A stretch of DNA of 64,000 bases, taken from positions 1 through 64,000 of the forward strand of contig CANPGM010000005.1 in NCBI GenBank assembly GCA_947573605.1, written 5' to 3'. Below the pieces are notes generated by a model. It saw only the letters and a list, made by a program, of their open reading frames with translations. It did no database searches and had not been told where the DNA came from. Of the stretch, positions 1-64,000 are shown piece after piece. Within the stretch, counting starts at the first letter, position 1. Each line of letters starts with the position of its first letter. The translations under genes and the position numbers were made by a program. The DNA is from an uncultured Roseburia sp. (lineage in GTDB: Bacteria > Bacillota > Clostridia > Lachnospirales > Lachnospiraceae).

Positions 1-2
1 AG

Positions 3-584
3 GATATCACCACTCCGCCTAAGACAAAGAAAAGCAAGCGGAAAGTTCCAATCCCCGATTTTCTGTGCCAGGAGCTGCAGGACTTTATCAATACCAGATA
101 TATGCTTGACACTAAAGAAAGACTGTTCCCGGCTACCAAGCACTTTCTCTCCCATGAGATGGAGCGGGGCTGTAAGAAAACAGGCGTTAAACGGATACGG
201 ATTCATGACATCCGCCACTCACATGCCAGTTTACTTATCAATCAGGGCTGTGATGCACTTATCCTCGCTGACAGACTGGGACACGAAAAGGTATCCACAA
301 CACTGAATACCTACTCGCATCTGTTTCCACACAAACAGCAGGAACTTGTCAGCAATCTGGAGCAGCTTGCAGCAACCGTTAGTGTTACACCGACACCAGA
401 GCCACCAACGAGTAATCCGTTACTTGAAACTATGGGAATTTTCTATGATGATGGCACGGCTGACAGTTCAGCTACTTCGGATACAGCATACTCCAATACA
501 GGGCTTCCATACGGACCGGCGCCACTGCCAAAGGAAACAGCACCGGGAAAAGTTATCCCTATGCCCCAAAGAAAAGTTATTTAA
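3..584 (+). CDS. Tyrosine recombinase/integrase, C-terminal part (5' end outside window)
   Basis: The reading frame is open from the window edge and gives about 193 residues of a phage/ICE-type tyrosine recombinase. The catalytic box IHDIRHSHASLL (H-x-x-R) is followed by LGHEKVSTTLNTYSHLF, which supplies the second histidine and the nucleophilic tyrosine. A Pro/Thr/Ser-rich tail of about 70 residues follows and is unlike the acidic tail of the other integrase at 2234-3346. The gene ends about 140 bp before the left copy of the guaA-type repeat (726-739), the usual place for an integrase beside its attachment site. I infer that it belongs to a second element extending left of the window. Confidence 0.9.
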   Translation, partial: DITTPPKTKKSKRKVPIPDFLCQELQDFINTRYMLDTKERLFPATKHFLSHEMERGCKKTGVKRIRIHDIRHSHASLLINQGCDALILADRLGHEKVSTTLNTYSHLFPHKQQELVSNLEQLAATVSVTPTPEPPTSNPLLETMGIFYDDGTADSSATSDTAYSNTGLPYGPAPLPKETAPGKVIPMPQRKVI

Positions 585-681
585 TTTTCCAAATATTGTT
601 TGGAAAATGCAAGCTACAATAAAATGATGCGGAACAGAGTAGTTGCGTTTAGTAGCAAAATAGTAGCAGCGCAAAAAGAAA

Positions 682-718
682 AGCCCGGGAACGCCCTGTT
701 TATAAGGCTTCCCAGACT
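682..718 (-). terminator. Rho-independent terminator, minus strand
   Basis: Arms at 682-695 and 706-718 pair over about 13 bp (with wobble pairs and one bulge). On the minus strand they are followed by TTTTCTTTTTG. It sits just outside the left att-like repeat, in the same relative position as the guaA terminator at 14624-14657 holds to the right repeat. Confidence 0.6.
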
Positions 719-725
719 TGTAGCT

Positions 726-739
726 ACTACTCGAACTCA
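726..739. other. Putative attachment site (left copy)
   Basis: ACTACTCGAACTCA matches 13 of 14 bases of the sequence over the guaA stop codon (14667-14680), in the same orientation. On the minus strand both read as a guaA-like end (GAG TTC GAR TAG). It lies between an integrase end and a terminator, as expected of an attachment core. Confidence 0.6.
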
Positions 740-743
740 TCTC

Positions 744-780
744 ACATGGCTGTCATTCAGACTCCCAAGCCATGTTTTTT
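744..780 (+). terminator. Rho-independent terminator, plus strand
   Basis: Perfect 8-bp arms ACATGGCT (744-751) and AGCCATGT (768-775) are followed by a T run. It would stop plus-strand transcription from the truncated integrase before it enters the next element. Confidence 0.6.
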
Positions 781-842
781 AGTCTTTCTATTCGCTAAAT
801 CCGCTGAAATATAAAGCCATTTTTCTGGTTCTCCGGCTTTTT

Positions 843-880
843 GTTACCAAAGTATTACCATGCGGCATCAGTATTACCAG
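843..880. repeat. Direct repeats, candidate integrase arm-type sites (left end)
   Basis: Three same-strand copies of a TTACCA motif occur at 843-849 (GTTACCA), 852-860 (GTATTACCA) and 871-880 (GTATTACCAG). Two more occur at the other end of the element (14590-14610). Short direct repeats inside both ends are typical arm sites for tyrosine integrases. The assignment is by pattern and position only. Confidence 0.45.
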
Positions 881-911
881 AGATTTTCGATGGTTTTTAC
901 GTTACCCCGAT

Positions 912-1754
912 CTAAAATTTTGATTTCAAAAGCACCTGATCACTCTCTGATACATTCATAGCGGTCATTGCCTGTTCGGCTGTCCACTTCATGGATTTCA
1001 TAAGGTTCTTAATAGAACTAAACAAAGTCTCTATTCTTGTTTCTTCCCTTACTTCCTCTGCCCTTTCATTAGCTCTCTTTTCCGCTAAATCTTCAAACAC
1101 CTGACACATAATCTCCCGGCCTCCTTCCGTCTCCTTGAAATACTTCACCTGTTTTGCCAGTTCCGGATAAAACATATCAGCAGAACTCATACATCTAAAG
1201 TCATGCGCCAGCTTTCCTACCGGGTCGCTGTCATTCTTATAGCTGCCATTCACATATATAATATGGGAACCATCACCGAAGTATGCACCTGTCTCCTGTA
1301 TTACCCTGTCAGCATGATATAAGGAAAGCCCTGCACCTATGACATCCTTAGCAGTGATAAATATTACGTAGGAATCATGGATTTCCTTAAACTCCTGTCC
1401 CGCTTTCAGCATTTTTGTATCAATCATACTGGAATGGAATCTTGCCCTGTGAACATCCGCACCTGATGATGCACGCTGAACCTCAATGTCATAAACTTTC
1501 CCATCCCCATCCACCGCATAGATGTCTATGGTAATGGAACGCCCGCCAGACACTGGATTCTTATATTCCCTCTGGGCCACAACCTCCAACACCTTCAAAT
1601 CATTGCGCTGGAGGATAACATTCAACAGCAGCTCCGTAGCTTCAATATTTCTGTCAAACGCCAATACCATCAGATTATCATCCAGCAGACATAACTGTTC
1701 GATTGCTTTCAGTGTTTCTTCACGCTTAAAATCAACCTGCTTCTCCGTTCCCAT
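912..1754 (-). CDS. Rpn family recombination-promoting nuclease / PD-(D/E)XK family protein
   Basis: A 280-residue protein of the PD-(D/E)XK 'transposase' family (Rpn-like DNA endonucleases that stimulate RecA-independent recombination). The nuclease core shows the acidic residue in ITIDIYAVDGDG followed by YDIEVQRA, the D...ExQ variant typical of the family. The C-terminus is charged (RANERAEEVREE), also typical. The ATG at 1754 is chosen because GGCAGGTGG lies just upstream; longer in-frame starts overlap the preceding gene. It is the last gene of the integrase-MobC-Rpn cluster and lies nearest the left end of the element, where cargo or mobility accessory genes are common. The exact role is unknown. 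Confidence 0.8.
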   Translation of the reverse strand: MGTEKQVDFKREETLKAIEQLCLLDDNLMVLAFDRNIEATELLLNVILQRNDLKVLEVVAQREYKNPVSGGRSITIDIYAVDGDGKVYDIEVQRASSGADVHRARFHSSMIDTKMLKAGQEFKEIHDSYVIFITAKDVIGAGLSLYHADRVIQETGAYFGDGSHIIYVNGSYKNDSDPVGKLAHDFRCMSSADMFYPELAKQVKYFKETEGGREIMCQVFEDLAEKRANERAEEVREETRIETLFSSIKNLMKSMKWTAEQAMTAMNVSESDQVLLKSKF

Positions 1755-1785
1755 CAAACCACCTGCCTTTTCATTAAATATCATA

Positions 1786-2250
1786 TCACGGATTCCCTTC
1801 GTTTTCAATCTTATCTTTTCTTTCCCTGCCCAGACCAAGTACATGGCGGTACTGCTCTAATTCCAATTCGGCTTTCCAGTCCCCCCCCCGATTTTTGGGA
1901 GTTTCCTTTTCAAACAGATAAGCGGCTCCATTTACTATATCGACAACCGTTACTGCCAGCGCCAGATAATCCCTTTTTAACTCCTGGTAACTTTCATCCT
2001 GCAACGAAAAATCGCCGGACTGGATCTGTCCGGCAATTTCTTTCATAACCATCTGCATTTCCTGTAAAGCATCTACAATTCGCTGTATATTCTCCCTTTT
2101 GCCAATCACGACAATATTCGAATACACGCAGCTTCTTGTAATAAAATCCTTCTTATACATGCCGCTTAATGCGGCCCTCTGTTCTATGACTGCCCTTGCC
2201 CACTCACTCGGGCGAAAAGCTATGGCATTATCTTTATGCTTTCCCGGCAT
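1786..2250 (-). CDS. MobC-like mobilization/relaxosome protein
   Basis: A 154-residue protein whose N-terminal part (AFRPSEWARAVIEQR, then ALSGMYKKDFITRSCVY) resembles the DNA-binding region of plasmid mobilization MobC-like proteins. A helical region (VDALQEMQMVMKEIAG) and a charged tail follow. The ATG at 2250 is preceded by GGAGAGG and overlaps the end of the integrase gene by 17 bp, so translation is probably coupled. No relaxase gene is present in the window, so the protein may act with a relaxase supplied in trans, or may instead regulate neighbours. A run of nine G residues on the coding strand (1881-1889) lies near the C-terminus and could slip. Confidence 0.65.
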   Translation of the reverse strand: MPGKHKDNAIAFRPSEWARAVIEQRAALSGMYKKDFITRSCVYSNIVVIGKRENIQRIVDALQEMQMVMKEIAGQIQSGDFSLQDESYQELKRDYLALAVTVVDIVNGAAYLFEKETPKNRGGDWKAELELEQYRHVLGLGRERKDKIENEGNP

Positions 2251-3346
2251 TATCTTCCTCTCCTTCCTCATTGTCAGATTCTTCTATTAGTCCGTTTAGC
2301 TGTTCTGCAAGGTTCCTTGACTGGTTCGGGTATAAATGGGAATATGTAGAAAGCGTAGTCTGTATCTTTTCATGTCCCAGACGGTCTGCCACTAAATTCG
2401 GCTGCGCTCCAAGTTTGGAGATCAGCAGCGATGCATGGCTGTGGCGGAGGTCATGCAGCCTGATTTTTTTCACGCCTGATAATTTAACACCGCGAACCAT
2501 TTCTTTTTCCAAATATGATTTCGTCACCATAAACAGACGGTCATTTGCCATCATCCCATACAATTTCCCGGTATATTCCTCTAATTCCATAACAAGAAAA
2601 TCCGGAAGCGTAATCACACGTTTCCCTTTTGCTGTCTTAGGCTCCGTTATAACATCCCTGCCATTGATTCTCTGAAAAGATTTCATAATGGACAATGTCT
2701 TTTCCTCCGCATTAAAATCTGACAAGGTAAGGGCCAGAAGTTCCCCTACCCGGACGCCTGTCCAGTACATTGTAAGAAACGCATAATAAGAAACCGGCTT
2801 ATCCTTTACATATTCTATAAAGATTTCAAATTCTTCCTGTGTCCAGAATTTCATTTCTTCCGCTTTTCCTTTCCCCATGCTTCCAGCCTGTGTGCAAGGA
2901 TTTCTAGGCAAATCATAATAGCGCACGGCATAATTAAAAATTGCGCTGAGCTGATTGTGGATGGTTTTGAGATATGTCGGAGCATACCCCTGTTTCATAA
3001 TGCTGTTCTGCCACTGCCTTATATCTGCGGCTGTAATTTCAGCTATTTTCTTCTGTCCAAAATAAGGAAGAATCTTTAATTCTACGATATAGTCCTTGCT
3101 TCTGACTGTATTTTCCCGGAGCCTCTGGGACATATCATTACGGTACAATTCCCAAAAAGCCTGGAATGTCATGTCCAGATTATGCGACTGCTGGACGATA
3201 AACTGTTCCGCCCATGAGACTGCTTCCTTTCTCGTTCTAAACCCCCGCTTGTGTTTCTGTTTCCGCTTCCCGGTATAATCCTTATAATAGAAAAAGACTT
3301 CCCAGTACCCGCGCTCTTCATTCTTTGTAACTGTCAAACCTGCCAC
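2234..3346 (-). CDS. Tyrosine recombinase/integrase of the guaA-site element
   Basis: A full-length 370-residue integrase. It has an N-terminal arm-binding region (GYWEVFFYYKDYTGKRKQ), an SAM-like core-binding domain (about residues 60-160) and a catalytic domain with TGVRVGELLAL (first Arg), TAKGKRVITL (Lys), LHDLRHSHASLL (H-x-x-R), LGHEKIQTTLS (His) and TYSHLYP (nucleophilic Tyr). All catalytic residues are present. The start is GTG with AAGGAAGGG close upstream. It should catalyse insertion at, and excision from, the guaA 3' end. The gene lies about 1.5 kb inside the left end, with MobC-like and Rpn genes between it and the boundary, and follows a small excisionase-like gene from which a hairpin separates it. 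Confidence 0.93.
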   Translation of the reverse strand: MAGLTVTKNEERGYWEVFFYYKDYTGKRKQKHKRGFRTRKEAVSWAEQFIVQQSHNLDMTFQAFWELYRNDMSQRLRENTVRSKDYIVELKILPYFGQKKIAEITAADIRQWQNSIMKQGYAPTYLKTIHNQLSAIFNYAVRYYDLPRNPCTQAGSMGKGKAEEMKFWTQEEFEIFIEYVKDKPVSYYAFLTMYWTGVRVGELLALTLSDFNAEEKTLSIMKSFQRINGRDVITEPKTAKGKRVITLPDFLVMELEEYTGKLYGMMANDRLFMVTKSYLEKEMVRGVKLSGVKKIRLHDLRHSHASLLISKLGAQPNLVADRLGHEKIQTTLSTYSHLYPNQSRNLAEQLNGLIEESDNEEGEEDNAGKA

Positions 3347-3366
3347 ATCCCTTCCTTAATAAAATA

Positions 3367-3395
3367 TGCCCTGCGGGCAAATCTCCCACAGGGCA
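3367..3395 (-). terminator. Hairpin between excisionase-like gene and integrase
   Basis: TGCCCTG (3367-3373) pairs with CAGGGCA (3389-3395), and the stem continues inward through GGG/CCC. On the minus strand it is followed by TATTTTATT. It could attenuate read-through from the upstream genes into int. Confidence 0.5.
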
Positions 3396-3402
3396 GTGCC
3401 AG

Positions 3403-3591
3403 TTACTTCATCTGTGCCATTCCATAATAATGCTCTGCAAAATACTTCTTAGGCACCCGACCCGCAATTACGATAAACCCTTTGCTGGCAAGTTCCTCAT
3501 TAAGCTGCTTCACTATCTTGTATGCATGGCCTCTTGATATGCCGAGCATTTCCATTACTTCATTTGCCGTGTAATATAAGCATCCCTGCAT
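3403..3591 (-). CDS. Small excisionase-like helix-turn-helix protein
   Basis: A 62-residue protein with YYTANEVMEMLGISRGHAYK, a MerR/excisionase-type helix-turn-helix, followed by a basic wing (IAGRVPKKYFAEHYYG). The ATG at 3591 has a strong AGGAGGTG seven bases upstream. It sits directly ahead of the integrase, the usual position of a recombination directionality factor in Gram-positive integrative elements. I infer that it promotes excision; a plain repressor role is also possible. Confidence 0.7.
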   Translation of the reverse strand: MQGCLYYTANEVMEMLGISRGHAYKIVKQLNEELASKGFIVIAGRVPKKYFAEHYYGMAQMK

Positions 3592-3680
3592 CACTGCACC
3601 TCCTGATATTGATTTACACCCACACTTCATGCATCCCCCATTTATGGTTTAATATCGTTCCCACTCTTCCTTAAATGGGA

Positions 3681-5231
3681 TTAATCCGCTTCATAATCTT
3701 CCAGCCAGCAGATTCCATGAAGCACACGGGCATATTTATCTCCGACCTTTTCCTTTTCGCGTGGCTCTGCACACTTCGTAAACTTTTCCCTGATTTTGCG
3801 TCCAAAATCACGAATGGCAAGCGGTTCCGCATAGCTGTATGACTGTTTCAGCCAAAGACAATATTCTTCATGCAGTTTACCCACTGGTATGAAATCGGAC
3901 AAATCATAAGTCACCTCACACTTACAATCCAGAAACTCCTTTAGATGGTCAATGCTGCTGTTCCTCCACTGGCACATCAGCTTTGCAGATGCATCCGGCA
4001 CTGTGAACTGGTAATTTGATTCAATCAAACGTCCTGCATATTGTGAAACTGCTATGGATGCTATGCTGTCCAATTCGTACTTTAAATCCTCAAACAAATC
4101 CGTCCTCTGATTCCTTTGTGGAACAGAATACAGAAACGGCACAATACGCATCCTGTTCCAGAAAGCAGAATCCTTCACTGCAAAAGCTGTCGCACAGTTT
4201 GTAGCAATCAGAAGCTTACAGGTTACATATTCTCTTGCGGCATCAATACCTTTTCGCTCTATGTTAACGGATTCTTCACCTGTAAGCAGTTTTATATTGT
4301 TGACTACCTCCGGGGCGATTCTTTCATCCACACACTCTGGAGCGATATTGATACGCTTATCTGCCATGGACGCCAGCCCAAACCTGCCGGATATGGAGGA
4401 TACTGGAGCGCGGTTGACTGCCGAATCTGGAAACATGGCTTCAATGACCTTTGCCAACAGGCTTTTGCCGCTATTTGGAGCAGTCCCCATCACAAAAAAG
4501 CATTTTCCGTCATTCGCAGGCAGAAGCATATAAGCAATCATCTCCCATATTAACTCCTGTATTGCAATGTCTCCTCCACTTACGTCATCTAAAAAACTGT
4601 CAAACACAGGCGTTCGTGCATATTCCCAATAATTCACTTCCAGTTGGGAGAATAGCAGGAATTCGGGTGAAAAATCCAAGAGCCTTCCCTGCCTGCAGTC
4701 ATATACACCATTTTGAAACGCAACCAGATACTTCATTCTTCTGTCCAGTTTTTTTCTGTTTACCACTTGTATTCTACAGTCTGACTTTAAGTCTGTCAGC
4801 AGCTTATTGTAAAAGCCAGGATCAGGTATCAGCCTTATATAGTCATCTGATAAGTTTCCCTTGATAAACTCAGCCAGTGAAAATACATCCGCCTTGTTAT
4901 AGATGCCATCCTCAAAATAATACATATTTCGCAATTCATCTCGAATAAATGTATAATCCTCCAGCAGTTTATCACCTATTATAGAAATCGGCTGTCGTTT
5001 TACCTTCTCTTTTAGCGGCTTCTCTTTCCCTGCCTTCAATCCTGCAGCCTTCTTCTCTTGATGGGGGCCTGTCTGCCCGGAGCGGCTTTCGGAGAAGAAT
5101 TCCATTCCTGTATTTGGATATCCAAAAAGCTCCCCCGGATACACCCGCTGACTTTGCAATGGCGTTTTTGGCCTTATTTCTTGAGCTTCCTGCAATTCCT
5201 GACCGGAATTATAAAATGCCATTAGTTCCAT
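3681..5231 (-). CDS. D5/P4-type superfamily 3 helicase, phage/plasmid primase-like
   Basis: A 516-residue replication protein. After a low-complexity N-terminus, residues of about 80-230 resemble the D5 N-terminal region. An SF3 helicase follows, with Walker A GTAPNSGKSLLAK near residue 250, acidic IAPECVDERIAPE and the sensor-like LLIATNCATAF. Such proteins unwind DNA for element or phage replication, and in integrative elements support rolling-circle or theta replication after excision. The start overlaps nothing, and the stop of the preceding gene lies 3 bp upstream, so the two are co-translated. No separate primase polymerase domain is evident, so it may be helicase only. Confidence 0.85.
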   Translation of the reverse strand: MELMAFYNSGQELQEAQEIRPKTPLQSQRVYPGELFGYPNTGMEFFSESRSGQTGPHQEKKAAGLKAGKEKPLKEKVKRQPISIIGDKLLEDYTFIRDELRNMYYFEDGIYNKADVFSLAEFIKGNLSDDYIRLIPDPGFYNKLLTDLKSDCRIQVVNRKKLDRRMKYLVAFQNGVYDCRQGRLLDFSPEFLLFSQLEVNYWEYARTPVFDSFLDDVSGGDIAIQELIWEMIAYMLLPANDGKCFFVMGTAPNSGKSLLAKVIEAMFPDSAVNRAPVSSISGRFGLASMADKRINIAPECVDERIAPEVVNNIKLLTGEESVNIERKGIDAAREYVTCKLLIATNCATAFAVKDSAFWNRMRIVPFLYSVPQRNQRTDLFEDLKYELDSIASIAVSQYAGRLIESNYQFTVPDASAKLMCQWRNSSIDHLKEFLDCKCEVTYDLSDFIPVGKLHEEYCLWLKQSYSYAEPLAIRDFGRKIREKFTKCAEPREKEKVGDKYARVLHGICWLEDYEAD

Positions 5232-5233
5232 CT

Positions 5234-5740
5234 CTAACCCTCAACCCTCCCTGGTCTGCATTTTAAATAATTTCGGTTTGTCTTTATAAGCAGTTCATCC
5301 AATACCTTATAAGTAGTATCCAGATGCATGTTCGGAATTCTCCCTGTATGATTTTCCCGTGGATCTTCTTTCGGAATCGTGAGATAACAGAAGAAATCAA
5401 TATTGCTGCAATATAACAGGTATTCTCTGTCATACATCAGCACATAAAACAACACGGTTACCTTCCTGTCCCGCTCCCGGTTATCCCACTCGAAACTGCT
5501 GCCGTCGCTGTTCCTGACTGTCACCCATACCTGCTGGTTTTCATTGTACCCTATCATGATATCCGAATCCGTTATTTCTCCAATATGCTCATCAGAATAG
5601 ATAGTTGCCTTATAAAACAAGACAGGTGATGACACGGCTGTCCTTTCATCCATTATCATAAAGCCATTTATAAAATGCAGTACCATATCATCAATCTGTT
5701 CCCTATAGTTTTTATTATTTCCATGCCATGGTTGCTTCAT
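5234..5740 (-). CDS. Hypothetical protein of the integrative element
   Basis: A 168-residue soluble protein that I do not recognise. It is rich in aromatic residues and predicted beta strands (for example TVLFYVLMYDREYLLYC), with no signal peptide or membrane segment. The ATG at 5740 is preferred because AGAGG precedes it, whereas the longer start has no ribosome binding site. It lies 3 bp ahead of the SF3 helicase gene in the same transcript, so a role in replication or its control is plausible. That is inference from position only. Confidence 0.6.
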   Translation of the reverse strand: MKQPWHGNNKNYREQIDDMVLHFINGFMIMDERTAVSSPVLFYKATIYSDEHIGEITDSDIMIGYNENQQVWVTVRNSDGSSFEWDNRERDRKVTVLFYVLMYDREYLLYCSNIDFFCYLTIPKEDPRENHTGRIPNMHLDTTYKVLDELLIKTNRNYLKCRPGRVEG

Positions 5741-5890
5741 AATACATTTACCTCTTTTCACATTATTAAAAGCATTCATAATATCTTGCAAATTTTTTCC
5801 AACACTAATCTATTTTTCTACATTCATCCTCTTTCCTTGAATCTGTACTGTCCTATCCCGTGCCGTATTTTTTATATACTTATTTCCTTA

Positions 5891-5920
5891 TCAATTCCTC
5901 CTTCCGTTGGCATCTGCCAT
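5891..5920 (-). other. Possible leader peptide MADANGRRN
   Basis: A 9-codon frame with AAAGGAGG about 9 bases upstream precedes the 5740 gene. The rest of the 5741-6058 gap holds only the terminator at 5985-6026 and a few even shorter frames. Confidence 0.25.
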
Positions 5921-5984
5921 TTTTCCTGCCCTCCTTTCTATATTCTACTATACAAGAGCCTGTATAAAAAAGCGAAGACAGAAA

Positions 5985-6026
5985 AGCCGCAGGCAATGCA
6001 TATTTCTCTTTGCAAAACCTGCGGCT
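5985..6026 (-). terminator. Rho-independent terminator for the 380-residue orphan
   Basis: AGCCGCAGG (5985-5993) and CCTGCGGCT (6018-6026) form a perfect 9-bp stem. On the minus strand it is followed by TTTTCTGTCTTC, and on the plus strand by ATTTTT, so it may work both ways. Confidence 0.75.
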
Positions 6027-6058
6027 ATTTTTACAAAAAAGTCCTTGACAAATAGATT

Positions 6059-7201
6059 TTACTCGTTCTCAAGGCTATTATTCCATACTTCTTCCCACAT
6101 ATCCCTGTAAATTTGAATCGAATCAGAGCTGTCCTGAAATTCCTTGCACACCTTGTGATATTGTATTACTCTGTCTTTAAAGTATTTAAAATGTTTTTCC
6201 AGAGAATCCAAATACCCCTCTGTTATAACTAAAATCTGTTCATCATTAAAATTGTCTTTGTCATATACCTCATCCAAAAGCCGTTTTAAGAAAAACTGAT
6301 TTTCATAATATTTTACAAGAATCTCCTTTAAAGGCTCATTTCCTGATTCTCCAATATGAGACTCTTCCTTCATAAAAAATTTCAAGACAGCAAAACGTAC
6401 AGCCATTTTATCATCCTGTAACTGTTTTTCACCTTTTAAATTTGAGTTCTTGTCTATAACCGGAACCAAATCTGATAAATAATCTGCCACTTTTATGGCT
6501 GTCTGTAAATCCATTTTCTGTATTGATTTACTGTCTTTTGTTTTATAGCATAGCTTTATCAGATTTCGTAATTTTTCATGCATGATTTGCATATTGCTTT
6601 TTTCCAATGCGTTTAAAAACAGAAACTTTTCCCTAGCATTCTCACCGATTGCCCCGCATCCATTATGTGATACAATATCTTGCTCCTTCTGACTATATAG
6701 CCTGTCCCCATTATCCGTCAATGCATTAAAACAAAAAGCTGTTTCAGAATCATAAAAAAGCTCCTGTTCCCTGTCTGTAAAACCAATCTGGCTTAATAAT
6801 TGCTCAAACTGCCGATAACTGTTCCTATCTTTTACCTGTTCGTCTCCCCTTCGGTACTTTGCACCTGTCCGCTGCAAAATCCATATAATGTCATCACTTC
6901 CTTCATGTTTTTCACGGATAGGAGCAAAATCAATTATATCAGAATACTCCTGCCGTCTTTTATATGCATCTTTGCCTTCTTCTGTCCGATTAAAACACAA
7001 CTGATAGAAAGTGTCCTTATTTATAATACCTTTAAATAAATAAGCAAGCCCTGCATCCTCTAACCTTTCCTGAATGTATTCTATTTCCGATTGGATCGTA
7101 TCTTCTGAATTTTCTGGATATTTTTCTGTAAACTCCTTTGCAATCTCTTTCACTAACGTTCTGAAAAAACCTTCGTAAATTCTTACCTTATAGTCATCCA
7201 T
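6059..7201 (-). CDS. Hypothetical protein, 380 residues, unrecognised
   Basis: A soluble, highly charged, mostly helical protein without signal peptide, membrane segment or any motif I can name. The ATG at 7201 follows GAGGGAG. A longer TTG start at 7246 lacks a good binding site. The gene stands alone between a terminator (5985-6026) and the inverted repeats at 7471-7540, and its AT-rich composition differs from the replication genes of the element. A self-contained, monocistronic, orphan cargo gene in an integrative element is often a defence or fitness gene, but nothing in the sequence proves it. Confidence 0.6.
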   Translation of the reverse strand: MDDYKVRIYEGFFRTLVKEIAKEFTEKYPENSEDTIQSEIEYIQERLEDAGLAYLFKGIINKDTFYQLCFNRTEEGKDAYKRRQEYSDIIDFAPIREKHEGSDDIIWILQRTGAKYRRGDEQVKDRNSYRQFEQLLSQIGFTDREQELFYDSETAFCFNALTDNGDRLYSQKEQDIVSHNGCGAIGENAREKFLFLNALEKSNMQIMHEKLRNLIKLCYKTKDSKSIQKMDLQTAIKVADYLSDLVPVIDKNSNLKGEKQLQDDKMAVRFAVLKFFMKEESHIGESGNEPLKEILVKYYENQFFLKRLLDEVYDKDNFNDEQILVITEGYLDSLEKHFKYFKDRVIQYHKVCKEFQDSSDSIQIYRDMWEEVWNNSLENE

Positions 7202-7470
7202 ACTAACTCCCTCATTTTTTCTTTCATATACATACGAATATTTCAAAATTAAATATTTCCATTATTTTAACATATTTCTTTCACTCAATAAAGATATATG
7301 TGACATCGTTTTTAATGTTCTTTTCCAATATTCCGATGAATTAGTGATATACCTAATGGAAAAAACAAGATGACAAAGGATTTATATATGATTTTCTTGT
7401 ATAAATAAGTTCAAAAACATCGGAACACCGGAAATATAGTTATAAAAAATAATCGTAGTATCTTATTTAC

Positions 7471-7514
7471 AAATAGAGATGCGGAAAATTCTTTTCTTTT
7501 CCGCATCCCTATTT
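7471..7514. terminator. Long inverted repeat, probable bidirectional terminator
   Basis: 18-base arms (7471-7488 and 7497-7514) pair with a single mismatch around an 8-base loop. A second hairpin, TGTGAGGC/GCCTCACA (7522-7540), lies directly beside it. Both are downstream of the minus-strand MORN gene. The rest of 7247-7671 shows nothing else that I can support. Confidence 0.55.
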
Positions 7515-7671
7515 GTTGGAGTGTGAGGCTTTGCCTCACATTTATAATACATCAATGGTAATCAAACCCAAATCTTTTCCCAAACTTATGGAAATCATAT
7601 TTACGTCCTACAATCGTTTACAAGATTTTGATACGTCCATTCAGCTTATTTATTTTCATACGAATTGTTAT

Positions 7672-8934
7672 TTATTTAACTTCACCATCCTTAAATTTCC
7701 CTTCATGCAGAACTTTCCCCTGTTCGTCATATAATATCCCTTTCCCGTCATACTTTCCATTTTTAAACTCACCCTTATACCAGACTTTTCCATCTTCAAA
7801 ATACAATGTTCCCATTCCGCTGTAATGGCTGTTTTCAAATTCACCCTCATATTTCAGGCACATCTCATGGTTTTCATTCTCCCATGTATAATACTCTTTT
7901 CCTTCTCCATCACGTCCCCCTTCTTTATACATGCCTTCAAAAGATAAGTTGGATATTGCAACAGTTGGAAACAGCAGACCGCTGTTTATAGTGTCTGAAT
8001 ATTCCACCAGATACATCTCCGCCAGCATATTGTTAAATTCTTCATCGTAAGTGCCTCCTGCCAGTCCAAGGTAAGCTATTCCGCTTCCGTGCTTTTTTCC
8101 ATGTTCAAATTCTCCTTCATAGGCTATGATGGGGATCTCATATATTCCTTCCACTCCAAAATCTATCCCATAGCCTTCCTTAAATCCATCTTTAAATTCT
8201 CCAATATATTCAATTTCTACGCAAACATTTTCTTTCTCCTGTTCATAATAGTTTTCTTCATCCATAAACAATCTCGTCCAGCGCTGTATGTCGCTGCTTT
8301 CCCGGTACAGTTCATCCCAGTTCCTCACAAGCATCCCCATCCCATCCGGCCTGCCATCCCGGTTTACATCTCCATAATACCTGAATGGTGCATGGTCTGC
8401 ATCAAGACTTTTCTTATACCATACTTCCTTATTCCTGAACATATGAATCTTTTCCTCTTCTGTTAAGCAGATGAATTCATCTCTGTCAGCATCCAGTGCT
8501 TTTTCATATAGTTCTACTATTTTCTTTCCGTTTTTCACACTCTTAAAAGAATATTCTGTAATAGAACTTATATATTCATTCTCTCCATCTGACGGAACAT
8601 CATTTTCTGCGGAAGTATCTTCAACGCTGCTTTGTCCGTCTTCTGCATCTATCGTACCTGTTATATCTGTTTCATCTGTCTGCTCTGTTATGCTGTATGC
8701 TTCCACGTCCTTCTCAGTTTCCAGTCCACTTTCTTTTTCCGTCTGAACAGGTTCTGCAACAGAATCACCTATTTCAGATAGCTTTGCTGTCTGTGTCGGT
8801 TCGGTATCATCTTCACTAAAAACCCCTATCAAAACAAACATCACAAAAAGCCCCGCTACTACAAATAAGAATTTCTTTAGTTTTCCTGGCTTTTTTCTGG
8901 TTCCGTCGTTTACCGTTTTCTTTTCCTTTTGCAT
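7672..8934 (-). CDS. Membrane-anchored MORN-repeat protein
   Basis: A 420-residue protein with a short basic N-terminus, one membrane segment (FLFVVAGLFVMFVLIGVF, about residues 21-38) and a Thr/Ser/Glu-rich linker. The C-terminal half carries MORN repeats, for example YIGEFKDGFKEGYGIDF, YEGEFEHGKKHGSGIAYL, FEGMYKEGGRDGEGKEYY and YKGEFKNGKYDGKGILY. MORN repeats form beta-hairpin sheets used in lipid or protein binding; here they would lie outside the cell, anchored by the N-terminal helix. AGAGGAG precedes the ATG. It is cargo of the guaA-site element with no obvious partner. A surface or scaffold role is inferred. Confidence 0.8.
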   Translation of the reverse strand: MQKEKKTVNDGTRKKPGKLKKFLFVVAGLFVMFVLIGVFSEDDTEPTQTAKLSEIGDSVAEPVQTEKESGLETEKDVEAYSITEQTDETDITGTIDAEDGQSSVEDTSAENDVPSDGENEYISSITEYSFKSVKNGKKIVELYEKALDADRDEFICLTEEEKIHMFRNKEVWYKKSLDADHAPFRYYGDVNRDGRPDGMGMLVRNWDELYRESSDIQRWTRLFMDEENYYEQEKENVCVEIEYIGEFKDGFKEGYGIDFGVEGIYEIPIIAYEGEFEHGKKHGSGIAYLGLAGGTYDEEFNNMLAEMYLVEYSDTINSGLLFPTVAISNLSFEGMYKEGGRDGEGKEYYTWENENHEMCLKYEGEFENSHYSGMGTLYFEDGKVWYKGEFKNGKYDGKGILYDEQGKVLHEGKFKDGEVK

Positions 8935-9015
8935 AGTTTACTGTCTCCTCTCTTGATTTCCCAATTCAAAATATTTCCAACTCACGCTGCAAATCGTAAC
9001 AACAGAATACACTGT

Positions 9016-9168
9016 TTACAATGCCCCACAGATTACAAGGGCAATGACAAAACAGACTGCCCACGCGCCAAACGCCTGCTGTGAAGTCCGATGCGGAACC
9101 CTGTGCCGGATTACCCTCCAATATATCATGTGGATAACAACAGTTAAAATAGGTATTAATGCGATCAT
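9016..9168 (-). CDS. Small membrane protein, 50 residues
   Basis: The ATG at 9168 has GGGGAGGA about 8 bases upstream; a longer in-frame start has none. The peptide has two hydrophobic stretches (MIALIPILTVVIHMIYW and FGAWAVCFVIALVICGAL) separated by a basic loop (RVIRHRVPHR), so two membrane helices are likely. Function unknown. It is divergent from the XRE regulator. Confidence 0.55.
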   Translation of the reverse strand: MIALIPILTVVIHMIYWRVIRHRVPHRTSQQAFGAWAVCFVIALVICGAL

Positions 9169-9317
9169 TCTCAATTCCTCCCCGTTGTGAAAATATAAAT
9201 ATGGATTATATCCAATAATAAAACAAGTCGTTTTAATTGTACAATAAAAATTATTATTTTTCAAGTACTAATCATCCTATACTAACGATAAATCGAAGTA
9301 TACCAGGAGGCATTATC

Positions 9318-9629
9318 ATGATTGACATTCTTGATCGTATAGTAAAACAACGGAAATACCGCAACTGGACAGAATATCAGCTGGCACAGAAATCCGGCCT
9401 CCCACAATCCACGATTTCCTCATGGTACAACAAGAAGATGCTCCCAAGCCTCCAGTCTCTGGAAAAAATATGTAATGCCTTTGATATGACAATGGCACAG
9501 TTTTTAGCAGAAGATGACAAATTAGCAGAAATCACCCCTGACCAAAAGAAGCTGCTTGATAAATGGGAAAAGCTTTCTCCCAGGCAGAAACAGGCTTTCC
9601 TGGAGCTGATGGATTCTGTCACAGACTGA
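9318..9629 (+). CDS. XRE-family helix-turn-helix regulator
   Basis: A 103-residue DNA-binding protein, the only plus-strand gene inside the element. Residues of about 10-65 form a Cro/CI-type HTH (YQLAQKSGLPQSTISSWYNK, then a SLEKICNAFDM helix), and a short helical tail (SPRQKQAFLELMDSV) may mediate dimerisation. The ATG at 9318 has AGGAGG seven bases upstream. Standing divergent to the small membrane gene and opposed to all other element genes, it is a good candidate for the regulator that keeps the element quiescent. Confidence 0.85.
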   Translation: MIDILDRIVKQRKYRNWTEYQLAQKSGLPQSTISSWYNKKMLPSLQSLEKICNAFDMTMAQFLAEDDKLAEITPDQKKLLDKWEKLSPRQKQAFLELMDSVTD

Positions 9630-9643
9630 CAGCCCCGCCCAGC

Positions 9644-9913
9644 TTACCGGAGCATTTTATCCCGGTCTTCTGCCCCCTGTAAATATGCCAGCCGCATAAC
9701 CATTTCTTCCAATTCTCCCCTCGCGACAAACAGCTTTCTATGGAGCAGCAGGCATTCTTCCCCCATGCTGCGCATGATGGATTCAGTCTGCCCTTCCATC
9801 TGCATGATTTCTTTATACAGATTTTCGCAGCTCCCATTTTCCTGCATTGCCAGCGGCAGGAACGTATCTTTATATTTCAAATCATAATATTCTTCCATAA
9901 ATGCCTTATCCAT
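9644..9913 (-). CDS. Small helical hypothetical protein
   Basis: An 89-residue acidic and Met-rich protein, predicted almost entirely helical (EEYYDLKYKDTFLPLAMQ, EEMVMRLAYLQGAEDRDKM). I do not recognise it. The ATG at 9913 overlaps the TAA of a 33-residue membrane peptide as TAATG, and GGGAGG lies upstream, so the two are translationally coupled. Its stop faces the end of the convergent XRE gene. Confidence 0.6.
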   Translation of the reverse strand: MDKAFMEEYYDLKYKDTFLPLAMQENGSCENLYKEIMQMEGQTESIMRSMGEECLLLHRKLFVARGELEEMVMRLAYLQGAEDRDKMLR

Positions 9914-10014
9914 TACCTGCCTCCCTGTATCCATACAGCAGCAGAATACAATCCCTGCAATACTGCTACAATGAAAAACAAGGCATGGAAAATACTTTCT
10001 ATCCAGTTTCCCAT
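9913..10014 (-). CDS. Small membrane peptide, 33 residues
   Basis: The frame begins ATG GGA AAC TGG and encodes a peptide with one hydrophobic helix (ALFFIVAVLQGLYSAAVW). AAAGGG lies about 8 bases before the ATG, and the stop codon overlaps the start of the next gene (TAATG). The coupling and the clean membrane helix are why I call it a gene rather than a chance frame. Function unknown. Confidence 0.45.
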   Translation of the reverse strand: MGNWIESIFHALFFIVAVLQGLYSAAVWIQGGR

Positions 10015-10071
10015 GCCCTGTTTCCCTTTCTGGTACTTATCCTGTCATTTCATAAAGGAAATTCCTTATAT

Positions 10072-10116
10072 CTATGGCAGAATGATTTTTATAATAATCG
10101 TGATGATTTTTCTCAT
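10072..10116 (-). CDS. Hydrophobic 14-residue peptide with a strong ribosome binding site
   Basis: AAAGGAGG stands seven bases before an ATG that encodes MRKIIITIIKIILP and stops. The match to the ribosome binding consensus is among the best in the element. It could be a leader peptide, a tiny membrane-active peptide or the remains of a longer gene. It lies between the DUF5688 gene and the 33-residue membrane peptide. Confidence 0.35.
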   Translation of the reverse strand: MRKIITIIIKIILP

Positions 10117-10176
10117 GATGGTGCCTCCTTTGTTTAAAAATTTTCCCCATTGCCGCTTAAACCGATGAGAACACTG

Positions 10177-11082
10177 TCATGCCACTGACAACTGTGCTGT
10201 CATGCGGTTATAAAAATACGGATGGTCTGACAGGATTTCCATATCCGCCACTTCGGTTTCGTTGACCTCGCATATCATCCGGCAGATGCTCTCCCTGTCA
10301 GGAATTCTGTCCTCTTTTACCGGAACTAAAATCACTTCGTGGATACTGCTTGGAAGAACAGCCAGATTGGAATCTGTTTTATCTGCAAATTCTTTCAGGA
10401 TACCCGGATAAAGGATACAGGCCGCTCCATTTAATCTGCTGCGGTTAGTCAGTATTGTCATTTCCGGCATACCTGCCATGTCCGTTCCTGAAATTTCCCC
10501 GTCCGCTTCACCTTTGCACAATCCATCCACAAACTGCCTCATGCTGACAAAATCATGTTCCAGCAGTCTTGGGGTGTTCCCATATGCCATTCCTGCCACT
10601 TCCTCCGCGCTGATATTCCAATACGCCAGATGCTCATTGCGGATAAGGATGGATGCCTGCCCTTTATCTCTGGTATCACAGGCAAGGAAACAGAACACGA
10701 CTGCCAAATCCAGATATTTCCGATACGGAACCTCTTTTAACAGCGGCTTATTCTTTTCATAATTGACAAGCCTGTATACAATGCGGGATTTTACCTGTTC
10801 AAAATCTGTAAAACAGCTTATGTCAAAATCATCCGCCGGCTTGTTTTTCAGATAGCATCTATAAATATCATCCGCAATCCGCTCCATATCTCTGCCATCC
10901 AGATAAGAGCGGTAGTAAGGGTTCAGATAAATCACTGGTGAAATATTCTGCCCTTTCTCCTGGATTAATAAGCCATCCATATTCACACTGTTGTTTTTCT
11001 TTATGGTCTCTGCCCTGACCTCCCCATCCACTTTTTCCTGAATCCTTCTTCTAATTTCTTTCAAAAATTCTTTATAGTCCAT
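10177..11082 (-). CDS. DUF5688 family protein
   Basis: A 301-residue cytoplasmic protein matching the DUF5688 family as I know it from integrative elements of gut Clostridia: early VIYLNPYYRSYLDGRDMERI, central YRKYLDLAVVFCFLA, and a C-terminal NRSRLNGAACILYPG followed by LAVLPSSIHEVILVPV. Biochemical function is unknown. GGAAAGGACAGG precedes the ATG, and the stop of the Rad52-like gene lies 15 bp upstream, so it shares that transcript. I infer an accessory role in element maintenance from this conserved neighbourhood only. Confidence 0.7.
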   Translation of the reverse strand: MDYKEFLKEIRRRIQEKVDGEVRAETIKKNNSVNMDGLLIQEKGQNISPVIYLNPYYRSYLDGRDMERIADDIYRCYLKNKPADDFDISCFTDFEQVKSRIVYRLVNYEKNKPLLKEVPYRKYLDLAVVFCFLACDTRDKGQASILIRNEHLAYWNISAEEVAGMAYGNTPRLLEHDFVSMRQFVDGLCKGEADGEISGTDMAGMPEMTILTNRSRLNGAACILYPGILKEFADKTDSNLAVLPSSIHEVILVPVKEDRIPDRESICRMICEVNETEVADMEILSDHPYFYNRMTAQLSVA

Positions 11083-11097
11083 AAACCTGTCCTTTCC

Positions 11098-11859
11098 TCA
11101 TGCCGCTTTTACGGATTTTGTCCTTGATAAAGCCAGCATCACTTTATTATAAAGCTCCTCGCTCATCGTCCCCGGCTCCTGTATCCTGTACCGGCTCTGG
11201 ACCGCTTCCATTGCCACGCCTGTCCTGTCAAGCTCTGCCTGCAAAGAAGCCATCTGGTCTTTGGAAATGGTGTTCCCCTGCGGCTCTTTCTTTGTCTGCG
11301 CCGCTTTTGAAGAAGCCTGTTTCCCTTTATTATCCTCTGCGGCAGCTTTCGCTTTCAGTTCATATACCGGCTGTCCTTTATCATTCACTATCATAAGGGC
11401 GTTGATTTCCCTGTCCCCGTTATACGCAATGGATTTGACAGAGAAACGGTCATAACAGCAAAACCTGTTATCCCTGCTCTGGATTGCCGCCTTTCCTGCC
11501 GGAACCCAGATAAACGGCGCGGAATACAGTTCACGGCCGATTCCCCAGTTAAAGCACGCCCTCTTAAAACTGTCCGAAGCCTGGGACTTTTCTTTTTCCG
11601 TGTATCCGGTCGTGCCGACATCCTGTTTCGCCACCCACTCCCCGGACTCCTTATCAAAGATTTCCACTGTGCAGTACAGGTTCCCGTCTATGCACTGATG
11701 GCTCCGTTTCCAGCCGAAAGCCCCAAAAGTTTCATCAAGAATGCGCTGGTCTACCCTTGCGTCTTTATAAAGCAATAGACTCAACCCCTTTTCGTTAATT
11801 GTCGCTATCCTGCATTCAATTTCATTCGCTCTAAGCAGCCTGATTAAGCTCTGTTCCAT
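11098..11859 (-). CDS. Rad52-like single-strand annealing protein
   Basis: About 253 residues. The first 150 show Rad52/22-type signatures: WVAKQDVGTTGYTEKEKSQA and then SDSFKRACFNWGIGRELY, where the family has a conserved acidic-Lys/Arg-WGIGR motif. A Lys/Ala/Gln-rich linker and a C-terminal helical region (LYNKVMLALSRTK) follow. Such proteins anneal complementary strands for homologous recombination of phages and conjugative elements. The ATG at 11859 is preferred because GAAAGG stands 9 bases before it; the ATG at 11868 is too close to that site. It is encoded with the YqaJ nuclease and DUF932 protein, which suits an SSAP-exonuclease pair. Confidence 0.8.
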   Translation of the reverse strand: MEQSLIRLLRANEIECRIATINEKGLSLLLYKDARVDQRILDETFGAFGWKRSHQCIDGNLYCTVEIFDKESGEWVAKQDVGTTGYTEKEKSQASDSFKRACFNWGIGRELYSAPFIWVPAGKAAIQSRDNRFCCYDRFSVKSIAYNGDREINALMIVNDKGQPVYELKAKAAAEDNKGKQASSKAAQTKKEPQGNTISKDQMASLQAELDRTGVAMEAVQSRYRIQEPGTMSEELYNKVMLALSRTKSVKAA

Positions 11860-11950
11860 TTTCCCCATCCTTTCCGCAAATCAAACTTCCCAATTCTAAA
11901 ATAATTTCCGGCCCGCTGCACAGGCTCGTGATATATCCATACATCCACCC

Positions 11951-12880
11951 CTATGCCGCTTTCACCTCAAACCGCCTGTAATGGGAAGGCTTCCCGTAAT
12001 CCGCATAAATTTCCGGCTTTTCTGCTTTGATGCGCTGTGAATCAAGCCTGACCGAATCCACGTTTCCCCATGACACACGGTAATGGTCGCTTGTGGCATA
12101 CTGGCTGTCGCCCATGAACATCTTCACTTCCTGCTCAATCCGCTTCTGTTCTTCCTGCAGTTTTGCAATAGAACTGAGTATTTCCTCACGTCTGTTTAAC
12201 TTTTCATCAAAGCCGGTCAGTTTAACCGCGCTCTCTTTTTTAGCGGTATAGAAATACTGCTCAATCACTTCATCACAGGCTCTGCTCCCGTCCGGTGGCG
12301 GGATAATCCCTTTCACAACATGATTGTCCCAGAAATCCTGTTCGACATCTATCAGACGGTTTATCAGTTCATCGTCCCAGTCTAATCTGCGGTATGTGAA
12401 CTCCCTGCCTAAAATAACAGCCGCAATATACCATGTGCGCTTCCTAGTGACTGCCATATAATGATAACATTGCATCACATAATGGAGCGGGATATTCCCA
12501 TCTGCCCATTTGTCCGCATTGTAGGCGCTCGCCGTCTTGCATTCCAGCCCTGCATCCTCGCCAACTACCAGACGGTCAACATCCGCAATCATAAACGGAT
12601 GTTCCACATTCCGGTACATGAAATTGGACTTCCTGACTTTTAATCCGGAAGCCTCCATAAACCGCTTCGCAACGTAATCTTCCAGATCGCGCCCGATCCG
12701 GATTGCCTCGCTGTCCTGTTCTTCAACATCCTCGCTTGTCTTATCCTGAAACACTTTCATGACGCTGCTGTACGGATTCACACCACAGATAGCTCCGGCA
12801 TCTGAGCCACCGATACCCGATTTCCTTAAACGCAGCCACTCCAGATTATCAACTCCTGCTAACGGTATTTTCTCAAACAT
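11951..12880 (-). CDS. YqaJ-type viral recombinase/exonuclease
   Basis: A 309-residue lambda-exonuclease-like nuclease. The N-terminal LRKSGIGGSDAGAICGVNPY is the YqaJ family signature. The PD-(D/E)XK core includes GRDLEDYVAKRF, MIADVDRLVVGEDAGLECKT (acidic residue plus ExK) and the MQCYHYMAVT helix. It should resect double-stranded ends to give single strands for the neighbouring Rad52-like annealer. GGGAGG precedes the ATG at 12880; an upstream in-frame extension is hydrophobic and lacks a binding site. The C-terminal third is coiled-coil-like (KLQEEQKRIEQEVKMF). Confidence 0.88.
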   Translation of the reverse strand: MFEKIPLAGVDNLEWLRLRKSGIGGSDAGAICGVNPYSSVMKVFQDKTSEDVEEQDSEAIRIGRDLEDYVAKRFMEASGLKVRKSNFMYRNVEHPFMIADVDRLVVGEDAGLECKTASAYNADKWADGNIPLHYVMQCYHYMAVTRKRTWYIAAVILGREFTYRRLDWDDELINRLIDVEQDFWDNHVVKGIIPPPDGSRACDEVIEQYFYTAKKESAVKLTGFDEKLNRREEILSSIAKLQEEQKRIEQEVKMFMGDSQYATSDHYRVSWGNVDSVRLDSQRIKAEKPEIYADYGKPSHYRRFEVKAA

Positions 12881-13062
12881 GATAAATTCCTCCCTGACAT
12901 ATAAAGATAAAATAATGAGGATAGCTAAGATTGAAATAATCCTGGCCATCCTCAAATTTTGTTGTTATTTGATTTCACTGTCTATAAGCGCTTTCCATTC
13001 TAAAATATTCTGCTTTACTTTTACAGTTATACCAGACATTGCCCAAAGTCCGCTAAAGGGCT

Positions 13063-13995
13063 TTAGGCGGATTTTACAAGCTGGTATGCCCTGTCGATAA
13101 GCGGATTGCCGTCAACTGTACGGGAAAACAGGTTTTCATTATAATTCGCCGTCCTGCGGAGCGGGCTTCCGTGGGTCGCAAAATCAGATACCGCATTGAT
13201 AAAACGGTATGCGTTACTGCCCACTTTCTGCAAGTCAGGAGCGTCATAATACCGCTTCATCATATCCTCACGCAGACGGATGATATTCTTGCTCTGTATC
13301 GGAGTCGGTTCTTTCTCCATTGGCAGAAGCAGTTCAATGTACTCTTTCACCTGTTCGTCTGTCATCTTCTGTCTGCGGAGCTGCTCAAATTCAATACCAA
13401 GGCAGTCCATATATTCCTCTGCCATGAAAAGCGTTTCTTTCGCCTCCTGTATCTTGTCCTGAATGTTGCCAGTGTGAATCATGCTGAAACTTCTCTTAGC
13501 AGTACTCAATGCAAGATTAAGGGTATTATTGCATACCACCCTTACAGGAGTGACAGCCACCTTTACAGAACCGGAACCGTCATGTGTATTGCTGAATACC
13601 AGATAAGGGCTGATTCTTTCCCCTGCAATAATATACTCCCTCGGAAGCCTTGCAAGCAGCCAGACCTTTCTCCCCTCCTGCAGCGATCCGGCAGTTTCAT
13701 AACGCACGCCCTTTCCGAGCAATTCATCCGTGAAGCTGAACGCATCCGTGTTCTGCACCACCTTATAACGGTCAGATACCACGCCCAGCACCTTTCTGTC
13801 AGAATCCCGCACATTTGCTTTGTAGCCATCAATGGGTTCATTGAAATCCGTATAGATTGGCTCCTGGACCACATTCCAGTCCAGCCCCGCAAGCCGGAGG
13901 GCGTCTGCTGATGCCGGAGCCTCCTGCACCTGTATCCCCAGTCCATGCCACGGCTTTTCCCTTGTGTAAAACATACTTTCTAAATTTGCTGACAT
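13063..13995 (-). CDS. DUF932 (phage/plasmid-like, TIGR03299-type) protein
   Basis: A 310-residue protein beginning with SMFYTREKPWHGLGIQVQEA, the family's hallmark, followed by VLGVVSDRYKVVQNTDAF and a central VTPVRVVCNNTLNLAL. These proteins occur widely in phages and integrative elements beside recombination genes; the molecular role is not settled. GGAGG stands just before the ATG. It is the first large gene of the element's recombination cluster, upstream of the YqaJ nuclease. Confidence 0.85.
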   Translation of the reverse strand: MSANLESMFYTREKPWHGLGIQVQEAPASADALRLAGLDWNVVQEPIYTDFNEPIDGYKANVRDSDRKVLGVVSDRYKVVQNTDAFSFTDELLGKGVRYETAGSLQEGRKVWLLARLPREYIIAGERISPYLVFSNTHDGSGSVKVAVTPVRVVCNNTLNLALSTAKRSFSMIHTGNIQDKIQEAKETLFMAEEYMDCLGIEFEQLRRQKMTDEQVKEYIELLLPMEKEPTPIQSKNIIRLREDMMKRYYDAPDLQKVGSNAYRFINAVSDFATHGSPLRRTANYNENLFSRTVDGNPLIDRAYQLVKSA

Positions 13996-14074
13996 ATTTT
14001 TCCTCCAATCTTATTGTCAGTTTGCTTTGTTACAGAGGATTAATATATGTCTCACTCTTTTTACAAAAGGATTC

Positions 14075-14239
14075 TCAGCGGTTTGCCCGTATGCTGTTAA
14101 AAATATCCCGTGGTATTTTCCAATACCTTCCAAATTTTATTGCCTTTATCTGTCCTGACTTTATCATTCTATAAACTGTGGATGTACTGACCTGCATCCT
14201 CTCGCAAAATTCTTTGATTGTCATATAAGATTCGTCCAT
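14075..14239 (-). CDS. Excisionase/MerR-type HTH protein, 54 residues
   Basis: The frame encodes MTIKEFCERMQVSTSTVYRM followed by IKSGQIKAIKFGRYWKIP, the standard helix_turn_helix_17 excisionase-family fold. AAAGGATG lies upstream of the ATG at 14239. It is the element gene nearest guaA and is separate from the second excisionase-like gene near the integrase. It may act as recombination directionality factor or as regulator of the DUF932-YqaJ-Rad52 operon below it. Confidence 0.75.
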   Translation of the reverse strand: MDESYMTIKEFCERMQVSTSTVYRMIKSGQIKAIKFGRYWKIPRDIFNSIRANR

Positions 14240-14437
14240 GTTTCATCCTTTCCAGTCCGAACAATTCCAAAAAATCATTCGCACTTTTTTTATTCGTAAC
14301 AGTTCAATCGCGAGCATGAAAAGCCATTGCCGCCATTACATTTCTGTTTGCATATGTAAGATAACTGCTTTCAAATCTGCCTTTAACGCAGGTTTGAAGA
14401 ATCTCTGTGTACCTGAATGTATCACAGAAAAAAATAA

Positions 14438-14466
14438 GGAGCATTCCAGCAGAACCGGAATACTCC
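14438..14466 (-). terminator. Terminator hairpin near the right end of the element
   Basis: Arms 14438-14447 and 14457-14466 form a 10-bp stem with one wobble in minus-strand RNA, followed by TTATTTTTTTC. With the guaA terminator further right it isolates the element from guaA transcription. Beyond it, 14240-14620 holds the arm-type repeats and no convincing gene. Confidence 0.6.
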
Positions 14467-14589
14467 CAAATTTCCTTATAATCTTTTTGCCCTGTTTTCA
14501 TCGTCCATATCTTTCTGGTAATAAATCTTCCATACTATCACCCAAAACAGTAGATTTGCCAAAGCAATTCCCTGTACAACAACGTATTT

Positions 14590-14610
14590 GATTACCAGAA
14601 TATTACCACA
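14590..14610. repeat. Direct repeats, candidate integrase arm-type sites (right end)
   Basis: GATTACCAG (14590-14598) and ATATTACCAC (14600-14609) are tandem copies of the TTACCA motif found three times near the left end (843-880), in the same orientation. They lie about 60 bases inside the right att copy. Confidence 0.45.
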
Positions 14611-14623
14611 GACAAATATAAAA

Positions 14624-14657
14624 CGCCAGAAACCCGCACAAACACAGGCTTCCAGCG
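14624..14657 (-). terminator. guaA transcription terminator
   Basis: CGCCAGAAACC (14624-14634) pairs with GGCTTCCAGCG (14647-14657) over 11 positions, including wobbles in the minus-strand RNA. TTTTATATTTG follows. It lies 10 bp beyond the guaA stop, on the element side of the att copy, so the element appears to supply guaA with a new terminator. Confidence 0.65.
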
Positions 14658-14666
14658 TCCCAATCG

Positions 14667-14680
14667 ACTATTCGAACTCA
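14667..14680. other. Putative attachment site (right copy) over the guaA stop codon
   Basis: ACTATTCGAACTCA covers the last codons and stop of guaA (GAG TTC GAA TAG on the minus strand) and repeats at 726-739 with one mismatch. The guaA 3' end is a known insertion site of integrative elements in Firmicutes. Confidence 0.65.
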
Positions 14681-16206
14681 ATCGTCCCCGGCGGCTTACT
14701 CGTCAAATCATAAAACACCCGATTCACTCCCCGCACCTCATTTATAATCCGGCTCATCACCGTCTGCAGCACCGCAAACGGAATTTCAGCACTTTCCGCC
14801 GTCATAAAGTCAACCGTATTCACCGCCCTAAGCGCAACCGCATAATCATACGTTCGCTCATCCCCCATAACGCCGACTGACCTCATATTCGTCAGCGCCG
14901 CAAAATACTGCCCGATCGACTTGTCAAGCCCGGCCTTTGCAATCTCCTCACGGTAAACCGCATCGGCGTCCTGAACAATACGAACCTTTTCCGCAGTAAC
15001 TTCACCGATAATCCGAATCCCAAGTCCTGGGCCGGGGAACGGCTGGCGGTAAACAAGCTTTTCCGAAATACCAAGCTCCAGGCCTGCCTGCCTTACTTCG
15101 TCCTTGAACAGGTCGCGGAGCGGTTCAATAATCTCCTTGAAATCAACGCAGTCGGGAAGCCCACCGACATTGTGATGCGACTTAATAACGGCAGATTCAC
15201 CGCCGAGACCGCTTTCCACCACATCGGGATAAATCGTCCCCTGAACCAGAAAATCAACGGCGCCGATTTTCTTCGCTTCCTCTTCAAAAACACGAATAAA
15301 CTCTTCCCCGATAATTTTGCGTTTCCGCTCCGGCTCCGTCACGCCGGAAAGCCTGTCATAAAAACGCTCCTGCGCGTTAACACGAATAAAATTCAAATCA
15401 TACAAACCGTTCGGTCCGAATACCTCTTCCACCTCATCGCCCTCGTCCTTGCGGAGAAGACCATGATCCACAAAAACACAAGTGAGCTGGCTGCCGACCG
15501 CCTTTGCAAGCATAACCGCAGCTACCGAAGAGTCAACGCCTCCGGACAGCGCGCAAAGCACCTTACCGCCGCCGACCTTCTTACGGATTTCCTGAATGGA
15601 AGTATCGACAAAAGAATCCATTCGCCAGGTACCCACGCAGCCGCAAACGCCTCTTACAAAATTATAAAGCATTTTTGTTCCTTCTTCGGTATGCAGCACC
15701 TCCGGATGAAACTGAAGCGCAAACAGACGCCGCGACAAATCCTCGGCTGCCGCCACCGGGCAGTCTGCCGTATGCGCCGTAACGGAAAACCCCGGAGCCG
15801 CTTCCGAAATATAATCGGTATGGCTCATCCAGCATATGGTTGTTGGGCTGACATTTTCAAACAACGGGGAAGAAGTATTGACATTTAACTCCGTTTTTCC
15901 GAATTCCTGCACCAATGCACGCTCTACTCTTCCGCCAAGTACAAACATCATAAGCTGCGCGCCATAACAAAGTCCCAGAACCGGAATCCCCAGTTCGAAA
16001 AGCTCCTTTGTGCAGGCAGGCGAATCGGCTTCATAACAGCTGTTCGGACCGCCGGTAAGAATAATTCCTTTCGGATTCATCGACTTAATCTGATTGAGAT
16101 CCGTTTTGTAAGAATATATTTCACAATAAACATTACACTCTCTGACGCGTCTTGCAACAAGCTGATTATACTGGCCGCCGAAATCAATCACAATAACCTT
16201 TTCCAT
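14668..16206 (-). CDS. guaA: GMP synthase (glutamine-hydrolysing)
   Basis: A 512-residue cytoplasmic enzyme that aminates XMP to GMP using glutamine and ATP. The class I amidotransferase domain (1-190) has the nucleophile in [11 protein letters not shown] and the His/Glu pair in [14 protein letters not shown]. The ATP-pyrophosphatase domain shows the P-loop [15 protein letters not shown], and the C-terminal dimerisation domain ends in the standard KPPGTIEFE. The length is usual. AGGAGGAG precedes the ATG. The last codons are the attachment site of the adjacent element, which leaves the protein intact. No purine riboswitch is evident in the 250-bp region upstream. Confidence 0.98.
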
Positions 16207-16455
16207 CCGTCTTTCTCCTCCTGAAAAAAATACGAACCGAAATCAAGAATATATCATTTCGCGTCCGTAGCTACAAACCAAAAAATATATTTTTATTTAT
16301 GATAAAATCCTCAGACCGATTATACCATCCTTAAGCCGGATTTAAAATACCCTATTTTAGAAAACACAGAAAAACAGCCGCAATTACGGTCGGCACATAC
16401 AATCCGCATTCCCGGGCATACTATCGCTACATCGAAAAAAAAGCCGGAGGATTTC

Positions 16456-17118
16456 ATGGATTCAAAAAACAAGAACAGACCCAAATTCAATTTAAAAGAA
16501 CTTTGTTCTCCGAGTCAAAATCCGATTGCATTTCTGGTTTCTCAAATGATTTTTTTCTTCTTTGTGACATCTATCGGAGGATTTCTCTGGGAGGTATTGA
16601 TTTTCTTTGTCAAAGACGGCCGGTTTCGAAACCGCGGCTTTCTCTACGGACCCTGGCTGCCGGTATACGGCGCAGGGGCCGTCCTGTTTTATCTTCTTCT
16701 CGGAAAACCGCGGCGGCGACTCGCTTTTTCCCAAGCCCCCCGCGCCGTCGCTTATTTTGAACCGGAAAAAAAACCTCGCCTGATTCCGTTATTTTTCCTC
16801 TCCATGCTAATCGGTACGACATTAGAACTTATCATCGGGTGGTTCTTAGATGTCGTATGGAATCTCCGCTATTGGAATTACACCGGCGAACCGTTTCATT
16901 TAAACGGATACATCTGCCTTACCTCTGCGCTTGGATTCGGAATTGCCGGCGTGCTCTGGATTCGGTTTCTGTCAGGATTTCTGACAAAACAGTGGCTCAA
17001 GCTGCCGGAATCCGTTCGAAGCGGCTTAAACACCATCCTCATCCTGCTTTTTGTGCTGGACTGCGCCGCCGCTTTAATTTTTCCGAATATCGGTACAGGT
17101 ATTACCTTCTCCGATTAG
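16456..17118 (+). CDS. Putative ABC transporter permease, CmpB family membrane protein
   Basis: A 220-residue protein of the family annotated as putative ABC transporter permease (PF06541). After an N-terminal cytoplasmic stretch it has about five membrane helices (IAFLVSQMIFFFFVTSIGGF, GPWLPVYGAGAVLFYLLLG, LIPLFFLSMLIGTTLELIIG and two more). The family signature FRNRGFLYGPWLPVYGAGAV follows the first helix. GCCGGAGG stands before the ATG. No ATPase partner lies nearby, so transport is not demonstrated. It is divergent from guaA. Confidence 0.75.
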   Translation: MDSKNKNRPKFNLKELCSPSQNPIAFLVSQMIFFFFVTSIGGFLWEVLIFFVKDGRFRNRGFLYGPWLPVYGAGAVLFYLLLGKPRRRLAFSQAPRAVAYFEPEKKPRLIPLFFLSMLIGTTLELIIGWFLDVVWNLRYWNYTGEPFHLNGYICLTSALGFGIAGVLWIRFLSGFLTKQWLKLPESVRSGLNTILILLFVLDCAAALIFPNIGTGITFSD

Positions 17119-17152
17119 CCCCGCCTTTGCGCCGCCGCAAGCGGCAGCGGTC

Positions 17153-18037
17153 CTATGCCTGTTCTGCAGCCAGAAAACGCCCCATTTCCTCCCGGATCTT
17201 AAGAAACTGCTTTTCTGTTTCAGGATTATCCGTCCGAAAATGCAGAAGCGCATCCAGATACCCCTGTTCCTTCACTGCCTTTTTGCTCTCCGGAAAAACA
17301 AGTTCATAGACAAGCGAAATATGGCCGACGACATGATCCGCCGGCGTCTTTTTCAGCGCGCGCAAAACCGCATGATGCTCATAGAAACTCTTCATCACCT
17401 CTTCCGTTACTACGGAATGACGCAATTCTTCCGTCGTCGTATTATAAATTTCCTCCAACGGCGTCTCGACATTGACTCGCAAAATATCAATTTTATCGGC
17501 GTCACGAAGAATCTGACAGAATGCAGCCGTCCGTAAATCAAGCTCCTGCGGCAGACGATAGGCGCTGTGTTCTCTGACAGCGGTTTCTATCAGCAAATCC
17601 GCTCCGCAGTCGTCCAGATAATCCCGAATCCTTTTTGGAGATTCCGGCAAAGCGCTTTTTCCTTCAAAAAAAGATTCCGTTCCCCTTTCCGCGCTGCCCG
17701 CCGTTTCAGAATCCTCTGCTCCCGTCCCAAACAAAATATCGGCTCCGAGTTTTGCATGATCTACGGACTCTGCGTCGATAAAAGTATTGTACCGCCTGAG
17801 CTGTTCAAATCTCCCGACGTCATGCAGCATACCCAAAAGCCATGCAAGATCTATATCCTCATCGCTCATCCCTTCCGATGCGGCAATGCGTTCGCACAGA
17901 TCCGCAACACGGTAAGTATGTCCGATTTTTAATTTGATTTTTTCATCCGTACTGTCATAGGCGTCGGTATAAGACCGAAAAATCTCTCTCACCCGTTTTC
18001 TGTCAATCCGCATTTCTTTCTTCATATTATATTCCAT
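17153..18037 (-). CDS. HD-domain phosphohydrolase
   Basis: A 294-residue predicted metal-dependent phosphohydrolase. The HD motif is clear: GHTYRVADLC (first His), LLGMLHDVGRFEQLRRYNTF (the HD pair) and SVDHAKLGADILF, with a later ILRDADKIDILRVN Asp. The substrate is unknown. A Ser/Glu-rich insert of about 30 residues follows the HD pair. The ATG overlaps the end of the MmcQ/YjbR gene region (1-bp gap), so both are co-transcribed. In-frame ATGs at 18025 and 18013 are alternative starts, the former with AGGATGG upstream. Confidence 0.82.
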   Translation of the reverse strand: MEYNMKKEMRIDRKRVREIFRSYTDAYDSTDEKIKLKIGHTYRVADLCERIAASEGMSDEDIDLAWLLGMLHDVGRFEQLRRYNTFIDAESVDHAKLGADILFGTGAEDSETAGSAERGTESFFEGKSALPESPKRIRDYLDDCGADLLIETAVREHSAYRLPQELDLRTAAFCQILRDADKIDILRVNVETPLEEIYNTTTEELRHSVVTEEVMKSFYEHHAVLRALKKTPADHVVGHISLVYELVFPESKKAVKEQGYLDALLHFRTDNPETEKQFLKIREEMGRFLAAEQA

Positions 18038-18038
18038 C

Positions 18039-18413
18039 CTATGTGTTTTCGCTTTCCTTCCGTACCGTTTTTTTCCGATTCTTTCGAGGCCGGGTCAGTT
18101 CATAGCTTTCTAAAATCATCCGCTTTATATCGTCGTCCGGCACGCTGCCGTCCAGGATAACAGAATTCCAGTGTTCCTTATTCAAATGATAAGCAGGGAG
18201 AACCGATGCAAATGTTTCACGCCAGAAATCTCTCCACTGCGGGTCGCATTTTACATTGATCCAGATATTTCCTTCCCTTTCAAAAATCCATGCAAATACC
18301 TTACGGTTTGCCCTGTGGCGGATCACCGTCCAGTTTGGATCATGAAACGGCTTGTCCTCATACACCTCTTTTTCCATTAAACAAAATTCGATAACCTCTT
18401 CTCTTTTGTCCAT
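18039..18413 (-). CDS. MmcQ/YjbR family DNA-binding protein
   Basis: A 124-residue protein of the MmcQ/YjbR (CyaY-like fold) family: VYEDKPFHDPNWTVIRH, then KVFAWIFEREGNIWINVKCD and AYHLNKEHWNSVILDG are the three conserved blocks. It carries a basic C-terminus (RPRKNRKK). The role is poorly known; some members bind double-stranded DNA. AGAGGGGGC precedes the ATG at 18413. It forms an operon with the HD hydrolase. Confidence 0.85.
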   Translation of the reverse strand: MDKREEVIEFCLMEKEVYEDKPFHDPNWTVIRHRANRKVFAWIFEREGNIWINVKCDPQWRDFWRETFASVLPAYHLNKEHWNSVILDGSVPDDDIKRMILESYELTRPRKNRKKTVRKESENT

Positions 18414-18538
18414 TCTGCCCCCTCTTTCTCTGCGCGCCGGATGTTTCAATATTACATTTTCCCGTAATGGACGAAAGTCCCCAACCTCTTTTTATGGCTG
18501 CAGCAGGCAGCGCGGGGTATGGGGCCTTCCTTATATCA

Positions 18539-18802
18539 TTATATTCCTATTTCATGCTGATGCATATACTTTTCTTTTGTCGCCAGTCCGCCGCGGATAT
18601 GCCGTTCCGATTTGTTTACGTCGAGGACCTTTCTTACCTCCGCTGCAAGGGCGGGATTCACCTGCTGAATTCTGTCCGAAACATCCTTATGTACCGTACT
18701 CTTGCTGATCCCAAAATGCTTCGCCGCCTGCCGGACAGTCGAATTGTTGTCAATGATATATCTTGCTATCTCCATAGCTCTTTCTTCAATATAGCCTTTC
18801 AA
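18539..18802 (-). CDS. spoIIID: Stage III sporulation transcriptional regulator SpoIIID
   Basis: An 87-residue mother-cell regulator that switches sigma-E and sigma-K regulon genes. It has the family pattern: IEERAMEIARYIIDNNSTVR, the HTH QAAKHFGISKSTVHKDVSDR, then a basic C-terminal helix (VRKVLDVNKSERHIRGG) that contacts DNA. The start is TTG with AGGGGAA upstream; no in-frame ATG precedes the conserved region. Its presence shows an endospore-forming lineage. Confidence 0.95.
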   Translation of the reverse strand: MKGYIEERAMEIARYIIDNNSTVRQAAKHFGISKSTVHKDVSDRIQQVNPALAAEVRKVLDVNKSERHIRGGLATKEKYMHQHEIGI

Positions 18803-18886
18803 AGAAATTCCCCTGCAATACTCATTTTTACATTGTATGAAGCATTGCAGGGACGTATGACTAAATTCATTTCCTATTTTACCGGT

Positions 18887-21202
18887 TTAAAGACAGGGAA
18901 AAGATACCTTCACCACAAACAAATCGGCAATCAATTCTATCTCAAAAGTTCCGCCGCAGGCCTCGGTAAAACTTTTGGCAATCGACAGGCCTAATCCGCT
19001 GCCGCCGTCCGTTCGGCTTTCGTCTCCGCGCACAAAACGCTCGGTAAAATCAAAGCCCTCTTTCAGCTCCTTCCGGGACGTATTCTGAATCCCGGCAGAG
19101 GCCGTACCTTCGTCTGTTTTTAAAGTAATGTAGATACGCGAGCCTTCGAGCGAATACTTTAACGCATTTAAAATTAAATTCTGAAAAACACGGTACATCC
19201 GCTGTCCGTCCGCCCGAATGAAAACCGGTTCTTCCGGAATTACTGTTTTTATCGTCACAGGACTTTCTTCTATCCGTTCGCTCATATCGGCAAGCGTCTG
19301 ACGAAGCAGCTTACCGAAATCCAGCTCCTTTACTTCCATCGCCAGCTGTCCGGAGGCGGCTTTACTGATAGCAAAAACATCCTGTACCATATTTTTCAGC
19401 CGTTCCGATTTTTCATCGAGAATACAAATATAGTCTTTTACATGCTGCGGAAGATTGTCCTCCTGCTTTAAAAATTCTACGTAACTGATAATCGAAGTAA
19501 GCGGCGTCTTTATATCATGGGATACATTGGCCACAAGCTCCACCTTCATCCGCTCACTTTTCATACGTTCTTCAACCGCCTGTTCCATTCCTGAGCGGAT
19601 TTCTTTCAGATTATCCGCAGCTTCCTTAAATTCCGAATACGCTGCCGTTTCCTCAGCGCCGGAATAATCGCCGTCATGAACCGCAGCGATAAACCCGGTC
19701 AGGCGTTCCAGTTCCGCGGCCTGTTCCCTTACTTTCAGAAGATAACGCCAGGACAGCCACAAAAACACAGCGAGCAGAGCGCCCCCGCAGATAACAAGCA
19801 AAACTTGCCAGTACGCTGCAAGCCATCTGTTTCGCAGTAAAAAAGCGATTGCAAATTCCGCCGCTCCAAGTAAAAGACCGCTCCAGAAAACCGGTGCGAA
19901 ACGGCAAACCATACGTTTTGCAAGCGGCAGTTTCATGCTTTTCGTCTCAAACCCATTTGCCATGCGGCGAACGAGTCCGTTCCAAAAATCACCTCGGTTC
20001 TGCCAGATATCGACCACAAGAAGATATAGCAGCCAGAAAAGAATCAGCAAAACCGACGGCCTCATCGTCAGCCAGTGCATCAGTTCCGACACAAACTCTT
20101 CCCCGACATACCATGCCGCTCCCTCAAAGCCGTCATAAGCATACACTAATTCGGCAAAAACATCGCCGTAATACTCCTGAAACCCGGAAAAGTAGTTAGT
20201 AAACACTCCCGATAAAATCAGAAATAGCAACAGCAGCCGCCCTTCCACCCAAACTTTGTTTAACCGTTTCCCTATCCAGACATCGACAGTCTTTTTTGAT
20301 TTTCTTAAAATAAGATAGAGGACGAACAGAGCGGCGCCTGCGATCAATAAAGTCACTTCCGTTCTTGCCGCAGAATAATTTTTTGACTGGGCATTTGCCA
20401 TGTAATAAAGCGGACTTTCCGACTGAATATACCCGTTTCTATTGGATTTTACAACATGCGAATAAAGAGAAGGCCGCTCGGCTGCAAGTATCGCGATTTC
20501 CACTTTTTTTATCTCGTCGTCTTGTGTAAAGTTGAAATAGCCCGGCAAAAACCAGTCCGAATCTTCCGTGTAATAACCGTCGCCGTAAATGTCTAATTCC
20601 GCTCCGTCTTTAAAAACAGAAGCCTTTTCGCCGTCAAAATACAGAAGAAAATTGTATCCGTCCGGCAGCGCGTCTTTGGCGGCGTTCCATGTTCCGTCCT
20701 CCAGATTGGTGTAAAGCGTCTTTCCCTCGTACGAAATCCGGTAAAGCAGATTCTTATCCTTTGCAATCAGCTTATGATACTCCTCCGCCTCCTTCTTATA
20801 ATCCCGATCCGATTTCCTGTATTCGTCTCCGCCATATTTTGCACCATACTGCCATTCCTTATCTTCTGTCTCCAAAAGTTCCCCCGGAATGGCGACTGCC
20901 TCCTGTTCCATTATGCTACCAATGCCATAATAATCATAGTAATAGTCATAATAATTTTGATAATAGTCATAAGAGTACAGCGGCAGCTCCTCCGCCATAG
21001 CCAGAAAACGGAAAAAACGGTTGGAGATATAGTTCCGAAACGATGCCGTATTTTGAAAATCCTCTTCAAAAACCTCCGCCGTCCCTCCGTTTCTGTAACA
21101 TCTGTCGCACAACGCAGCCGCGCTTCCAAGCATAAAACTAACACTCAGAAAAAACGCGCAAAAACTAACCATACTTTTCCACTTTTTCGATTTTGTATCC
21201 AA
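18887..21202 (-). CDS. Sensor histidine kinase, large membrane type
   Basis: A 771-residue kinase. An N-terminal membrane helix (MVSFCAFFLSVSFMLGSAAA) leads to an extracellular domain of about 250 residues with a Tyr-rich stretch near residues 75-95. Several membrane helices follow (around residues 285-480), then HAMP-like and kinase domains. The H-box is VANVSHDIKTPLTSIISYVE (His near residue 560), with N-box FQNLILNALKYS and G-box GGSGLGLSIAKSF. It pairs with the response regulator, whose last 38 bp it overlaps, so the two are coupled. The start is TTG at 21202 behind AGGTGG; an ATG at 21172 is possible. Signal unknown. Confidence 0.92.
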   Translation of the reverse strand: MDTKSKKWKSMVSFCAFFLSVSFMLGSAAALCDRCYRNGGTAEVFEEDFQNTASFRNYISNRFFRFLAMAEELPLYSYDYYQNYYDYYYDYYGIGSIMEQEAVAIPGELLETEDKEWQYGAKYGGDEYRKSDRDYKKEAEEYHKLIAKDKNLLYRISYEGKTLYTNLEDGTWNAAKDALPDGYNFLLYFDGEKASVFKDGAELDIYGDGYYTEDSDWFLPGYFNFTQDDEIKKVEIAILAAERPSLYSHVVKSNRNGYIQSESPLYYMANAQSKNYSAARTEVTLLIAGAALFVLYLILRKSKKTVDVWIGKRLNKVWVEGRLLLLFLILSGVFTNYFSGFQEYYGDVFAELVYAYDGFEGAAWYVGEEFVSELMHWLTMRPSVLLILFWLLYLLVVDIWQNRGDFWNGLVRRMANGFETKSMKLPLAKRMVCRFAPVFWSGLLLGAAEFAIAFLLRNRWLAAYWQVLLVICGGALLAVFLWLSWRYLLKVREQAAELERLTGFIAAVHDGDYSGAEETAAYSEFKEAADNLKEIRSGMEQAVEERMKSERMKVELVANVSHDIKTPLTSIISYVEFLKQEDNLPQHVKDYICILDEKSERLKNMVQDVFAISKAASGQLAMEVKELDFGKLLRQTLADMSERIEESPVTIKTVIPEEPVFIRADGQRMYRVFQNLILNALKYSLEGSRIYITLKTDEGTASAGIQNTSRKELKEGFDFTERFVRGDESRTDGGSGLGLSIAKSFTEACGGTFEIELIADLFVVKVSFPCL
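20920..20990 (-). repeat. Tyr/Asp-coding micro-repeat inside the sensor kinase
   Basis: Degenerate 9-15-base units (TAATAGTCATA and variants) encode YSYDYYQNYYDYYYDYY in the extracellular domain. Such repeats may vary in length between strains. Confidence 0.6.
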
Positions 21203-21875
21203 TTCCCCACACCACCTTTAAATATTCAGGCTCTTTCGGATTGAGTTCTATTTTTTCGCGGATGCGTCTGATGTGTACCATTACCGTATTCTCCGGCGCA
21301 AAGCTTTCCTCCTCCCATACACGGCGGTAGATTTCCTCCGCCGGAAAAATTCTGCCGGGATTGCGCATAAGCAGATCTATGATCTTCGTTTCCGTCGCCG
21401 TCAGACGAACCGGCTCTCCATCTGCATAAAGCGTCCGCTCCTGTGCCTGATAGCAAAGCCTTCCGTTTCTGATTTCTCCGCTCTGCGGATTCGCATGAAT
21501 GTCGCCAAGCCGTGTATAACGGCGCAAATGACTCCTCACCCTCGCCGCAAGTTCCTGCGGATTATACGGCTTTGAAACATAATCGTCGGCTCCCATCGAC
21601 AGTCCTAAGACCTTGTCCGTCTCTTCGCTTTTCGCACTCAATACAATAATCGGAATGTTCTGCCGCTCTCTGATTTTCATCACTGCGGAAAGTCCGTCCA
21701 GTTTCGGCATCATTACGTCAATCAGCACAAGCTGGACCGATTCTTCCGCCAGAACACGCAGCGCCTGCATTCCGTCATATGCCCTAAGTACAGAATAGCC
21801 TTCCTTTTCAAGCAAAATAGCGATCGCCTTTACAATCTCTCTGTCGTCGTCCACAACCAGTACACATTCGCTCAT
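21165..21875 (-). CDS. OmpR/PhoB-family response regulator
   Basis: A 236-residue two-component regulator. The receiver domain has the acidic pocket VLVVDDDREIV, phospho-acceptor Asp in LVLIDVMMPKLDG, Thr/Ser switch IIVLSAKSEETDK and Lys in DDYVSKPYNPQEL. The C-terminal winged helix reads LTATETKIIDLLMRNPGRIF and ENTVMVHIRRIREKIE. It is encoded with, and coupled to, the membrane kinase. The pair resembles VanR/VanS-type systems in general layout, but the kinase is twice the usual size and the van genes lie 19 kb away, so no link to vanG is claimed. Confidence 0.95.
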   Translation of the reverse strand: MSECVLVVDDDREIVKAIAILLEKEGYSVLRAYDGMQALRVLAEESVQLVLIDVMMPKLDGLSAVMKIRERQNIPIIVLSAKSEETDKVLGLSMGADDYVSKPYNPQELAARVRSHLRRYTRLGDIHANPQSGEIRNGRLCYQAQERTLYADGEPVRLTATETKIIDLLMRNPGRIFPAEEIYRRVWEEESFAPENTVMVHIRRIREKIELNPKEPEYLKVVWGIGYKIEKVEKYG

Positions 21876-21952
21876 CGTCTCTTCTCCTTTGGCCTGTCTC
21901 TATCCTATCGGGAAATCCTTACAAAAACATTGTCGTAATTCTTACAAATTTC

Positions 21953-22498
21953 TTACTTTTCTTCCTTTACCCCCTCCTTATTTCGTTCCTGCAGCCGTTC
22001 CGTTATTTCATCGCAAATTTTTGCGGCGCTTTTATTGTCTGTGGCAATCGTAATATCCGCTGCCGCCTCGTACCGTTCCTTTCGTTTTTCCATCAGCCCG
22101 CCGATATACTCCACATTCATATTTCCATTCAGCACAGGGCGCTCTTTGCTGTGCCTGACACGCTCAAAAATCGTTTCCGGTTGGGCGGTAAGCAAAACGA
22201 CGCATCCGCTTCGCTTCATCCGCTCTATATTTTCGTCGCGGAGAACCACGCCTCCGCCGCAGGAAACAACCGCGCCGTCCTCATCGCCTATTTTTTTCAA
22301 AAGTTCCGTTTCCAGATTGCGAAAATGCAGTTCTCCGTATTTCTCAAAAATAGCGGCAATCGGCATTCCCTGCTCTTTTACGATTCTCTGATCCATCTCG
22401 ACACAAGCGCATCCGAGCTTCTTTTGAAGCTCCCTTGCAATCGTACTTTTTCCCGTTCCCATAAAACCAATCAGAAAAATATTCTGCTTCTTTTCCAT
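21953..22498 (-). CDS. aroK: Shikimate kinase
   Basis: A 181-residue cytoplasmic kinase making shikimate 3-phosphate with ATP in the chorismate pathway. It has Walker A LIGFMGTGKSTIARELQ, shikimate-binding Asp/Arg (VEMDQRIVKEQG and ELHFRNLETELL), the glycine cluster VVSCGGGVVLR and the lid ERPVLNG. Its length is typical with a short basic tail. It follows aroE on the same strand, so two successive pathway steps are co-transcribed. A small GC hairpin and GAGAGGAAA precede the ATG, a leader layout repeated before aroE and pflA. Confidence 0.96.
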   Translation of the reverse strand: MEKKQNIFLIGFMGTGKSTIARELQKKLGCACVEMDQRIVKEQGMPIAAIFEKYGELHFRNLETELLKKIGDEDGAVVSCGGGVVLRDENIERMKRSGCVVLLTAQPETIFERVRHSKERPVLNGNMNVEYIGGLMEKRKERYEAAADITIATDNKSAAKICDEITERLQERNKEGVKEEK

Positions 22499-22567
22499 AA
22501 TTTCCTCTCATTCTGCCGTTTCAGCGGCTTTTCATGAAGTTGAAAGCGTTTCTTTCAATCCTCTTCC

Positions 22568-23437
22568 CTATGAAAAAAAGAGTTTCTTCACTTCTTCTAC
22601 CGGCATATCGCATCCGGTATAAAGCTTAAACGCCGCGACTCCCTGCCATAACAGCATCCCTTTTCCGCCGATGCAGGTACATCCCGCCTCGCCCGCTTCC
22701 CTCAAAAGCTTAGTCTCTTCCGGATTATAAACCGCATCCGCAACGACCAGGCCCGGATGAAACGCGCTTAAATCCTTCACTACGCTCTCATGATCCAACG
22801 GTTTCATCCCTACAATTGTAGCATTCGCAAAAATATCGCTGTCTGCGATTTCCTGCGTCATTTTTGCAGAATCAGCAATATCATATACATTTATGACGCA
22901 GGACGGAACCGACGCTCGAATCTTCTCCGCCGTCTGCAGCGTACGCTCAAAAAACTCGTCCCGAATGTTAAAGATACTGATTTCCCGTGCGCCGTCTAAC
23001 GCGCACTGTACCTGGATTGCCGTCGCGGCTCCGCCTCCGCCTGCAACCGTAATCTTTTTTCCTTTTATGGAAATTCCGTGATCCTCCAGATTTTTGACAA
23101 AGCCCTCCCCATCCGTGATATGTCCGGTCAGCTTTCCTTCGTTATTTACAATTGTATTCACAGCTCCGATAATCTCAGCCGCGGGTGAAAGCTCGTCCAT
23201 ATATTTCACCGCCTCTGTCTTACACGGCATCGTAACATTACAGCCGCGCATTTTAAATGTCTTCATTGCCGCAATTGCGTCCTGTACTTCTTCTTTCTTA
23301 ATGTCAAACGCAACATAAGCATAATCCAGTCCCAGCTTTTCAAAACTGTAATTATACATTGCCGGCGAACCGGAATGTCCCACCGGCGAACCGATCAAAG
23401 CCAAAAGTCCCGTATGCCCGGTAATTCTTTTTTCCAT
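22568..23437 (-). CDS. aroE: Shikimate dehydrogenase (NADP+)
   Basis: A 289-residue enzyme that reduces 3-dehydroshikimate. Substrate site residues are seen in LIGSPVGHSGSPAMYNYSF and in GCNVTMPCKTEAVKYMDEL (catalytic Lys), and the NADP fold in KKITVAGGGGAATAIQ. The C-terminal GKGMLLWQGVAAFKLYTG is standard. The ATG at 23437 follows GGGAGGAAAG; an in-frame ATG 12 bp earlier lies within the ribosome binding site. It is encoded directly ahead of aroK. Confidence 0.96.
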   Translation of the reverse strand: MEKRITGHTGLLALIGSPVGHSGSPAMYNYSFEKLGLDYAYVAFDIKKEEVQDAIAAMKTFKMRGCNVTMPCKTEAVKYMDELSPAAEIIGAVNTIVNNEGKLTGHITDGEGFVKNLEDHGISIKGKKITVAGGGGAATAIQVQCALDGAREISIFNIRDEFFERTLQTAEKIRASVPSCVINVYDIADSAKMTQEIADSDIFANATIVGMKPLDHESVVKDLSAFHPGLVVADAVYNPEETKLLREAGEAGCTCIGGKGMLLWQGVAAFKLYTGCDMPVEEVKKLFFS

Positions 23438-23639
23438 CTTTCCTCCCATTCCGCCGCCTGCGGCGGCACAAACAAATTACAAAGATTCCCGTTATAAATA
23501 TAACCAAAAATTACGCCCATTTCTTCTCCATTTTAACCTAAACTCCATAAAAAATCATTACTATTTTTGTTCCCGTCGTATTTTTTGCAGAAGTGTGGTA
23601 AAATCAATTTATCTATTTGGATTAGGGGATTATCAGCTT

Positions 23640-24767
23640 ATGAATATACTTATTTTATCCTGCGACACCGGCGAAGGGCACAACGCCGCAGGAAAAGCAA
23701 TAGAGGAAGCCGCGCTGCTTAGAGGTCATACCGTTACAATGATGGATATGTTTCTTTTGTCCGGAAAAAAGACCTCTCATGCCGTAGGCGGCGCCTATGT
23801 CGGAATTGTAAAACATGTGCCCCACTTATTCGGTTTTTTATATAAACTTGGTTTAACTATCAGCAGCGCAAAACGAAAATCGCCCGTTTATTACGCAAAC
23901 GGGCTGCTTGCAAAAAAACTTTCCGATTATATCGAGCAAAATCGATTTGACGTGATTGTCACGCCGCATCTTTATCCGGCGGAGACTTTGACAAAAATGA
24001 AGAAAAATGGAATCCTGTCCGCTCCTGCAGTCGCCGTCGGAACGGATTATACCTGTATTCCGTTTTGGGAAGAAACCAATCTCGACTGCTATATTATTCC
24101 GCATGAAGATCTGATCGAAGAATATGTAAAAAGAGGCGTTCCGGCCGAAAAGCTTCTGCCGTACGGCATTCCCGTAAAACAGTCCTTCTGCCAAACCGCA
24201 CGACGCAATGAAGCCAGAGAAAAGTGTGCGCTTCCGAAAGACATTCCGATTTTTTTGGTTATGAGCGGCAGCATGGGCTTCGGCAAACTGGCTGTCTTTT
24301 CTGCAGAACTGGCTCTCCGCTGTAAAAACGGCGAACATATCATCATTATCTGCGGAAACAATGAGAAAATGCGGAGAATACTCAAAAAAGAATTTTATTT
24401 TAACAAACGCGTTCATATATTGGGCTATACCAACAACGTTTCGCTTTATATGGACGCCTGCGACGTCATTTATACCAAGCCGGGCGGTTTAACCTCGACG
24501 GAAGCGCTGGTAAAAAACATACCGATTGTCCACACGGCCCCAATCCCCGGCTGTGAAACCGCAAACAGGAACTTTTTCGGAGCAAGACACCTCTCCATCT
24601 CTTCAAGACACCTCACAAAACAGGTGCAGCTCGGAAAAGCGCTCATCAATGACGAACATCTGAGAAATCAAATGCTGAGCGCCCAAAAAGTACACCGCAA
24701 GCCGGACTGCGCGATGCGGATTATGGATAAGCTGGAAGAACTGGTTTCACAAAAGAAGCCGGTTTGA
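23640..24767 (+). CDS. Processive diacylglycerol glycosyltransferase (UgtP/MGDG synthase-like)
   Basis: A 375-residue GT28-type glycosyltransferase. The N-terminal MGDG-synthase domain starts ILSCDTGEGHNAAGKAIEEA. The donor-binding C-terminal domain has VMSGSMGFGKLAVF, ILGYTNNVSLYMDACDVIYT and KPGGLTSTEALVKNIPIV. It probably transfers hexoses from UDP-sugars to diacylglycerol at the inner membrane face, giving glycolipids and lipoteichoic acid anchors; the exact sugar cannot be read. It is followed at short distance by a PlsY-like acyltransferase gene, linking both to membrane lipid synthesis. AGGGGA stands upstream of the ATG at 23640. Confidence 0.88.
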   Translation: MNILILSCDTGEGHNAAGKAIEEAALLRGHTVTMMDMFLLSGKKTSHAVGGAYVGIVKHVPHLFGFLYKLGLTISSAKRKSPVYYANGLLAKKLSDYIEQNRFDVIVTPHLYPAETLTKMKKNGILSAPAVAVGTDYTCIPFWEETNLDCYIIPHEDLIEEYVKRGVPAEKLLPYGIPVKQSFCQTARRNEAREKCALPKDIPIFLVMSGSMGFGKLAVFSAELALRCKNGEHIIIICGNNEKMRRILKKEFYFNKRVHILGYTNNVSLYMDACDVIYTKPGGLTSTEALVKNIPIVHTAPIPGCETANRNFFGARHLSISSRHLTKQVQLGKALINDEHLRNQMLSAQKVHRKPDCAMRIMDKLEELVSQKKPV

Positions 24768-24853
24768 CACTGTCAGATGTAAAAAGAGGATGCCGAAAGA
24801 ACGGTTTCCCCCCCCGTTACCATACGAAAAATGCATTTAAATGGAGGAAGAAG

Positions 24854-25474
24854 ATGTACCTATTATTTACGATAGCAGGATTTTGCCTGGGCAGCACCAT
24901 GTTTGCCTACTGGATACCGAAAGTCCTTAAAAATATCGATATTCGCGAAATACCGGAGGATCACAACCCGGGCGCCGCAAATGCATTTACCTACGGCGGT
25001 TTCTGGGTCGGCCTTCTTGCACTCTCAATGGAACTGCTGAAAGGTCTGCTTCCGGTCGCGCTCGGACAGCGATTTTTGGATATCAATTCCATGCTCTTTC
25101 TTCCGGTTCTGCTCGCCCCTGTCGTCGGTCATGCCTTTCCGTTTTTTCATCCGCAGAAAGGCGGTAAAGCAATCGCCGTATCGTTTGGCGTACTGCTCGG
25201 TCTTTTCCCGGAAATCAGACCGTTTGCCTACCTTGCGTTCTTTTACCTGTTTTTCTCGCTCGTAATCGTTGTACGGCCGCATTCTTTCCGTTCGGTCATT
25301 ACCTTCGGTCTTTTTTCGTTGTTGGTACTTATAAATGTAAAAATCCCGGCCATCCAGATTGGCTGTCTGGGAATGTCCGGAATTGTAATTTTTAAACATA
25401 TTATAAAATATCAGGGCGAAGCTTTAAGTATTCATCTGTTTACCAACAAAGCACTTCATGACCGTCTGCCGTGA
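24854..25474 (+). CDS. PlsY-like glycerol-3-phosphate acyltransferase family protein
   Basis: A 206-residue protein with about five membrane helices. PlsY motifs are recognisable: GSTMFAYWIPKVLKNIDIRE (family motif 1 region), HNPGAANAFTYGGFWVG (motif 2) and GHAFPFFHPQKGGKAIA (motif 3 with Gly-Gly-Lys). PlsY makes lysophosphatidate from acyl-phosphate. The sequence is divergent at its N-terminus, so it may be a paralogue rather than the main PlsY. GGAGG precedes the ATG at 24854. Its last 35 bp overlap the end of the convergent map gene. Confidence 0.78.
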   Translation: MYLLFTIAGFCLGSTMFAYWIPKVLKNIDIREIPEDHNPGAANAFTYGGFWVGLLALSMELLKGLLPVALGQRFLDINSMLFLPVLLAPVVGHAFPFFHPQKGGKAIAVSFGVLLGLFPEIRPFAYLAFFYLFFSLVIVVRPHSFRSVITFGLFSLLVLINVKIPAIQIGCLGMSGIVIFKHIIKYQGEALSIHLFTNKALHDRLP

Positions 25475-26315
25475 CAAGCACCATAATCTCCCACTGTGCA
25501 GACGGTTTTCCGTCCTCCGTGTAGACTTCCCAGTCATTGTCTTTGTCGATATAAATGTCAGCCTTTCCCATGTTTATCATCGGCTCAATTGTAAAGATCA
25601 TGCCGGGCGCCATGAGCATTTCTTCCCCGCGCTTTGAATTATAGCCGACCCACGGATCTTCATGAAATTCCAGTCCTACGCCATGACCGCCGATTTCCCG
25701 GACAACCGTATAGCCGTTCGCAAAAGCATGATCATGTACTGCCTGACCCATGTCGCCTAAAAATCCCCAGGGCTTTACTTCCTTTAATCCGAGTTCTACG
25801 CATTCTTTCGTCACCTGAACCAGCTTTTTCTTTTCCGAAGATACGTCGCCGATACAAAACATTCTTGAAGAGTCAGCGTAATATCCATTTAATATCGTAG
25901 TACAATCAACGTTAATAATATCTCCTGACTTCAGCACAACCTTGTCGGACGGGAATCCGTGACACACCTGATCGTTTACCGATGTACACACACTGTACGG
26001 GTAGCCCTGATAATGAAGCGGCGCGGCAATCCCGCCTCTGTCCGCTGTCATTTCACGAACAATTTTATCGATTTCAGACGTCTTCATTCCTTCATGAATG
26101 ACGGTACCGATATAATCCAGTATCTCCATATTTACTTTGCAGCTTTCTTTTATCCCTGCAATTTGTTCCGGCGTTTTAATAATCTTTCGATTTGGGACGA
26201 TATGCCCTTCCGCTGCAATTCTTTCCACCTTCTCGTCAAACGCGGCGTGGCAGGTTTTATATTTGCGCCCGCTTCCGCACCAGCACGGATCATTTCGATT
26301 TATCTTTACTGACAT
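25440..26315 (-). CDS. map: Methionine aminopeptidase with N-terminal SEC-C zinc motif
   Basis: A 291-residue type I methionine aminopeptidase that removes initiator Met. It starts with a SEC-C zinc-binding motif (NDPCWCGSGRKYKTCH), an extension seen in some clostridial enzymes. The metal ligands follow: VDCTTILNGYYADSSR (two Asp), GGHGVGLEFHEDP (His), FTIEPMINMG (Glu) and the last Glu in SAQWEIMVLVT. The ATG at 26315 has AAGGAGCG upstream. The 3' end overlaps the convergent PlsY-like gene by 35 bp. The 26,316-26,514 gap upstream shows no gene. Confidence 0.95.
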   Translation of the reverse strand: MSVKINRNDPCWCGSGRKYKTCHAAFDEKVERIAAEGHIVPNRKIIKTPEQIAGIKESCKVNMEILDYIGTVIHEGMKTSEIDKIVREMTADRGGIAAPLHYQGYPYSVCTSVNDQVCHGFPSDKVVLKSGDIINVDCTTILNGYYADSSRMFCIGDVSSEKKKLVQVTKECVELGLKEVKPWGFLGDMGQAVHDHAFANGYTVVREIGGHGVGLEFHEDPWVGYNSKRGEEMLMAPGMIFTIEPMINMGKADIYIDKDNDWEVYTEDGKPSAQWEIMVLVTADGHEVLCW

Positions 26316-26514
26316 AATCAATCGCTCCTTATATTCTCACTTATTCATTTTATTTTTCTTCCGCTATGCCGGCCCTTGTAATTCGAGCTAATTGCACAGA
26401 GCATAACACTACTCCCCAAGCCTCGACGCAACCACCGCTACGCCTGCGTTTGTGAAGCAGCACTCTCAGAAAAATATACTGCGCCAAACTATCCAAAACA
26501 TAATTTTCGTTGTA

Positions 26515-27168
26515 CTAGTGATTTAATGTAATACTTCCGACAGAAATCCGTCCTGCGATATCTTCTTCTATTGTATAAGTATGCGATGCCAATATCATCT
26601 GATAAGCTTCGCCGTCAAAATTATAATCCACATAGGGAAGCTTCTCACGCTCTGCAAGACTGCTCTGATATTTATTCGCAAGAGCAATCCGATACATGGT
26701 CTCCCCGATTTCCTGCTCAGTCACGCCTAAAGCCGCAAACTGCTCTTCATCCAAATCCGAGCAGAAGTCAGATATTTCGTTTTTACAATATTGTTCCTCT
26801 TCGGTATCAAGCTTTACTCCTTCCGAAAGCGCCATACGATAAAATACCTCGTCATGAATTGCCATCTCCAAAACCGCGTCTTTTGCTTCCTTCCGAATAA
26901 ACTTTCCATTCACAAGAACATTCCAATACCGTTGCGGACTCTCCGGATCATAAACAATCGCCTGTTCCTGAACGCTTTTTTCCTGATACGCTACATAAAA
27001 TGCAAGGTCTTTTAAACGAAGCGGTCTATCGTCCACAGTCGCAACCACTTCCTCAAGCGACTCTGAAAAAATCAGTGGTTTTCTCTTCTCATAAGTACGC
27101 AGGGAAACAAAGCCTAAAACAACGACGCATACAAGCAATCCGGCAGTAAAACAAGTCTTTTTGTTCAT
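26515..27168 (-). CDS. PrsA/SurA-N-like membrane-anchored protein
   Basis: A 217-residue protein with a cleavable or anchoring N-terminal helix (FTAGLLVCVVVLGFVSL), then a helical domain like the N-terminal part of PrsA/SurA foldases: EEVVATVDDRPLRLKDLAFY and a pattern of long helices. No parvulin (PPIase) domain is present, so it may be a chaperone-like remnant or an independent family common in Lachnospiraceae. GGAGTGGGGG precedes the ATG at 27168. A hairpin lies just before that site. It is 90 bp downstream of the NlpC/P60 hydrolase gene and may be co-transcribed. Confidence 0.6.
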   Translation of the reverse strand: MNKKTCFTAGLLVCVVVLGFVSLRTYEKRKPLIFSESLEEVVATVDDRPLRLKDLAFYVAYQEKSVQEQAIVYDPESPQRYWNVLVNGKFIRKEAKDAVLEMAIHDEVFYRMALSEGVKLDTEEEQYCKNEISDFCSDLDEEQFAALGVTEQEIGETMYRIALANKYQSSLAEREKLPYVDYNFDGEAYQMILASHTYTIEEDIAGRISVGSITLNH

Positions 27169-27257
27169 CACAATCCCCCACTCCTGCTTAGCCCGAGGAT
27201 TTGGGCGCAAGCACAAATTTGCCTGTAAAAAATCCCTTTTTACGGCACCATCCCGTA

Positions 27258-28472
27258 TCAGAGAACTCTCCTGATTGTTATCATCGTCCGGTAAGTGGCA
27301 GTTCCGTAGCAAATACCGTTCGTCGGGCTTGACGCATGTACAATTCCTCCGTTTCCGGTGTAAATCGCCACATGTCCGGCATAACAGATAATGTCTCCCG
27401 GCATCGCACAGTCATAGCTTACCGTTTGTCCGCATTTTTCTATTTCATAGGAGGTTCTGGGAAGTGTGATTCCGAAATTCCCAAAGCACGCCATTACAAA
27501 ATAAGAACAGTCACATCCTTCTGTCAGACTGTTTCCGCCGTATACATACGGATTTCCGACAAACTGTGATGCATATGCTACCACGTCGTTTCCGCTCACA
27601 CCCGTCACATAAGGCGGATTCAATCCCGTTGTAGTCAGTCCGTTTCCTCCGTTACCGCCGCTGTTTCCTCCTCCGTTACCGCCGCCGTTGTTGTTTGCCG
27701 CCGCCCGAGCCGCATCCTGGCGTCGTTTTTCATCCGCAATAATATTATTCTGCTGGAGAATCGTCGCAGCGTAGTTCTCCGCCAGCTCGTTTGCCGCTGC
27801 AAGCTGAACTTCATAATTATCGACAAGCCTGCTTTTTTCCGCAATAATAAGCTCCAGATCCCCCTTTTGTTCCTCGTAATTTATTTCCAGTTCCTCCATC
27901 GCCGCCAGATCATTGGAAAGCCTGTCCTTTAGATCCGCAATCCGCTGCACCGTTGCCTGATAAGATTCAAGCTGCCTTCTGTCATAATCATAGACCTCGG
28001 AAACATATTCCACCCGGTTTAGGAAATCGGCTATGCTGTCCGCTTCGACTAATGCCGTCCAAATCGAAGCATCTCCGTTCTCGTACATATACTGGATTCG
28101 CAGCTTCATACCTTCATATTGCTGCCGTTCCTCCTGCTCCGCCGCAGAAAGATCCGTTGTTGTGTGTTCGATTTCAAGCTTTTTCGCTGCAATATCGTTG
28201 TTTAAGAGCTCAATTGTAGTAAGCAGCGACATCAATTCGGCATCATAGTCTTCCATTTCCGCTAAAAGCCGGCCCTGCTCTTCCCTGATGCCGTCAATCT
28301 CTCTGTTAATCTCGTCAAGCCCCTGCTGCGCCTCATCTCTTCTTTCTTCCGCCTCGTCAATCTTGCTCGCCGATACCGCCTGAAAATCGGCAAATCCGAT
28401 AAACGCTGCCAATGCCGCTGCCAATATTCTTTTTTTTACACGGCTCCATTCTGACGCCTGTAACAACTTCAT
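27258..28472 (-). CDS. Secreted NlpC/P60 peptidoglycan hydrolase with PcsB-like coiled coil
   Basis: A 404-residue exported protein. A signal peptide (RILAAALAAFIGFADFQAVSAS) is followed by about 220 residues of coiled coil of PcsB/CwlO type, a Gly/Asn linker and a C-terminal NlpC/P60 domain. That domain has the catalytic Cys in EGCDCSYFVMACFGN, His in AGHVAIYTGNGGIVHA and the polar residue in the final segment. It should cut D-Glu-mDAP stem peptides and may depend on FtsEX-like regulation through its coiled coil, as in CwlO and PcsB (family knowledge). The usual Cys context DCSGF is DCSYF here. Confidence 0.92.
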   Translation of the reverse strand: MKLLQASEWSRVKKRILAAALAAFIGFADFQAVSASKIDEAEERRDEAQQGLDEINREIDGIREEQGRLLAEMEDYDAELMSLLTTIELLNNDIAAKKLEIEHTTTDLSAAEQEERQQYEGMKLRIQYMYENGDASIWTALVEADSIADFLNRVEYVSEVYDYDRRQLESYQATVQRIADLKDRLSNDLAAMEELEINYEEQKGDLELIIAEKSRLVDNYEVQLAAANELAENYAATILQQNNIIADEKRRQDAARAAANNNGGGNGGGNSGGNGGNGLTTTGLNPPYVTGVSGNDVVAYASQFVGNPYVYGGNSLTEGCDCSYFVMACFGNFGITLPRTSYEIEKCGQTVSYDCAMPGDIICYAGHVAIYTGNGGIVHASSPTNGICYGTATYRTMITIRRVL

Positions 28473-28491
28473 AGGCCTTCCGTTCCTTTCT

Positions 28492-30012
28492 TTAATCTTC
28501 CCCTATATAATAGAAATCGATTTCCATGATATTTCCATTCTCATCGCCATAAATCTCAACGGAATTCAGCCAGGTAACCTCATCGCCTTCTATCCTGTGG
28601 TACCACATATACCCCGCATAACCGTAACCATTGGTGTTCTCTCCATCCGGTTCCCCGAATACAGCTTTCACCTCATCCATTGTTGACGCGGATGTCACCC
28701 CGTTCGGAAGAATAAATTCCAGTTTCTCATCCACAGAATAATATTCAATATCAATTCCAAATACGAGGCCGTCTTCACTGTTAATCGAATGATCGTTAAA
28801 ATTGGCGATATAAACCCAGCCGATTTCCGTATCGTCTACGTCATAAAGGAAGTATAAATCGTAATCCATCGAACTGATCTTCTCTTCCCTGTCATACTTG
28901 TCGATATGGTAGCCCGCCTGCGTTAAATCATCATAAGTCATCGGAAAGGAAAGCTCCACGCCGCCCAATTGAACATTCTGCGTATCATTTATAAACATAT
29001 CGGCCGGAAAAGCAACTTCATAATCCGAATCCCCTGCATCCTCCGAATCCTCTATATCCTCCGAATCATCCAAATCACTCTGCGTATCCGGATCAATGTC
29101 GTCATAATCTCTGCTGTAATCTTCCCTGATTGAACTGCCATAATCATACGGATAGCTGCTTACTCCGTCGTCAATGTACTCTTCCAGCATAAATCCCATC
29201 ATTACGAATGCGACCAACGCAATGATTTGAAGAATCACACCCACAAGTCCGATCCACAAACTGACCGTCGCCGATTTTGCACTTGACTTAAAATCCTCCC
29301 AGCGCCCCTCATTATACGCCGTATTCGCTTTCGTCGTATTGATACATCCGATAATGCCGCAGATCAGGGAGATCAGATTGCAGGAAATAATTTCCAGAAT
29401 CGAAAACGTAAGCTTCAATCCGTAATTATTCTTCAGCGGCCTGCCCTGATCGTCCAAAGGCGCGCTGCCGCCCGCCATATTCTGATATCCATATGCAGAA
29501 TAATTTTGACCGCCATAGTTTTTCTGTCCATATTGCGTATAATTCTGCCCGCTGTATGTATTCTGACCGCCGTAATTGTTTTGACCGCCGTAATTATTCT
29601 GACCATATTGCGTATAGCCCTGCCCGCCGTATCCGCTCTGATTTCCTCCGTTGCTTTGTCCCGTCTGTCCATAATAGCCGTTCTGGCTGTAATAGGACTG
29701 CTGTTGATTTGTTCCGCTCTGGCCGTAATAGCTCTGCGTCTGTTCGGTTCCGTTCTGACCGTATCCGCCCTGATTCTGCCCGGCATTATTCTGGCCATAG
29801 TAATTCTGCTGATTTGTTCCGCTCTGGCCGTAATAGCTCTGCGTCTGTTCGGTTCCGTTCTGACCGTATCCGCCCTGATTCTGCCCGGCATTATTCTGGC
29901 CATAGTAATTCTGCTGCTGATTTGTTCCGTTCTGGCCGTAATACCCCTGATTCCCATCCGTATTTCCCTGGCCGTTTTCCGTTCCGAATCCGTTGTTATT
30001 CTCGTTCTCCAT
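28492..30012 (-). CDS. CD225/dispanin-like membrane protein with Gln/Asn/Gly/Tyr-rich repeats
   Basis: A 506-residue protein in three parts. Residues 1-180 are a low-complexity, prion-like domain of repeats such as YYGQNNAGQNQGGYGQNGTE. A two-helix membrane segment follows, resembling CD225/dispanin proteins (SILEIISCNLISLICGIIGC and ATVSLWIGLVGVILQIIALV around an Asn-Arg-Trp-rich loop). The C-terminus is an acidic extracellular region of about 220 residues ending in a beta-rich domain (FGEPDGENTNGYGYAGYMWY). The gene lies upstream of the NlpC/P60 hydrolase. Function is unknown; a surface or assembly role is inferred only from layout. The repeats expand by 35-residue units. Confidence 0.8.
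   Translation of the reverse strand: MENENNNGFGTENGQGNTDGNQGYYGQNGTNQQQNYYGQNNAGQNQGGYGQNGTEQTQSYYGQSGTNQQNYYGQNNAGQNQGGYGQNGTEQTQSYYGQSGTNQQQSYYSQNGYYGQTGQSNGGNQSGYGGQGYTQYGQNNYGGQNNYGGQNTYSGQNYTQYGQKNYGGQNYSAYGYQNMAGGSAPLDDQGRPLKNNYGLKLTFSILEIISCNLISLICGIIGCINTTKANTAYNEGRWEDFKSSAKSATVSLWIGLVGVILQIIALVAFVMMGFMLEEYIDDGVSSYPYDYGSSIREDYSRDYDDIDPDTQSDLDDSEDIEDSEDAGDSDYEVAFPADMFINDTQNVQLGGVELSFPMTYDDLTQAGYHIDKYDREEKISSMDYDLYFLYDVDDTEIGWVYIANFNDHSINSEDGLVFGIDIEYYSVDEKLEFILPNGVTSASTMDEVKAVFGEPDGENTNGYGYAGYMWYHRIEGDEVTWLNSVEIYGDENGNIMEIDFYYIGED
29706..29915 (-). repeat. Two identical 105-bp tandem repeats in coding DNA
   Basis: The segment 29706-29810 is repeated base for base at 29811-29915, and a degenerate third unit begins at 29916. 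Each unit encodes 35 residues of the Gln/Asn/Gly/Tyr-rich domain. Further shorter repeats fill 29500-29700. The identity suggests recent duplication. Confidence 0.9.
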
Positions 30013-30149
30013 TGTAAACCTCGTTTCCGCTTTATTCAGTCCTATGAAATAGAAAAAGTCTTATATTTTATTCTAACAAAGGAACGGGAAAGAAACAACT
30101 GCATTTTTTCACAAAATACAAGGCTTCTGAAATTACAACACCAAAGACA

Positions 30150-30180
30150 GGCGGGAGTGATATGCCCCTGCCTGCCTTTC
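30150..30180 (-). terminator. Terminator after the sipL-like gene
   Basis: CAGGCAGGG pairs with CCC/GCCTG (one bulge) just past the sipL-like stop. The plus-strand side is followed by CCTTTCTTTTT and the minus side by TCTTTGG. Confidence 0.45.
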
Positions 30181-30183
30181 TTT

Positions 30184-31755
30184 TTATCCGACACTTTTAA
30201 CGATAAGAATCTTATCCCCCTTCTTTAGTGTCTCATCCTTTTTCTGGTTATTTTTCATAATTTCCGCAATGGTTGTGTGATTCTCTTTTGCAATATTCCA
30301 CAAAAGGTCTCCGTCTTTTGCGATATATCCGATCAGACCCGGCCTTTTCTGAAGCTCAGAAACGTCTACCGCCTCTTCGCTTACATCTGTAATATTCCGA
30401 ATTGTTTCCTCATCGAACGCCAGCAGGTTTAATGCCACAACCGCTTTTATTTCGACATGCTCCTGATCCGTCATAACGGCGGAAAGCTGGCTGATTCTGC
30501 AGTCAAGCTCTATTTTTACCTGCGCTGTCCTCGTCGGGATTTCAATTAACTGTTCAAACGGATAGATTTCGCGTATGACTCCAATCGGCATATGGTCGTC
30601 TGTCGTGATGTAAAGAAGCTCGACGCTTAAAATACCTTCTACAAAAACGCCCTTTTCCTGGATCTCCGTTCTTTCTATACGGGCATTTCCTTCGCAGGAA
30701 CAAATCTGAAGTATTTTTTCCTGGTTTTCCGGCAGTTCCATCTGCTCTACAATTCTGCATTGAGAATCGTTTTTCACAAGAATATGTTCAAGCGTCATCG
30801 GCTCTACAATAGGAGTCAGATTTTGCCGCAGAGAATACAAATCTTCGAGAAGTTCGATTTCCTCTTCCCTCCAGACGCGGATATCGAGGCTCTGTACAAG
30901 TTCCATGACAAGCATACGTTCTTCTCCGTCATAGTCCGGTTTCACCTCTAAATCCTTAGAAACCGGTTCTGTCTTTATTTTATAAAAGACATGATCAAGT
31001 CCTGAAAGCTCGCCTGCGTCGCATTCTACGCTGCATTCCAACGGAACCATCGTTTCATACCACTGAATCCGGTCCGATTCCTCTTCCTCGCTGTAGAGTA
31101 CCGAGAGCAGTATTTCTCCGTTCAAATGAACGCCGCCTGCGTCCAAATGCGTACTGACATTCCGCAGCTCGATACTCTTCCATAAAATCTCCTGCACATT
31201 CGGTTTGCTCGACGGCAGTACAAGTTCGCTTTTTTGCCTGCAGATATCTTTTTTAGAAAAAAGAAGCTGCATTACGTTTGATTTTCTCCGCTTCTGTTCG
31301 CAGCCGCAGTCCTCTCCGATTCCGCCCGTAATCTCCTGCTCCGTTTCCATATCCGATTCCGCCTTTAAAACGACGACCGCACGGACGTTGAGTTTTCTTG
31401 AATGGATTACTCCAATTGTAAGGTCTTCGATTTCTCCGGAAGCTTTTACCGCGTCATATTCGGAAAGCCCCTCAAGATTTAATTTTTCCTGAAACGGCAG
31501 TTCCCCGCGCAGACAGCTTATTTTTCCGTTCTCCTGATCGCTGCGGTAAAGTACCTTAAAAATCAGTTTTCCCTTCATCCATACCGCTCCGGCTGCCGGA
31601 GCGGCTTCGTCAATCTTTAATTCGCCGCTTTCTTTAATCACTTTCACAATATCCGGCCGATAGTCGGGTACATTATAATCATCATCCAGTGTAATCTGGC
31701 TGGCTGCCTTTCCTTTTTCCCGGCAGCTATGTAGTTTCGTCTTTGATAATTCCAA
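30184..31755 (-). CDS. SipL-like DUF3794/LysM spore coat assembly protein
   Basis: A 523-residue protein with DUF3794 (SPOCS) domains: one near residues 30-130 (ITLDDDYNVPDYRPDIVKVI, then GVIHSRKLNVRAVVVLKAE) and further ones up to residue 450. It ends in a LysM domain (DGDLLWNIAKENHTTIAEIM, with KKGDKILIV). This architecture is that of Clostridioides difficile SipL, which binds SpoIVA at the forespore surface during coat assembly. I infer the same role here from architecture. It is monocistronic, with a terminator downstream. Confidence 0.85.
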   Translation of the reverse strand: MELSKTKLHSCREKGKAASQITLDDDYNVPDYRPDIVKVIKESGELKIDEAAPAAGAVWMKGKLIFKVLYRSDQENGKISCLRGELPFQEKLNLEGLSEYDAVKASGEIEDLTIGVIHSRKLNVRAVVVLKAESDMETEQEITGGIGEDCGCEQKRRKSNVMQLLFSKKDICRQKSELVLPSSKPNVQEILWKSIELRNVSTHLDAGGVHLNGEILLSVLYSEEEESDRIQWYETMVPLECSVECDAGELSGLDHVFYKIKTEPVSKDLEVKPDYDGEERMLVMELVQSLDIRVWREEEIELLEDLYSLRQNLTPIVEPMTLEHILVKNDSQCRIVEQMELPENQEKILQICSCEGNARIERTEIQEKGVFVEGILSVELLYITTDDHMPIGVIREIYPFEQLIEIPTRTAQVKIELDCRISQLSAVMTDQEHVEIKAVVALNLLAFDEETIRNITDVSEEAVDVSELQKRPGLIGYIAKDGDLLWNIAKENHTTIAEIMKNNQKKDETLKKGDKILIVKSVG

Positions 31756-31927
31756 AAAATCCCCCCCATTCTGAAGTCTTTTTTCTCATCCTGTTCAGAC
31801 TGGGGGGATTTTTCTAATCTCTCCAAATCCGAACTTTTTTACATCTTATTCGGACCGGAGAATTTTTATACATGCAATATATGATTTTTTCGGAACCCGG
31901 CGAAAAGAAGCGGGGATTCTTTCTCAA

Positions 31928-32170
31928 TCAGCATAGTTTCATTCGAATTTCCTTTGTGATAATATCGTTATAACTGAATGACAAAAGCTGAGGCGGATTT
32001 TCATCCCGACCGTCGTTAATCAGAACCGTAAATACGCTCGGATACGCATTCTGAATCACGCCCTCCTGGATATCAACCTTATTGCGCCCTTTGTCAAGCT
32101 GGATTAGTACTCTGCTGCCGCACTGCTGATGTACGGAAGCCCTTACCTTTTTGAAGTCTGACTGCTGCAT
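31928..32170 (-). CDS. veg: Veg family protein
   Basis: An 80-residue protein matching Veg: VRASVHQQCGSRVLIQLDKG, then RNKVDIQEGVIQNAYPSVFT and FSYNDIITKEI. Veg is a small beta-barrel protein of Firmicutes that promotes biofilm gene expression in Bacillus subtilis; in Clostridia its role is unproven. GGGAGG stands upstream of the ATG. The 170-bp gap to the sipL-like gene shows no gene. Confidence 0.92.
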   Translation of the reverse strand: MQQSDFKKVRASVHQQCGSRVLIQLDKGRNKVDIQEGVIQNAYPSVFTVLINDGRDENPPQLLSFSYNDIITKEIRMKLC

Positions 32171-32272
32171 TGGTCTACCTCCCTGACCCGGCCTCTTTCA
32201 CTTCTAACCGCGTCAATTCACCATGCTTTAGTTTATCACTGTGCTAAAATTTTGTCAAATAAAAAGACCGAT

Positions 32273-32731
32273 TTAATCAAAAATAGTACTTTCTTCACGA
32301 AGCGCGGTACGAACTACAATATATGGAAAACTGGGACTTTTTGTAATTGTTTCCCCCTTTCTTGGACCAATCAGCTCCGTAGAAAAAAAGATCGCGTTTG
32401 AAGTCAGGTATAACTCCTTGATGCGAATACTGTAGCCTCCCGTTTCCTGCTCGCCGTATCCGCGCACAATGTATAAATCCGCGTCCGTCTCATATGTCAT
32501 TTTAAAATCCGCATTCTTTCTTTCCTCAATATTCTGCTTCAATTCCTCCGGAATATTCTCCTCCGCAACAATTTCGTACTCCAGATCGCTGACTTTGGTC
32601 CGATTGGATTTTTCTACGCTGCATCCTGCGCAGAGTAAAAGACAGAAGGCAAGCGCCCCAGCAGCCGCTCTCCGTATATACCGTATTCTCTTCTTCCCCA
32701 TTACCGCCGCGGTTTTGTTTCGTTCTTTCAT
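32273..32731 (-). CDS. PrcB-like lipoprotein
   Basis: A 152-residue protein with a lipoprotein signal (basic N-terminus, ALAFCLLLCAGC with the lipobox Cys). A small beta domain ends in YIVRGYGEQETGGYSIRI, the signature of the PrcB C-terminal (protease complex inhibitor) domain. It would be anchored to the outer face of the membrane. The target protease is unknown and none is adjacent. A second possible ATG lies at 32701, but the longer form has AAAGGG upstream. Confidence 0.72.
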   Translation of the reverse strand: MKERNKTAAVMGKKRIRYIRRAAAGALAFCLLLCAGCSVEKSNRTKVSDLEYEIVAEENIPEELKQNIEERKNADFKMTYETDADLYIVRGYGEQETGGYSIRIKELYLTSNAIFFSTELIGPRKGETITKSPSFPYIVVRTALREESTIFD

Positions 32732-32829
32732 ACTTGATTGACCAACCCTTTCTCAAATGCAAAAACTGCCTTAATATCATTTTATTCACGCTCTGTTTCT
32801 TTGATTCCCGGTTCTTTCTCATTTCCCTG

Positions 32830-32858
32830 TTGTTTTTCCGTATATTTCCATATATAAT
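32830..32858 (+). promoter_or_regulatory. Sigma-A type promoter of plsC
   Basis: TTGTTT (32830-32835), a 17-bp spacer and TATAAT (32853-32858) stand about 30 bp before the plsC start. Confidence 0.6.
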
Positions 32859-32887
32859 AGCGTATAGAGCATACACGGAGGGTTATT

Positions 32888-33616
32888 ATGATTCGTCTCA
32901 TTTTAGTATTTCTGTTTGTCCTTTTATATCTTATTTTAGGCATTCCCGTTCTTGGAGTAGAATGGATCATCGCCAAATTCAACAAAGAAGCTGCGGATAT
33001 AAGCCAGCTTCGCATGGTTCAATGGGCATTCCGGGTTATTTTATTCCTGTCGGGAACAAAGCTTACCGTAATCGGCGAGGAAAATGTTCCGAAAGACGAA
33101 CCCGTTCTTTATATTTGTAATCACAGGAGTTATTTCGATATTATCATTACTTACGCCCGCTGTCCGCGTCTAACCGGGTATATCGCAAAATCCGGCATAA
33201 AAAAGGTTCCGCTCCTAAACGTTTGGATGCGCCGTCTTCACTGTCTTTTTCTCGACCGTGAAAACGTAAAGGAAGCGTTGAAAACAATTCTCTCCGGGAT
33301 TGAGAACATAAAGTCCGGCATTTCCATCTGTATCTTCCCGGAGGGCACCAGAAATAAAAACCCGGAAGAAATGCTTCCTTTTAAAGAAGGCAGCTTTAAA
33401 ATAGCGGAAAAGACGGGATGCGCCATACTGCCGATGGCAATTACAAATTCTGCGGAAATTTTCGAGAATCATTTGCCGTGGATTAAGTCGGTGCACGTTA
33501 CCCTGGAATACGGAAAACCGATTTATCCGAAGCAAATGGAAAAAGAAGCGCAGAAAAAAATCGGGCGTCACTGTCAGAAAGTAATTGAAGAAATGCTCGC
33601 AAAAAACACCTTGTAA
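32888..33616 (+). CDS. plsC: 1-acyl-sn-glycerol-3-phosphate acyltransferase
   Basis: A 242-residue membrane-bound acyltransferase of phospholipid synthesis, converting lysophosphatidate to phosphatidate. After an N-terminal membrane helix (LILVFLFVLLYLILGIPVLG) the family motifs are present: CNHRSYFDIIIT (H-x4-D), CLFLDREN, FPEGTRNKNPEE (EGTR) and AILPMAITNS. GGAGGG precedes the ATG. It stands convergent to murF, sharing a bidirectional terminator. Confidence 0.93.
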   Translation: MIRLILVFLFVLLYLILGIPVLGVEWIIAKFNKEAADISQLRMVQWAFRVILFLSGTKLTVIGEENVPKDEPVLYICNHRSYFDIIITYARCPRLTGYIAKSGIKKVPLLNVWMRRLHCLFLDRENVKEALKTILSGIENIKSGISICIFPEGTRNKNPEEMLPFKEGSFKIAEKTGCAILPMAITNSAEIFENHLPWIKSVHVTLEYGKPIYPKQMEKEAQKKIGRHCQKVIEEMLAKNTL

Positions 33617-33673
33617 GATACCTTGCAAACTTGTGCATACATGCGTTTGACGACGCAGTTTTCTATTAAGGTG

Positions 33674-33707
33674 AAAAAGCTGCAGGCTCCTATGCCTGCA
33701 GCTTTTT
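33674..33707. terminator. Bidirectional terminator between plsC and murF
   Basis: GCTGCAGG (33679-33686) pairs with CCTGCAGC (33695-33702), with A and T tracts on both flanks. One arm and the loop contain the last codons and stop of murF. Confidence 0.85.
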
Positions 33708-35105
33708 GACAATTTCGGGAAATTCCATAAAGTGAGACGCTTTAATCAGTATCGTATCCCCTTCTTTTATCTCTTTTAAGAGCGCTTCCGACAGCGCTTC
33801 CTTCGTTTCAAAGCGACTGATTCGAATATGTCCGTCCGTCTCTTTTGCCCCGGCCATAATCTCCTTTGAAAGCTCCCCGGTGCAGTAAAGCAGATCGATT
33901 CCCTTGCCTTTGAAATGCGCGCCGACCTCGTAATGCAGCTTTTTAGTATCCTCTCCAAGTTCTCCCATATCACCCAAAACAGCAATTTTTCTGCCGGACG
34001 CTTTTGAAAGCACGTCAAGCGACGCTTTCATAGAGACCGGATTTGCATTGTAACAGTCGTCGATAATTGTGATTCCGTCTTTTCGGATGAGGTTATTTCT
34101 TCCGGCGATCGTCTGCACGGATTCGATTCCCCGTTTCATTTCCTCCGCCGTAAGACCGAGCGCAGTCCCGGCCGACACAGCCGCAAGCGCATTATAGACA
34201 TTATGGCGGCCCGCAATCGGAATTTCTACGGAAAAAGTCTCTTCTCCCGCATCGCCTGTTATATGAATGACCGCCCCCGTTCCCGTCAGTCCAAGCTCTG
34301 TTATCCCGGTCGCATAAATCCGCTTTTTCGCTCCCCTCTTCTGCCCTTCCAACGTATCCAAAAGCAGCGGTTCCTTTTCCGTTCCATAAAATAAAACCGG
34401 CCTTCCGTCTACATCTGTAATATTACAGAGCTTATCGTCGTCTCCGTTTAAAACCGCAATCCCGTTTTCCGTCATATGTGAAAAGCACTCTGTCTTAGCC
34501 TTTAAAATTCCGTCCCTTGATATCAGTCGTTCCAAATGAGAATATCCTATATTTGTAATGACGCAGATGTCTGGTTTTGCCATCTCCGCCAGACGATGCA
34601 TTTCCCCGAAATCGGATATTCCCATTTCAAGAACCGCAACTTCATGCTCTTTTTTGATTTTAAAAATGGTAAGCGGAAGACCGATTTCGTTGTTCAAATT
34701 CCCCTCTGTCTTTAAGACGCAGTATTTCTGTGACAGTACGGACGCAATCATTTCTTTGGTGCTTGTTTTTCCGACGCTTCCGATGACTCCGACTACTTTA
34801 ATATCAAGCGTACGCCGATAATACGCCGCAATCTTTTTCATTGCCTCTTCGGCGGATTCCACAAGGATATAAGGCCCGGCCGGCTGCTCTATTCTTTGCT
34901 CGGAAAGGGCGGCAAGCGCTCCCTTTGAGAAAACCTCCGGTATAAATGAATGTCCGTCTACTCTCGCGCCTTTAATCGGAACAAACAGAAAATCCTTTTC
35001 AACCAGACGGCTGTCCGTTACTACCCCCGCAGCCGATCTTTTTTTGTCCGCCTCACTCCCGTAATAAGTACCGCCGCAGGCAGCGGCAATCTGTTCCAGC
35101 GTCAT
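33690..35105 (-). CDS. murF: UDP-N-acetylmuramoyl-tripeptide--D-alanyl-D-alanine ligase
   Basis: A 471-residue cytoplasmic Mur ligase adding the D-Ala-D-Ala dipeptide to the peptidoglycan precursor. It has the uridine-binding N-terminal domain, P-loop VIGSVGKTSTKEMIASVL, central YNALAAVSAGTALG and the C-terminal DDCYNANPVSMKASLDVL. Length and motifs are normal. It follows ddl on the same strand, joining dipeptide synthesis with its use. The first gene product would take D-Ala-D-Ser only if VanG products are made. A long hairpin leader stands before GAGGGAAA and the ATG. Confidence 0.96.
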   Translation of the reverse strand: MTLEQIAAACGGTYYGSEADKKRSAAGVVTDSRLVEKDFLFVPIKGARVDGHSFIPEVFSKGALAALSEQRIEQPAGPYILVESAEEAMKKIAAYYRRTLDIKVVGVIGSVGKTSTKEMIASVLSQKYCVLKTEGNLNNEIGLPLTIFKIKKEHEVAVLEMGISDFGEMHRLAEMAKPDICVITNIGYSHLERLISRDGILKAKTECFSHMTENGIAVLNGDDDKLCNITDVDGRPVLFYGTEKEPLLLDTLEGQKRGAKKRIYATGITELGLTGTGAVIHITGDAGEETFSVEIPIAGRHNVYNALAAVSAGTALGLTAEEMKRGIESVQTIAGRNNLIRKDGITIIDDCYNANPVSMKASLDVLSKASGRKIAVLGDMGELGEDTKKLHYEVGAHFKGKGIDLLYCTGELSKEIMAGAKETDGHIRISRFETKEALSEALLKEIKEGDTILIKASHFMEFPEIVKKLQA

Positions 35106-35111
35106 ATTTTT

Positions 35112-35172
35112 CCCTCGTTTCTGCGCTGCTTTATTTTAAGTTTGCTGTCAGGCAGCGCACGGACACAAACCT
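35112..35172 (-). repeat. Leader hairpin ahead of murF
   Basis: GTGCGCTGC and GCAGCGC arms flank an A/T-rich loop directly before the murF ribosome binding site. A closely similar sequence (GTGCGCTGC ... GCAGCGCAGAAA) precedes the gene at 46588-47988. It belongs to the recurrent leader hairpins described in the findings. Confidence 0.5.
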
Positions 35173-35200
35173 GTAATTATACTAGTTCTATTCCACACTT

Positions 35201-36256
35201 TTATGCTTCCTCATACTTTTTCAATGAAACTTTTATGAGAAGTTCGCACAGCTCATGAAAATCGATCCCCACCGCATTCGCCTCCTGCGGCAGAAGACTC
35301 GTAGGCGTCATTCCCGGAAGCGTATTCACTTCCAGACAGAAAATCTCGTTTTTATCGTTTAAAAGGAAATCGGTTCTGGAATATGTGGCAAGCCCTAAAA
35401 CCTCCGATGCCCGTTTTGCATATTCCTGCATCCTGTTCGCAATCTCCGGCAAAAGATCCGCCGGGCACGTTTCGACGGCGCCTCCCTTTGTATATTTGTT
35501 TCTGTAATCATAAAATCCCTTTACCGGAGCAATCTCAATTACCGGAAGCGCCTTTCCGTCAATGATACTGACCGAAAACTCTCTCCCCTGAATATAATCT
35601 TCCAGTAAAATACAATCCTCCAGAAGAAACGCGGCGTCAACCGCCTGTTTCAGTTCTTCCGAGTCCGCTGCAATAGAAATGCCGATACTTGAACCGCCGC
35701 AGCAAGGCTTTATGATGCAGGGAAAGTTGATAGTAAGCTCCGAAAGCTTCGGGCGTTCTTTCTTTTTCAGCAGCATTCCGTGCGGCGTCGGAATATTGCC
35801 GGAAAGAAACAGCTGCTTTGCGATTCCCTTATCCATCGCAAGCGCGCTGCCTTTATATCCGCTTCCCGTATAACGGACGCCGAACAAATCAAAAGCCGCC
35901 TGTATCCTTCCGTCCTCTCCGTTCTCTCCATGCAGCGCAATAAAAACAAGATCCGCCATTTGACATAATTCCATTACATTCGGCCCGAAAAAACCGTCCG
36001 GGTAATCCGCTCTCTTTGCTCTGACTGCCGCGATATCCGGCGCCTCTTCCGTAATCTCCGATACGCCTGCCTCTTCTGTCGCAGCCCGCTCAAAAATCTC
36101 CTCTAAGCTTTCCCCCGGAACGCCGTATCCCAGATACGCATCCAGCAGGAGCGCCTGATGTCCGTTGTCCCTTAATGCCCCCGCAACCATTTCTCCCGTT
36201 TTCAAGGATACGTCTCTTTCCGTACTAAGACCGCCCGTCAAAACAACAATCTTCAT
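35201..36256 (-). CDS. ddl: D-alanine--D-alanine ligase
   Basis: A 351-residue ATP-grasp enzyme making D-Ala-D-Ala. It begins KIVVLTGGLSTERDVSLKTG and has ALHGENGEDGRIQAAFDLFG, FPCIIKPCCGGSSIGISI (ATP site), the omega loop FYDYRNKYTKGGAVETCPAD and ending FCLEVNTLPGMTPTSLLPQE (metal ligands). Compared with the VanG-type ligase at 40939 it has the Ddl-like YDYxNKY loop rather than FDFTEKY, so it should be the normal housekeeping ligase. An insert near residues 60-90 (rich in Glu/Ala) is characteristic of clostridial forms. murF lies downstream. Confidence 0.95.
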   Translation of the reverse strand: MKIVVLTGGLSTERDVSLKTGEMVAGALRDNGHQALLLDAYLGYGVPGESLEEIFERAATEEAGVSEITEEAPDIAAVRAKRADYPDGFFGPNVMELCQMADLVFIALHGENGEDGRIQAAFDLFGVRYTGSGYKGSALAMDKGIAKQLFLSGNIPTPHGMLLKKKERPKLSELTINFPCIIKPCCGGSSIGISIAADSEELKQAVDAAFLLEDCILLEDYIQGREFSVSIIDGKALPVIEIAPVKGFYDYRNKYTKGGAVETCPADLLPEIANRMQEYAKRASEVLGLATYSRTDFLLNDKNEIFCLEVNTLPGMTPTSLLPQEANAVGIDFHELCELLIKVSLKKYEEA

Positions 36257-36451
36257 TTATGCAACATTTCCTCTCATTTTACAGCATATCAATACATAGT
36301 CAGGCGATTTCTGCCTTTTCGTAATAGTACCTTTTTTTTCACTGCCTGACAATACAAAATAGTGCCGCATTCCGCCCCGAAACCAGCACTATTTACAATA
36401 CCGTACGCTTCCCTGTTATTATATTAAATTCCGCTCTGCCTGTACCTGTTC

Positions 36452-36718
36452 CTATGTATTCCGTTTCCCGTCCGCCAGCCGGACCAGGCATAGAAATACG
36501 TGCCTGGCCAAAAGCTCCTCCTCTGATATCATGCTGCCGTACCGGTAGACCTTCCCCCGCATTTCCTCCCACTCCATTCCGTCATAATTGACGATAATAT
36601 CATGCAGAACCGAAAGCCGTTCCGTATTCATTGTGATACTTGCATAAAAATTCCGGCAGATTGCGCCGCTTCCGCAGACCGCCCCTAACATTTCGTTAAT
36701 CATATCGCTGTTTTTCAC
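36452..36718 (-). CDS. Hypothetical protein, 88 residues
   Basis: A small soluble protein that I do not recognise. It has an N-terminal helix (MINEMLGAVCGSGAICRNFY) and a C-terminal helix (EEELLARHVFLCLVRLADGK). It is conserved-looking in codon use with its neighbours and lies between hpf and ddl on the same strand, after a nested hairpin (36768-36813). Function unknown. Confidence 0.5.
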   Translation of the reverse strand: MKNSDMINEMLGAVCGSGAICRNFYASITMNTERLSVLHDIIVNYDGMEWEEMRGKVYRYGSMISEEELLARHVFLCLVRLADGKRNT

Positions 36719-36767
36719 CGTATCCTCACCTCTGTAAAATAGTCCCAGGAAAGCTGCTACTATTATA

Positions 36768-36813
36768 ACAGCCGGTAGACAAAAACGCGATTCGCGTTTT
36801 GAATACCGGCTGT
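36768..36813 (-). terminator. Nested hairpin downstream of hpf
   Basis: Perfect outer arms ACAGCCGGTA/TACCGGCTGT (36768-36777, 36804-36813) enclose an inner stem AAAACGCG/CGCGTTTT with a 3-base loop. On the minus strand the inner stem is followed by TTTTTG, so it can end hpf transcription. Confidence 0.6.
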
Positions 36814-36853
36814 TCGCTTTGCCAAGTCTTCTTTTACTGCGTGCTTATGAGGT

Positions 36854-37381
36854 CTATTCCGGCTCTATCAGTCCGTAAGTATTCGCTTTTCTCTTATATA
36901 CGACGTTGACCTCCTCTGTCTCCGCGTTGACGAATACATAAAAATCATGCCCTAAAAGCTCCATCTGCACACATGCATCTTCGGGATACATCGGCTTCAT
37001 ATCAAACTTCTTCACACGGTCGATCTTAATCTCCTCGTCCTCTTCAGACTTGTCCTCCAAAAACTCCTGCTTGAAAACGGATTCCGCGTTCTGCTGCTTC
37101 GTCACCAGCTTCGTACGATATTTCTTCAACTGACGTTCGATTACTTCCTCCACCAGGTCAATCGAAATATACATATCGCTGCTGACCTGCTCGGAGCGGA
37201 TGATGTTTCCCTTCATCGGAATCGTAACCTCAACCTTCTGCCGTTCCTTTTCCACGCTCAAGGTCACATATACGTCTGTATCAGGTGTAAAGTACTTCTC
37301 CAGTCTGTTCAGCTTCTTCTCGACTGCGCTCTTTAACCCTTCGGTTAACTCAATATTCCTGCCTGTGATTTTTATTCTCAT
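36854..37381 (-). CDS. hpf: Ribosome hibernation promoting factor, long form
   Basis: A 175-residue HPF/RaiA protein. The N-terminal S30AE domain (KITGRNIELTEGLKSAVEKK, then DVYVTLSVEKERQKVEVTI) sits in the 30S decoding site. The C-terminal dimerisation domain (KRFDMKPMYPEDACVQMELL-like region ending FYVFVNAETEEVNVVYKRK) joins two 70S ribosomes into inactive 100S particles in stationary phase. The length is typical of the long form of Firmicutes. A promoter stands 37 bp upstream of the start. Confidence 0.95.
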   Translation of the reverse strand: MRIKITGRNIELTEGLKSAVEKKLNRLEKYFTPDTDVYVTLSVEKERQKVEVTIPMKGNIIRSEQVSSDMYISIDLVEEVIERQLKKYRTKLVTKQQNAESVFKQEFLEDKSEEDEEIKIDRVKKFDMKPMYPEDACVQMELLGHDFYVFVNAETEEVNVVYKRKANTYGLIEPE

Positions 37382-37417
37382 GATGTCAACCCCTTTGCCG
37401 TTTATTTTTATGCTCCT

Positions 37418-37445
37418 ATTATATCATATTACACGACATTATCAA
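37418..37445 (-). promoter_or_regulatory. hpf promoter
   Basis: On the minus strand TTGATA (37440-37445), a 16-bp spacer and TATAAT (37418-37423) give a near-consensus sigma-A promoter for hpf. Confidence 0.65.
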
Positions 37446-37565
37446 TAAATTTTTTATAATCGAAAGAATTTTTTTCTTCTTTTTATAAACTTTCTGAAAA
37501 CTCTGTTTTCGTCGTATTATACGCTCTCTTGATAAGGACATACAAATTCCCGGCTTTTTATCCGG

Positions 37566-38351
37566 TTATTGGGCTTTTCGAATCAGCTCCTTCGCTGCTG
37601 ACGCTTCTTCTTTTGTAAGCTGCGGCGTGCCCTTGAGCGGATAGGAAATCCCCATATTTTCATATTTTACTTCACCGAGCGAATGGTAAGGCAGAACCTC
37701 CAGCTTTTCCACATTCTGAAGCGTCTTTAAAAAACGGCCGAGCTCGCGTAACTCTTTTTCGTCCGAGGTAATACCAGGAACAACCACATGACGAATCCAG
37801 ACAGGCTTTCTGATATCGTCCAGATATTTCGCAAAATCCAGAATTTTTCCGTTGGAATGACCGGTGAGCTTCCAGTGCTCCTCCTCCCTGATATGTTTAA
37901 TATCCAAAAGCACAAGGTCTGTCACATCCATCAAAACTTCAAGCTCTTCCATGCTGATTTTGCTTCGTTCGTCTTCCCATCTTCCCGTCTCTTTTCTCGT
38001 TTTCTCCGCCGGACCGCGCTTTTGCTCCGGAAACATAATGCCAGAGGTGTCAAGGCAGGTATGAATGCCCCGTTCCTTTGCTTTTGAAAATAACTCTGTC
38101 AAAAATTGATTCTGCATCATCGGCTCGCCTCCGGAGGCCGTCAGACCCCCGGTCCGGTAAAAGCTTCTGTTCCGCTCCAGCCGTTCTAAAATCTCCTCCG
38201 CACTCATTTTCTCACCGTCTTTGAGAATCCAGGAATCCGGGTTATGACAGTAGGCGCACCGCATCGGACAGCCCTGAAAAAATACGACAAAACGTACGCC
38301 GGGCCCGTCCACGGTTCCAAATGATTCAATTGAATGAATATACCCTTTCAT
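37566..38351 (-). CDS. pflA: Pyruvate formate-lyase activating enzyme
   Basis: A 261-residue radical SAM enzyme that installs the glycyl radical on PflB. The [4Fe-4S] motif is CPMRCAYCHNPDSW (C-x3-C-x2-C). It is followed by GGEPMMQNQFLTELF (SAM GGE motif), DLVLLDIKHIREEEHWKLTG and WIRHVVVPGITSDEKEL. The ATG at 38351 has AGAGGAAAG upstream, and a GC hairpin precedes that. It follows pflB by 52 bp. A region near residue 125 (PEQKRGPAEKTRKETGRWED) is an insertion relative to the common 240-residue forms. Confidence 0.95.
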   Translation of the reverse strand: MKGYIHSIESFGTVDGPGVRFVVFFQGCPMRCAYCHNPDSWILKDGEKMSAEEILERLERNRSFYRTGGLTASGGEPMMQNQFLTELFSKAKERGIHTCLDTSGIMFPEQKRGPAEKTRKETGRWEDERSKISMEELEVLMDVTDLVLLDIKHIREEEHWKLTGHSNGKILDFAKYLDDIRKPVWIRHVVVPGITSDEKELRELGRFLKTLQNVEKLEVLPYHSLGEVKYENMGISYPLKGTPQLTKEEASAAKELIRKAQ

Positions 38352-38403
38352 CTTTCCTCTCATTCTGCCGCTTTTGGCGGCGCATACAATCGACGTACCG
38401 GCA

Positions 38404-40632
38404 TTACATCCGCTCATGGAAGGTACGCGCAATTACCTCATCCTGCTGTTCCTTTGTAAGTTTGATGAAATTCACGGCATAACCCGAAACGCGGATGGTA
38501 AGCTGCGGGTAGAGTTCCGGGTGTTTCTGCGCATCTAACAGCGTATCTCTGTTTAACACATTGACATTAAGATGATGTCCCCCTTTGCCTGCATATCCGT
38601 CAAGCAGCGCGGCAAGATTTTCCTTTTCACTCTCCAGGTCCTTTCCTAGCGCATCCGGAACAATCGTAAACGTATTGGAAATACCGTCCTGCGAATCCAT
38701 AAACGGCAATTTTGCAATCGAAGCAAGCGAGGCGACGGCTCCGCTTTTATCACGTCCGTGCATCGGGTTTGCTCCCGGCGCAAACGAAACGCCCCGTTTT
38801 CTCCCGTCCGGCGTTGCTCCCGTATTTTTACCATAGGATACATTTGAAGTAATCGTAAGAATGGAAGTTGTCGGGATTCCGCCGCGGTAAGTGTGATTGC
38901 CCTTTACATCATTGATAAACGTACGGAGCACCTCTATTGCAATTTTGTCAACCCGATCATCGTCGTTTCCATATTTCGGGAAATCTCCCTCAATTTCAAA
39001 ATCAACGGCGATCCCTTTTTCGTTACGAACCGGTTTTACCTTTGCGTATCTGATTGCGGACAGGGAATCGGCGACAACGGAAAATCCCGCGATTCCTGTT
39101 GCAAACCAGCGCGTCACCTTTTTATCATGCAGCGCCATTTCGATTTTTTCATAACAGTATTTATCATGCATATAATGAATGATATTTAATGCGTTGACAT
39201 ATACCCCGGTAAGCCATTTCAGCATATCTGTAAATGCCTGCCAAACCTCGTCAAAATCAAGATACTCGGAAGTAATCGGGCGGTATTTCGGGCCGATCTG
39301 TTTTTCGCTTATTTCATCCACGCCCCCGTTTATCGCATACAAAAGACATTTTGCCAGATTGACTCTGGCTCCGAAAAACTGCATTTCTTTGCCTATCCGC
39401 ATGGAAGAAACACAGCAGGCTATCCCATAGTCGTCCCCGTGAACCACACGCATCACATCGTCGTTTTCATATTGTACCGCAGAATGTTTGATCGAAGTCT
39501 CCGCACAAAACCGCTTAAAGTTTTCCGGCAGCTTCACGGACCAGAGCACCGTCATATTCGGCTCCGGCGCCGCGCCGATATTATTCAGCGTATTTAAGAA
39601 ACGATACGACATCTTTGTAACCAGATGTCTTCCGTCGATTCCCATTCCCGCAATTGCTTCCGTCACCCAGGTAGGATCGCCCGCAAAAATATTGTTATAT
39701 TCCGGCGTCCTCGCAAATTTAATCAGCCGAAGCTTCATCACAAACTGATCGACGATTTCCTGTATCTCTTTTTCGGTAAATGTTCCTTCCGCAAGGTCGC
39801 GCTCAGCGTAAATATCAAGAAAAGTCGAAGTACGTCCGAGACTCATCGCCGCGCCGTTTTGCTCCTTTACCGCGGCAAGATAGGAAAAATAAAGTGTCTG
39901 CACCGCTTCTTTTATGTTAGTTGCCGGTTTACTGATATCGCAGCCGTAAATTCCCGCGAGCTCTTTTAAAAGCCCCAGCGCCCGTATCTGCTCCGACAAT
40001 TCCTCGCGCTCTCTGATCACGTCGGAATACATTATGGTTCGCGTGGAATCAAGCTGCGCTTTTTTGTCCTCAATTAAAAAATCAACCCCGTAAAGCGCGG
40101 GCCTTCTGTAATCGCCGATAATTCGCCCGCGCCCGTAGGCATCCGGCAGTCCCGTAATAATATGCGCGCTCCTGCAGGCGCGCATTTCCGGCGTATAAGC
40201 GTCAAACACGCCTGCGTTATGCGTCTTTCTGTGAATCGTAAAAAATTCCGTGATCTCCGGGTCTACCGTATAGCCGTTGTCTTCGCATGCTTTCGCAGCC
40301 ATACGGATTCCGCCGTAAGGCTGCAGCGAGCGTTTAAACGGTTTGTCCGTTTGAAATCCTACGATTTTTTCTTTCTCTTTATTCAGATAGCCCGGTCCGT
40401 GAGAGGTGATCGTCGAAATTATTTTCGTATCCATATCCAGTACGCCGCCCGCTTCTCTTTCCTGCTTTGACAGCTCTAATACCTGCTGCCATAAATCCGT
40501 CGTATCCTGAGTCGGTCCCTCTAAAAACGCTCCGTCTCCGTCATATGGATGATAATTCCGCTGAATAAAATCCCTGACATTGACTTCCGTTTCCCAGACG
40601 CCGGACTCAAAATTTCTCCATTCGTTTCGCAT
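38404..40632 (-). CDS. pflB: Formate C-acetyltransferase (pyruvate formate-lyase)
   Basis: A 742-residue glycyl radical enzyme converting pyruvate and CoA to formate and acetyl-CoA in anaerobic fermentation. The adjacent catalytic cysteines are in [18 protein letters not shown], and the glycyl radical loop [14 protein letters not shown] lies near the C-terminus. PAPNMT-like [13 protein letters not shown] and [20 protein letters not shown] are typical. AGGAAAAACG precedes the ATG. It forms an operon with pflA and is divergent from vanG. It marks a strictly anaerobic or facultatively fermentative host. Confidence 0.98.
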
Positions 40633-40866
40633 CTTCGTTTTTCCTGCCTTTCTTTCTATAGCCTTTTTGCTTTTTGTATCATAAATCTGATAAAAGGGTT
40701 CCCTTTCAGAAAGAAAAGTATCCCTTTTTCCCTTTTTTATTGTTATGAACTTGCCTCTAAAACGGCAGCCGGAAAAATTCTTTAAAAATGATTTAAATTT
40801 CCGTCCTCCTTCTTTACATTTAATTTTTAAAGCAGTATGCTAAAAAAGCATGGCAGGCGCGGAAAT

Positions 40867-40895
40867 TTGACAGATAAACATGCTTGCAATAAAAT
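40867..40895 (+). promoter_or_regulatory. Near-consensus sigma-A promoter of vanG-vanT
   Basis: TTGACA (40867-40872), exactly 17 bases and TAAAAT (40890-40895) lie 43 bp before the vanG start. No clear VanR-type operator is visible, so basal or constitutive expression is likely. Confidence 0.8.
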
Positions 40896-40938
40896 AGAAA
40901 AAAAACCATATATTTTAATAGAGAGAAAGGACAGGAAA

Positions 40939-41991
40939 ATGAACAAACTTAACATTGCCGTTTTTTTCGGGGGCTGTTCCTCCGAGTACAGTATATCTTT
41001 GGAATCCGCCTATTCCGTAATCCACAGCATGAACCGGGAAAAATACAATCCGGTTATGATCGGCATTACACAAAAAGGAAGCTGGTACTATTATGAAGGA
41101 GACGAAAGAAAAATAAAAAGCGACGCCTGGTTCAACGAATACGAATGCACCTCGGCGCTGCTTTCTCCCGATAAAGGCGCACAAAAGCTGCTGGTTCTTC
41201 GAAAGGACGGCATTGAATATATCAAAATCGACGCAGCGCTTCCGGTGCTTCACGGCAGAAACGGAGAAGACGGTACGATACAGGGGCTGATCGAGCTTTC
41301 CGGCATTCCGTTAATCGGCTGCGGCACGCTCTCTTCCGCTCTCTGCATGGATAAGGACCGCGCGCACAGGCTGGCAGGCGAAGCAGGCGTAAAGATTCCC
41401 ACCGCAGCCGTGCTGACGCCGGAAACGCCTCTCTCCTTCGCCTCGCAATTTGCGGCGGAGATCGGCTATCCGCTTTATGTAAAGCCGGTGAAGGCAGGTT
41501 CCTCTTACGGCGTCACGCGCGTAGAAGCGCCGGAGCAGCTCTCGGACGCCGTAGCCCTTGCATTCCAATACGACAATCAGGTGATTATCGAAAACAATAT
41601 CGAAGGCTTTGAAGTCGGCTGCGCCGTTCTTGGAAACGAGACTTTGTTAGTCGGAGAAGTGGACGAAATCGAGCTTTCCGCAGGATTTTTCGATTTTACT
41701 GAAAAGTACACGCTGAAGACTTCGGCGATTCACGTACCGGCGCGCATCAGCAAAGAAAAGTCGGATGAAATCAAAGAAACGGCAAAAATTGTTTACCGGG
41801 CGCTGGGATGCACGGGTTTTGCACGCGTTGATTTATTTTTAAAGCCGGACGGAACTATTGTCTTTAACGAAATTAATACGATACCGGGCTTTACGGAGCA
41901 CAGCCGCTATCCCGGAATGATGAAGGCCGCAGGCTATTCCTTCGACGAAGTGATAGAGCGGATTATTAATCTTGCACTGAAATATGAATAG
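40939..41991 (+). CDS. vanG: D-alanine--D-serine ligase, VanG type
   Basis: A 350-residue ATP-grasp ligase. It strongly resembles VanG over its whole length: IAVFFGGCSSEYSISLESAY, VLHGRNGEDGTIQGLIELSG, CGTLSSALCMDKDRAHRLAG, YPLYVKPVKAGSSYGV, GFEVGCAVLG, the omega loop FFDFTEKYTLKT and VFNEINTIPGFTEHSRYPGM. VanG enzymes make D-Ala-D-Ser, which ends peptidoglycan precursors with low vancomycin affinity. The ATG at 40939 follows AAAGGACAGG. vanT follows after 24 bp. The genes vanXY, vanW, vanR and vanS of complete vanG clusters are absent from this locus, so resistance cannot be assumed. Confidence 0.93.
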   Translation: MNKLNIAVFFGGCSSEYSISLESAYSVIHSMNREKYNPVMIGITQKGSWYYYEGDERKIKSDAWFNEYECTSALLSPDKGAQKLLVLRKDGIEYIKIDAALPVLHGRNGEDGTIQGLIELSGIPLIGCGTLSSALCMDKDRAHRLAGEAGVKIPTAAVLTPETPLSFASQFAAEIGYPLYVKPVKAGSSYGVTRVEAPEQLSDAVALAFQYDNQVIIENNIEGFEVGCAVLGNETLLVGEVDEIELSAGFFDFTEKYTLKTSAIHVPARISKEKSDEIKETAKIVYRALGCTGFARVDLFLKPDGTIVFNEINTIPGFTEHSRYPGMMKAAGYSFDEVIERIINLALKYE

Positions 41992-42015
41992 ATTGCAGTT
42001 TACTGGAGGTAACAA

Positions 42016-44196
42016 ATGCAAAAACGGAAAAATTTGTTCGGAATTGATTCCTTTCGTATTATCGCCGCTTTACTGGTTGTGGCAATCCATACTTCTCCGC
42101 TGCAGTCTTTTTCCGCGGATGCCGATTTTTTCCTGACAAGAGTACTTGCGCGTATCGCCGTACCGTTCTTTTTTATGGTCACGGGACACTTTATCCTTCC
42201 CGACGCCGTTTCCGGCGGCGGAGTACCCACAGAAAGAATAGGGAACTATCTGAAAAAGATCTTCCTGTACTATGGAGCGGCTGTTTTAATCTATCTGCCG
42301 ATCGGAGACTATGCGGGACTTTATGAAGGCCTGTCGCTTACCGGAATGATACGGATGCTTCTTGTTGACGGAACATTTTATCATCTCTGGTATTTTCCGG
42401 CGTTGATTACCGGAGTTCTGATTGTCTGCCTGTTAAGCCGCTTTTTAAAAACAAAGGGGATATTTGCCGTATGCGGCGTTTTATACATAATCGGATTGTT
42501 CGGCGACAGCTATTTCGGGCTCATTAAAGAAGTTCCTGTATTATCGAATCTCTATGAATTCGGATTCCGGATTTCCTCTTACACAAGAAACGGCCTGTTT
42601 TATGCGCCCCTGTTTCTGGTTTTAGGAGCAGCGGCGGCAAAGCGGACTTCCCGCATACGATTTTCATATGCGCTGGTTGGATTTCTCCTTTCCTTCTGTG
42701 TCATGACGGCGGAAGCCTTTACGCTGCACATTTTCGATCTTCAGCGGCATGACAGCATGTATCTTGCGCTGGTTTTAGTCATGTTCTTTTTATATGAACT
42801 CATTTTGCTTAAGAACCAAACGGCATATCCTGCCTGCCGCAATACCGCGACGCTGATTTACATTCTTCACCCGGCCTTTATTGTCGTAGTGCGCGGCGCC
42901 GCAAAGGTTCTGCACATGGCGCCGCTTTTGGTGGACAACAGTCTGATTCACTATCTGGCCGTAGCTTTTTCCTCTGCCGCAGCGGCTTTTGTCATCACAA
43001 TGATAACTGCCTTTTTGCAAAAAAAATATCCGGGACTTGCCAAGTCCTCCCGTTCCGGCGCCAAAGCTTCCTCTGCCTTTCCCCGCGGAAGAGCGTGGAT
43101 AGAGCTGGATCAAAAAGCGCTGCAGCAAAATGTAATTTCGCTGCGCGAACTGCTGCCGGAGGACTGTAAGCTGATGCCCGCCGTAAAAGCGAACGCCTAC
43201 GGTCACGGCCTTCTTCCCGTTTCAAAAAAACTGAACGAATATGGAGTGGACGCTTTCTGCGTTGCGAGCGCTTCCGAAGGCGCGGCTCTTAGAAAAGGAG
43301 GCATAAAGGGAGAAATCCTGGTGCTGGGCTATACGCACTCCGAGGACTTTCCTCTTCTCTGCCGCTACAGCCTGATTCAGACCGTTCTAGACTATACCTA
43401 TGCGCTCCGTTTAAACGGGTACGGGAAAAAAATCCATGTTCATATCGGAATTGATACCGGAATGCACCGCCTCGGCGAACGGAGCGAAAACGTCGACCGG
43501 ATCTGCCGTATTTATAAAATGAAAAATCTGGTGATCGACGGCCTTTATACACACCTTTGCGTTTCGGATTCCAAAAAGCCGCAGGATGTAGAATATACAA
43601 AGCTCCAGGCGGATCGTTTTTATGAAGCGGTTCGTGAACTGGAAAAAAGAGGGTTTTCCTGCCCGAATCTCCATCTTCAGTCAAGTTACGGTATCTTTTA
43701 TTATCCGGATCTGGCGGAGAGTTATGCCCGCGTTGGAATTGCTCTGTACGGTGTTTTAAGCACGAAAGAAGATACGCTGGAATGGAAAGAGAAGCTTCTG
43801 CCGGTGCTGTCCTTAAAGGCCAGAATAGCCGCCGTCAAGGACCTGTACGCCGGAGAGTCCGCCGGATACGGAATGCAGTTTACGGCGGACTGCGACATGC
43901 AGATTGCGGCGCTTTCCATCGGATATGCCGACGGGCTGCCGCGTTCGCTTTCAAACGGAAAAAGCTTTTGTTTGATCAACGGATGCAGAGCTCCGATTAT
44001 CGGCCGAATCTGTATGGATCAAACCCTTGTCGACGTCAGCGGTATTCCGGAAGTACATACCGGGGATACCGCCGTATTCATCGGCAAGTCCGGAAAGCTT
44101 ACTGTTTCCGCCTGTGATCTGGCGGAATGGACCGGCACAATTACAAATGAAATTTTAAGCCGGATGGGAGAAAGACTGGAACGAATAATGATGTAG
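42016..44196 (+). CDS. vanT: Membrane-bound serine/alanine racemase, VanT type
   Basis: A 726-residue fusion. The N-terminal half is an acyltransferase-3-like membrane domain with about ten helices (FRIIAALLVVAIHTSPLQSF, VPFFFMVTGHFILP), thought to import or sense L-serine. From about residue 350 a PLP-dependent alanine racemase fold follows: RAWIELDQKALQQNVISL, the PLP lysine in AVKANAYGHGLLPVS, and catalytic-Tyr region GYGMQFTADCDMQIAALSIG. VanT makes the D-serine used by VanG. Length and order match VanT of vanG clusters. GGAGG precedes the ATG, and the pair forms an operon under the promoter at 40867. Confidence 0.93.
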   Translation: MQKRKNLFGIDSFRIIAALLVVAIHTSPLQSFSADADFFLTRVLARIAVPFFFMVTGHFILPDAVSGGGVPTERIGNYLKKIFLYYGAAVLIYLPIGDYAGLYEGLSLTGMIRMLLVDGTFYHLWYFPALITGVLIVCLLSRFLKTKGIFAVCGVLYIIGLFGDSYFGLIKEVPVLSNLYEFGFRISSYTRNGLFYAPLFLVLGAAAAKRTSRIRFSYALVGFLLSFCVMTAEAFTLHIFDLQRHDSMYLALVLVMFFLYELILLKNQTAYPACRNTATLIYILHPAFIVVVRGAAKVLHMAPLLVDNSLIHYLAVAFSSAAAAFVITMITAFLQKKYPGLAKSSRSGAKASSAFPRGRAWIELDQKALQQNVISLRELLPEDCKLMPAVKANAYGHGLLPVSKKLNEYGVDAFCVASASEGAALRKGGIKGEILVLGYTHSEDFPLLCRYSLIQTVLDYTYALRLNGYGKKIHVHIGIDTGMHRLGERSENVDRICRIYKMKNLVIDGLYTHLCVSDSKKPQDVEYTKLQADRFYEAVRELEKRGFSCPNLHLQSSYGIFYYPDLAESYARVGIALYGVLSTKEDTLEWKEKLLPVLSLKARIAAVKDLYAGESAGYGMQFTADCDMQIAALSIGYADGLPRSLSNGKSFCLINGCRAPIIGRICMDQTLVDVSGIPEVHTGDTAVFIGKSGKLTVSACDLAEWTGTITNEILSRMGERLERIMM

Positions 44197-44205
44197 CACG
44201 TCCCG

Positions 44206-45492
44206 TCAGCCGATTGCCGCAAGCGCCTGCGCCAGATCGGCAATCAGATCTTCTTTATCCTCAAGACCGCAGGAGATACGGATTAATCCCGCCGGAATAC
44301 CTGCCTCCCTTAACTGTTCTTCGTTCATCTGACGATGTGTAGAGGATGCCGGATTCAGACAACAGGTTCTGGCATCCGCTACATGTGTCTCAATAGCCGC
44401 AAGTTTTAAATGCTTCATAAATATTTCCGCCGCGGCGCGGCCGCCTTTCAGTTCAAATGATACGACGCCGCAGCCGCCGTTCGGAAGATATTTTTCTGCC
44501 AGCGCATGATAGGGATTATCGGGAAGCCCCGGATAGCTGACAAAATTCACCTGAGGCTGGCTCGTTAAAAACTCCGCGACCGCCTGTCCGTTTTCTACAT
44601 GTCTTGGCATTCTAACGTGCAGCGATTCCAGACCCAGATTTAAAAGGAAGGCATGCTGCGGAGACTGAATGCAGCCGAGATCGCGCATTAACTGTGTCGT
44701 GCATTTTGTAATAAACGCGCCTTCTTTTCCGAATTTCTCCGCATACGTCACACCATGATAGGACTCGTCCGGCGTACATAATCCTGGGAACTTGTCGGCA
44801 TACGCCATCCAGTCAAATTTACCGGAATCCACAATCGCCCCTCCGACTGCCGCGCCGTGTCCGTCCATATACTTTGTCGTAGAATGTGTTACAATGTCCG
44901 CTCCCCACTCAATCGGGCGGCAGTTGACCGGTGTTGCAAACGTATTATCGACGATCAGCGGCACCCCATGTTCATGCGCCGCTTTTGCAAACTTCTCAAT
45001 ATCCAAAACCGTCAACGCCGGATTCGCAATTGTCTCGCCGAAAACGGCTTTTGTATTCTCTTTAAACGCGGCGTTTAACTCTTCTTCCGTACAGTCCGGT
45101 GAGACAAATGTCACATCAATTCCCATTTTTGCCATTGTGACCGAAATCAGATTAAACGTTCCGCCGTAAATCGTAGACGACGACACAATATGGCTTCCGC
45201 ATTCACAGATATTAAACAGTGCAAAAAAATTCGCAGCCTGCCCTGAAGAGGTCAGCATAGCCGCCGTACCGCCTTCCAGATCGGCAATTTTAGCCGCAAC
45301 ATAATCATTCGTCGGATTCTGCAGCCTTGTGTAGAAATAGCCGGAAGCCTCCAAATCGAACAGCTTTCCCATATCCTCGCTTGTCGCATACTTAAAGGTA
45401 GTCGACTGAATAATCGGGATCTGACGGGGTTCCCCATTTCCCGGCGTATAGCCCGCCTGCACACATTTCGTACTCATCTTATAATCGCTCAT
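44206..45492 (-). CDS. O-acetylhomoserine aminocarboxypropyltransferase / cysteine synthase-like
   Basis: A 428-residue PLP enzyme of the Cys/Met metabolism family (MetY type), which makes homocysteine from O-acetylhomoserine and sulfide. It has YTRLQNPTNDYVAAKIADLE, GQAANFFALFNICECGSH, the PLP Asp in VPLIVDNTFATPVNCRP and the PLP lysine in DIVTHSTTKYMDGHGAAVGG. The C-terminal RISCGLEDKEDLIADLAQAL is standard. The ATG at 45492 has AAAGG upstream; a longer in-frame extension is not conserved. Monocistronic and convergent to vanT, whose stop lies 10 bp away. Confidence 0.93.
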   Translation of the reverse strand: MSDYKMSTKCVQAGYTPGNGEPRQIPIIQSTTFKYATSEDMGKLFDLEASGYFYTRLQNPTNDYVAAKIADLEGGTAAMLTSSGQAANFFALFNICECGSHIVSSSTIYGGTFNLISVTMAKMGIDVTFVSPDCTEEELNAAFKENTKAVFGETIANPALTVLDIEKFAKAAHEHGVPLIVDNTFATPVNCRPIEWGADIVTHSTTKYMDGHGAAVGGAIVDSGKFDWMAYADKFPGLCTPDESYHGVTYAEKFGKEGAFITKCTTQLMRDLGCIQSPQHAFLLNLGLESLHVRMPRHVENGQAVAEFLTSQPQVNFVSYPGLPDNPYHALAEKYLPNGGCGVVSFELKGGRAAAEIFMKHLKLAAIETHVADARTCCLNPASSTHRQMNEEQLREAGIPAGLIRISCGLEDKEDLIADLAQALAAIG

Positions 45493-45640
45493 GTTATTCC
45501 CAAACCTTTCTTTTTGCCTGCGGATAAAAGCCGCGGTTTTTACGTCATTATAATATAAAAGAAACAGATTTTCCATTCCCTTTTTTATTATTTCATATGT
45601 GCGACGCTGTTTTTAACAGGGTCCGCGCACTGCATCCCTT

Positions 45641-46381
45641 TTATTCGCCGAAAACGATTTCTTTTACCTGATGTAAATCCCGTATTTTATAATCAATGTT
45701 TATCGTACGGCCGCCGACCGTCTCTGTGATATTTTTCACAATTCCTTCTGCTCCTGTCTCTTCCGAACCGTCGCCCGGCCGATACCAGACGCACCGGATT
45801 CCGGCATTGTTTCCACCCGTCATATCGCTGGTCAGCGAGTCCCCCACAATAAAAACATCCTCCTTACGGCATTCGCCGACGGCCTGAAAAACCGTATCAA
45901 AAAAACCGATATTCGGCTTTTCGATTCCGATCTCGTCCGAGATAAACGCCCCGTCTAGCAATTCGTTTAAACCGGACCGCTCAAGCTTTCGTTTCTGTGC
46001 GGTTAATGTGCCGTTCGTAACGGCATACTGTCTGACTGTTCCTTTCAGCTCTTTCACTACCTCATAGCCGTCGTCATAAAAGCAAATCGTATCACCGAGT
46101 CTTTTCTGGTATTCCGCGTTAAAAGCCTCGGCTATCGACACCGGAAGCCCCTCCTGCTTAAAAAAGTCCCGAAACCTTCCGACCAGTACTTCCTGCTTTT
46201 GCAGTTCTCCGCGCTCCAACCGTTCCCAATATTTCCTGTTAATGGAAGAATACCGGGTAATCATCTCATCCGTACACGCACCTAATTTGTGTAAAGTAAA
46301 GCAGCTTTTTAACGCAGCCTTTTCAGATTCCTTAAAATTTAAAAGCGTTCCGTCAATATCCCATAAAATAATTTTATTCAT
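45641..46381 (-). CDS. HAD-family hydrolase, YjjG-like nucleotidase
   Basis: A 246-residue HAD phosphatase. Motif I is ILWDIDGTLLNF (two Asp), motif II YAVTNGTLTAQK, and motifs III/IV GIEKPNIGFFDTVFQ and VFIVGDSLTSDMTGGNNAGI. The NGT and TSD patterns are those of YjjG-type noncanonical pyrimidine nucleotidases, which dephosphorylate damaged or unusual nucleotides (family knowledge). The ATG at 46381 has AGGAG about 10 bases upstream. It is separate from its neighbours; no operon partner is clear. Confidence 0.88.
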   Translation of the reverse strand: MNKIILWDIDGTLLNFKESEKAALKSCFTLHKLGACTDEMITRYSSINRKYWERLERGELQKQEVLVGRFRDFFKQEGLPVSIAEAFNAEYQKRLGDTICFYDDGYEVVKELKGTVRQYAVTNGTLTAQKRKLERSGLNELLDGAFISDEIGIEKPNIGFFDTVFQAVGECRKEDVFIVGDSLTSDMTGGNNAGIRCVWYRPGDGSEETGAEGIVKNITETVGGRTINIDYKIRDLHQVKEIVFGE

Positions 46382-46587
46382 TCCGGTAAGTACTCCTGTC
46401 CATATTATTATTTTGTTGTCAACGCAGTCCACAAATCAATCATACACGAAAAAATGCAGCAGTCTAAGAATATTTTTTATTCTTAAGCCTTACTGCATAT
46501 CGGATTCTCATAGTACTTTTTACCTAATATTCGTCAGAAACAAGTCTTATTTTTTTTGCGCTGCAGGGAATCCTGCAAATTTTTTCC

Positions 46588-47988
46588 TTATTTGGTAAGA
46601 TTTTCATACGCTTCTTTTGTCTCTTTATCGTCTGCGCCGCTCATAAAATAGGTCGTCCCGTCCGCGTCAAACTGTATAAATACAGCATTTTGCGGGTTTA
46701 AAAAGACTTCGCATTTCTCTCCGCCGCTTATACGGAAAGTTCCTTTCTCCACCCGTTCCATTGCCGTGCCGCTTATTTTTTTCAGAGACGGACATTCGTA
46801 AATCAGCGTCGGATTTTCGATATCGGATACGGGAATCTCATAATCTACTTTCAGATGTTCAGCCTTAAGACAATTTTCCGATACTTTAAGGGAAATCGGC
46901 GTAAACTCCAGAAGGATCAGCCAGACGCACATAATCGGAAGAGAAAGAATCGCCGCTGCGGAAAATACGAGGAATCCTTTTCCGACCGGAGTCGCCGCAT
47001 TTATCGTAGTCCCTATCCCTACCCGCTTACTTACCATAATATGACGATCGCCCGGATTATAATAAAGCGTCCCCCAAAGCCAGTTATCGTCATCATCCTT
47101 TACAAGTGTAGGGTCCATTTCAGTCCTGTATTTCCGTTCTACCGCTTCTTTCTCCCGAATCATCGGGAAACACAAAAAAATCCCAAGCAGCGTAAAAGCC
47201 ACAACTCCCCAGAAAATTACTTCAAAAAACCTTAGATCCGCTATCATTGCGACGGCTACTGCACAAATATACAGCGTATTCAGCCACGCTGCCCTTAGCC
47301 AGAAATTTTTCCATATATTTTTATTTGCCCGCGCGTAATTGACATTGATATCGCTGTCCAAACTGATTACCTCCGTCTTTTGCCGATCCATCCAGACCGC
47401 AGCGATGTAAAAAAGCAGCGTTATAAGCGACAGGCATAAAACCATAAGCCGAAAACTTTCTATCTGAATATAATCCACGTTTTCAGGAAGGATTTCCCGC
47501 ATTAACGGAATCAGGTAACCGGCGGCTCCTGCAGCGGCGGAAAGAAAGACAGGCGCGGCAAACGGTAAAAAATGAACCCTGCGTACCGCTCCCGCGGCTT
47601 TTACTTCCGTATAAGCCGTCTTATTTGCCTGTTCGTACCAGCCCATTTCCCGTTTTCTCGCTCTTACCTTTTTATTTGCGGCGGCATAAGGAAACTCAAT
47701 TAAAGCCAGCATAACCAGCAGCCATATCATCCATATCGTAATCTGAATCGACAGATGCTCTGTGAAAAAACAGAGAAACGGCACAAGCGCCAGCACAAGC
47801 AGATTTCGTTTCATCTTACGAAAAAAATCGGCGGTAATTGCCGCAATTCCCTCATCCTCCATCCATTCTTTTTTTATAACGGCGCCGAATGCAATTCCGT
47901 TCTTCGGCTGCGCACTTTTCATCATGATATAATAGACCAGTATCATAATCGGATACATCATAAGAAACAACATAAAATTCATTAACAT
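46588..47988 (-). CDS. Multi-pass membrane protein with DUF5808 domain
   Basis: A 466-residue membrane protein with about seven helices. The region DDDDNWLWGTLYYNPGDRHI with KRVGIGTTINAATPVGK is the DUF5808 signature, and a bacterial PH-like domain forms the C-terminus (FRISGGEKCEVFLNPQNAVF). Such proteins, often with DUF1648, are encoded next to YtrA-type GntR regulators, as here, and are suspected to act in envelope stress or antimicrobial tolerance. GGAG precedes the ATG, with a leader hairpin before it. It is separated from the GntR gene by 137 bp and is probably under the same control. Confidence 0.82.
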   Translation of the reverse strand: MLMNFMLFLMMYPIMILVYYIMMKSAQPKNGIAFGAVIKKEWMEDEGIAAITADFFRKMKRNLLVLALVPFLCFFTEHLSIQITIWMIWLLVMLALIEFPYAAANKKVRARKREMGWYEQANKTAYTEVKAAGAVRRVHFLPFAAPVFLSAAAGAAGYLIPLMREILPENVDYIQIESFRLMVLCLSLITLLFYIAAVWMDRQKTEVISLDSDINVNYARANKNIWKNFWLRAAWLNTLYICAVAVAMIADLRFFEVIFWGVVAFTLLGIFLCFPMIREKEAVERKYRTEMDPTLVKDDDDNWLWGTLYYNPGDRHIMVSKRVGIGTTINAATPVGKGFLVFSAAAILSLPIMCVWLILLEFTPISLKVSENCLKAEHLKVDYEIPVSDIENPTLIYECPSLKKISGTAMERVEKGTFRISGGEKCEVFLNPQNAVFIQFDADGTTYFMSGADDKETKEAYENLTK

Positions 47989-48002
47989 TTTTTACTCCAT
48001 TT

Positions 48003-48048
48003 CTGCGCTGCTTTCATGGCTAAACTTTGCAGCGCACAGACACAAATT
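48003..48048 (-). repeat. Leader hairpin ahead of the DUF5808 gene
   Basis: GTGCGCTGC and GCAGCGC arms flank an A/T-rich loop just before the ribosome binding site. The sequence closely matches the murF leader at 35112-35172, including the flanking TTTGTGTC and AGAAA. Confidence 0.5.
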
Positions 48049-48125
48049 TCGCGATTGAAACCTTTAATTTTTTCTTTACTCTTTTCCGCACACCGTGCGC
48101 GTGCACAGTCAGTAAATTCAATCCG

Positions 48126-48494
48126 TTACACTTCCCCGAAATAGGCTTCGCACTTTTTTATAAAATCCTCTTTTTTCATTCCGCTGATTTTTGCCTCGGA
48201 AATAATCTGCTTTAAAAGCGCAACGCTTTCTTTTGACAGTTTTTCCTTCTGTTCAAATTCTGTACGGACTCTGGCGCCGCTGCGCCGGTCCGAATAGATA
48301 TATCCTTCCTGTTTTAAAAGCTGATAGGCCTTACTGACTGTCATGGAATTAATTCCGATTTCTCCGGCAAGCGCACGCACGGTCGGAAGCTGTTCCCCCG
48401 GAGAAAGCTTCCCTTCCGATATTCCAACTACAATCTGATTTCGAATTTGCTGATAAATCGGTACATCGGAAGTGTCGTCAAGACATATAATCAA
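48126..48494 (-). CDS. GntR-family regulator, YtrA type
   Basis: A 122-residue DNA-binding protein. It has the winged helix of GntR proteins (DVPIYQQIRNQIVVGISEGK, PTVRALAGEIGINSMTVSKA and KQEGYIYSDRRSGARVR) with the very short C-terminal dimerisation helices of the YtrA subfamily. The start is TTG at 48494 behind GGAGGGAGG; the nearby ATG is in another frame. A 21-bp perfect inverted repeat covers its promoter, so it very likely represses itself and the downstream DUF5808 gene. Confidence 0.9.
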   Translation of the reverse strand: MIICLDDTSDVPIYQQIRNQIVVGISEGKLSPGEQLPTVRALAGEIGINSMTVSKAYQLLKQEGYIYSDRRSGARVRTEFEQKEKLSKESVALLKQIISEAKISGMKKEDFIKKCEAYFGEV

Positions 48495-48523
48495 TTTTCA
48501 TGCCTCCCTCCTTTGTTATGTAT

Positions 48524-48574
48524 CATTTGCATTATTTGTATTATTTATTATAATACAAATAATGCAAATGTCAA
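48524..48574 (-). promoter_or_regulatory. Consensus promoter within a 21-bp perfect inverted-repeat operator
   Basis: On the minus strand TTGACA (48569-48574), 16 bases and TATAAT (48547-48552) form an ideal sigma-A promoter. Perfect 21-base arms at 48524-48544 and 48550-48570 surround a 5-base centre and cover the -35 edge, spacer, -10 and transcription start region. This is the expected place for GntR repressor binding. Confidence 0.85.
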
Positions 48575-48582
48575 GAAAAAAA

Positions 48583-48603
48583 CAGGCACTAAACGTGCCT
48601 GTC
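48583..48603 (-). terminator. Terminator of the diguanylate cyclase gene
   Basis: CAGGCAC and GTGCCTG form a 7-8-bp perfect stem with a 5-base loop, followed on the minus strand by TTTTTTTC. The next promoter starts immediately after. Confidence 0.85.
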
Positions 48604-48619
48604 GTAATTCGTTTTATAT

Positions 48620-49651
48620 TTACGTAATAATACGGTTTTTCCCTCTTTGTTTTCCAAGATAAAGCTTTTCATCTGCACTGCGAATAACCTTTTCGTAGTT
48701 ACTGCCTGCAAGGCCAATTGCAATGCCGACCGTAATTGTGACACGGATATCTTTCCCGCATGCCCGAATCACTGCAGATTCGATTTTTGCCCTTACTTCT
48801 TCCATAACAACATGGATCTGATCGATCGTCGTCTCAGGAAAATACAATATAAATTCTTCTCCGCCCCAGCGGACGGCCATGCTTTCTTTTCCCGTCGCCT
48901 CTTTCAGGCAGGAGGACACTTTTATCAGTACCTCGTCGCCCGCTTCATGTCCGTATGTATCGTTTACCTTCTTAAAATCGTCGATATCCACCATTGAAAT
49001 AATATACTGACATTGTTTCTCCTCAGGAATCATATCCATCTGCTGTTCAAAGTACCGGCGGTTATACAAGCCGGTCAGCACATCGTGATTCATATTATGA
49101 TTCAGCGTTGTAAGCGCCGCGTCAATTTCCTTTGAGTAAAATATAGTGGCGGCGATTACAATCGTTACCGTAATCCCAAGATTCGCCATATAAAAGATTG
49201 CATGATAAGGTTCCGCCGGTTCCCGGAGCTCCGGAAAGGAAACCCCCGCAGCCACAACAATTCCCTTTATCGCAATTACCCCGATAATTCCCGTCACCTG
49301 GAACAGAAACCGCTTATTTCCATAGGACGGAAGAAGATAGAATACGGCTGCCGCCATTCCTATCATATAAAGAGCGAAACCGTAGCTCGGCCCGATTGCA
49401 AGTTCACTTAAAAAAGAAAACTGCAGAATTTCAAAATATGCGGGTAAAATGCCTTTTTCCGTCATATCTCTTTTTATAAACAGCATATGAATATAAAAAC
49501 TACAGCTTATCAGGTTAAGAAACGCGAGCGGCCAGATTTTCAAATTTTGAAACACAAACAGATACGTTGCATGTATAAATAAACATACTGCCAAAAACAA
49601 CATATTTCTGTTTTTGGTCATCCAATTAAGTATTTTATTAAAAATAGTCAT
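48620..49651 (-). CDS. Membrane-anchored diguanylate cyclase (GGDEF)
   Basis: A 343-residue protein with five to six N-terminal membrane helices (FLAVCLFIHATYLFVFQNL, FALYMIGMAAAVFYLLPSY and others) and a C-terminal GGDEF domain. The catalytic domain has NHDVLTGLYNRRYFEQQMD, VDIDDFKKVNDTYGHEAGDE and the active-site RWGGEEFILYF (GGEEF), so it should make cyclic di-GMP. A product-inhibition RxxD site is not obvious. The ATG at 49651 has AAAGGGG upstream. No phosphodiesterase is adjacent. Confidence 0.93.
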   Translation of the reverse strand: MTIFNKILNWMTKNRNMLFLAVCLFIHATYLFVFQNLKIWPLAFLNLISCSFYIHMLFIKRDMTEKGILPAYFEILQFSFLSELAIGPSYGFALYMIGMAAAVFYLLPSYGNKRFLFQVTGIIGVIAIKGIVVAAGVSFPELREPAEPYHAIFYMANLGITVTIVIAATIFYSKEIDAALTTLNHNMNHDVLTGLYNRRYFEQQMDMIPEEKQCQYIISMVDIDDFKKVNDTYGHEAGDEVLIKVSSCLKEATGKESMAVRWGGEEFILYFPETTIDQIHVVMEEVRAKIESAVIRACGKDIRVTITVGIAIGLAGSNYEKVIRSADEKLYLGKQRGKNRIIT

Positions 49652-50002
49652 CAAACTTCCCCTTTGTTTGTACGACAATGCCTCTATTCGTATCAGTCCC
49701 CTATACAAATTCTCGCTTATTTACGTCTGATTAGAAACAGTATATCAAAAATACGCGTATTCTTCAACCGCAAATACAAATGTTTCGTGAGATCTATGCG
49801 CTCTATATCGTATCTTAAATTCCGCCTCCGCTCTCTTGACAAAGGCATACGCCTCAACCATGAGATTTCGCCCATTGAAAGCAACGCCGCAAAACACAAA
49901 CCTTACTCTTCTCCGACCGTGTATGCCCTTGCCAAAAGAGGGCAAATCTTCTCCAAACCAATTACGGCATGAAAAATCAAAGAGCCGGCAAACTGCGATT
50001 TC

Positions 50003-50200
50003 TCACAAGTCTGTCGGCTCTGCATCTCTTGAACGCCCGGCCATTTCTCCCTTGAGGGCATTTTCAACAGCTTTCTTTATGACAACGCTTGAATTTGTTG
50101 CACCTGATACTGCGTCGACATCCACTTTTTGCTCCGCTTTGAACCGTTACTACCACTTTGGCATATTCCACAAACTGTTTTTTTGATAACCTCATTGACT
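50003..50200 (-). pseudogene. Remnant of an FMN-binding-domain protein
   Basis: The minus-strand frame ending at 50003 reads VDVDAVSGATNSSVVIKKAV then ENALKGEMAGRSRDAEPTDL, the typical C-terminus of an FMN-binding (PF04205) domain. The preceding part of the domain (QFVEYAKVVVTVQSG) lies in another frame, so a frameshift separates them near 50130. Only about 65 codons remain and no start with upstream domains is found. The rest of 49720-50000 shows only short unassigned frames. Confidence 0.6.
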
Positions 50201-50235
50201 TTTTAATGTATTCTTCCTTTCCTGTTCTGAATCAG

Positions 50236-51168
50236 TTACGATTCGTACATGACTGCAATATCATGTATTTTACGCTTCATTTTTTCGCGAATATGCGGCG
50301 GCCCCAAACATTCACATTTATTCCCGAAGCCGAGAAGAAGATCATAGTGATAGTCGTTTTCTACAAAAGGAAAATCAACAATATAATATTCATCGCCGTC
50401 CGGCAAAAAATCTTCATAGGTACAATAATCAAGCAGCCGGTCCATTATAGATTTGTGAAAACGGATTTTGATTTTTATTTGCATGGTTTCTAAAATTTCT
50501 GAGAAGTCTAACATTGGTTTTTGATATTCTCGCGGTATAAAAGATGTATCCGACACTTTTAAATTTGTCATACGGGATATTCTGAATAAACGGAAATCCT
50601 TTCTTACATGGCAATATCCCTGCAAATACCAGTGACTGCCCTTTAATACAAGCTGATACGGCTCTACTGTTCGTACTGTTTTATTTCCACAGTGACCAAC
50701 ATATTCAAACAAAAGCAGCCGGTTTTCCTGTAAAGCGAATTTGATTCTTTCCAAATATGGTTGTATGTTACGGTTTCCGATCCATTGACTCAAATCTATG
50801 TTTATCTGATTTACTTTTAATTCAATATCCTTTGCTCTTTCAGCGGGAATAAAGCTTTTGACTTTTGCAAGCGCATGTACTACCTCACTCCCCCGCACCA
50901 TACTCGAAAGACTGGTAAGCCCCATTAAAAGTGCGGAAAGGTCGTCCGCGGAGAAAAACTTTTTATCCATTTTATATTCTTGCATCATTTCAAAGCCCCC
51001 GCCCACTCCTGACGTTGCGCGAACCGGTATTCCCGCCATATTGATAGCGTCTATGTCGCGGTAAATCGTACGGGGTGAGACTTCAAACATATCCGCTAAT
51101 TCTTGCGCGCCTATTCGTTTTTTATCAAGGAGTATCATAATAATGCTGATAAGTCTGTCTATTTTCAT
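50236..51168 (-). CDS. HTH/WYL-domain transcriptional regulator (YafY-like)
   Basis: A 310-residue regulator with an N-terminal DeoR-like winged helix (RLISIIMILLDKKRIGAQEL, then ADMFEVSPRTIYRDIDAINM) and a C-terminal WYL domain (LVLKGSHWYLQGYCHVRKDF, FRLFRISRM). It may sense a small ligand through WYL. The ATG at 51168 has GAAAGG upstream. It stands divergent from the cysteine hydrolase gene, a frequent pairing in which the regulator controls the neighbour. Confidence 0.9.
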   Translation of the reverse strand: MKIDRLISIIMILLDKKRIGAQELADMFEVSPRTIYRDIDAINMAGIPVRATSGVGGGFEMMQEYKMDKKFFSADDLSALLMGLTSLSSMVRGSEVVHALAKVKSFIPAERAKDIELKVNQINIDLSQWIGNRNIQPYLERIKFALQENRLLLFEYVGHCGNKTVRTVEPYQLVLKGSHWYLQGYCHVRKDFRLFRISRMTNLKVSDTSFIPREYQKPMLDFSEILETMQIKIKIRFHKSIMDRLLDYCTYEDFLPDGDEYYIVDFPFVENDYHYDLLLGFGNKCECLGPPHIREKMKRKIHDIAVMYES

Positions 51169-51207
51169 TTCCGATTTGCCTTTCAAAAGTTCTTTTTGTA
51201 ATTATAG

Positions 51208-51246
51208 ATTGTTGCCATATTGCTGTCAACAATTGCGGGTTATAAT
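51208..51246 (+). promoter_or_regulatory. Divergent control region of WYL regulator and hydrolase
   Basis: ATTGTTG (51208-51214) and CAACAAT (51227-51233) form an inverted repeat just before a TATAAT box (51241-51246) directed to the hydrolase gene. It is a likely operator of the WYL regulator. Confidence 0.5.
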
Positions 51247-51305
51247 ACCCTTGTCAAGAGAGGGGAAACGAAATTAAAACAAAACAATCCAGCGGAGGAA
51301 AGAGT

Positions 51306-51797
51306 ATGCCAAAAAAAGCCTTAGTAATAATAGATATTCAAAAAGACATAACAAAGAATTACAAAGATATTATTGACAATATCAATCACGCGATTGATTG
51401 GGCTGTTCATAATGATATTCATGTTGTCTATATCAGACATGAAAACTTATCGGCCGGCACAAGAACATTTAAGCCCAATACGCCCGGAGCGGAATTTGCC
51501 GCCGATTTAAAAATAGCGTCAAAACATATTTTTACAAAATACAAGGGAAACGCATTAACCAGTGAAGCGTTTACAGAATTTATTCGGGAAAATGAGATAA
51601 GTGATTTTTACATAACCGGAGCGGACGCAGCTGCCTGTGTGAAATCAACCTGTTACAACCTATGTAAAGCAAATTATGCAGTGAATGTGCTATCGGATTG
51701 CATCACGAGCTATGATAAAAAGAAAATTCCTGATATGCTGCGCTATTATGAAAGTAAAGGATGTAAGATTATTCGTCTAAATGATTTGTTACCATAA
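51306..51797 (+). CDS. Cysteine hydrolase, isochorismatase family
   Basis: A 163-residue hydrolase with the catalytic triad of the family: Asp in LVIIDIQKD, Lys in IFTKYKGNAL and Cys in ITGADAAACVKSTCYNLC. Members hydrolyse isochorismate, nicotinamide or other amides; the substrate cannot be told. The ATG follows AGCGGAGGAAAG. It is divergent from the WYL regulator that probably controls it. Confidence 0.88.
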   Translation: MPKKALVIIDIQKDITKNYKDIIDNINHAIDWAVHNDIHVVYIRHENLSAGTRTFKPNTPGAEFAADLKIASKHIFTKYKGNALTSEAFTEFIRENEISDFYITGADAAACVKSTCYNLCKANYAVNVLSDCITSYDKKKIPDMLRYYESKGCKIIRLNDLLP

Positions 51798-52037
51798 GAT
51801 TTTTCTCTTTTTCTTTTTGATAATAAAAAGTCTGTTCTGCTCGTGTATTTCCTCCTCGTAGATCCCGACACGGAATGCGGAAATGAGTGCGAGCGGAGCA
51901 TAAAGAAACGCTAAAGCAGTTAAGAAAAGAATCTTCAAACCTTCAGATTGATACAACGTGATTTACCTGCCCCATTGACTCCTGCTATCAAAATATATTA
52001 TAAGCGAAATAGCCTGAAATGTGAATAAGTCAGAAAA

Positions 52038-52061
52038 ACTCCGCAGAAAAACCTGCGGAGT
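52038..52061 (-). terminator. Terminator, presumed original rpsI terminator
   Basis: ACTCCGCAG (52038-52046) and CTGCGGAGT (52053-52061) form a perfect 9-bp stem, followed on the minus strand by TTTTTCTG. It lies 31 bp beyond the left copy of the rpsI-type repeat, where a terminator for uninterrupted rpsI would be expected. Confidence 0.75.
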
Positions 52062-52091
52062 AATATTCTTGAAATCTTGTATTCTGTACGC

Positions 52092-52104
52092 GATTATCTC
52101 TTGG
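52092..52104. other. Putative attachment site (far copy) of the rpsI-site island
   Basis: GATTATCTCTTGG is identical to the sequence over the rpsI stop codon (58758-58770), in the same orientation. The 52105-52330 stretch inside it holds no gene. Confidence 0.75.
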
Positions 52105-52330
52105 GTAATGCTTTGAGAGCTTTAAAAGCCTGAAAATAAGGGATTTGTAGTGTAGTGTTCCATATGTGTCATATACACAGGGAGCACACATTCCCTGAAC
52201 TACTTATAACATTGTCAAATAAAGGACACTCCCTTATGTAAAATATTATGCTTACTATTGTAAATAATACAAATACTACGAATTTAGATTGTTGTCATCA
52301 CCATTATTTATTACATATTTTTTCCCTCGT

Positions 52331-53695
52331 TCAGATATTCTCATATGGTGTTACATACATTTTTCGAGAAACCAATCCTTTATCTTCATCCATCTTTTTA
52401 CATATTTTTCCCAATCGATGTGAATTAATATCAACATCACCTGCAAATTCTTTTGCTTGTATAAAATCAGTTCTATTATTGAGTTCAAGAAGAATAGTTA
52501 ACTCATCTTTACTTATTTGAGGTAACTCACAGTCTATTCTTAGGTCATTTACAACACTATCATCCTGTTTCGTTGTTTCTTCAACGTCCTCATGGCAAGT
52601 TGGACATTTATAACCCGTAAATTCCAATCCCACCTTTTTGTTTTCACTAAATATTCTTCCACAACCTTTACATTTTATAATTTTAATTTCGCTAATTTGC
52701 TGAAGAATTATTTTTGTATAATTAAATGGTCTCTCTATGAAATATGTTCTGTAATCTCTTCCCTCATGTTTCCCCCACAATATATTGTTTTTTTCACACA
52801 ATCCATAATTAATACAGTATATATTGACCTTTTTTTGATCCCTATTAGATCTCTCTTCACACTTTGAAATAAAATGATTCAATTTCAAAGACTCTAAGTA
52901 GTTATCTGCCTCTTGAAGTATGTGAAAATGACTCGAGTGCGGCTTTGTTTTATCATACAATTTTCCACTTAATTCGCCTTTTAATATCTGACTTATTATT
53001 TCTTTTGAAGTATTCACTATTGCATCTCTTATTTTTATTAATTGCGAAATACTTCTCTTTTCTTCTAGCGATAATATGCAATATGTACTACTTTCAAAAT
53101 AAGCATTAATATTATTATCATAATACTTTACCGATGCATTTTTTTATATCCTGCAAAGTAATACTTTTGTTATAAATTATTACGCTTTGGTATAAATAAG
53201 CTAGTAAAAAGCCTATTATCCTAGGCACATTCATCGATATCCTAAAAAATAATCTATAAACATCATTTATATCACAATTGTTTGAAAAGAATTTACAATA
53301 TCTAATATATAATACTCAAACCGATTATCTAAAAGCCGTTTTGTAAAATCAATTGCATTTTCTTCCATCCTAGTTGAATCAAATTCCGAATATAATTCAT
53401 AAAAATCAAGTTGAACCTTATCAATTTTACCTAGGTCTATTGCACCATAATGAACCCTTCCTGGATAAAAAGCAATCTTAAATTTAACAAACTCATCAGA
53501 CCAATTATTTAAAGGAGCCACTATCGTATCTATAAACAATTTTAAAGCTTCTCCATCTATTTCAGAAACATCATCAAGCATGACTACAAGCTTAGTAATT
53601 TTCATTTTCTTCAATATTGTTTTTATTGACTCTATTACTTTTTTTACCTGAAATACTTTCAATAATATGTCCGTGTATTCTTCCTCATGTAAATT
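52331..53695 (-). pseudogene. Broken P-loop ATPase with zinc ribbon and C-terminal winged helix
   Basis: Three minus-strand frames join into one protein. The first (53695-53267) has a Walker-B-like KLVVMLDDVSEIDGEALKLF and FYPGRVHYGAIDLG. The second (about 53275-53150) reads INDVYRLFFRISMNVPRIIG then FLLAYLYQSVIIYNKSITLQ. The third (about 53145-52331) carries a zinc ribbon (CKGCGRIF, CPTCHEDV) and a winged helix (ELNNRTDFIQAKEFAGDV). Frame changes lie near 53275 and in a run of seven A at about 53143. The N-terminal part with Walker A is missing. It follows the DpnII-like gene and may have been a defence ATPase. Sequencing error cannot be excluded. Confidence 0.65.
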
Positions 53696-53814
53696 TTAAA
53701 TTTCAATGGACCTACTATTTTCTCCATCTATTTTGCTCGACATTCCAAGACTATCTACTAATACAGATAAAAAATGTTGTATTGTCCAACAAACATTTAT
53801 TAAGTATTATATTA

Positions 53815-54693
53815 TCAGGAAGCAAAATTTCCCTCACTTCCTATTACCATATTAATAATATGATTTTCCATATCGTTAATACTATATACATGTTCCATAA
53901 CTTCGAATGTCTCCCTTAAATTACCTCTGGCGCTTTTCCAACCAATTCCATCTGTGAACCAAACAAATGTAAATCCATCTATAGTATCAGCTTCTTGAGA
54001 AAGCATTTTATAACTTCTTGCAGTCTCGTTAAGTTTAGAGCCTCCACCGCCATAAAAGTTTGTTTCAATACCATAAATCATATTATCCGTCTTGATTACA
54101 AAATCAAATCGCTTTGCGGCTTTTCCCTGATTTGAAAGTGTTGACAAGTCAATATTCCATTTAGCTTCAATATCCTTTAAGTACATTTCTTTAAAATAAT
54201 TCTCGTTTTTCTTGAATCCTGCTACCACAATGTACTTCTCAACCAAATCTTCCATTTGGTGTCCACCACGATTTTTACGTCCATTAGAATCCAATCCTGT
54301 TTCAATTCCTAATGCATAATCCACCAAATTATTCACAAGATGATTTGCAATCATATCAAACAATCCTGTTTTCCGCATAAAGACCTTATATTGTTCAACA
54401 TCATAATTCATTTTTTTGAAATTATATAAAAATGCACCATCTTCATCCTGAGCATAAATTTCATTACCTCTAACTGCCAACAAAAGTGGTATACATTTTA
54501 ATGTTTCCGGATATTTTTTCACTATAATTTCAAACTCTTCCTCAATATTCTTTGAACCTATAAGTGAGTTCAAAATATTCAATTCCACCTTAATTTTATC
54601 TACATTCTTTACTACCTTCTCAAAATCTATATAATAATCGTAACTAGAGATACTAGTACGAAACTTACTAAGCCATTCATCAAAATCTCTCAT
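53815..54693 (-). CDS. Type II restriction endonuclease, DpnII family (GATC)
   Basis: A 292-residue endonuclease matching DpnII/MboI-type enzymes that cut unmethylated GATC. Characteristic blocks are RKNRGGHQMEDLVEKYIVVA, MYLKDIEAKWNIDLSTLSNQ, KAAKRFDFVIKTDNMIYGIE and TNFYGGGGSKLNETARSYK, where the FDFVI...IETN pattern supplies the nuclease core. The ATG follows GGAGTATTG, 3 bp after the Mrr-like stop. It is the last intact gene of the five-gene modification-restriction operon. Confidence 0.93.
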   Translation of the reverse strand: MRDFDEWLSKFRTSISSYDYYIDFEKVVKNVDKIKVELNILNSLIGSKNIEEEFEIIVKKYPETLKCIPLLLAVRGNEIYAQDEDGAFLYNFKKMNYDVEQYKVFMRKTGLFDMIANHLVNNLVDYALGIETGLDSNGRKNRGGHQMEDLVEKYIVVAGFKKNENYFKEMYLKDIEAKWNIDLSTLSNQGKAAKRFDFVIKTDNMIYGIETNFYGGGGSKLNETARSYKMLSQEADTIDGFTFVWFTDGIGWKSARGNLRETFEVMEHVYSINDMENHIINMVIGSEGNFAS

Positions 54694-54696
54694 CTA

Positions 54697-55542
54697 TCAA
54701 TACTCCTTTATAGTAATATCTATTTTATCCTCGGAAAATTTCCAAATTGCCTTACACGGATTGTACGAACCATCCTCTGCAATTAATCCAGATTCCTTAT
54801 ACAAATCTGTTACGCCTGCAAGATATCCTCTATTCTTTGCTACTGTTAATTCTTTAGGTGCCAGTCCATTAAATATCACTTTAACTTTATGTGCATCGTC
54901 TGATAACAGATTTGTAATAGCCTTCGGTAATCTTAATATTCTTGCTCGAATGTCATTAGCCGAAATCTGTTTATCTACAACAAGCTTAACCCCTTCATTC
55001 GTTTCATCTATTGTTCCATCTTCTTTTACCAAATCATCTGCTTCATCCTTTAATGCATCCATTGCATTTTTACTGAATACAGGTGTAAATACAAAACCAA
55101 TCTCGTTATCAATACAGCTTTCAACAAGTGATTTTCCATCGATAAGAATAATCGGACGTGATGGGTCTGCGTCTACAAATTCTTCTGTCTTTTTTGAATA
55201 ATTTGCAGTTGTAATAAATATCCCCTTACTGCCCGAGGGCATCACGCCTCTAAGCGCCCTGACTTTTTCAATAGGAATTGTCGTTCCAGTTTTATTTCTC
55301 TTTGCCTGAACAAAATAATCAACAGCATCTGCCCCAGCAAATCCACCAACACCATATCTTACAGCCTCCAAGTCAATTCCGCCATCCGAAGAACGCTGTG
55401 TGACAACAACCTCATCAAGACCAATCTTTTCAAGATACACTTTTAAAAATTCCTCAAATGCATATCCACTTTCAAAATATCCATAAAACTGTTCCAAAAA
55501 CTCACTTATCTTCTCATCAGATATTTCAATATTCTTTCGCAT
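54697..55542 (-). CDS. Mrr-like restriction endonuclease
   Basis: A 281-residue protein with an Mrr_cat (PD-(D/E)XK) domain: FEEFLKVYLEKIGLDEVVVT, RSSDGGIDLEAV (catalytic Asp) and DYFVQAKRNKTGTTI (QAK). Then KGIFITTANYSKKTEEFVD is typical of Mrr nucleases. The C-terminal half (LVVDKQISANDIRARILRLP) is unassigned and may recognise DNA. Its start overlaps dpnA by 17 bp and its end nearly touches dpnII, so it is an integral gene of the operon, inserted where the classical DpnII operon has none. Confidence 0.85.
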   Translation of the reverse strand: MRKNIEISDEKISEFLEQFYGYFESGYAFEEFLKVYLEKIGLDEVVVTQRSSDGGIDLEAVRYGVGGFAGADAVDYFVQAKRNKTGTTIPIEKVRALRGVMPSGSKGIFITTANYSKKTEEFVDADPSRPIILIDGKSLVESCIDNEIGFVFTPVFSKNAMDALKDEADDLVKEDGTIDETNEGVKLVVDKQISANDIRARILRLPKAITNLLSDDAHKVKVIFNGLAPKELTVAKNRGYLAGVTDLYKESGLIAEDGSYNPCKAIWKFSEDKIDITIKEY

Positions 55543-56338
55543 CTCCGTAAACTTTCTCCAATCTCCTCTTGGATATCTCCAAATATTCTTCTCTTACGTC
55601 TATTCCAATAAACTTTCGTCCAAATCGTACCGCCTCTACTCCGGTAGTTCCTGAACCACAAAAAGGATCTAAGATAACTTGTCCTTCCTCCGTAGACGCC
55701 AATACAATTCTTTCAAGCAAATATTCCGGTTTCTGTGTTGGATGCTTGCCTTCTGATTTCTCCGAGGGTTTCGTCAATGCTCCTGTCCACACATCCTTCA
55801 TCTGCTTTCCACCATTCATTTCTTTCATTTTTTGATAATTAAAAAAATGCCGAGACTTTTTTTCATTCTTCTTTGCCCATAGAATGGTTTCCGTAGAATG
55901 TGTGAAACATCGACATGCTAAGTTTGGCGGTGGATTTGTTTTCTGCCATGTTATATTGTTAATTATTTTGAAGCCTTCTTGCTCCAATGCCATACCTATC
56001 GAATATATATTGTGCAATGTTCCCGATATCCAAATTGTGCCGTTTGACTTTAGTACTTTCTTACATAACTTAATCCACTTTCTATTAAACTTATGTTTTT
56101 GCTCGACACTGGTTCCTCTTTCTGAAAGTTTATCCCATGAGCCTTTATTTACTGAAACCATCTTTCCGCCCTGACAGGTAATGCCGTCATTGCTTAAAAA
56201 ATAGGGCGGATCCGCAAATATCATATCTACAAATTCTGGTTGCATCTTTGTTAGAATTTTAAAGGAATCACCTAATACCAACTGCGATTCTTCTGTCTCG
56301 AAATATAATGGTACTTTCTTTATGAATAAGTTCTCCAT
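55526..56338 (-). CDS. DNA methyltransferase, DpnA-like (beta class)
   Basis: A 270-residue N6-adenine/N4-cytosine methyltransferase with motif order IV then I: catalytic DMIFADPPYFLSNDG near residue 37 and SAM site ILDPFCGSGTTGVEAVRFGR near the C-terminus. In DpnII systems the second methylase (DpnA) also methylates GATC in single strands, protecting incoming DNA (established for Streptococcus pneumoniae). TAAAGGAG precedes the ATG. It lies 13 bp after the DpnM-like gene. Confidence 0.9.
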   Translation of the reverse strand: MENLFIKKVPLYFETEESQLVLGDSFKILTKMQPEFVDMIFADPPYFLSNDGITCQGGKMVSVNKGSWDKLSERGTSVEQKHKFNRKWIKLCKKVLKSNGTIWISGTLHNIYSIGMALEQEGFKIINNITWQKTNPPPNLACRCFTHSTETILWAKKNEKKSRHFFNYQKMKEMNGGKQMKDVWTGALTKPSEKSEGKHPTQKPEYLLERIVLASTEEGQVILDPFCGSGTTGVEAVRFGRKFIGIDVREEYLEISKRRLEKVYGDAKEY

Positions 56339-56351
56339 TATCTCGACTCCT

Positions 56352-57185
56352 TTAATAATTACATATAATTACTTCTTCACCAACTCTGTTGGATGCATCA
56401 GAATTAATCATACGCTTTACACTTACAACATCTATTCTGTATCCCTTGTTACCATACAGCTCATTTATCAAATCCGTATTATGATTTGTGAGCATACAGT
56501 AGCATCCTCTAGCGGTTAATTCATCATAAAGCTTTGCTAAACGCATGTGACTTTCTATATCAAATCCTTCTTTTGTATATGACTCAAAAGAGGTAGGATT
56601 CAATGGTGCATACGGGCTGTCAATAAATACAAAATCACCCTTCTTTGCATTCTTACAAGCCGCTTCAAAATCTCCATCTATAATAGTTACGCCTTGTAAA
56701 TAATTTGAAATAGCCATAATAGCATCTTCATCAACGGATGCCCTACGGCTATTATTGTACGGAACATTGAAAATACCTTTACCATTTACCCGATATAACC
56801 CATTAAAGCAGTGCTTATTGATAAATACAAACAATGCAGCCAACTCAACATCATACTCTTCCTTCACCAGCTTATCATTGTAATGTTCTCTGAGAGAATA
56901 ATAGTATTCCTTACCGTCATCCCACATTTCCTCATCAAGCTTATTTACAGCCTTTAAGAATGCTTCCGGTGCGTTACATATCTGCTTGTATGCATTTATC
57001 AAAGCCTTGTTTATATCATTTATCAAAGCATTTGCAGGTAGCAGTTCAAATGTTACCGCACCGCCACCTACAAACGGCTCATAATAATTATTATACTTTT
57101 CAGGCATTCTCTCCTTTATCTGTGGAAGTAACTGGCGCTTACCTCCTGCCCATTTCACAAATGAAGCTATATTCGAATTACTCAT
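56352..57185 (-). CDS. DNA adenine methyltransferase, DpnM/Dam-like, with DSPY motif
   Basis: A 277-residue alpha-class Dam-type methylase. The SAM motif is FVKWAGGKRQLLPQIKERMP with YYEPFVGGGAVTFELL, and LINDINKALINAYK follows. The catalytic tetrapeptide is DSPY (GDFVFIDSPYAPLNPTSFES) instead of the usual DPPY. The rest of the protein, including NKHCFNGLYRVNGKGIFNVP, is intact, so it may still methylate GATC. GAGGAAGCAG precedes the ATG. It heads the DpnM-DpnA-Mrr-DpnII run. Confidence 0.9.
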   Translation of the reverse strand: MSNSNIASFVKWAGGKRQLLPQIKERMPEKYNNYYEPFVGGGAVTFELLPANALINDINKALINAYKQICNAPEAFLKAVNKLDEEMWDDGKEYYYSLREHYNDKLVKEEYDVELAALFVFINKHCFNGLYRVNGKGIFNVPYNNSRRASVDEDAIMAISNYLQGVTIIDGDFEAACKNAKKGDFVFIDSPYAPLNPTSFESYTKEGFDIESHMRLAKLYDELTARGCYCMLTNHNTDLINELYGNKGYRIDVVSVKRMINSDASNRVGEEVIICNY

Positions 57186-57291
57186 TCTGCTTCCTCTTCT
57201 CTATGTCCGTAAGTGGACAATCTTTTACATTTCCATTATACTTGCAAACATACAAAATAACAATCAAAACTTTCACTCTTTGTGAATTATC

Positions 57292-58021
57292 TTACTTTTG
57301 AAATACAAATATATACTCATGTGCTAGAATCAGAAAATTATTGTTTTGTTTCTCCCAATAATCATTAGAGCGACAATTATGTTGTTCTTTAATAATAATC
57401 TCCTTATTCACAAAACCTGCCTGCAAAAAGCCATCCATCATACGAAACCCTAACGGAATGACCTTTCCATATTTTCTTACATCCCCAATCATTACTGCAC
57501 ACATTTTTCCCTTTTTCAATACACGATACGCTTCTTTTGCCACCTTCTGCATCTCATCTAAAAATGCTTCCACACCTAACAAAGAAATATCCCCCTCTAT
57601 TCCTTTACTATACTTAATAATATTAGCATATGGTGGATGCGTACATATAAAGTCAATACGACTATCTTTGTTAAAATGCAAATCAGCAGCATTCCCATTT
57701 CTTGTAAATATTTTTGAAGTTGTCTCACATTGGAATTGTAAATTTGTTTCAGCTATTGAAACGGATTGCGGATTGATATCAACACCTACCGCATTACGAT
57801 TGAGCAGCTTCGCCTCTACTAAGGTTGTTCCACTACCCATAAATTGATCTAAAACCCAGTCACCCGGATTAGAATAACGAAGTATCAGATTTCTTGGTAC
57901 ATACGGAGACCAATTCCCCCGATACCTACCTGAATGTGTTGCCCAACTGCCTCTGTCTAGAAACGACCAGATTGTTGTTGGTTCGAGTTTGAAACTATTT
58001 GGTTGTAAACTTATAAGTCAT
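57292..58021 (-). pseudogene. DNA methyltransferase with a start-region frameshift
   Basis: About 240 codons of a TRM11-like DNA methylase: EPTTIWSFLDRGSWATHSGR, GNWSPYVPRNLILRYSNPGD, WVLDQFMGSGTTLVEAK (SAM site) and FICTHPPYANIIKYSKGIEG (catalytic PPY). The main frame has no ATG, GTG or TTG start before the conserved N-terminus. An ATG at 58021 directly after GGAGG opens another frame that stops after eight codons (MTYKFTTK) where the main frame takes over. Either one base has been gained near 57996, or translation starts at an ATA seven bases past GGAGG. If translation starts at the internal ATG at 57840, the product lacks the N-terminal third. Confidence 0.65.
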
Positions 58022-58088
58022 ACCTCCTTCTTTTTACTGATTATGTCATTATAGCTCAGATTTTCACAAAAATCCATAGTCAATTTCT

Positions 58089-58149
58089 TTCACTATAAAT
58101 GAATTTATTTAACATAAATCTCATGAGATAATATTCACAAATAGTGAAA
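58089..58149 (+). promoter_or_regulatory. Paired operator-like sites and -10 box of the XRE controller
   Basis: TTCACTATAAATGAA (58089-58103) and TTCACAAATAGTGAA (58135-58149) are related in inverted orientation. The outer parts TTTCACTAT and ATAGTGAAA are perfect complements. A GATAAT box (58127-58132) lies between them. The layout suits a C-protein operator controlling both divergent transcripts. Confidence 0.5.
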
Positions 58150-58160
58150 GAGGTGTTTTC

Positions 58161-58400
58161 ATGCATTTCAACAATGATGCCGACCTATATCGTGTTATAG
58201 GCACAAATATAAAACATTACAGAGAACAAGCTAAATTAACGCAAGTACAACTTGCTGAACAAGCTAAAATCAGCATCAGCTATCTTTCAAAAATCGAAGC
58301 AACAGGATGTGATAAAAGTCTTTCTATATCTGTGCTAAACCAGATAGCTAATGTACTTGATGTTGAGATCAAAGAGTTTTTTAATGAGGAATTTCAATGA
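58161..58400 (+). CDS. XRE-family regulator, restriction controller-like
   Basis: A 79-residue protein made almost only of a Cro/CI-type HTH (IGTNIKHYREQAKLTQVQLA, EQAKISISYLSKIEATGCDK, then a QIANVLDV helix), the size of controller (C) proteins of restriction systems. AGAGG precedes the ATG. It is divergent from the methylase-restriction operon and overlaps the next small gene by ATGA. I infer that it times expression of the restriction enzymes. Confidence 0.88.
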   Translation: MHFNNDADLYRVIGTNIKHYREQAKLTQVQLAEQAKISISYLSKIEATGCDKSLSISVLNQIANVLDVEIKEFFNEEFQ

Positions 58401-58576
58401 AATTATGTGAAGCAAAACACCAAATTGACAGACTTGCTTGTATACCTTTTAAGGAATATCTTGAACCATCTGTTTTTCAAGATGCAATGCTCAAATTAAA
58501 CAAAGGACTTACCGGACAATTACTTAAATTAACAATTGGGTTGAACCTTTCAAATACAACTTGTAAATGCGATTAA
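58397..58576 (+). pseudogene. N-terminal stub of a Sau3AI/MutH-like endonuclease
   Basis: A 59-residue frame starting within the ATGA overlap with the XRE stop. Its end, NKGLTGQLLKLTIGLNLSN, matches the start of the nuclease domain in Sau3AI/MutH enzymes (Lys-Gly...Gly-x-Leu-Leu-Glu), which should continue into the catalytic Asp and ELK motif. Instead the frame stops. Sau3AI also cuts GATC, as DpnII does. A controller gene coupled to an endonuclease gene is a usual arrangement. I conclude that this is a decayed second GATC endonuclease, truncated near the island end. Confidence 0.45.
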
Positions 58577-58597
58577 CAAAATTTAAACAAAGGAAAA

Positions 58598-58629
58598 AGG
58601 ACATTCCCAGATTTCTCTGAAAATGTCCT
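58598..58629 (-). terminator. Terminator after rpsI, supplied by the island
   Basis: AGGACATT (58598-58605) and AATGTCCT (58622-58629) form a perfect stem, followed on the minus strand by TTTTTCC. It lies inside the island, about 130 bp past the rpsI stop. Confidence 0.7.
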
Positions 58630-58649
58630 ATACATATCATTGATATTCG

Positions 58650-58670
58650 TGTTGCATACTTGTTGCATAC
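58650..58670. repeat. Tandem 10-bp direct repeats, candidate arm-type sites
   Basis: TGTTGCATAC occurs at 58650-58659 and 58661-58670. It lies about 90 bp inside the right att copy, where an integrase arm site would be expected. Confidence 0.45.
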
Positions 58671-58757
58671 CATTTGAAATCCAATACATCTGACAACTTT
58701 CCACAACTTCTGTAACCCTTGTAAAATGGGCTTTTCTTGATATCTTCGTTTCCGAAA

Positions 58758-58770
58758 GATTATCTCTTGG
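58758..58770. other. Putative attachment site over the rpsI stop codon
   Basis: GATTATCTCTTGG contains the last codons and stop of rpsI (CC AAG AGA TAA on the minus strand) and is repeated without mismatch at 52092-52104. Confidence 0.75.
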
Positions 58771-59152
58771 AAAACTGCGGTGCACGGCGAGCCGCTTTAA
58801 GACCGTATTTCTTACGCTCTTTCATACGCGGATCACGAGTTAAATATCCGGCCTTTTTCAAAATCGGTCTGTAGTCGGCGTCTACGGTAATCAGCGCACG
58901 CGCAATACCGTGTCTGATTGCTCCTGCCTGTCCTGTATATCCGCCGCCCTTGACATTTACCAGAACGTCAAATTTATCGACTGTCTCCGTTGCTACCAAC
59001 GGCTGACGAACGATTACCTTTAATGTGTCAAGGCCTAAATATTCGTCGATATCTCTTTTATTAATTGTAACTTTACCCGTACCCGGTACCAAATATACTC
59101 TGGCAACAGATGATTTTCTTCTTCCTGTTCCGTAATACCTTGTATTAGCCAA
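58760..59152 (-). CDS. rpsI: 30S ribosomal protein S9
   Basis: A 130-residue ribosomal protein with the standard start [20 protein letters not shown], central [19 protein letters not shown] and the C-terminal [17 protein letters not shown] whose tail reaches the P-site tRNA. It is intact although its last codons form the attachment site of the restriction island. It is co-transcribed with rplM, 17 bp upstream. Confidence 0.98.
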
Positions 59153-59169
59153 TGTTTTTTACCTCCCAA

Positions 59170-59598
59170 TTAAAATGTTAAAGCTTCCGGTTTCTGAGCT
59201 GCATGCTTGTGTTCCGGTCCCGCATATACGAATAATTTGGTATACATCTGTCTTCCGAGCGGTCCCTTCGGAAGCATACCCTTTACCGCGTGCTCTACTA
59301 CTCTTTCCGGATGTTTCGCCAACATTTCTTTTAATGTGGTTTCTTTCATTCCGCCCACATAATCGGAGTGTTTATAATAAATCTTCTGCGTCAACTTTTT
59401 GCCGGTAACCTTGATCTTCTCCGCATTTACGATAATTACATAATCGCCTGTATCCATATGCGGCGTAAAAATCGGCTTGTTCTTTCCTCTTAATACCTTA
59501 GCAACCTCGGATGCTAAACGTCCTAACGTCATACCTTCAGCGTCAACAACATACCACTTTCTGTCAATGACAGCCGGGCTGGCCATAAAAGTTTTCAT
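59170..59598 (-). CDS. rplM: 50S ribosomal protein L13
   Basis: A 142-residue ribosomal protein: [40 protein letters not shown] and [31 protein letters not shown] precedes the ATG. It is the first gene of the rplM-rpsI operon behind the promoter at 59746-59774 and a leader of about 150 bases. Confidence 0.98.
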
Positions 59599-59744
59599 TG
59601 ATTTTCCTCCTAAAAATAATCCTTCATGAAGGGCCGCAATGTGAATGTCCAGGACACATTGTATGTTCCTCCAAAAAAATGTTTATAGTTTAAATGTCCC
59701 GCCGGGGCTTTGGCTTGACATTATTTTACTATTACAGACCTTGA
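59599..59744 (-). ncRNA. Structured 5' leader of rplM, L13 leader-like
   Basis: The mRNA leader of about 145 bases contains GCCCCGGCGGGAC and ACTATAAACATTTTTTTGGAGG, then a GTGTCC/GGACAC hairpin and a CCTTCATGAAGG hairpin near the start codon. L13 leaders in Firmicutes mediate autogenous control by L13. The match is judged by eye only. Confidence 0.45.
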
Positions 59745-59745
59745 T

Positions 59746-59774
59746 ATTATAGTACACGAGCCCTTGCGTGTCAA
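59746..59774 (-). promoter_or_regulatory. Perfect-consensus promoter of rplM-rpsI
   Basis: On the minus strand TTGACA (59769-59774), 17 bases and TATAAT (59746-59751). Full agreement with the sigma-A consensus fits a ribosomal protein operon. Confidence 0.92.
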
Positions 59775-59836
59775 TCATTTTTTCCGTGTAAAAAGAATTT
59801 CAGAGCGAATGCTCTGGGTCCCCTTAAAAATGCTTC

Positions 59837-60577
59837 TCACGCTTCATACAAAATCCCAATCATCGTAAGCCCGTGCGCCGGAGCCGTCGGACCCGCCGCG
59901 TCCCGGTTGCGTTTTTCCAGAATATCCGGCAAAAGCTCCGGTTCCAGATTCCCGCTTCCCACGCGGATTAAGGTACCGGCAATAATCCGCACCATATTAT
60001 AAAGAAATCCGCTTCCGGTAATACGAATGGTAATCAAATCTCCCTCTTTACGGACGCCGCAGGCATAAACGGTGCGCACGGTCGTTTCCGCCTGCGAATG
60101 AATTGAGCAAAAGCTTTTAAAATCGTGCTCGCCCACCAAATACTGCGCCGCCCGGTTCATTCGTTCCGCATCCAGCGGATAGTGGTAAAAATACGTATCA
60201 AGCCGCCTCGTCGGCATACGGAACGTCCGGTTTAAAATCCGGTATTCATACGTTTTTCTGCTGTTTTGATATCGCGGGTGCCAGTCGGCGGGCACCTCGC
60301 AGGAGCCCTGTATCACAATATCCTCCGGCAGCCTCTGATTCAGCGCAAACGCAATTTTATCCGCAGGCATCCTGGTTTCAGTGTCAAAAACCGCCACATT
60401 CCCTAACGAATGCACGCCAGAATCCGTCCGGCTGGCCCCCGTTACCGTAATCTTTTCCCCAAAAAGCTCCGAAAGCTTTTCGTTTAAAACCTCCTCAACC
60501 GTAATTCCGTTCGGCTGCACCTGCCATCCGCGGTAATTCGTTCCGTCATATGCGACAATCATCTTAATACGCTTCAC
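59837..60577 (-). CDS. truA: tRNA pseudouridine(38-40) synthase
   Basis: A 246-residue TruA. It has KMIVAYDGTNYRGWQVQPNG, the catalytic Asp in GASRTDSGVHSLGN, YHYPLDAERMNRAAQYLVGE and the end SGFLYNMVRIIAGTLIRVG. It forms pseudouridine at positions 38-40 of tRNA anticodon arms. It follows the ecfA1-ecfA2-ecfT genes, as in many Firmicutes, and shares their strand. A GC hairpin lies between ecfT and its ribosome binding site. Confidence 0.97.
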   Translation of the reverse strand: MKRIKMIVAYDGTNYRGWQVQPNGITVEEVLNEKLSELFGEKITVTGASRTDSGVHSLGNVAVFDTETRMPADKIAFALNQRLPEDIVIQGSCEVPADWHPRYQNSRKTYEYRILNRTFRMPTRRLDTYFYHYPLDAERMNRAAQYLVGEHDFKSFCSIHSQAETTVRTVYACGVRKEGDLITIRITGSGFLYNMVRIIAGTLIRVGSGNLEPELLPDILEKRNRDAAGPTAPAHGLTMIGILYEA

Positions 60578-60631
60578 TGTTACACCCCATTTAAACCCTT
60601 CCGGACATGCCGCCTTTGACGGCGCAAACCA

Positions 60632-61444
60632 TTACGCAGGCCACGGCAGAAAAATCCGACAGACGATAACCGCCGCAAAATATCCGAACAGGATCAGATA
60701 TGCAATACGGTCCTTCGCCTGATAACGAAGCGGTTTCATCTTTGTTCTGCCCTCTCCACCGTTATAACATCTCGCCTCCATCGCCATTGCCAGTTCATCG
60801 GCGCGGCGGAACGCAGATACAAAAAGCGGCACCAAAAGCGGAATCATATTTTTCACCTTCCGAATCAGATTCCCTGTTTCAAAGTCGGCGCCTCGTGCCA
60901 TCTGCGCTTTCATAATCTTATCCGTCTCTTCAATCAAAATCGGTATAAAACGAAGTGCAATCGACATAATCATCGCGATCACATGAACCGGCACCCCTAT
61001 TTTATTAAGAGGAGACAGCGATTTCTCCAGCCCGTCCGTCAGTCCGTTCGGCGTTGTCGTAAGCGTCATAACAGAAGTTCCCAAAATAAGATACGTCAAA
61101 CGCACCGCCATAAACACCGCATTTTTTAAGCCTTCCTCCGTAATTGTAAAAATCAGGAAGGATACCAACGGCTTACCGGGCGTTAAAAACAGATTAAAGA
61201 CAGCGGTTAGTAACATTAAAACAACAATTGCTTTCAGTCCCTTTACCATAAATTGAAACGGGACCTTTGACAGCTTAATTACCGTAATCAAAAAAACAGT
61301 CGCCGCAAAAAAAGCGGCGATTCCTTTACAACAAAACAGTGAAATAATATAAATCATCGCCGCGGAAAGTTTTACACGCGGATCCAGCTTATGAATCACA
61401 GAGTCCGCCGGGTAATACTGTCCCAGAGTAATATCTCTTAACAT
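60632..61444 (-). CDS. ecfT: Energy-coupling factor transporter transmembrane protein EcfT
   Basis: A 270-residue membrane protein with about six helices. It couples two EcfA ATPases to exchangeable S components for vitamin and metal uptake. The coupling helices carry the Ala-Arg-Gly signatures MARGADFETGNLI and the related motif in AMAMEARCYNGGEGRT. It follows ecfA2 by 6 bp. Confidence 0.95.
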   Translation of the reverse strand: MLRDITLGQYYPADSVIHKLDPRVKLSAAMIYIISLFCCKGIAAFFAATVFLITVIKLSKVPFQFMVKGLKAIVVLMLLTAVFNLFLTPGKPLVSFLIFTITEEGLKNAVFMAVRLTYLILGTSVMTLTTTPNGLTDGLEKSLSPLNKIGVPVHVIAMIMSIALRFIPILIEETDKIMKAQMARGADFETGNLIRKVKNMIPLLVPLFVSAFRRADELAMAMEARCYNGGEGRTKMKPLRYQAKDRIAYLILFGYFAAVIVCRIFLPWPA

Positions 61445-61450
61445 AAGTTT

Positions 61451-62308
61451 TTATGCCCTTCCTTTGCGTAAAACGCCAAGCAGGCTCTCATACGCCTCTA
61501 AAACGGTAGTCGCCTCCGTGTTTACGTTTAAGCCTCTTTCCTTCAGTTCATGCATCAGATACGTCACCTGCGGAGCCGCAAGCCCGACAGACTCCAACTC
61601 TTTGTAATGACGAAAAACCTCTTTGGGCGCATCGTCATACATCACGCGCCCCTGATTCATCACAATAATCCGTTCTACATACTTTGCCACATCCTCCATG
61701 CTGTGAGAAACCAGAATCACCGTCATTCCCCGTTCCTTATGCATAGCGGCAATTAAATCCAATATTTCATCGCGTCCCGCCGGGTCTAATCCCGCCGTCG
61801 GCTCGTCTAAAATCAGCACCTCCGGCTTCATGGCAAGCACGCCTGCAATCGCGGTTCTCCGCTTCTGACCGCCGGATAAGTCAAACGGCGACTGGTAGTA
61901 AAGACTCTCCGGCATTCCAACGCTCCTTAATGCCTCAAAAGCCCGAAGTCCCGCTTCTCCCTTGCTTAATCCCTGATTTTTCGGTCCAAAGCACACATCG
62001 TCAAATATGGTTGTTTCAAACAACTGATGCTCAGGATACTGGAACACCAGTCCGACACGGTTTCTTAACTCTCTTAAATCAAAATCCTCGTCATAAATAT
62101 CCTGCCCGTTAAAATAAATCGCGCCTGAAGTCGCCTTTATCAGCCCGTTTAAATGCTGAATCAGCGTTGACTTTCCCGAACCGGTATGTCCGATGATTCC
62201 GATAAACTGACCGTCTTTTAATTCCAGATTAATATCGGAAAGCGCCTGCGTCTGATAAGCGGTTCCCTCGCCGTAAACATAGTTTACCTTATCCAAAATG
62301 ATCGACAT
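61451..62308 (-). CDS. ecfA2: Energy-coupling factor transporter ATPase EcfA2
   Basis: A 285-residue ABC ATPase. Walker A is GIIGHTGSGKSTLIQHLNGL, signature DLSGGQKRRTAIAGVLAM, Walker B VLILDEPTAGLDPAGRDEIL, with Q-loop VFQYPEHQLFETTIFDDVCF and switch VILVSHSMEDVAKY. The QYPEHQLF Q-loop is typical of EcfA2. The ATG at 62308 lies after AAAGGGAG; the longer in-frame start is not conserved. Operon with ecfA1 and ecfT. Confidence 0.95.
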   Translation of the reverse strand: MSIILDKVNYVYGEGTAYQTQALSDINLELKDGQFIGIIGHTGSGKSTLIQHLNGLIKATSGAIYFNGQDIYDEDFDLRELRNRVGLVFQYPEHQLFETTIFDDVCFGPKNQGLSKGEAGLRAFEALRSVGMPESLYYQSPFDLSGGQKRRTAIAGVLAMKPEVLILDEPTAGLDPAGRDEILDLIAAMHKERGMTVILVSHSMEDVAKYVERIIVMNQGRVMYDDAPKEVFRHYKELESVGLAAPQVTYLMHELKERGLNVNTEATTVLEAYESLLGVLRKGRA

Positions 62309-62392
62309 ATCCGTAAAACTCCCTTTTCCCGTCTCTGTGTCCCGCCCGTTCCTCTGCAAATATAAATATTAGAAAGCTTTCCGTCAGACCTC

Positions 62393-63277
62393 TTATTGCC
62401 CGTGAAAAGACATATCCGACATCGAACCTGCGCATCGCAGAACGGCCTCCGCCAGCTCCGCTCTCGTCATCACGCCTGCAGGAATCGGTACGCCCGCCTT
62501 TTTAAGCATATCCGCTAAAAGCGTCATCTGCGGCACGTCAAGCCTGTGCTCCTTTAAGACGTCCACCTGCGAAAAAATTTCTCCCGGCGTTCCCTGCAGC
62601 ACAAGTTCGCCCTGATCCATTACATAGACATAATCCGCGTCCACGACCTCCTCCATATAATGAGTAATCAGAAGAATCGTCACGCCTTTTTTACGGTTCA
62701 ATTCATGCGCTGCGCGAAGTACCTCTTTCCGTCCGTTCGGGTCAAGCATTGCCGTCGGCTCGTCAAGGACAATGCATTTCGGCTCCATTGCCATTACTCC
62801 GGCAATCGCGACGCGCTGCTTTTGTCCGCCGGAAAGGCGGCCGGGAGAATGCATCCGATACTTTAACATTCCGACCGCTTTTAAACTATTCTCCACACGC
62901 TTCCAGATTTCCTCCGTTGGGACGCCGATATTTTCCGGTCCGAAGCCGACGTCCTCTTCTACAACACTTGCAATAATCTGATTGTCCGGATTCTGAAACA
63001 CCATTCCCGCCGTCTGACGTACCGCAAGCGTATTCGCCTCTTCGGAAACATCTTTTCCGTCCACCCAAAGCGTTCCCTCCGTCGGCGGCAAAAGCGCGTT
63101 AATATGCTTTGCAAGCGTCGATTTCCCGGAACCGTTATGGCCTAAAATGGCGATAAACTGTCCCGGCTCCACATCAATGTCAATATGATTAAGCGCCGTC
63201 TGAATCGACTCGACGTTTCCTTCCTCGTCCCTTCGAATATATTCATGTACCAGTTGTCTCGCTTTAATAATTCCCAT
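62393..63277 (-). CDS. ecfA1: Energy-coupling factor transporter ATPase EcfA1
   Basis: A 294-residue ABC ATPase. Walker A is AILGHNGSGKSTLAKHINAL, Q-loop VFQNPDNQIIASVVEEDVGF, signature RLSGGQKQRVAIAGVMAM and Walker B CIVLDEPTAMLDPNGRKEVL. The QNPDNQ motif marks EcfA1. The ATG at 63277 has GGAG upstream; another at 63292 is possible. First gene of the ecfA1-ecfA2-ecfT set, with a hairpin before its start. Confidence 0.95.
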   Translation of the reverse strand: MGIIKARQLVHEYIRRDEEGNVESIQTALNHIDIDVEPGQFIAILGHNGSGKSTLAKHINALLPPTEGTLWVDGKDVSEEANTLAVRQTAGMVFQNPDNQIIASVVEEDVGFGPENIGVPTEEIWKRVENSLKAVGMLKYRMHSPGRLSGGQKQRVAIAGVMAMEPKCIVLDEPTAMLDPNGRKEVLRAAHELNRKKGVTILLITHYMEEVVDADYVYVMDQGELVLQGTPGEIFSQVDVLKEHRLDVPQMTLLADMLKKAGVPIPAGVMTRAELAEAVLRCAGSMSDMSFHGQ

Positions 63278-63364
63278 TCTACTATTCTCCATTCAAAGAA
63301 CACCGCGCCTCCCTTTGGCGTTCTTCTAATGTATGGTTAGATTCTTAGCAAATCTCCATTCTGT

Positions 63365-63868
63365 TTATTCTTCCCAGCTCAGTCTGTGCAGCTCTCCCGC
63401 AAGCTTCATATGGTCAAAATTGTTCTGCCGCAGCGCCTCATATAAAATTATCGCCGCCGAATTGGACAGATTTAAAGAACGCGTTTCCCCAAGCATCGGA
63501 ATACGAACGCAGGCTTCGGGATTCGCCTTTAAAATTTCCTCCGGAATCCCCGCGCTCTCTTTCCCAAACACCAGAAAACAGTCCGGTTCATAGGAAACTT
63601 CCGTATAAACCTTCCTGCCCTTTGTCGTGGCCAGGTAAAGGTTTGCATTCGGATTTTTCAGAAGAAATTCTTCCCAGTTTACATAAGTTGTAACATCCAG
63701 TTCTTTCCAATAATCCATTCCGGCGCGTCGGAGCGATTTTTCATCTAAATGAAATCCCAGCGGCTCGATCAGATGCAGCCTGGTCCCGGTCGCCACGCAG
63801 GTTCGGCCGATATTTCCCGTATTGGAAGGAATTTCCGGTTCGTATAACACAATGTTTAGTTCTGCCAT
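63365..63868 (-). CDS. trmL: tRNA (cytidine(34)-2'-O)-methyltransferase TrmL
   Basis: A 167-residue SPOUT methylase that 2'-O-methylates the wobble base of tRNA-Leu. It has the start LNIVLYEPEIPSNTGNIGRT, FLVFGKESAGIPEEIL, and the knot region VRIPMLGETRSLNLSNSAAI. Length is typical. It lies between the aminotransferase and ecfA1 on the same strand. Confidence 0.96.
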   Translation of the reverse strand: MAELNIVLYEPEIPSNTGNIGRTCVATGTRLHLIEPLGFHLDEKSLRRAGMDYWKELDVTTYVNWEEFLLKNPNANLYLATTKGRKVYTEVSYEPDCFLVFGKESAGIPEEILKANPEACVRIPMLGETRSLNLSNSAAIILYEALRQNNFDHMKLAGELHRLSWEE

Positions 63869-63903
63869 ATCAATTTTCCTGTCTTTGAATTATATGTAGT
63901 ATT

Positions 63904-64000
63904 TTATTCGTTTTCTTCCCGCAGCCTGGTAATATAATGCTCGATACGGTCCATCGCGTTTTTCAATACATCCAGCGAATAGGCGTAAGAGATACGGATA
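63904..64000 (-). CDS. PLP-dependent class I/II aminotransferase, C-terminal end
   Basis: The last 31 codons of a gene starting outside the window: IRISYAYSLDVLKNAMDRIE and a charged tail. IRISYAYS followed by an amphipathic helix is the usual end of class I aspartate/aromatic aminotransferases. Specific substrate cannot be judged. Confidence 0.8.
   Translation of the reverse strand, partial: IRISYAYSLDVLKNAMDRIEHYITRLREENE

Follow-up and report, generated by a model that had tools for sequence, protein, structure and literature searches.

The restriction-modification island at positions 52092 to 58770 of the window (the whole stretch of 64,000 nucleotides analyzed, from an uncultured Roseburia sp.) is very probably a cis-mobilizable element (CIME), the decayed remnant of an IME targeting rpsI, which would have arisen by integrase-mediated insertion into this gene and then by what was likely a single deletion of about 5.3 kb at position 58560. 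The island lies between two att cores, empty sites are present in related genomes, its ends are common to other elements, integrase-bearing relatives carry related cargo, and homology to these relatives breaks at 58560 from both sides. The features discussed below, from rpsI to the far side, are:

58760..59152, minus strand: rpsI, gene for ribosomal protein S9 and target of the insertion; the att core takes in its last codons and stop (open reading frame list, homologous loci)
58758..58770, plus strand: copy of the att core across the stop codon of rpsI, 13-mer GATTATCTCTTGG (exact repeat)
58594..58757, minus strand: rpsI-side end of the element, common to IME relatives (comparison with relatives)
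58598..58629, minus strand: terminator brought by the element, at which rpsI transcription is now predicted to end (fold; similar hairpins in relatives)
58560..58582, plus strand: tyrosine integrase remnant, last ~7 codons and stop (relatives)
58397..58576, plus strand: first ~55 codons of a truncated MutH/Sau3AI-type endonuclease gene, running at 58560, the likely deletion junction, into the integrase remnant (relatives)
58161..58400, plus strand: HTH regulator, weakly similar to control proteins of restriction-modification systems (profile searches)
57292..58014, minus strand: N6/N4 DNA methyltransferase, the third (profile searches)
56352..57185, minus strand: Dam/DpnM-type adenine methyltransferase (PF02086, TIGR00571)
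55526..56338, minus strand: second adenine-type methyltransferase (N6_N4_Mtase), in the DpnA position (profile searches)
54697..55542, minus strand: protein with Mrr-type restriction endonuclease domain (profile search)
53815..54693, minus strand: DpnII-family restriction endonuclease (PF04556, E=4.9e-110)
53267..53662, minus strand: unassigned open reading frame, 131 aa, perhaps a gene fragment (open reading frame list)
52331..53017, minus strand: unassigned open reading frame, 228 aa, perhaps a gene fragment (open reading frame list)
52105..52200, minus strand: far end of the element, holding an arm-like near match (comparison with relatives)
52092..52104, plus strand: att core copy at the far end, 13-mer GATTATCTCTTGG (exact repeat, empty sites in relatives)
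52038..52061, minus strand: terminator following rpsI until the insertion, belonging to a zeta-type cassette in relatives (fold, relatives)
51946..51999, minus strand: remnant of the zeta-type gene of the older cassette (comparison with relatives)

According to the accessible part of PMC5704250, a CIME keeps its att ends and has lost its genes for integration and transfer. In the island both ends are kept, as exact 13-bp cores matched by empty sites in relatives. It has no match to PF00589 and, in agreement with the original prediction, no integrase gene, only the last ~7 codons of an integrase being left in the C-terminal remnant at 58560-58582. The Mob_Pre relaxase of the relatives has no match in the searched stretch of the window. 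The pair expected of an intact IME, an integrase and a relaxase of its own, is not found in the window, and both are present in the related element L212.

The 13-bp repeat predicted over the rpsI stop codon and at 52092-52104 is exact, and GATTATCTCTTGG has no other exact copy in the whole assembly (string search, 3.08 Mb, 71 contigs), with a single one-mismatch copy on another contig. Arm-like repeats were also expected in the island, and GTATGCAACA is present twice at the rpsI side (58661-58670 and 58650-58659), with one near match, containing a mismatch, at the far end (52156-52165). The G+C content of the 6.7-kb island is 0.33, versus 0.42 and 0.47 in the flanks. On the rpsI strand, the region 58585-58650 folds with -20.7 kcal/mol and the region 52020-52075 with -19.8 kcal/mol; the first of these contains the hairpin at 58598-58629, proposed earlier as the replacement terminator, a reading that the analysis supports, and the second contains the terminator at 52038-52061. 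Hairpins like the one at 58598-58629 occur in relatives. The far-end 121 bp have a match in three of 61 other genomes of the genus, and were not found as a cassette-like repeat elsewhere in the window's genome.

Empty sites were sought in a set of 123 rpsI loci made up of the window, 80 named loci, 40 genus regions, and two more. The loci are not all independent, as L066 and L155 appear to be one element and G005 gave two loci. In three island-free relatives, L019 (genome G031), L057, and L109, the rpsI end is directly joined to window-like sequence from 52104 leftward, terminator included, and thus the far core copy is not a chance match. These loci support the predicted insertion into the 3' end of rpsI, as do the two cores, and they are the empty sites that the original prediction had proposed to look for. 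By blastn, the left flank was matched right after rpsI in four of 122 other loci, some of which break off no more than a few dozen bases from rpsI: the three above and, in part, L169. In two further loci (L101 and L018) the match is confined to the hairpin, and in L104 it sits behind a second unit. The remaining loci have many different sequences after rpsI, or their contig ends too soon; the sequence behind rpsI thus appears to turn over quickly. The original prediction would have regarded itself as refuted by island-free genomes in which rpsI is not followed by the sequence leftward of 52,061. Taken literally, most relatives are of this kind, but we do not read the insertion as refuted, because rpsI has many different downstream sequences in the family.

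The terminator at 52038-52061 had been interpreted as the displaced original terminator of rpsI. It did stand after rpsI before the insertion, but it is probably not primordial. In G031, G045, and L169, behind a similar terminator come a promoter-like stretch and two genes, a small one and one of the zeta type, which in G031 and G045 are in turn followed by an att-like far end; in L222 a zeta-type gene likewise stands behind rpsI and is followed by an att-like far end. These relatives show the terminator as the end, next to rpsI, of a small cassette whose other end is att-like, and the reading as a primordial terminator was rejected on this ground; it appears to belong to an older toxin-antitoxin cassette of the zeta type. 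Given this structure and the gene piece at 51946-51999, two decayed units are likely to stand one behind the other in the window (tandem accretion), and the terminator itself would be element-borne.

The integrase-bearing state can be seen in L212 (genome G183, from another genus of the family), which carries at rpsI, in this order, a tyrosine integrase (PF00589), an HTH protein, a small xis-like protein without a Pfam match, an AAA_25 ATPase, a relaxase of the Mob_Pre family (which we take to be the MobV family), cargo related to that of the window, and a far end with an att-like core. A second such element, L202, likewise combines an integrase with AAA and Mob_Pre genes and related restriction cargo. 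A 404-aa GmrSD_N-like protein is also encoded in L212. Protein identity between the window and L212 ranges from 89 to 98% (HTH regulator 89%, third methyltransferase 92%, DpnM 92%, DpnA 94%, Mrr-type protein 97.5%), and the cargo DNA, DpnII included, is 92.3% identical over 2466 bp and 88.2% over 2044 bp. The stretch of rplM, rpsI, and the element end is only 81.0% identical over 1071 bp; the greater likeness of the cargo points to its transfer between lineages. No relative of the region 52331-53662 was found. Three further loci (L213, L065, and L121) have related restriction cargo at rpsI, no full integrase, and other structures.

Comparison with these two relatives locates the deletion. The window is homologous to L212 from 59611 to 58560 and to L202 from 58560 to 53865, and as both homologies break at the same position, one deletion, about 5.3 kb as compared with L202, likely removed everything from the integrase gene through most of the MutH-type gene. 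In L202 a 219-aa gene adjoins the HTH gene; its product has no Pfam match at 0.01, and many of its homologues (~70% identity) carry PF02976, some being named MutH or MutH/Sau3AI. At this gene L202 is only 74% identical to the window, and the direct parent was not seen; the window's integrase remnant (~7 codons) is recognizable only through relatives. The junction has no convincing copy in the 391 other genomes of the order (392 were searched, the window's included). In this separate search one genome, G758, matches the query only up to base 156, the junction base, and another, G169, only from there. G758 has a complete MutH-type gene with a like HTH gene and a DpnM gene next to it, and in G169 the end of an integrase (residues 266-354 matched) lies behind rpsI. 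Two further matches are short or weak. One of them, in G489 (74%, E 9.6e-4), crosses the junction base, but none of the proteins tried (integrase, MutH-type, HTH, DpnM, relaxase, and rpsI) has a match in its locus, and it was rejected as a copy of the junction and taken as a chance match.

The following course of events is proposed. The element would first have been integrated by a tyrosine integrase, through recombination at the 13-bp core in the 3' end of rpsI, in such a way that the rpsI stop codon was kept and a new terminator supplied. The deletion would then have cost the element almost the entire integrase gene, together with the regulator, the AAA-ATPase and relaxase genes, and most of the MutH/Sau3AI-type gene. 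After the loss of the integration and mobilization genes, the island would be immobile unless a later element of the same site specificity moved it, and it is predicted to be stuck, because it has no integrase of its own and none of the rpsI type was found in the assembly (a single match, 29% over 141 residues). The assembly is 97.4% complete, and a gap could hide an integrase. It contains eight Phage_integrase matches, six of them over the family cut-off in the profile search; none of these eight loci holds the 11-base core string AAGAGATAATC or an integrase of the rpsI type, and thus the genome-wide search for an integrase with this att core, suggested in the original prediction, gave no candidate. 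Shorter 8-base core strings occur in one of the eight loci (L002).

A full integrase is often missing from elements with the same end. At the rpsI side, the window has its first ~200-240 bp in common with L077, L118, and L062. In L077 and L062 the common terminator is followed by the C-terminal part of a tyrosine integrase whose gene points towards rpsI; none was seen past the shared stretch in L118. Among 397 genomes of the family, 21, counting that of the window, hold a 32-base motif of this end (at most three mismatches), at 22 places in all; its reversed-pattern control had no match in the same search. Eighteen of the 22 places, again including the window, lie at most 72 bp from an rpsI 3' end (tblastn); one more (L182), at a contig edge, was placed at an rpsI end by eye, and three (L184, L195, L196) are not at an rpsI end. 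Nineteen places with at least 1.3 kb beyond the end were judged for integrase; L178, L180, and L194, cut by contig ends, were left out, and L182 was read as L203. A full tyrosine integrase is present in eight of them (L198, L202, L203, L207, L208, L210, L211, and L212), in L209 it is N-terminally truncated (residues 1-56 unmatched although the contig continues), and ten have no full integrase in 3.8 to 19 kb per locus (the window, L199, L200, L201, L204, L205, L206, L213, L214, and L215). The remnants vary in length from ~7 codons in the window to 15 aa in L206, 26 in L199, 52 in L215, 61 in L200, and 103 in L213, and outside this set L077 retains 46 aa; none was detected in L201, L204, L205, and L214 by a search that would miss very short remnants. 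Within 6 to 6.7 kb downstream of rpsI, in the 92 of 123 loci with at least 1.5 kb there, an integrase was matched in 11, seven of them nearly full length (L066 and L155 being one element) and four partial (L062, L071, L077, and L097), and DpnM in three (the window, L065, and L121). A second type of far end, "family B", occurs in four of 397 family genomes, the window's not among them; in one of these, G323 (L225/L226), only the C-terminal 151 integrase residues are matched, ~1 kb from rpsI.

These data bear on the other ways in which the island could have come to lie at rpsI. That it is an ordinary defense island with a coincidental 13-bp match is hardly credible: 13 bp is short, but the exact match is unique in 3.08 Mb, the same end stands at rpsI in 18 of 22 places, and the empty sites refute this reading. 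We also think it unlikely that the cargo came by homologous recombination between the rpsI flanks of related strains and not by site-specific insertion in the window's lineage; rpsI is conserved and the integrase-less relatives could be donors, but the repeat-to-repeat structure and the empty sites need no such step.

Quite unlikely, too, is a non-autonomous element that still moves, excised and integrated in trans by integrases of other rpsI-targeting elements. Both att ends and the arm-like sites are still present, full integrase is missing from ten of the 19 judged places, and integrase-less restriction cargo of the same type stands at rpsI in L065, L121, and L213. However, the unequal remnants (~7 codons to 103 aa) would be expected from separate losses rather than from the spread of one integrase-less form, the junction search found only the weak, chance-like G489 match, the window's assembly yielded no like integrase, and the far arm has a mismatch. 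A single spreading non-autonomous element is disfavored by the differing remnants together with the junction search, and decay of an inserted IME is the reading that we prefer.

The cargo of this putative CIME is predicted to encode a DpnII-type system with GATC modification and restriction, as it includes both a DpnII-family endonuclease (PF04556) and a Dam-type methyltransferase (PF02086, TIGR00571). In the classical DpnII gene order, the endonuclease stands side by side with a Dam-type and a second methyltransferase. The island similarly has these three kinds of genes adjoining, and differs in an extra methyltransferase, the Mrr-type protein, the HTH regulator, and the truncated MutH/Sau3AI-type gene; its GATC specificity is predicted. 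The extra methyltransferase gene at 57292..58014 has no ATG, GTG, or TTG upstream of the conserved N-terminal residues, and its predicted start is an ATA at 58012-58014 behind AAGGAGG. The 228-aa and 131-aa reading frames of the far side have no family match in Pfam, PADLOC, or NCBIfam.

Like known CIMEs, the island has no integration or transfer genes, retains both att ends, occupies the 3' end of a housekeeping gene, and lies beside another decayed unit; it differs in coming from a Lachnospiraceae IME family and in its predicted GATC restriction cargo, and its mobilization in cis would be putative. IMEs at rpsI, tandem accretion, and CIMEs are treated in the accessible parts of PMC5357655 and PMC5704250. 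The Streptococcus rpsI IMEs described there (IMESag-rpsI and others) resemble the present family in the tyrosine integrase, the rpsI 3' end, and the tandem accretion with decayed elements, and IMESag-rpsI has a MobV relaxase, comparable with Mob_Pre in the window's integrase-bearing relatives; they belong to another bacterial family, and the window copy has neither integrase nor mobilization gene; the likeness is one of description. The accessible part of PMC4701971 names rpsI and guaA as 3'-end sites of streptococcal ICEs. In the window, no guaA gene was identified when the proposed guaA element was checked, and the open reading frame 3681-5231, considered for this gene, proved not to be guaA.

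Roseburia hominis is likewise a member of the Lachnospiraceae. For this species, the accessible part of PMC12904643 reports ICE_RhoA2-183_rpsI, a putative ICE at rpsI harboring a tet element, which by its description resembles the island as an integrated element at rpsI in this family and differs from it as a putative ICE with a tet element. No DpnII-type CIME at rpsI in Lachnospiraceae was named in the titles or abstract openings among the literature matches listed. The kind of island is already known; what is new, within the scope of the literature search, is the island itself and the decay series.

It is possible, though doubtful, that the rpsI 3' end of Lachnospiraceae is a dock where elements repeatedly shed their integrase: the att end and terminator would be unlosable as the end of the rpsI transcript, deletions would start inside the integrase gene, and defense and toxin-antitoxin cassettes (restriction systems, ~1-kb zeta-type units) would become fixed in tandem. 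The loci compared here form a clean before-and-after series of IME decay, from the empty site through integrase-bearing elements with related cargo to integrase-less remnants with different breakpoints. They widen the range of IMEs and CIMEs targeting rpsI from streptococci, where these were described, to restriction-carrying members in gut-type Lachnospiraceae, and suggest how a ribosomal gene of the host comes to depend on the terminator of an element.

Behind rpsI, the relatives carry several kinds of small unit. Zeta-type units of about 1 kb lie 3' of the gene in five loci (L019, L018, L169, L222, and L104), and no integrase is present between rpsI and the zeta-type unit in any of them. 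In L019, L018, L222, and L104 the unit is followed by an att-like far end of a second type, and in L104 it is the second unit in order after rpsI. The latter locus also shares with L133 and L018 a short insert in the form of an inverted repeat, which occupies approximately the first 35 bp after rpsI and creates a double att-like site at the end of the gene in all three loci. Other small rpsI units, in L150, L157, and L159, resemble nucleotidyltransferase/HEPN, HicAB, zeta, and Abi genes (named by eye); those of L150 are arranged in tandem and have att-like ends.

An att-like site with a terminator of the 52038-52061 type was also observed near position 5238 of contig C1 in genome G045 (L017), adjoining ABC-transporter-like genes, and the rpsI match of this genome is on a different contig. 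The element end found on the rpsI side of the island also occurs on an IMG/VR contig from a viral collection (L197), together with sequence matching 72 residues from the C-terminal part of the integrase, roughly 0.4 kb short of where that contig ends. Elsewhere, window positions 3658-3669 resemble the usual guaA 3' end, but the ORF at 3681-5231, considered as a candidate, is not guaA.

The third methyltransferase gene of the island (N6/N4 DNA methyltransferase, 57292..58014, minus strand) has the following candidate start:

58012-58014, minus strand, ATA behind AAGGAGG

This ATA stands 8 bases after AAGGAGG in the window and in three loci with related restriction cargo (L212, L213, and L065); the int-bearing L202 has ATT, not ATA, at the same distance. 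The window, L213, and L065 all lack an in-frame ATG, GTG, or TTG from the last upstream stop or AAGGAGG to the conserved N-terminal residues. An ATG is present in L121, in frame upstream of AAGGAGG in L212, and further in in L202. From these sequences, the third methyltransferase is predicted to have a non-canonical start codon.
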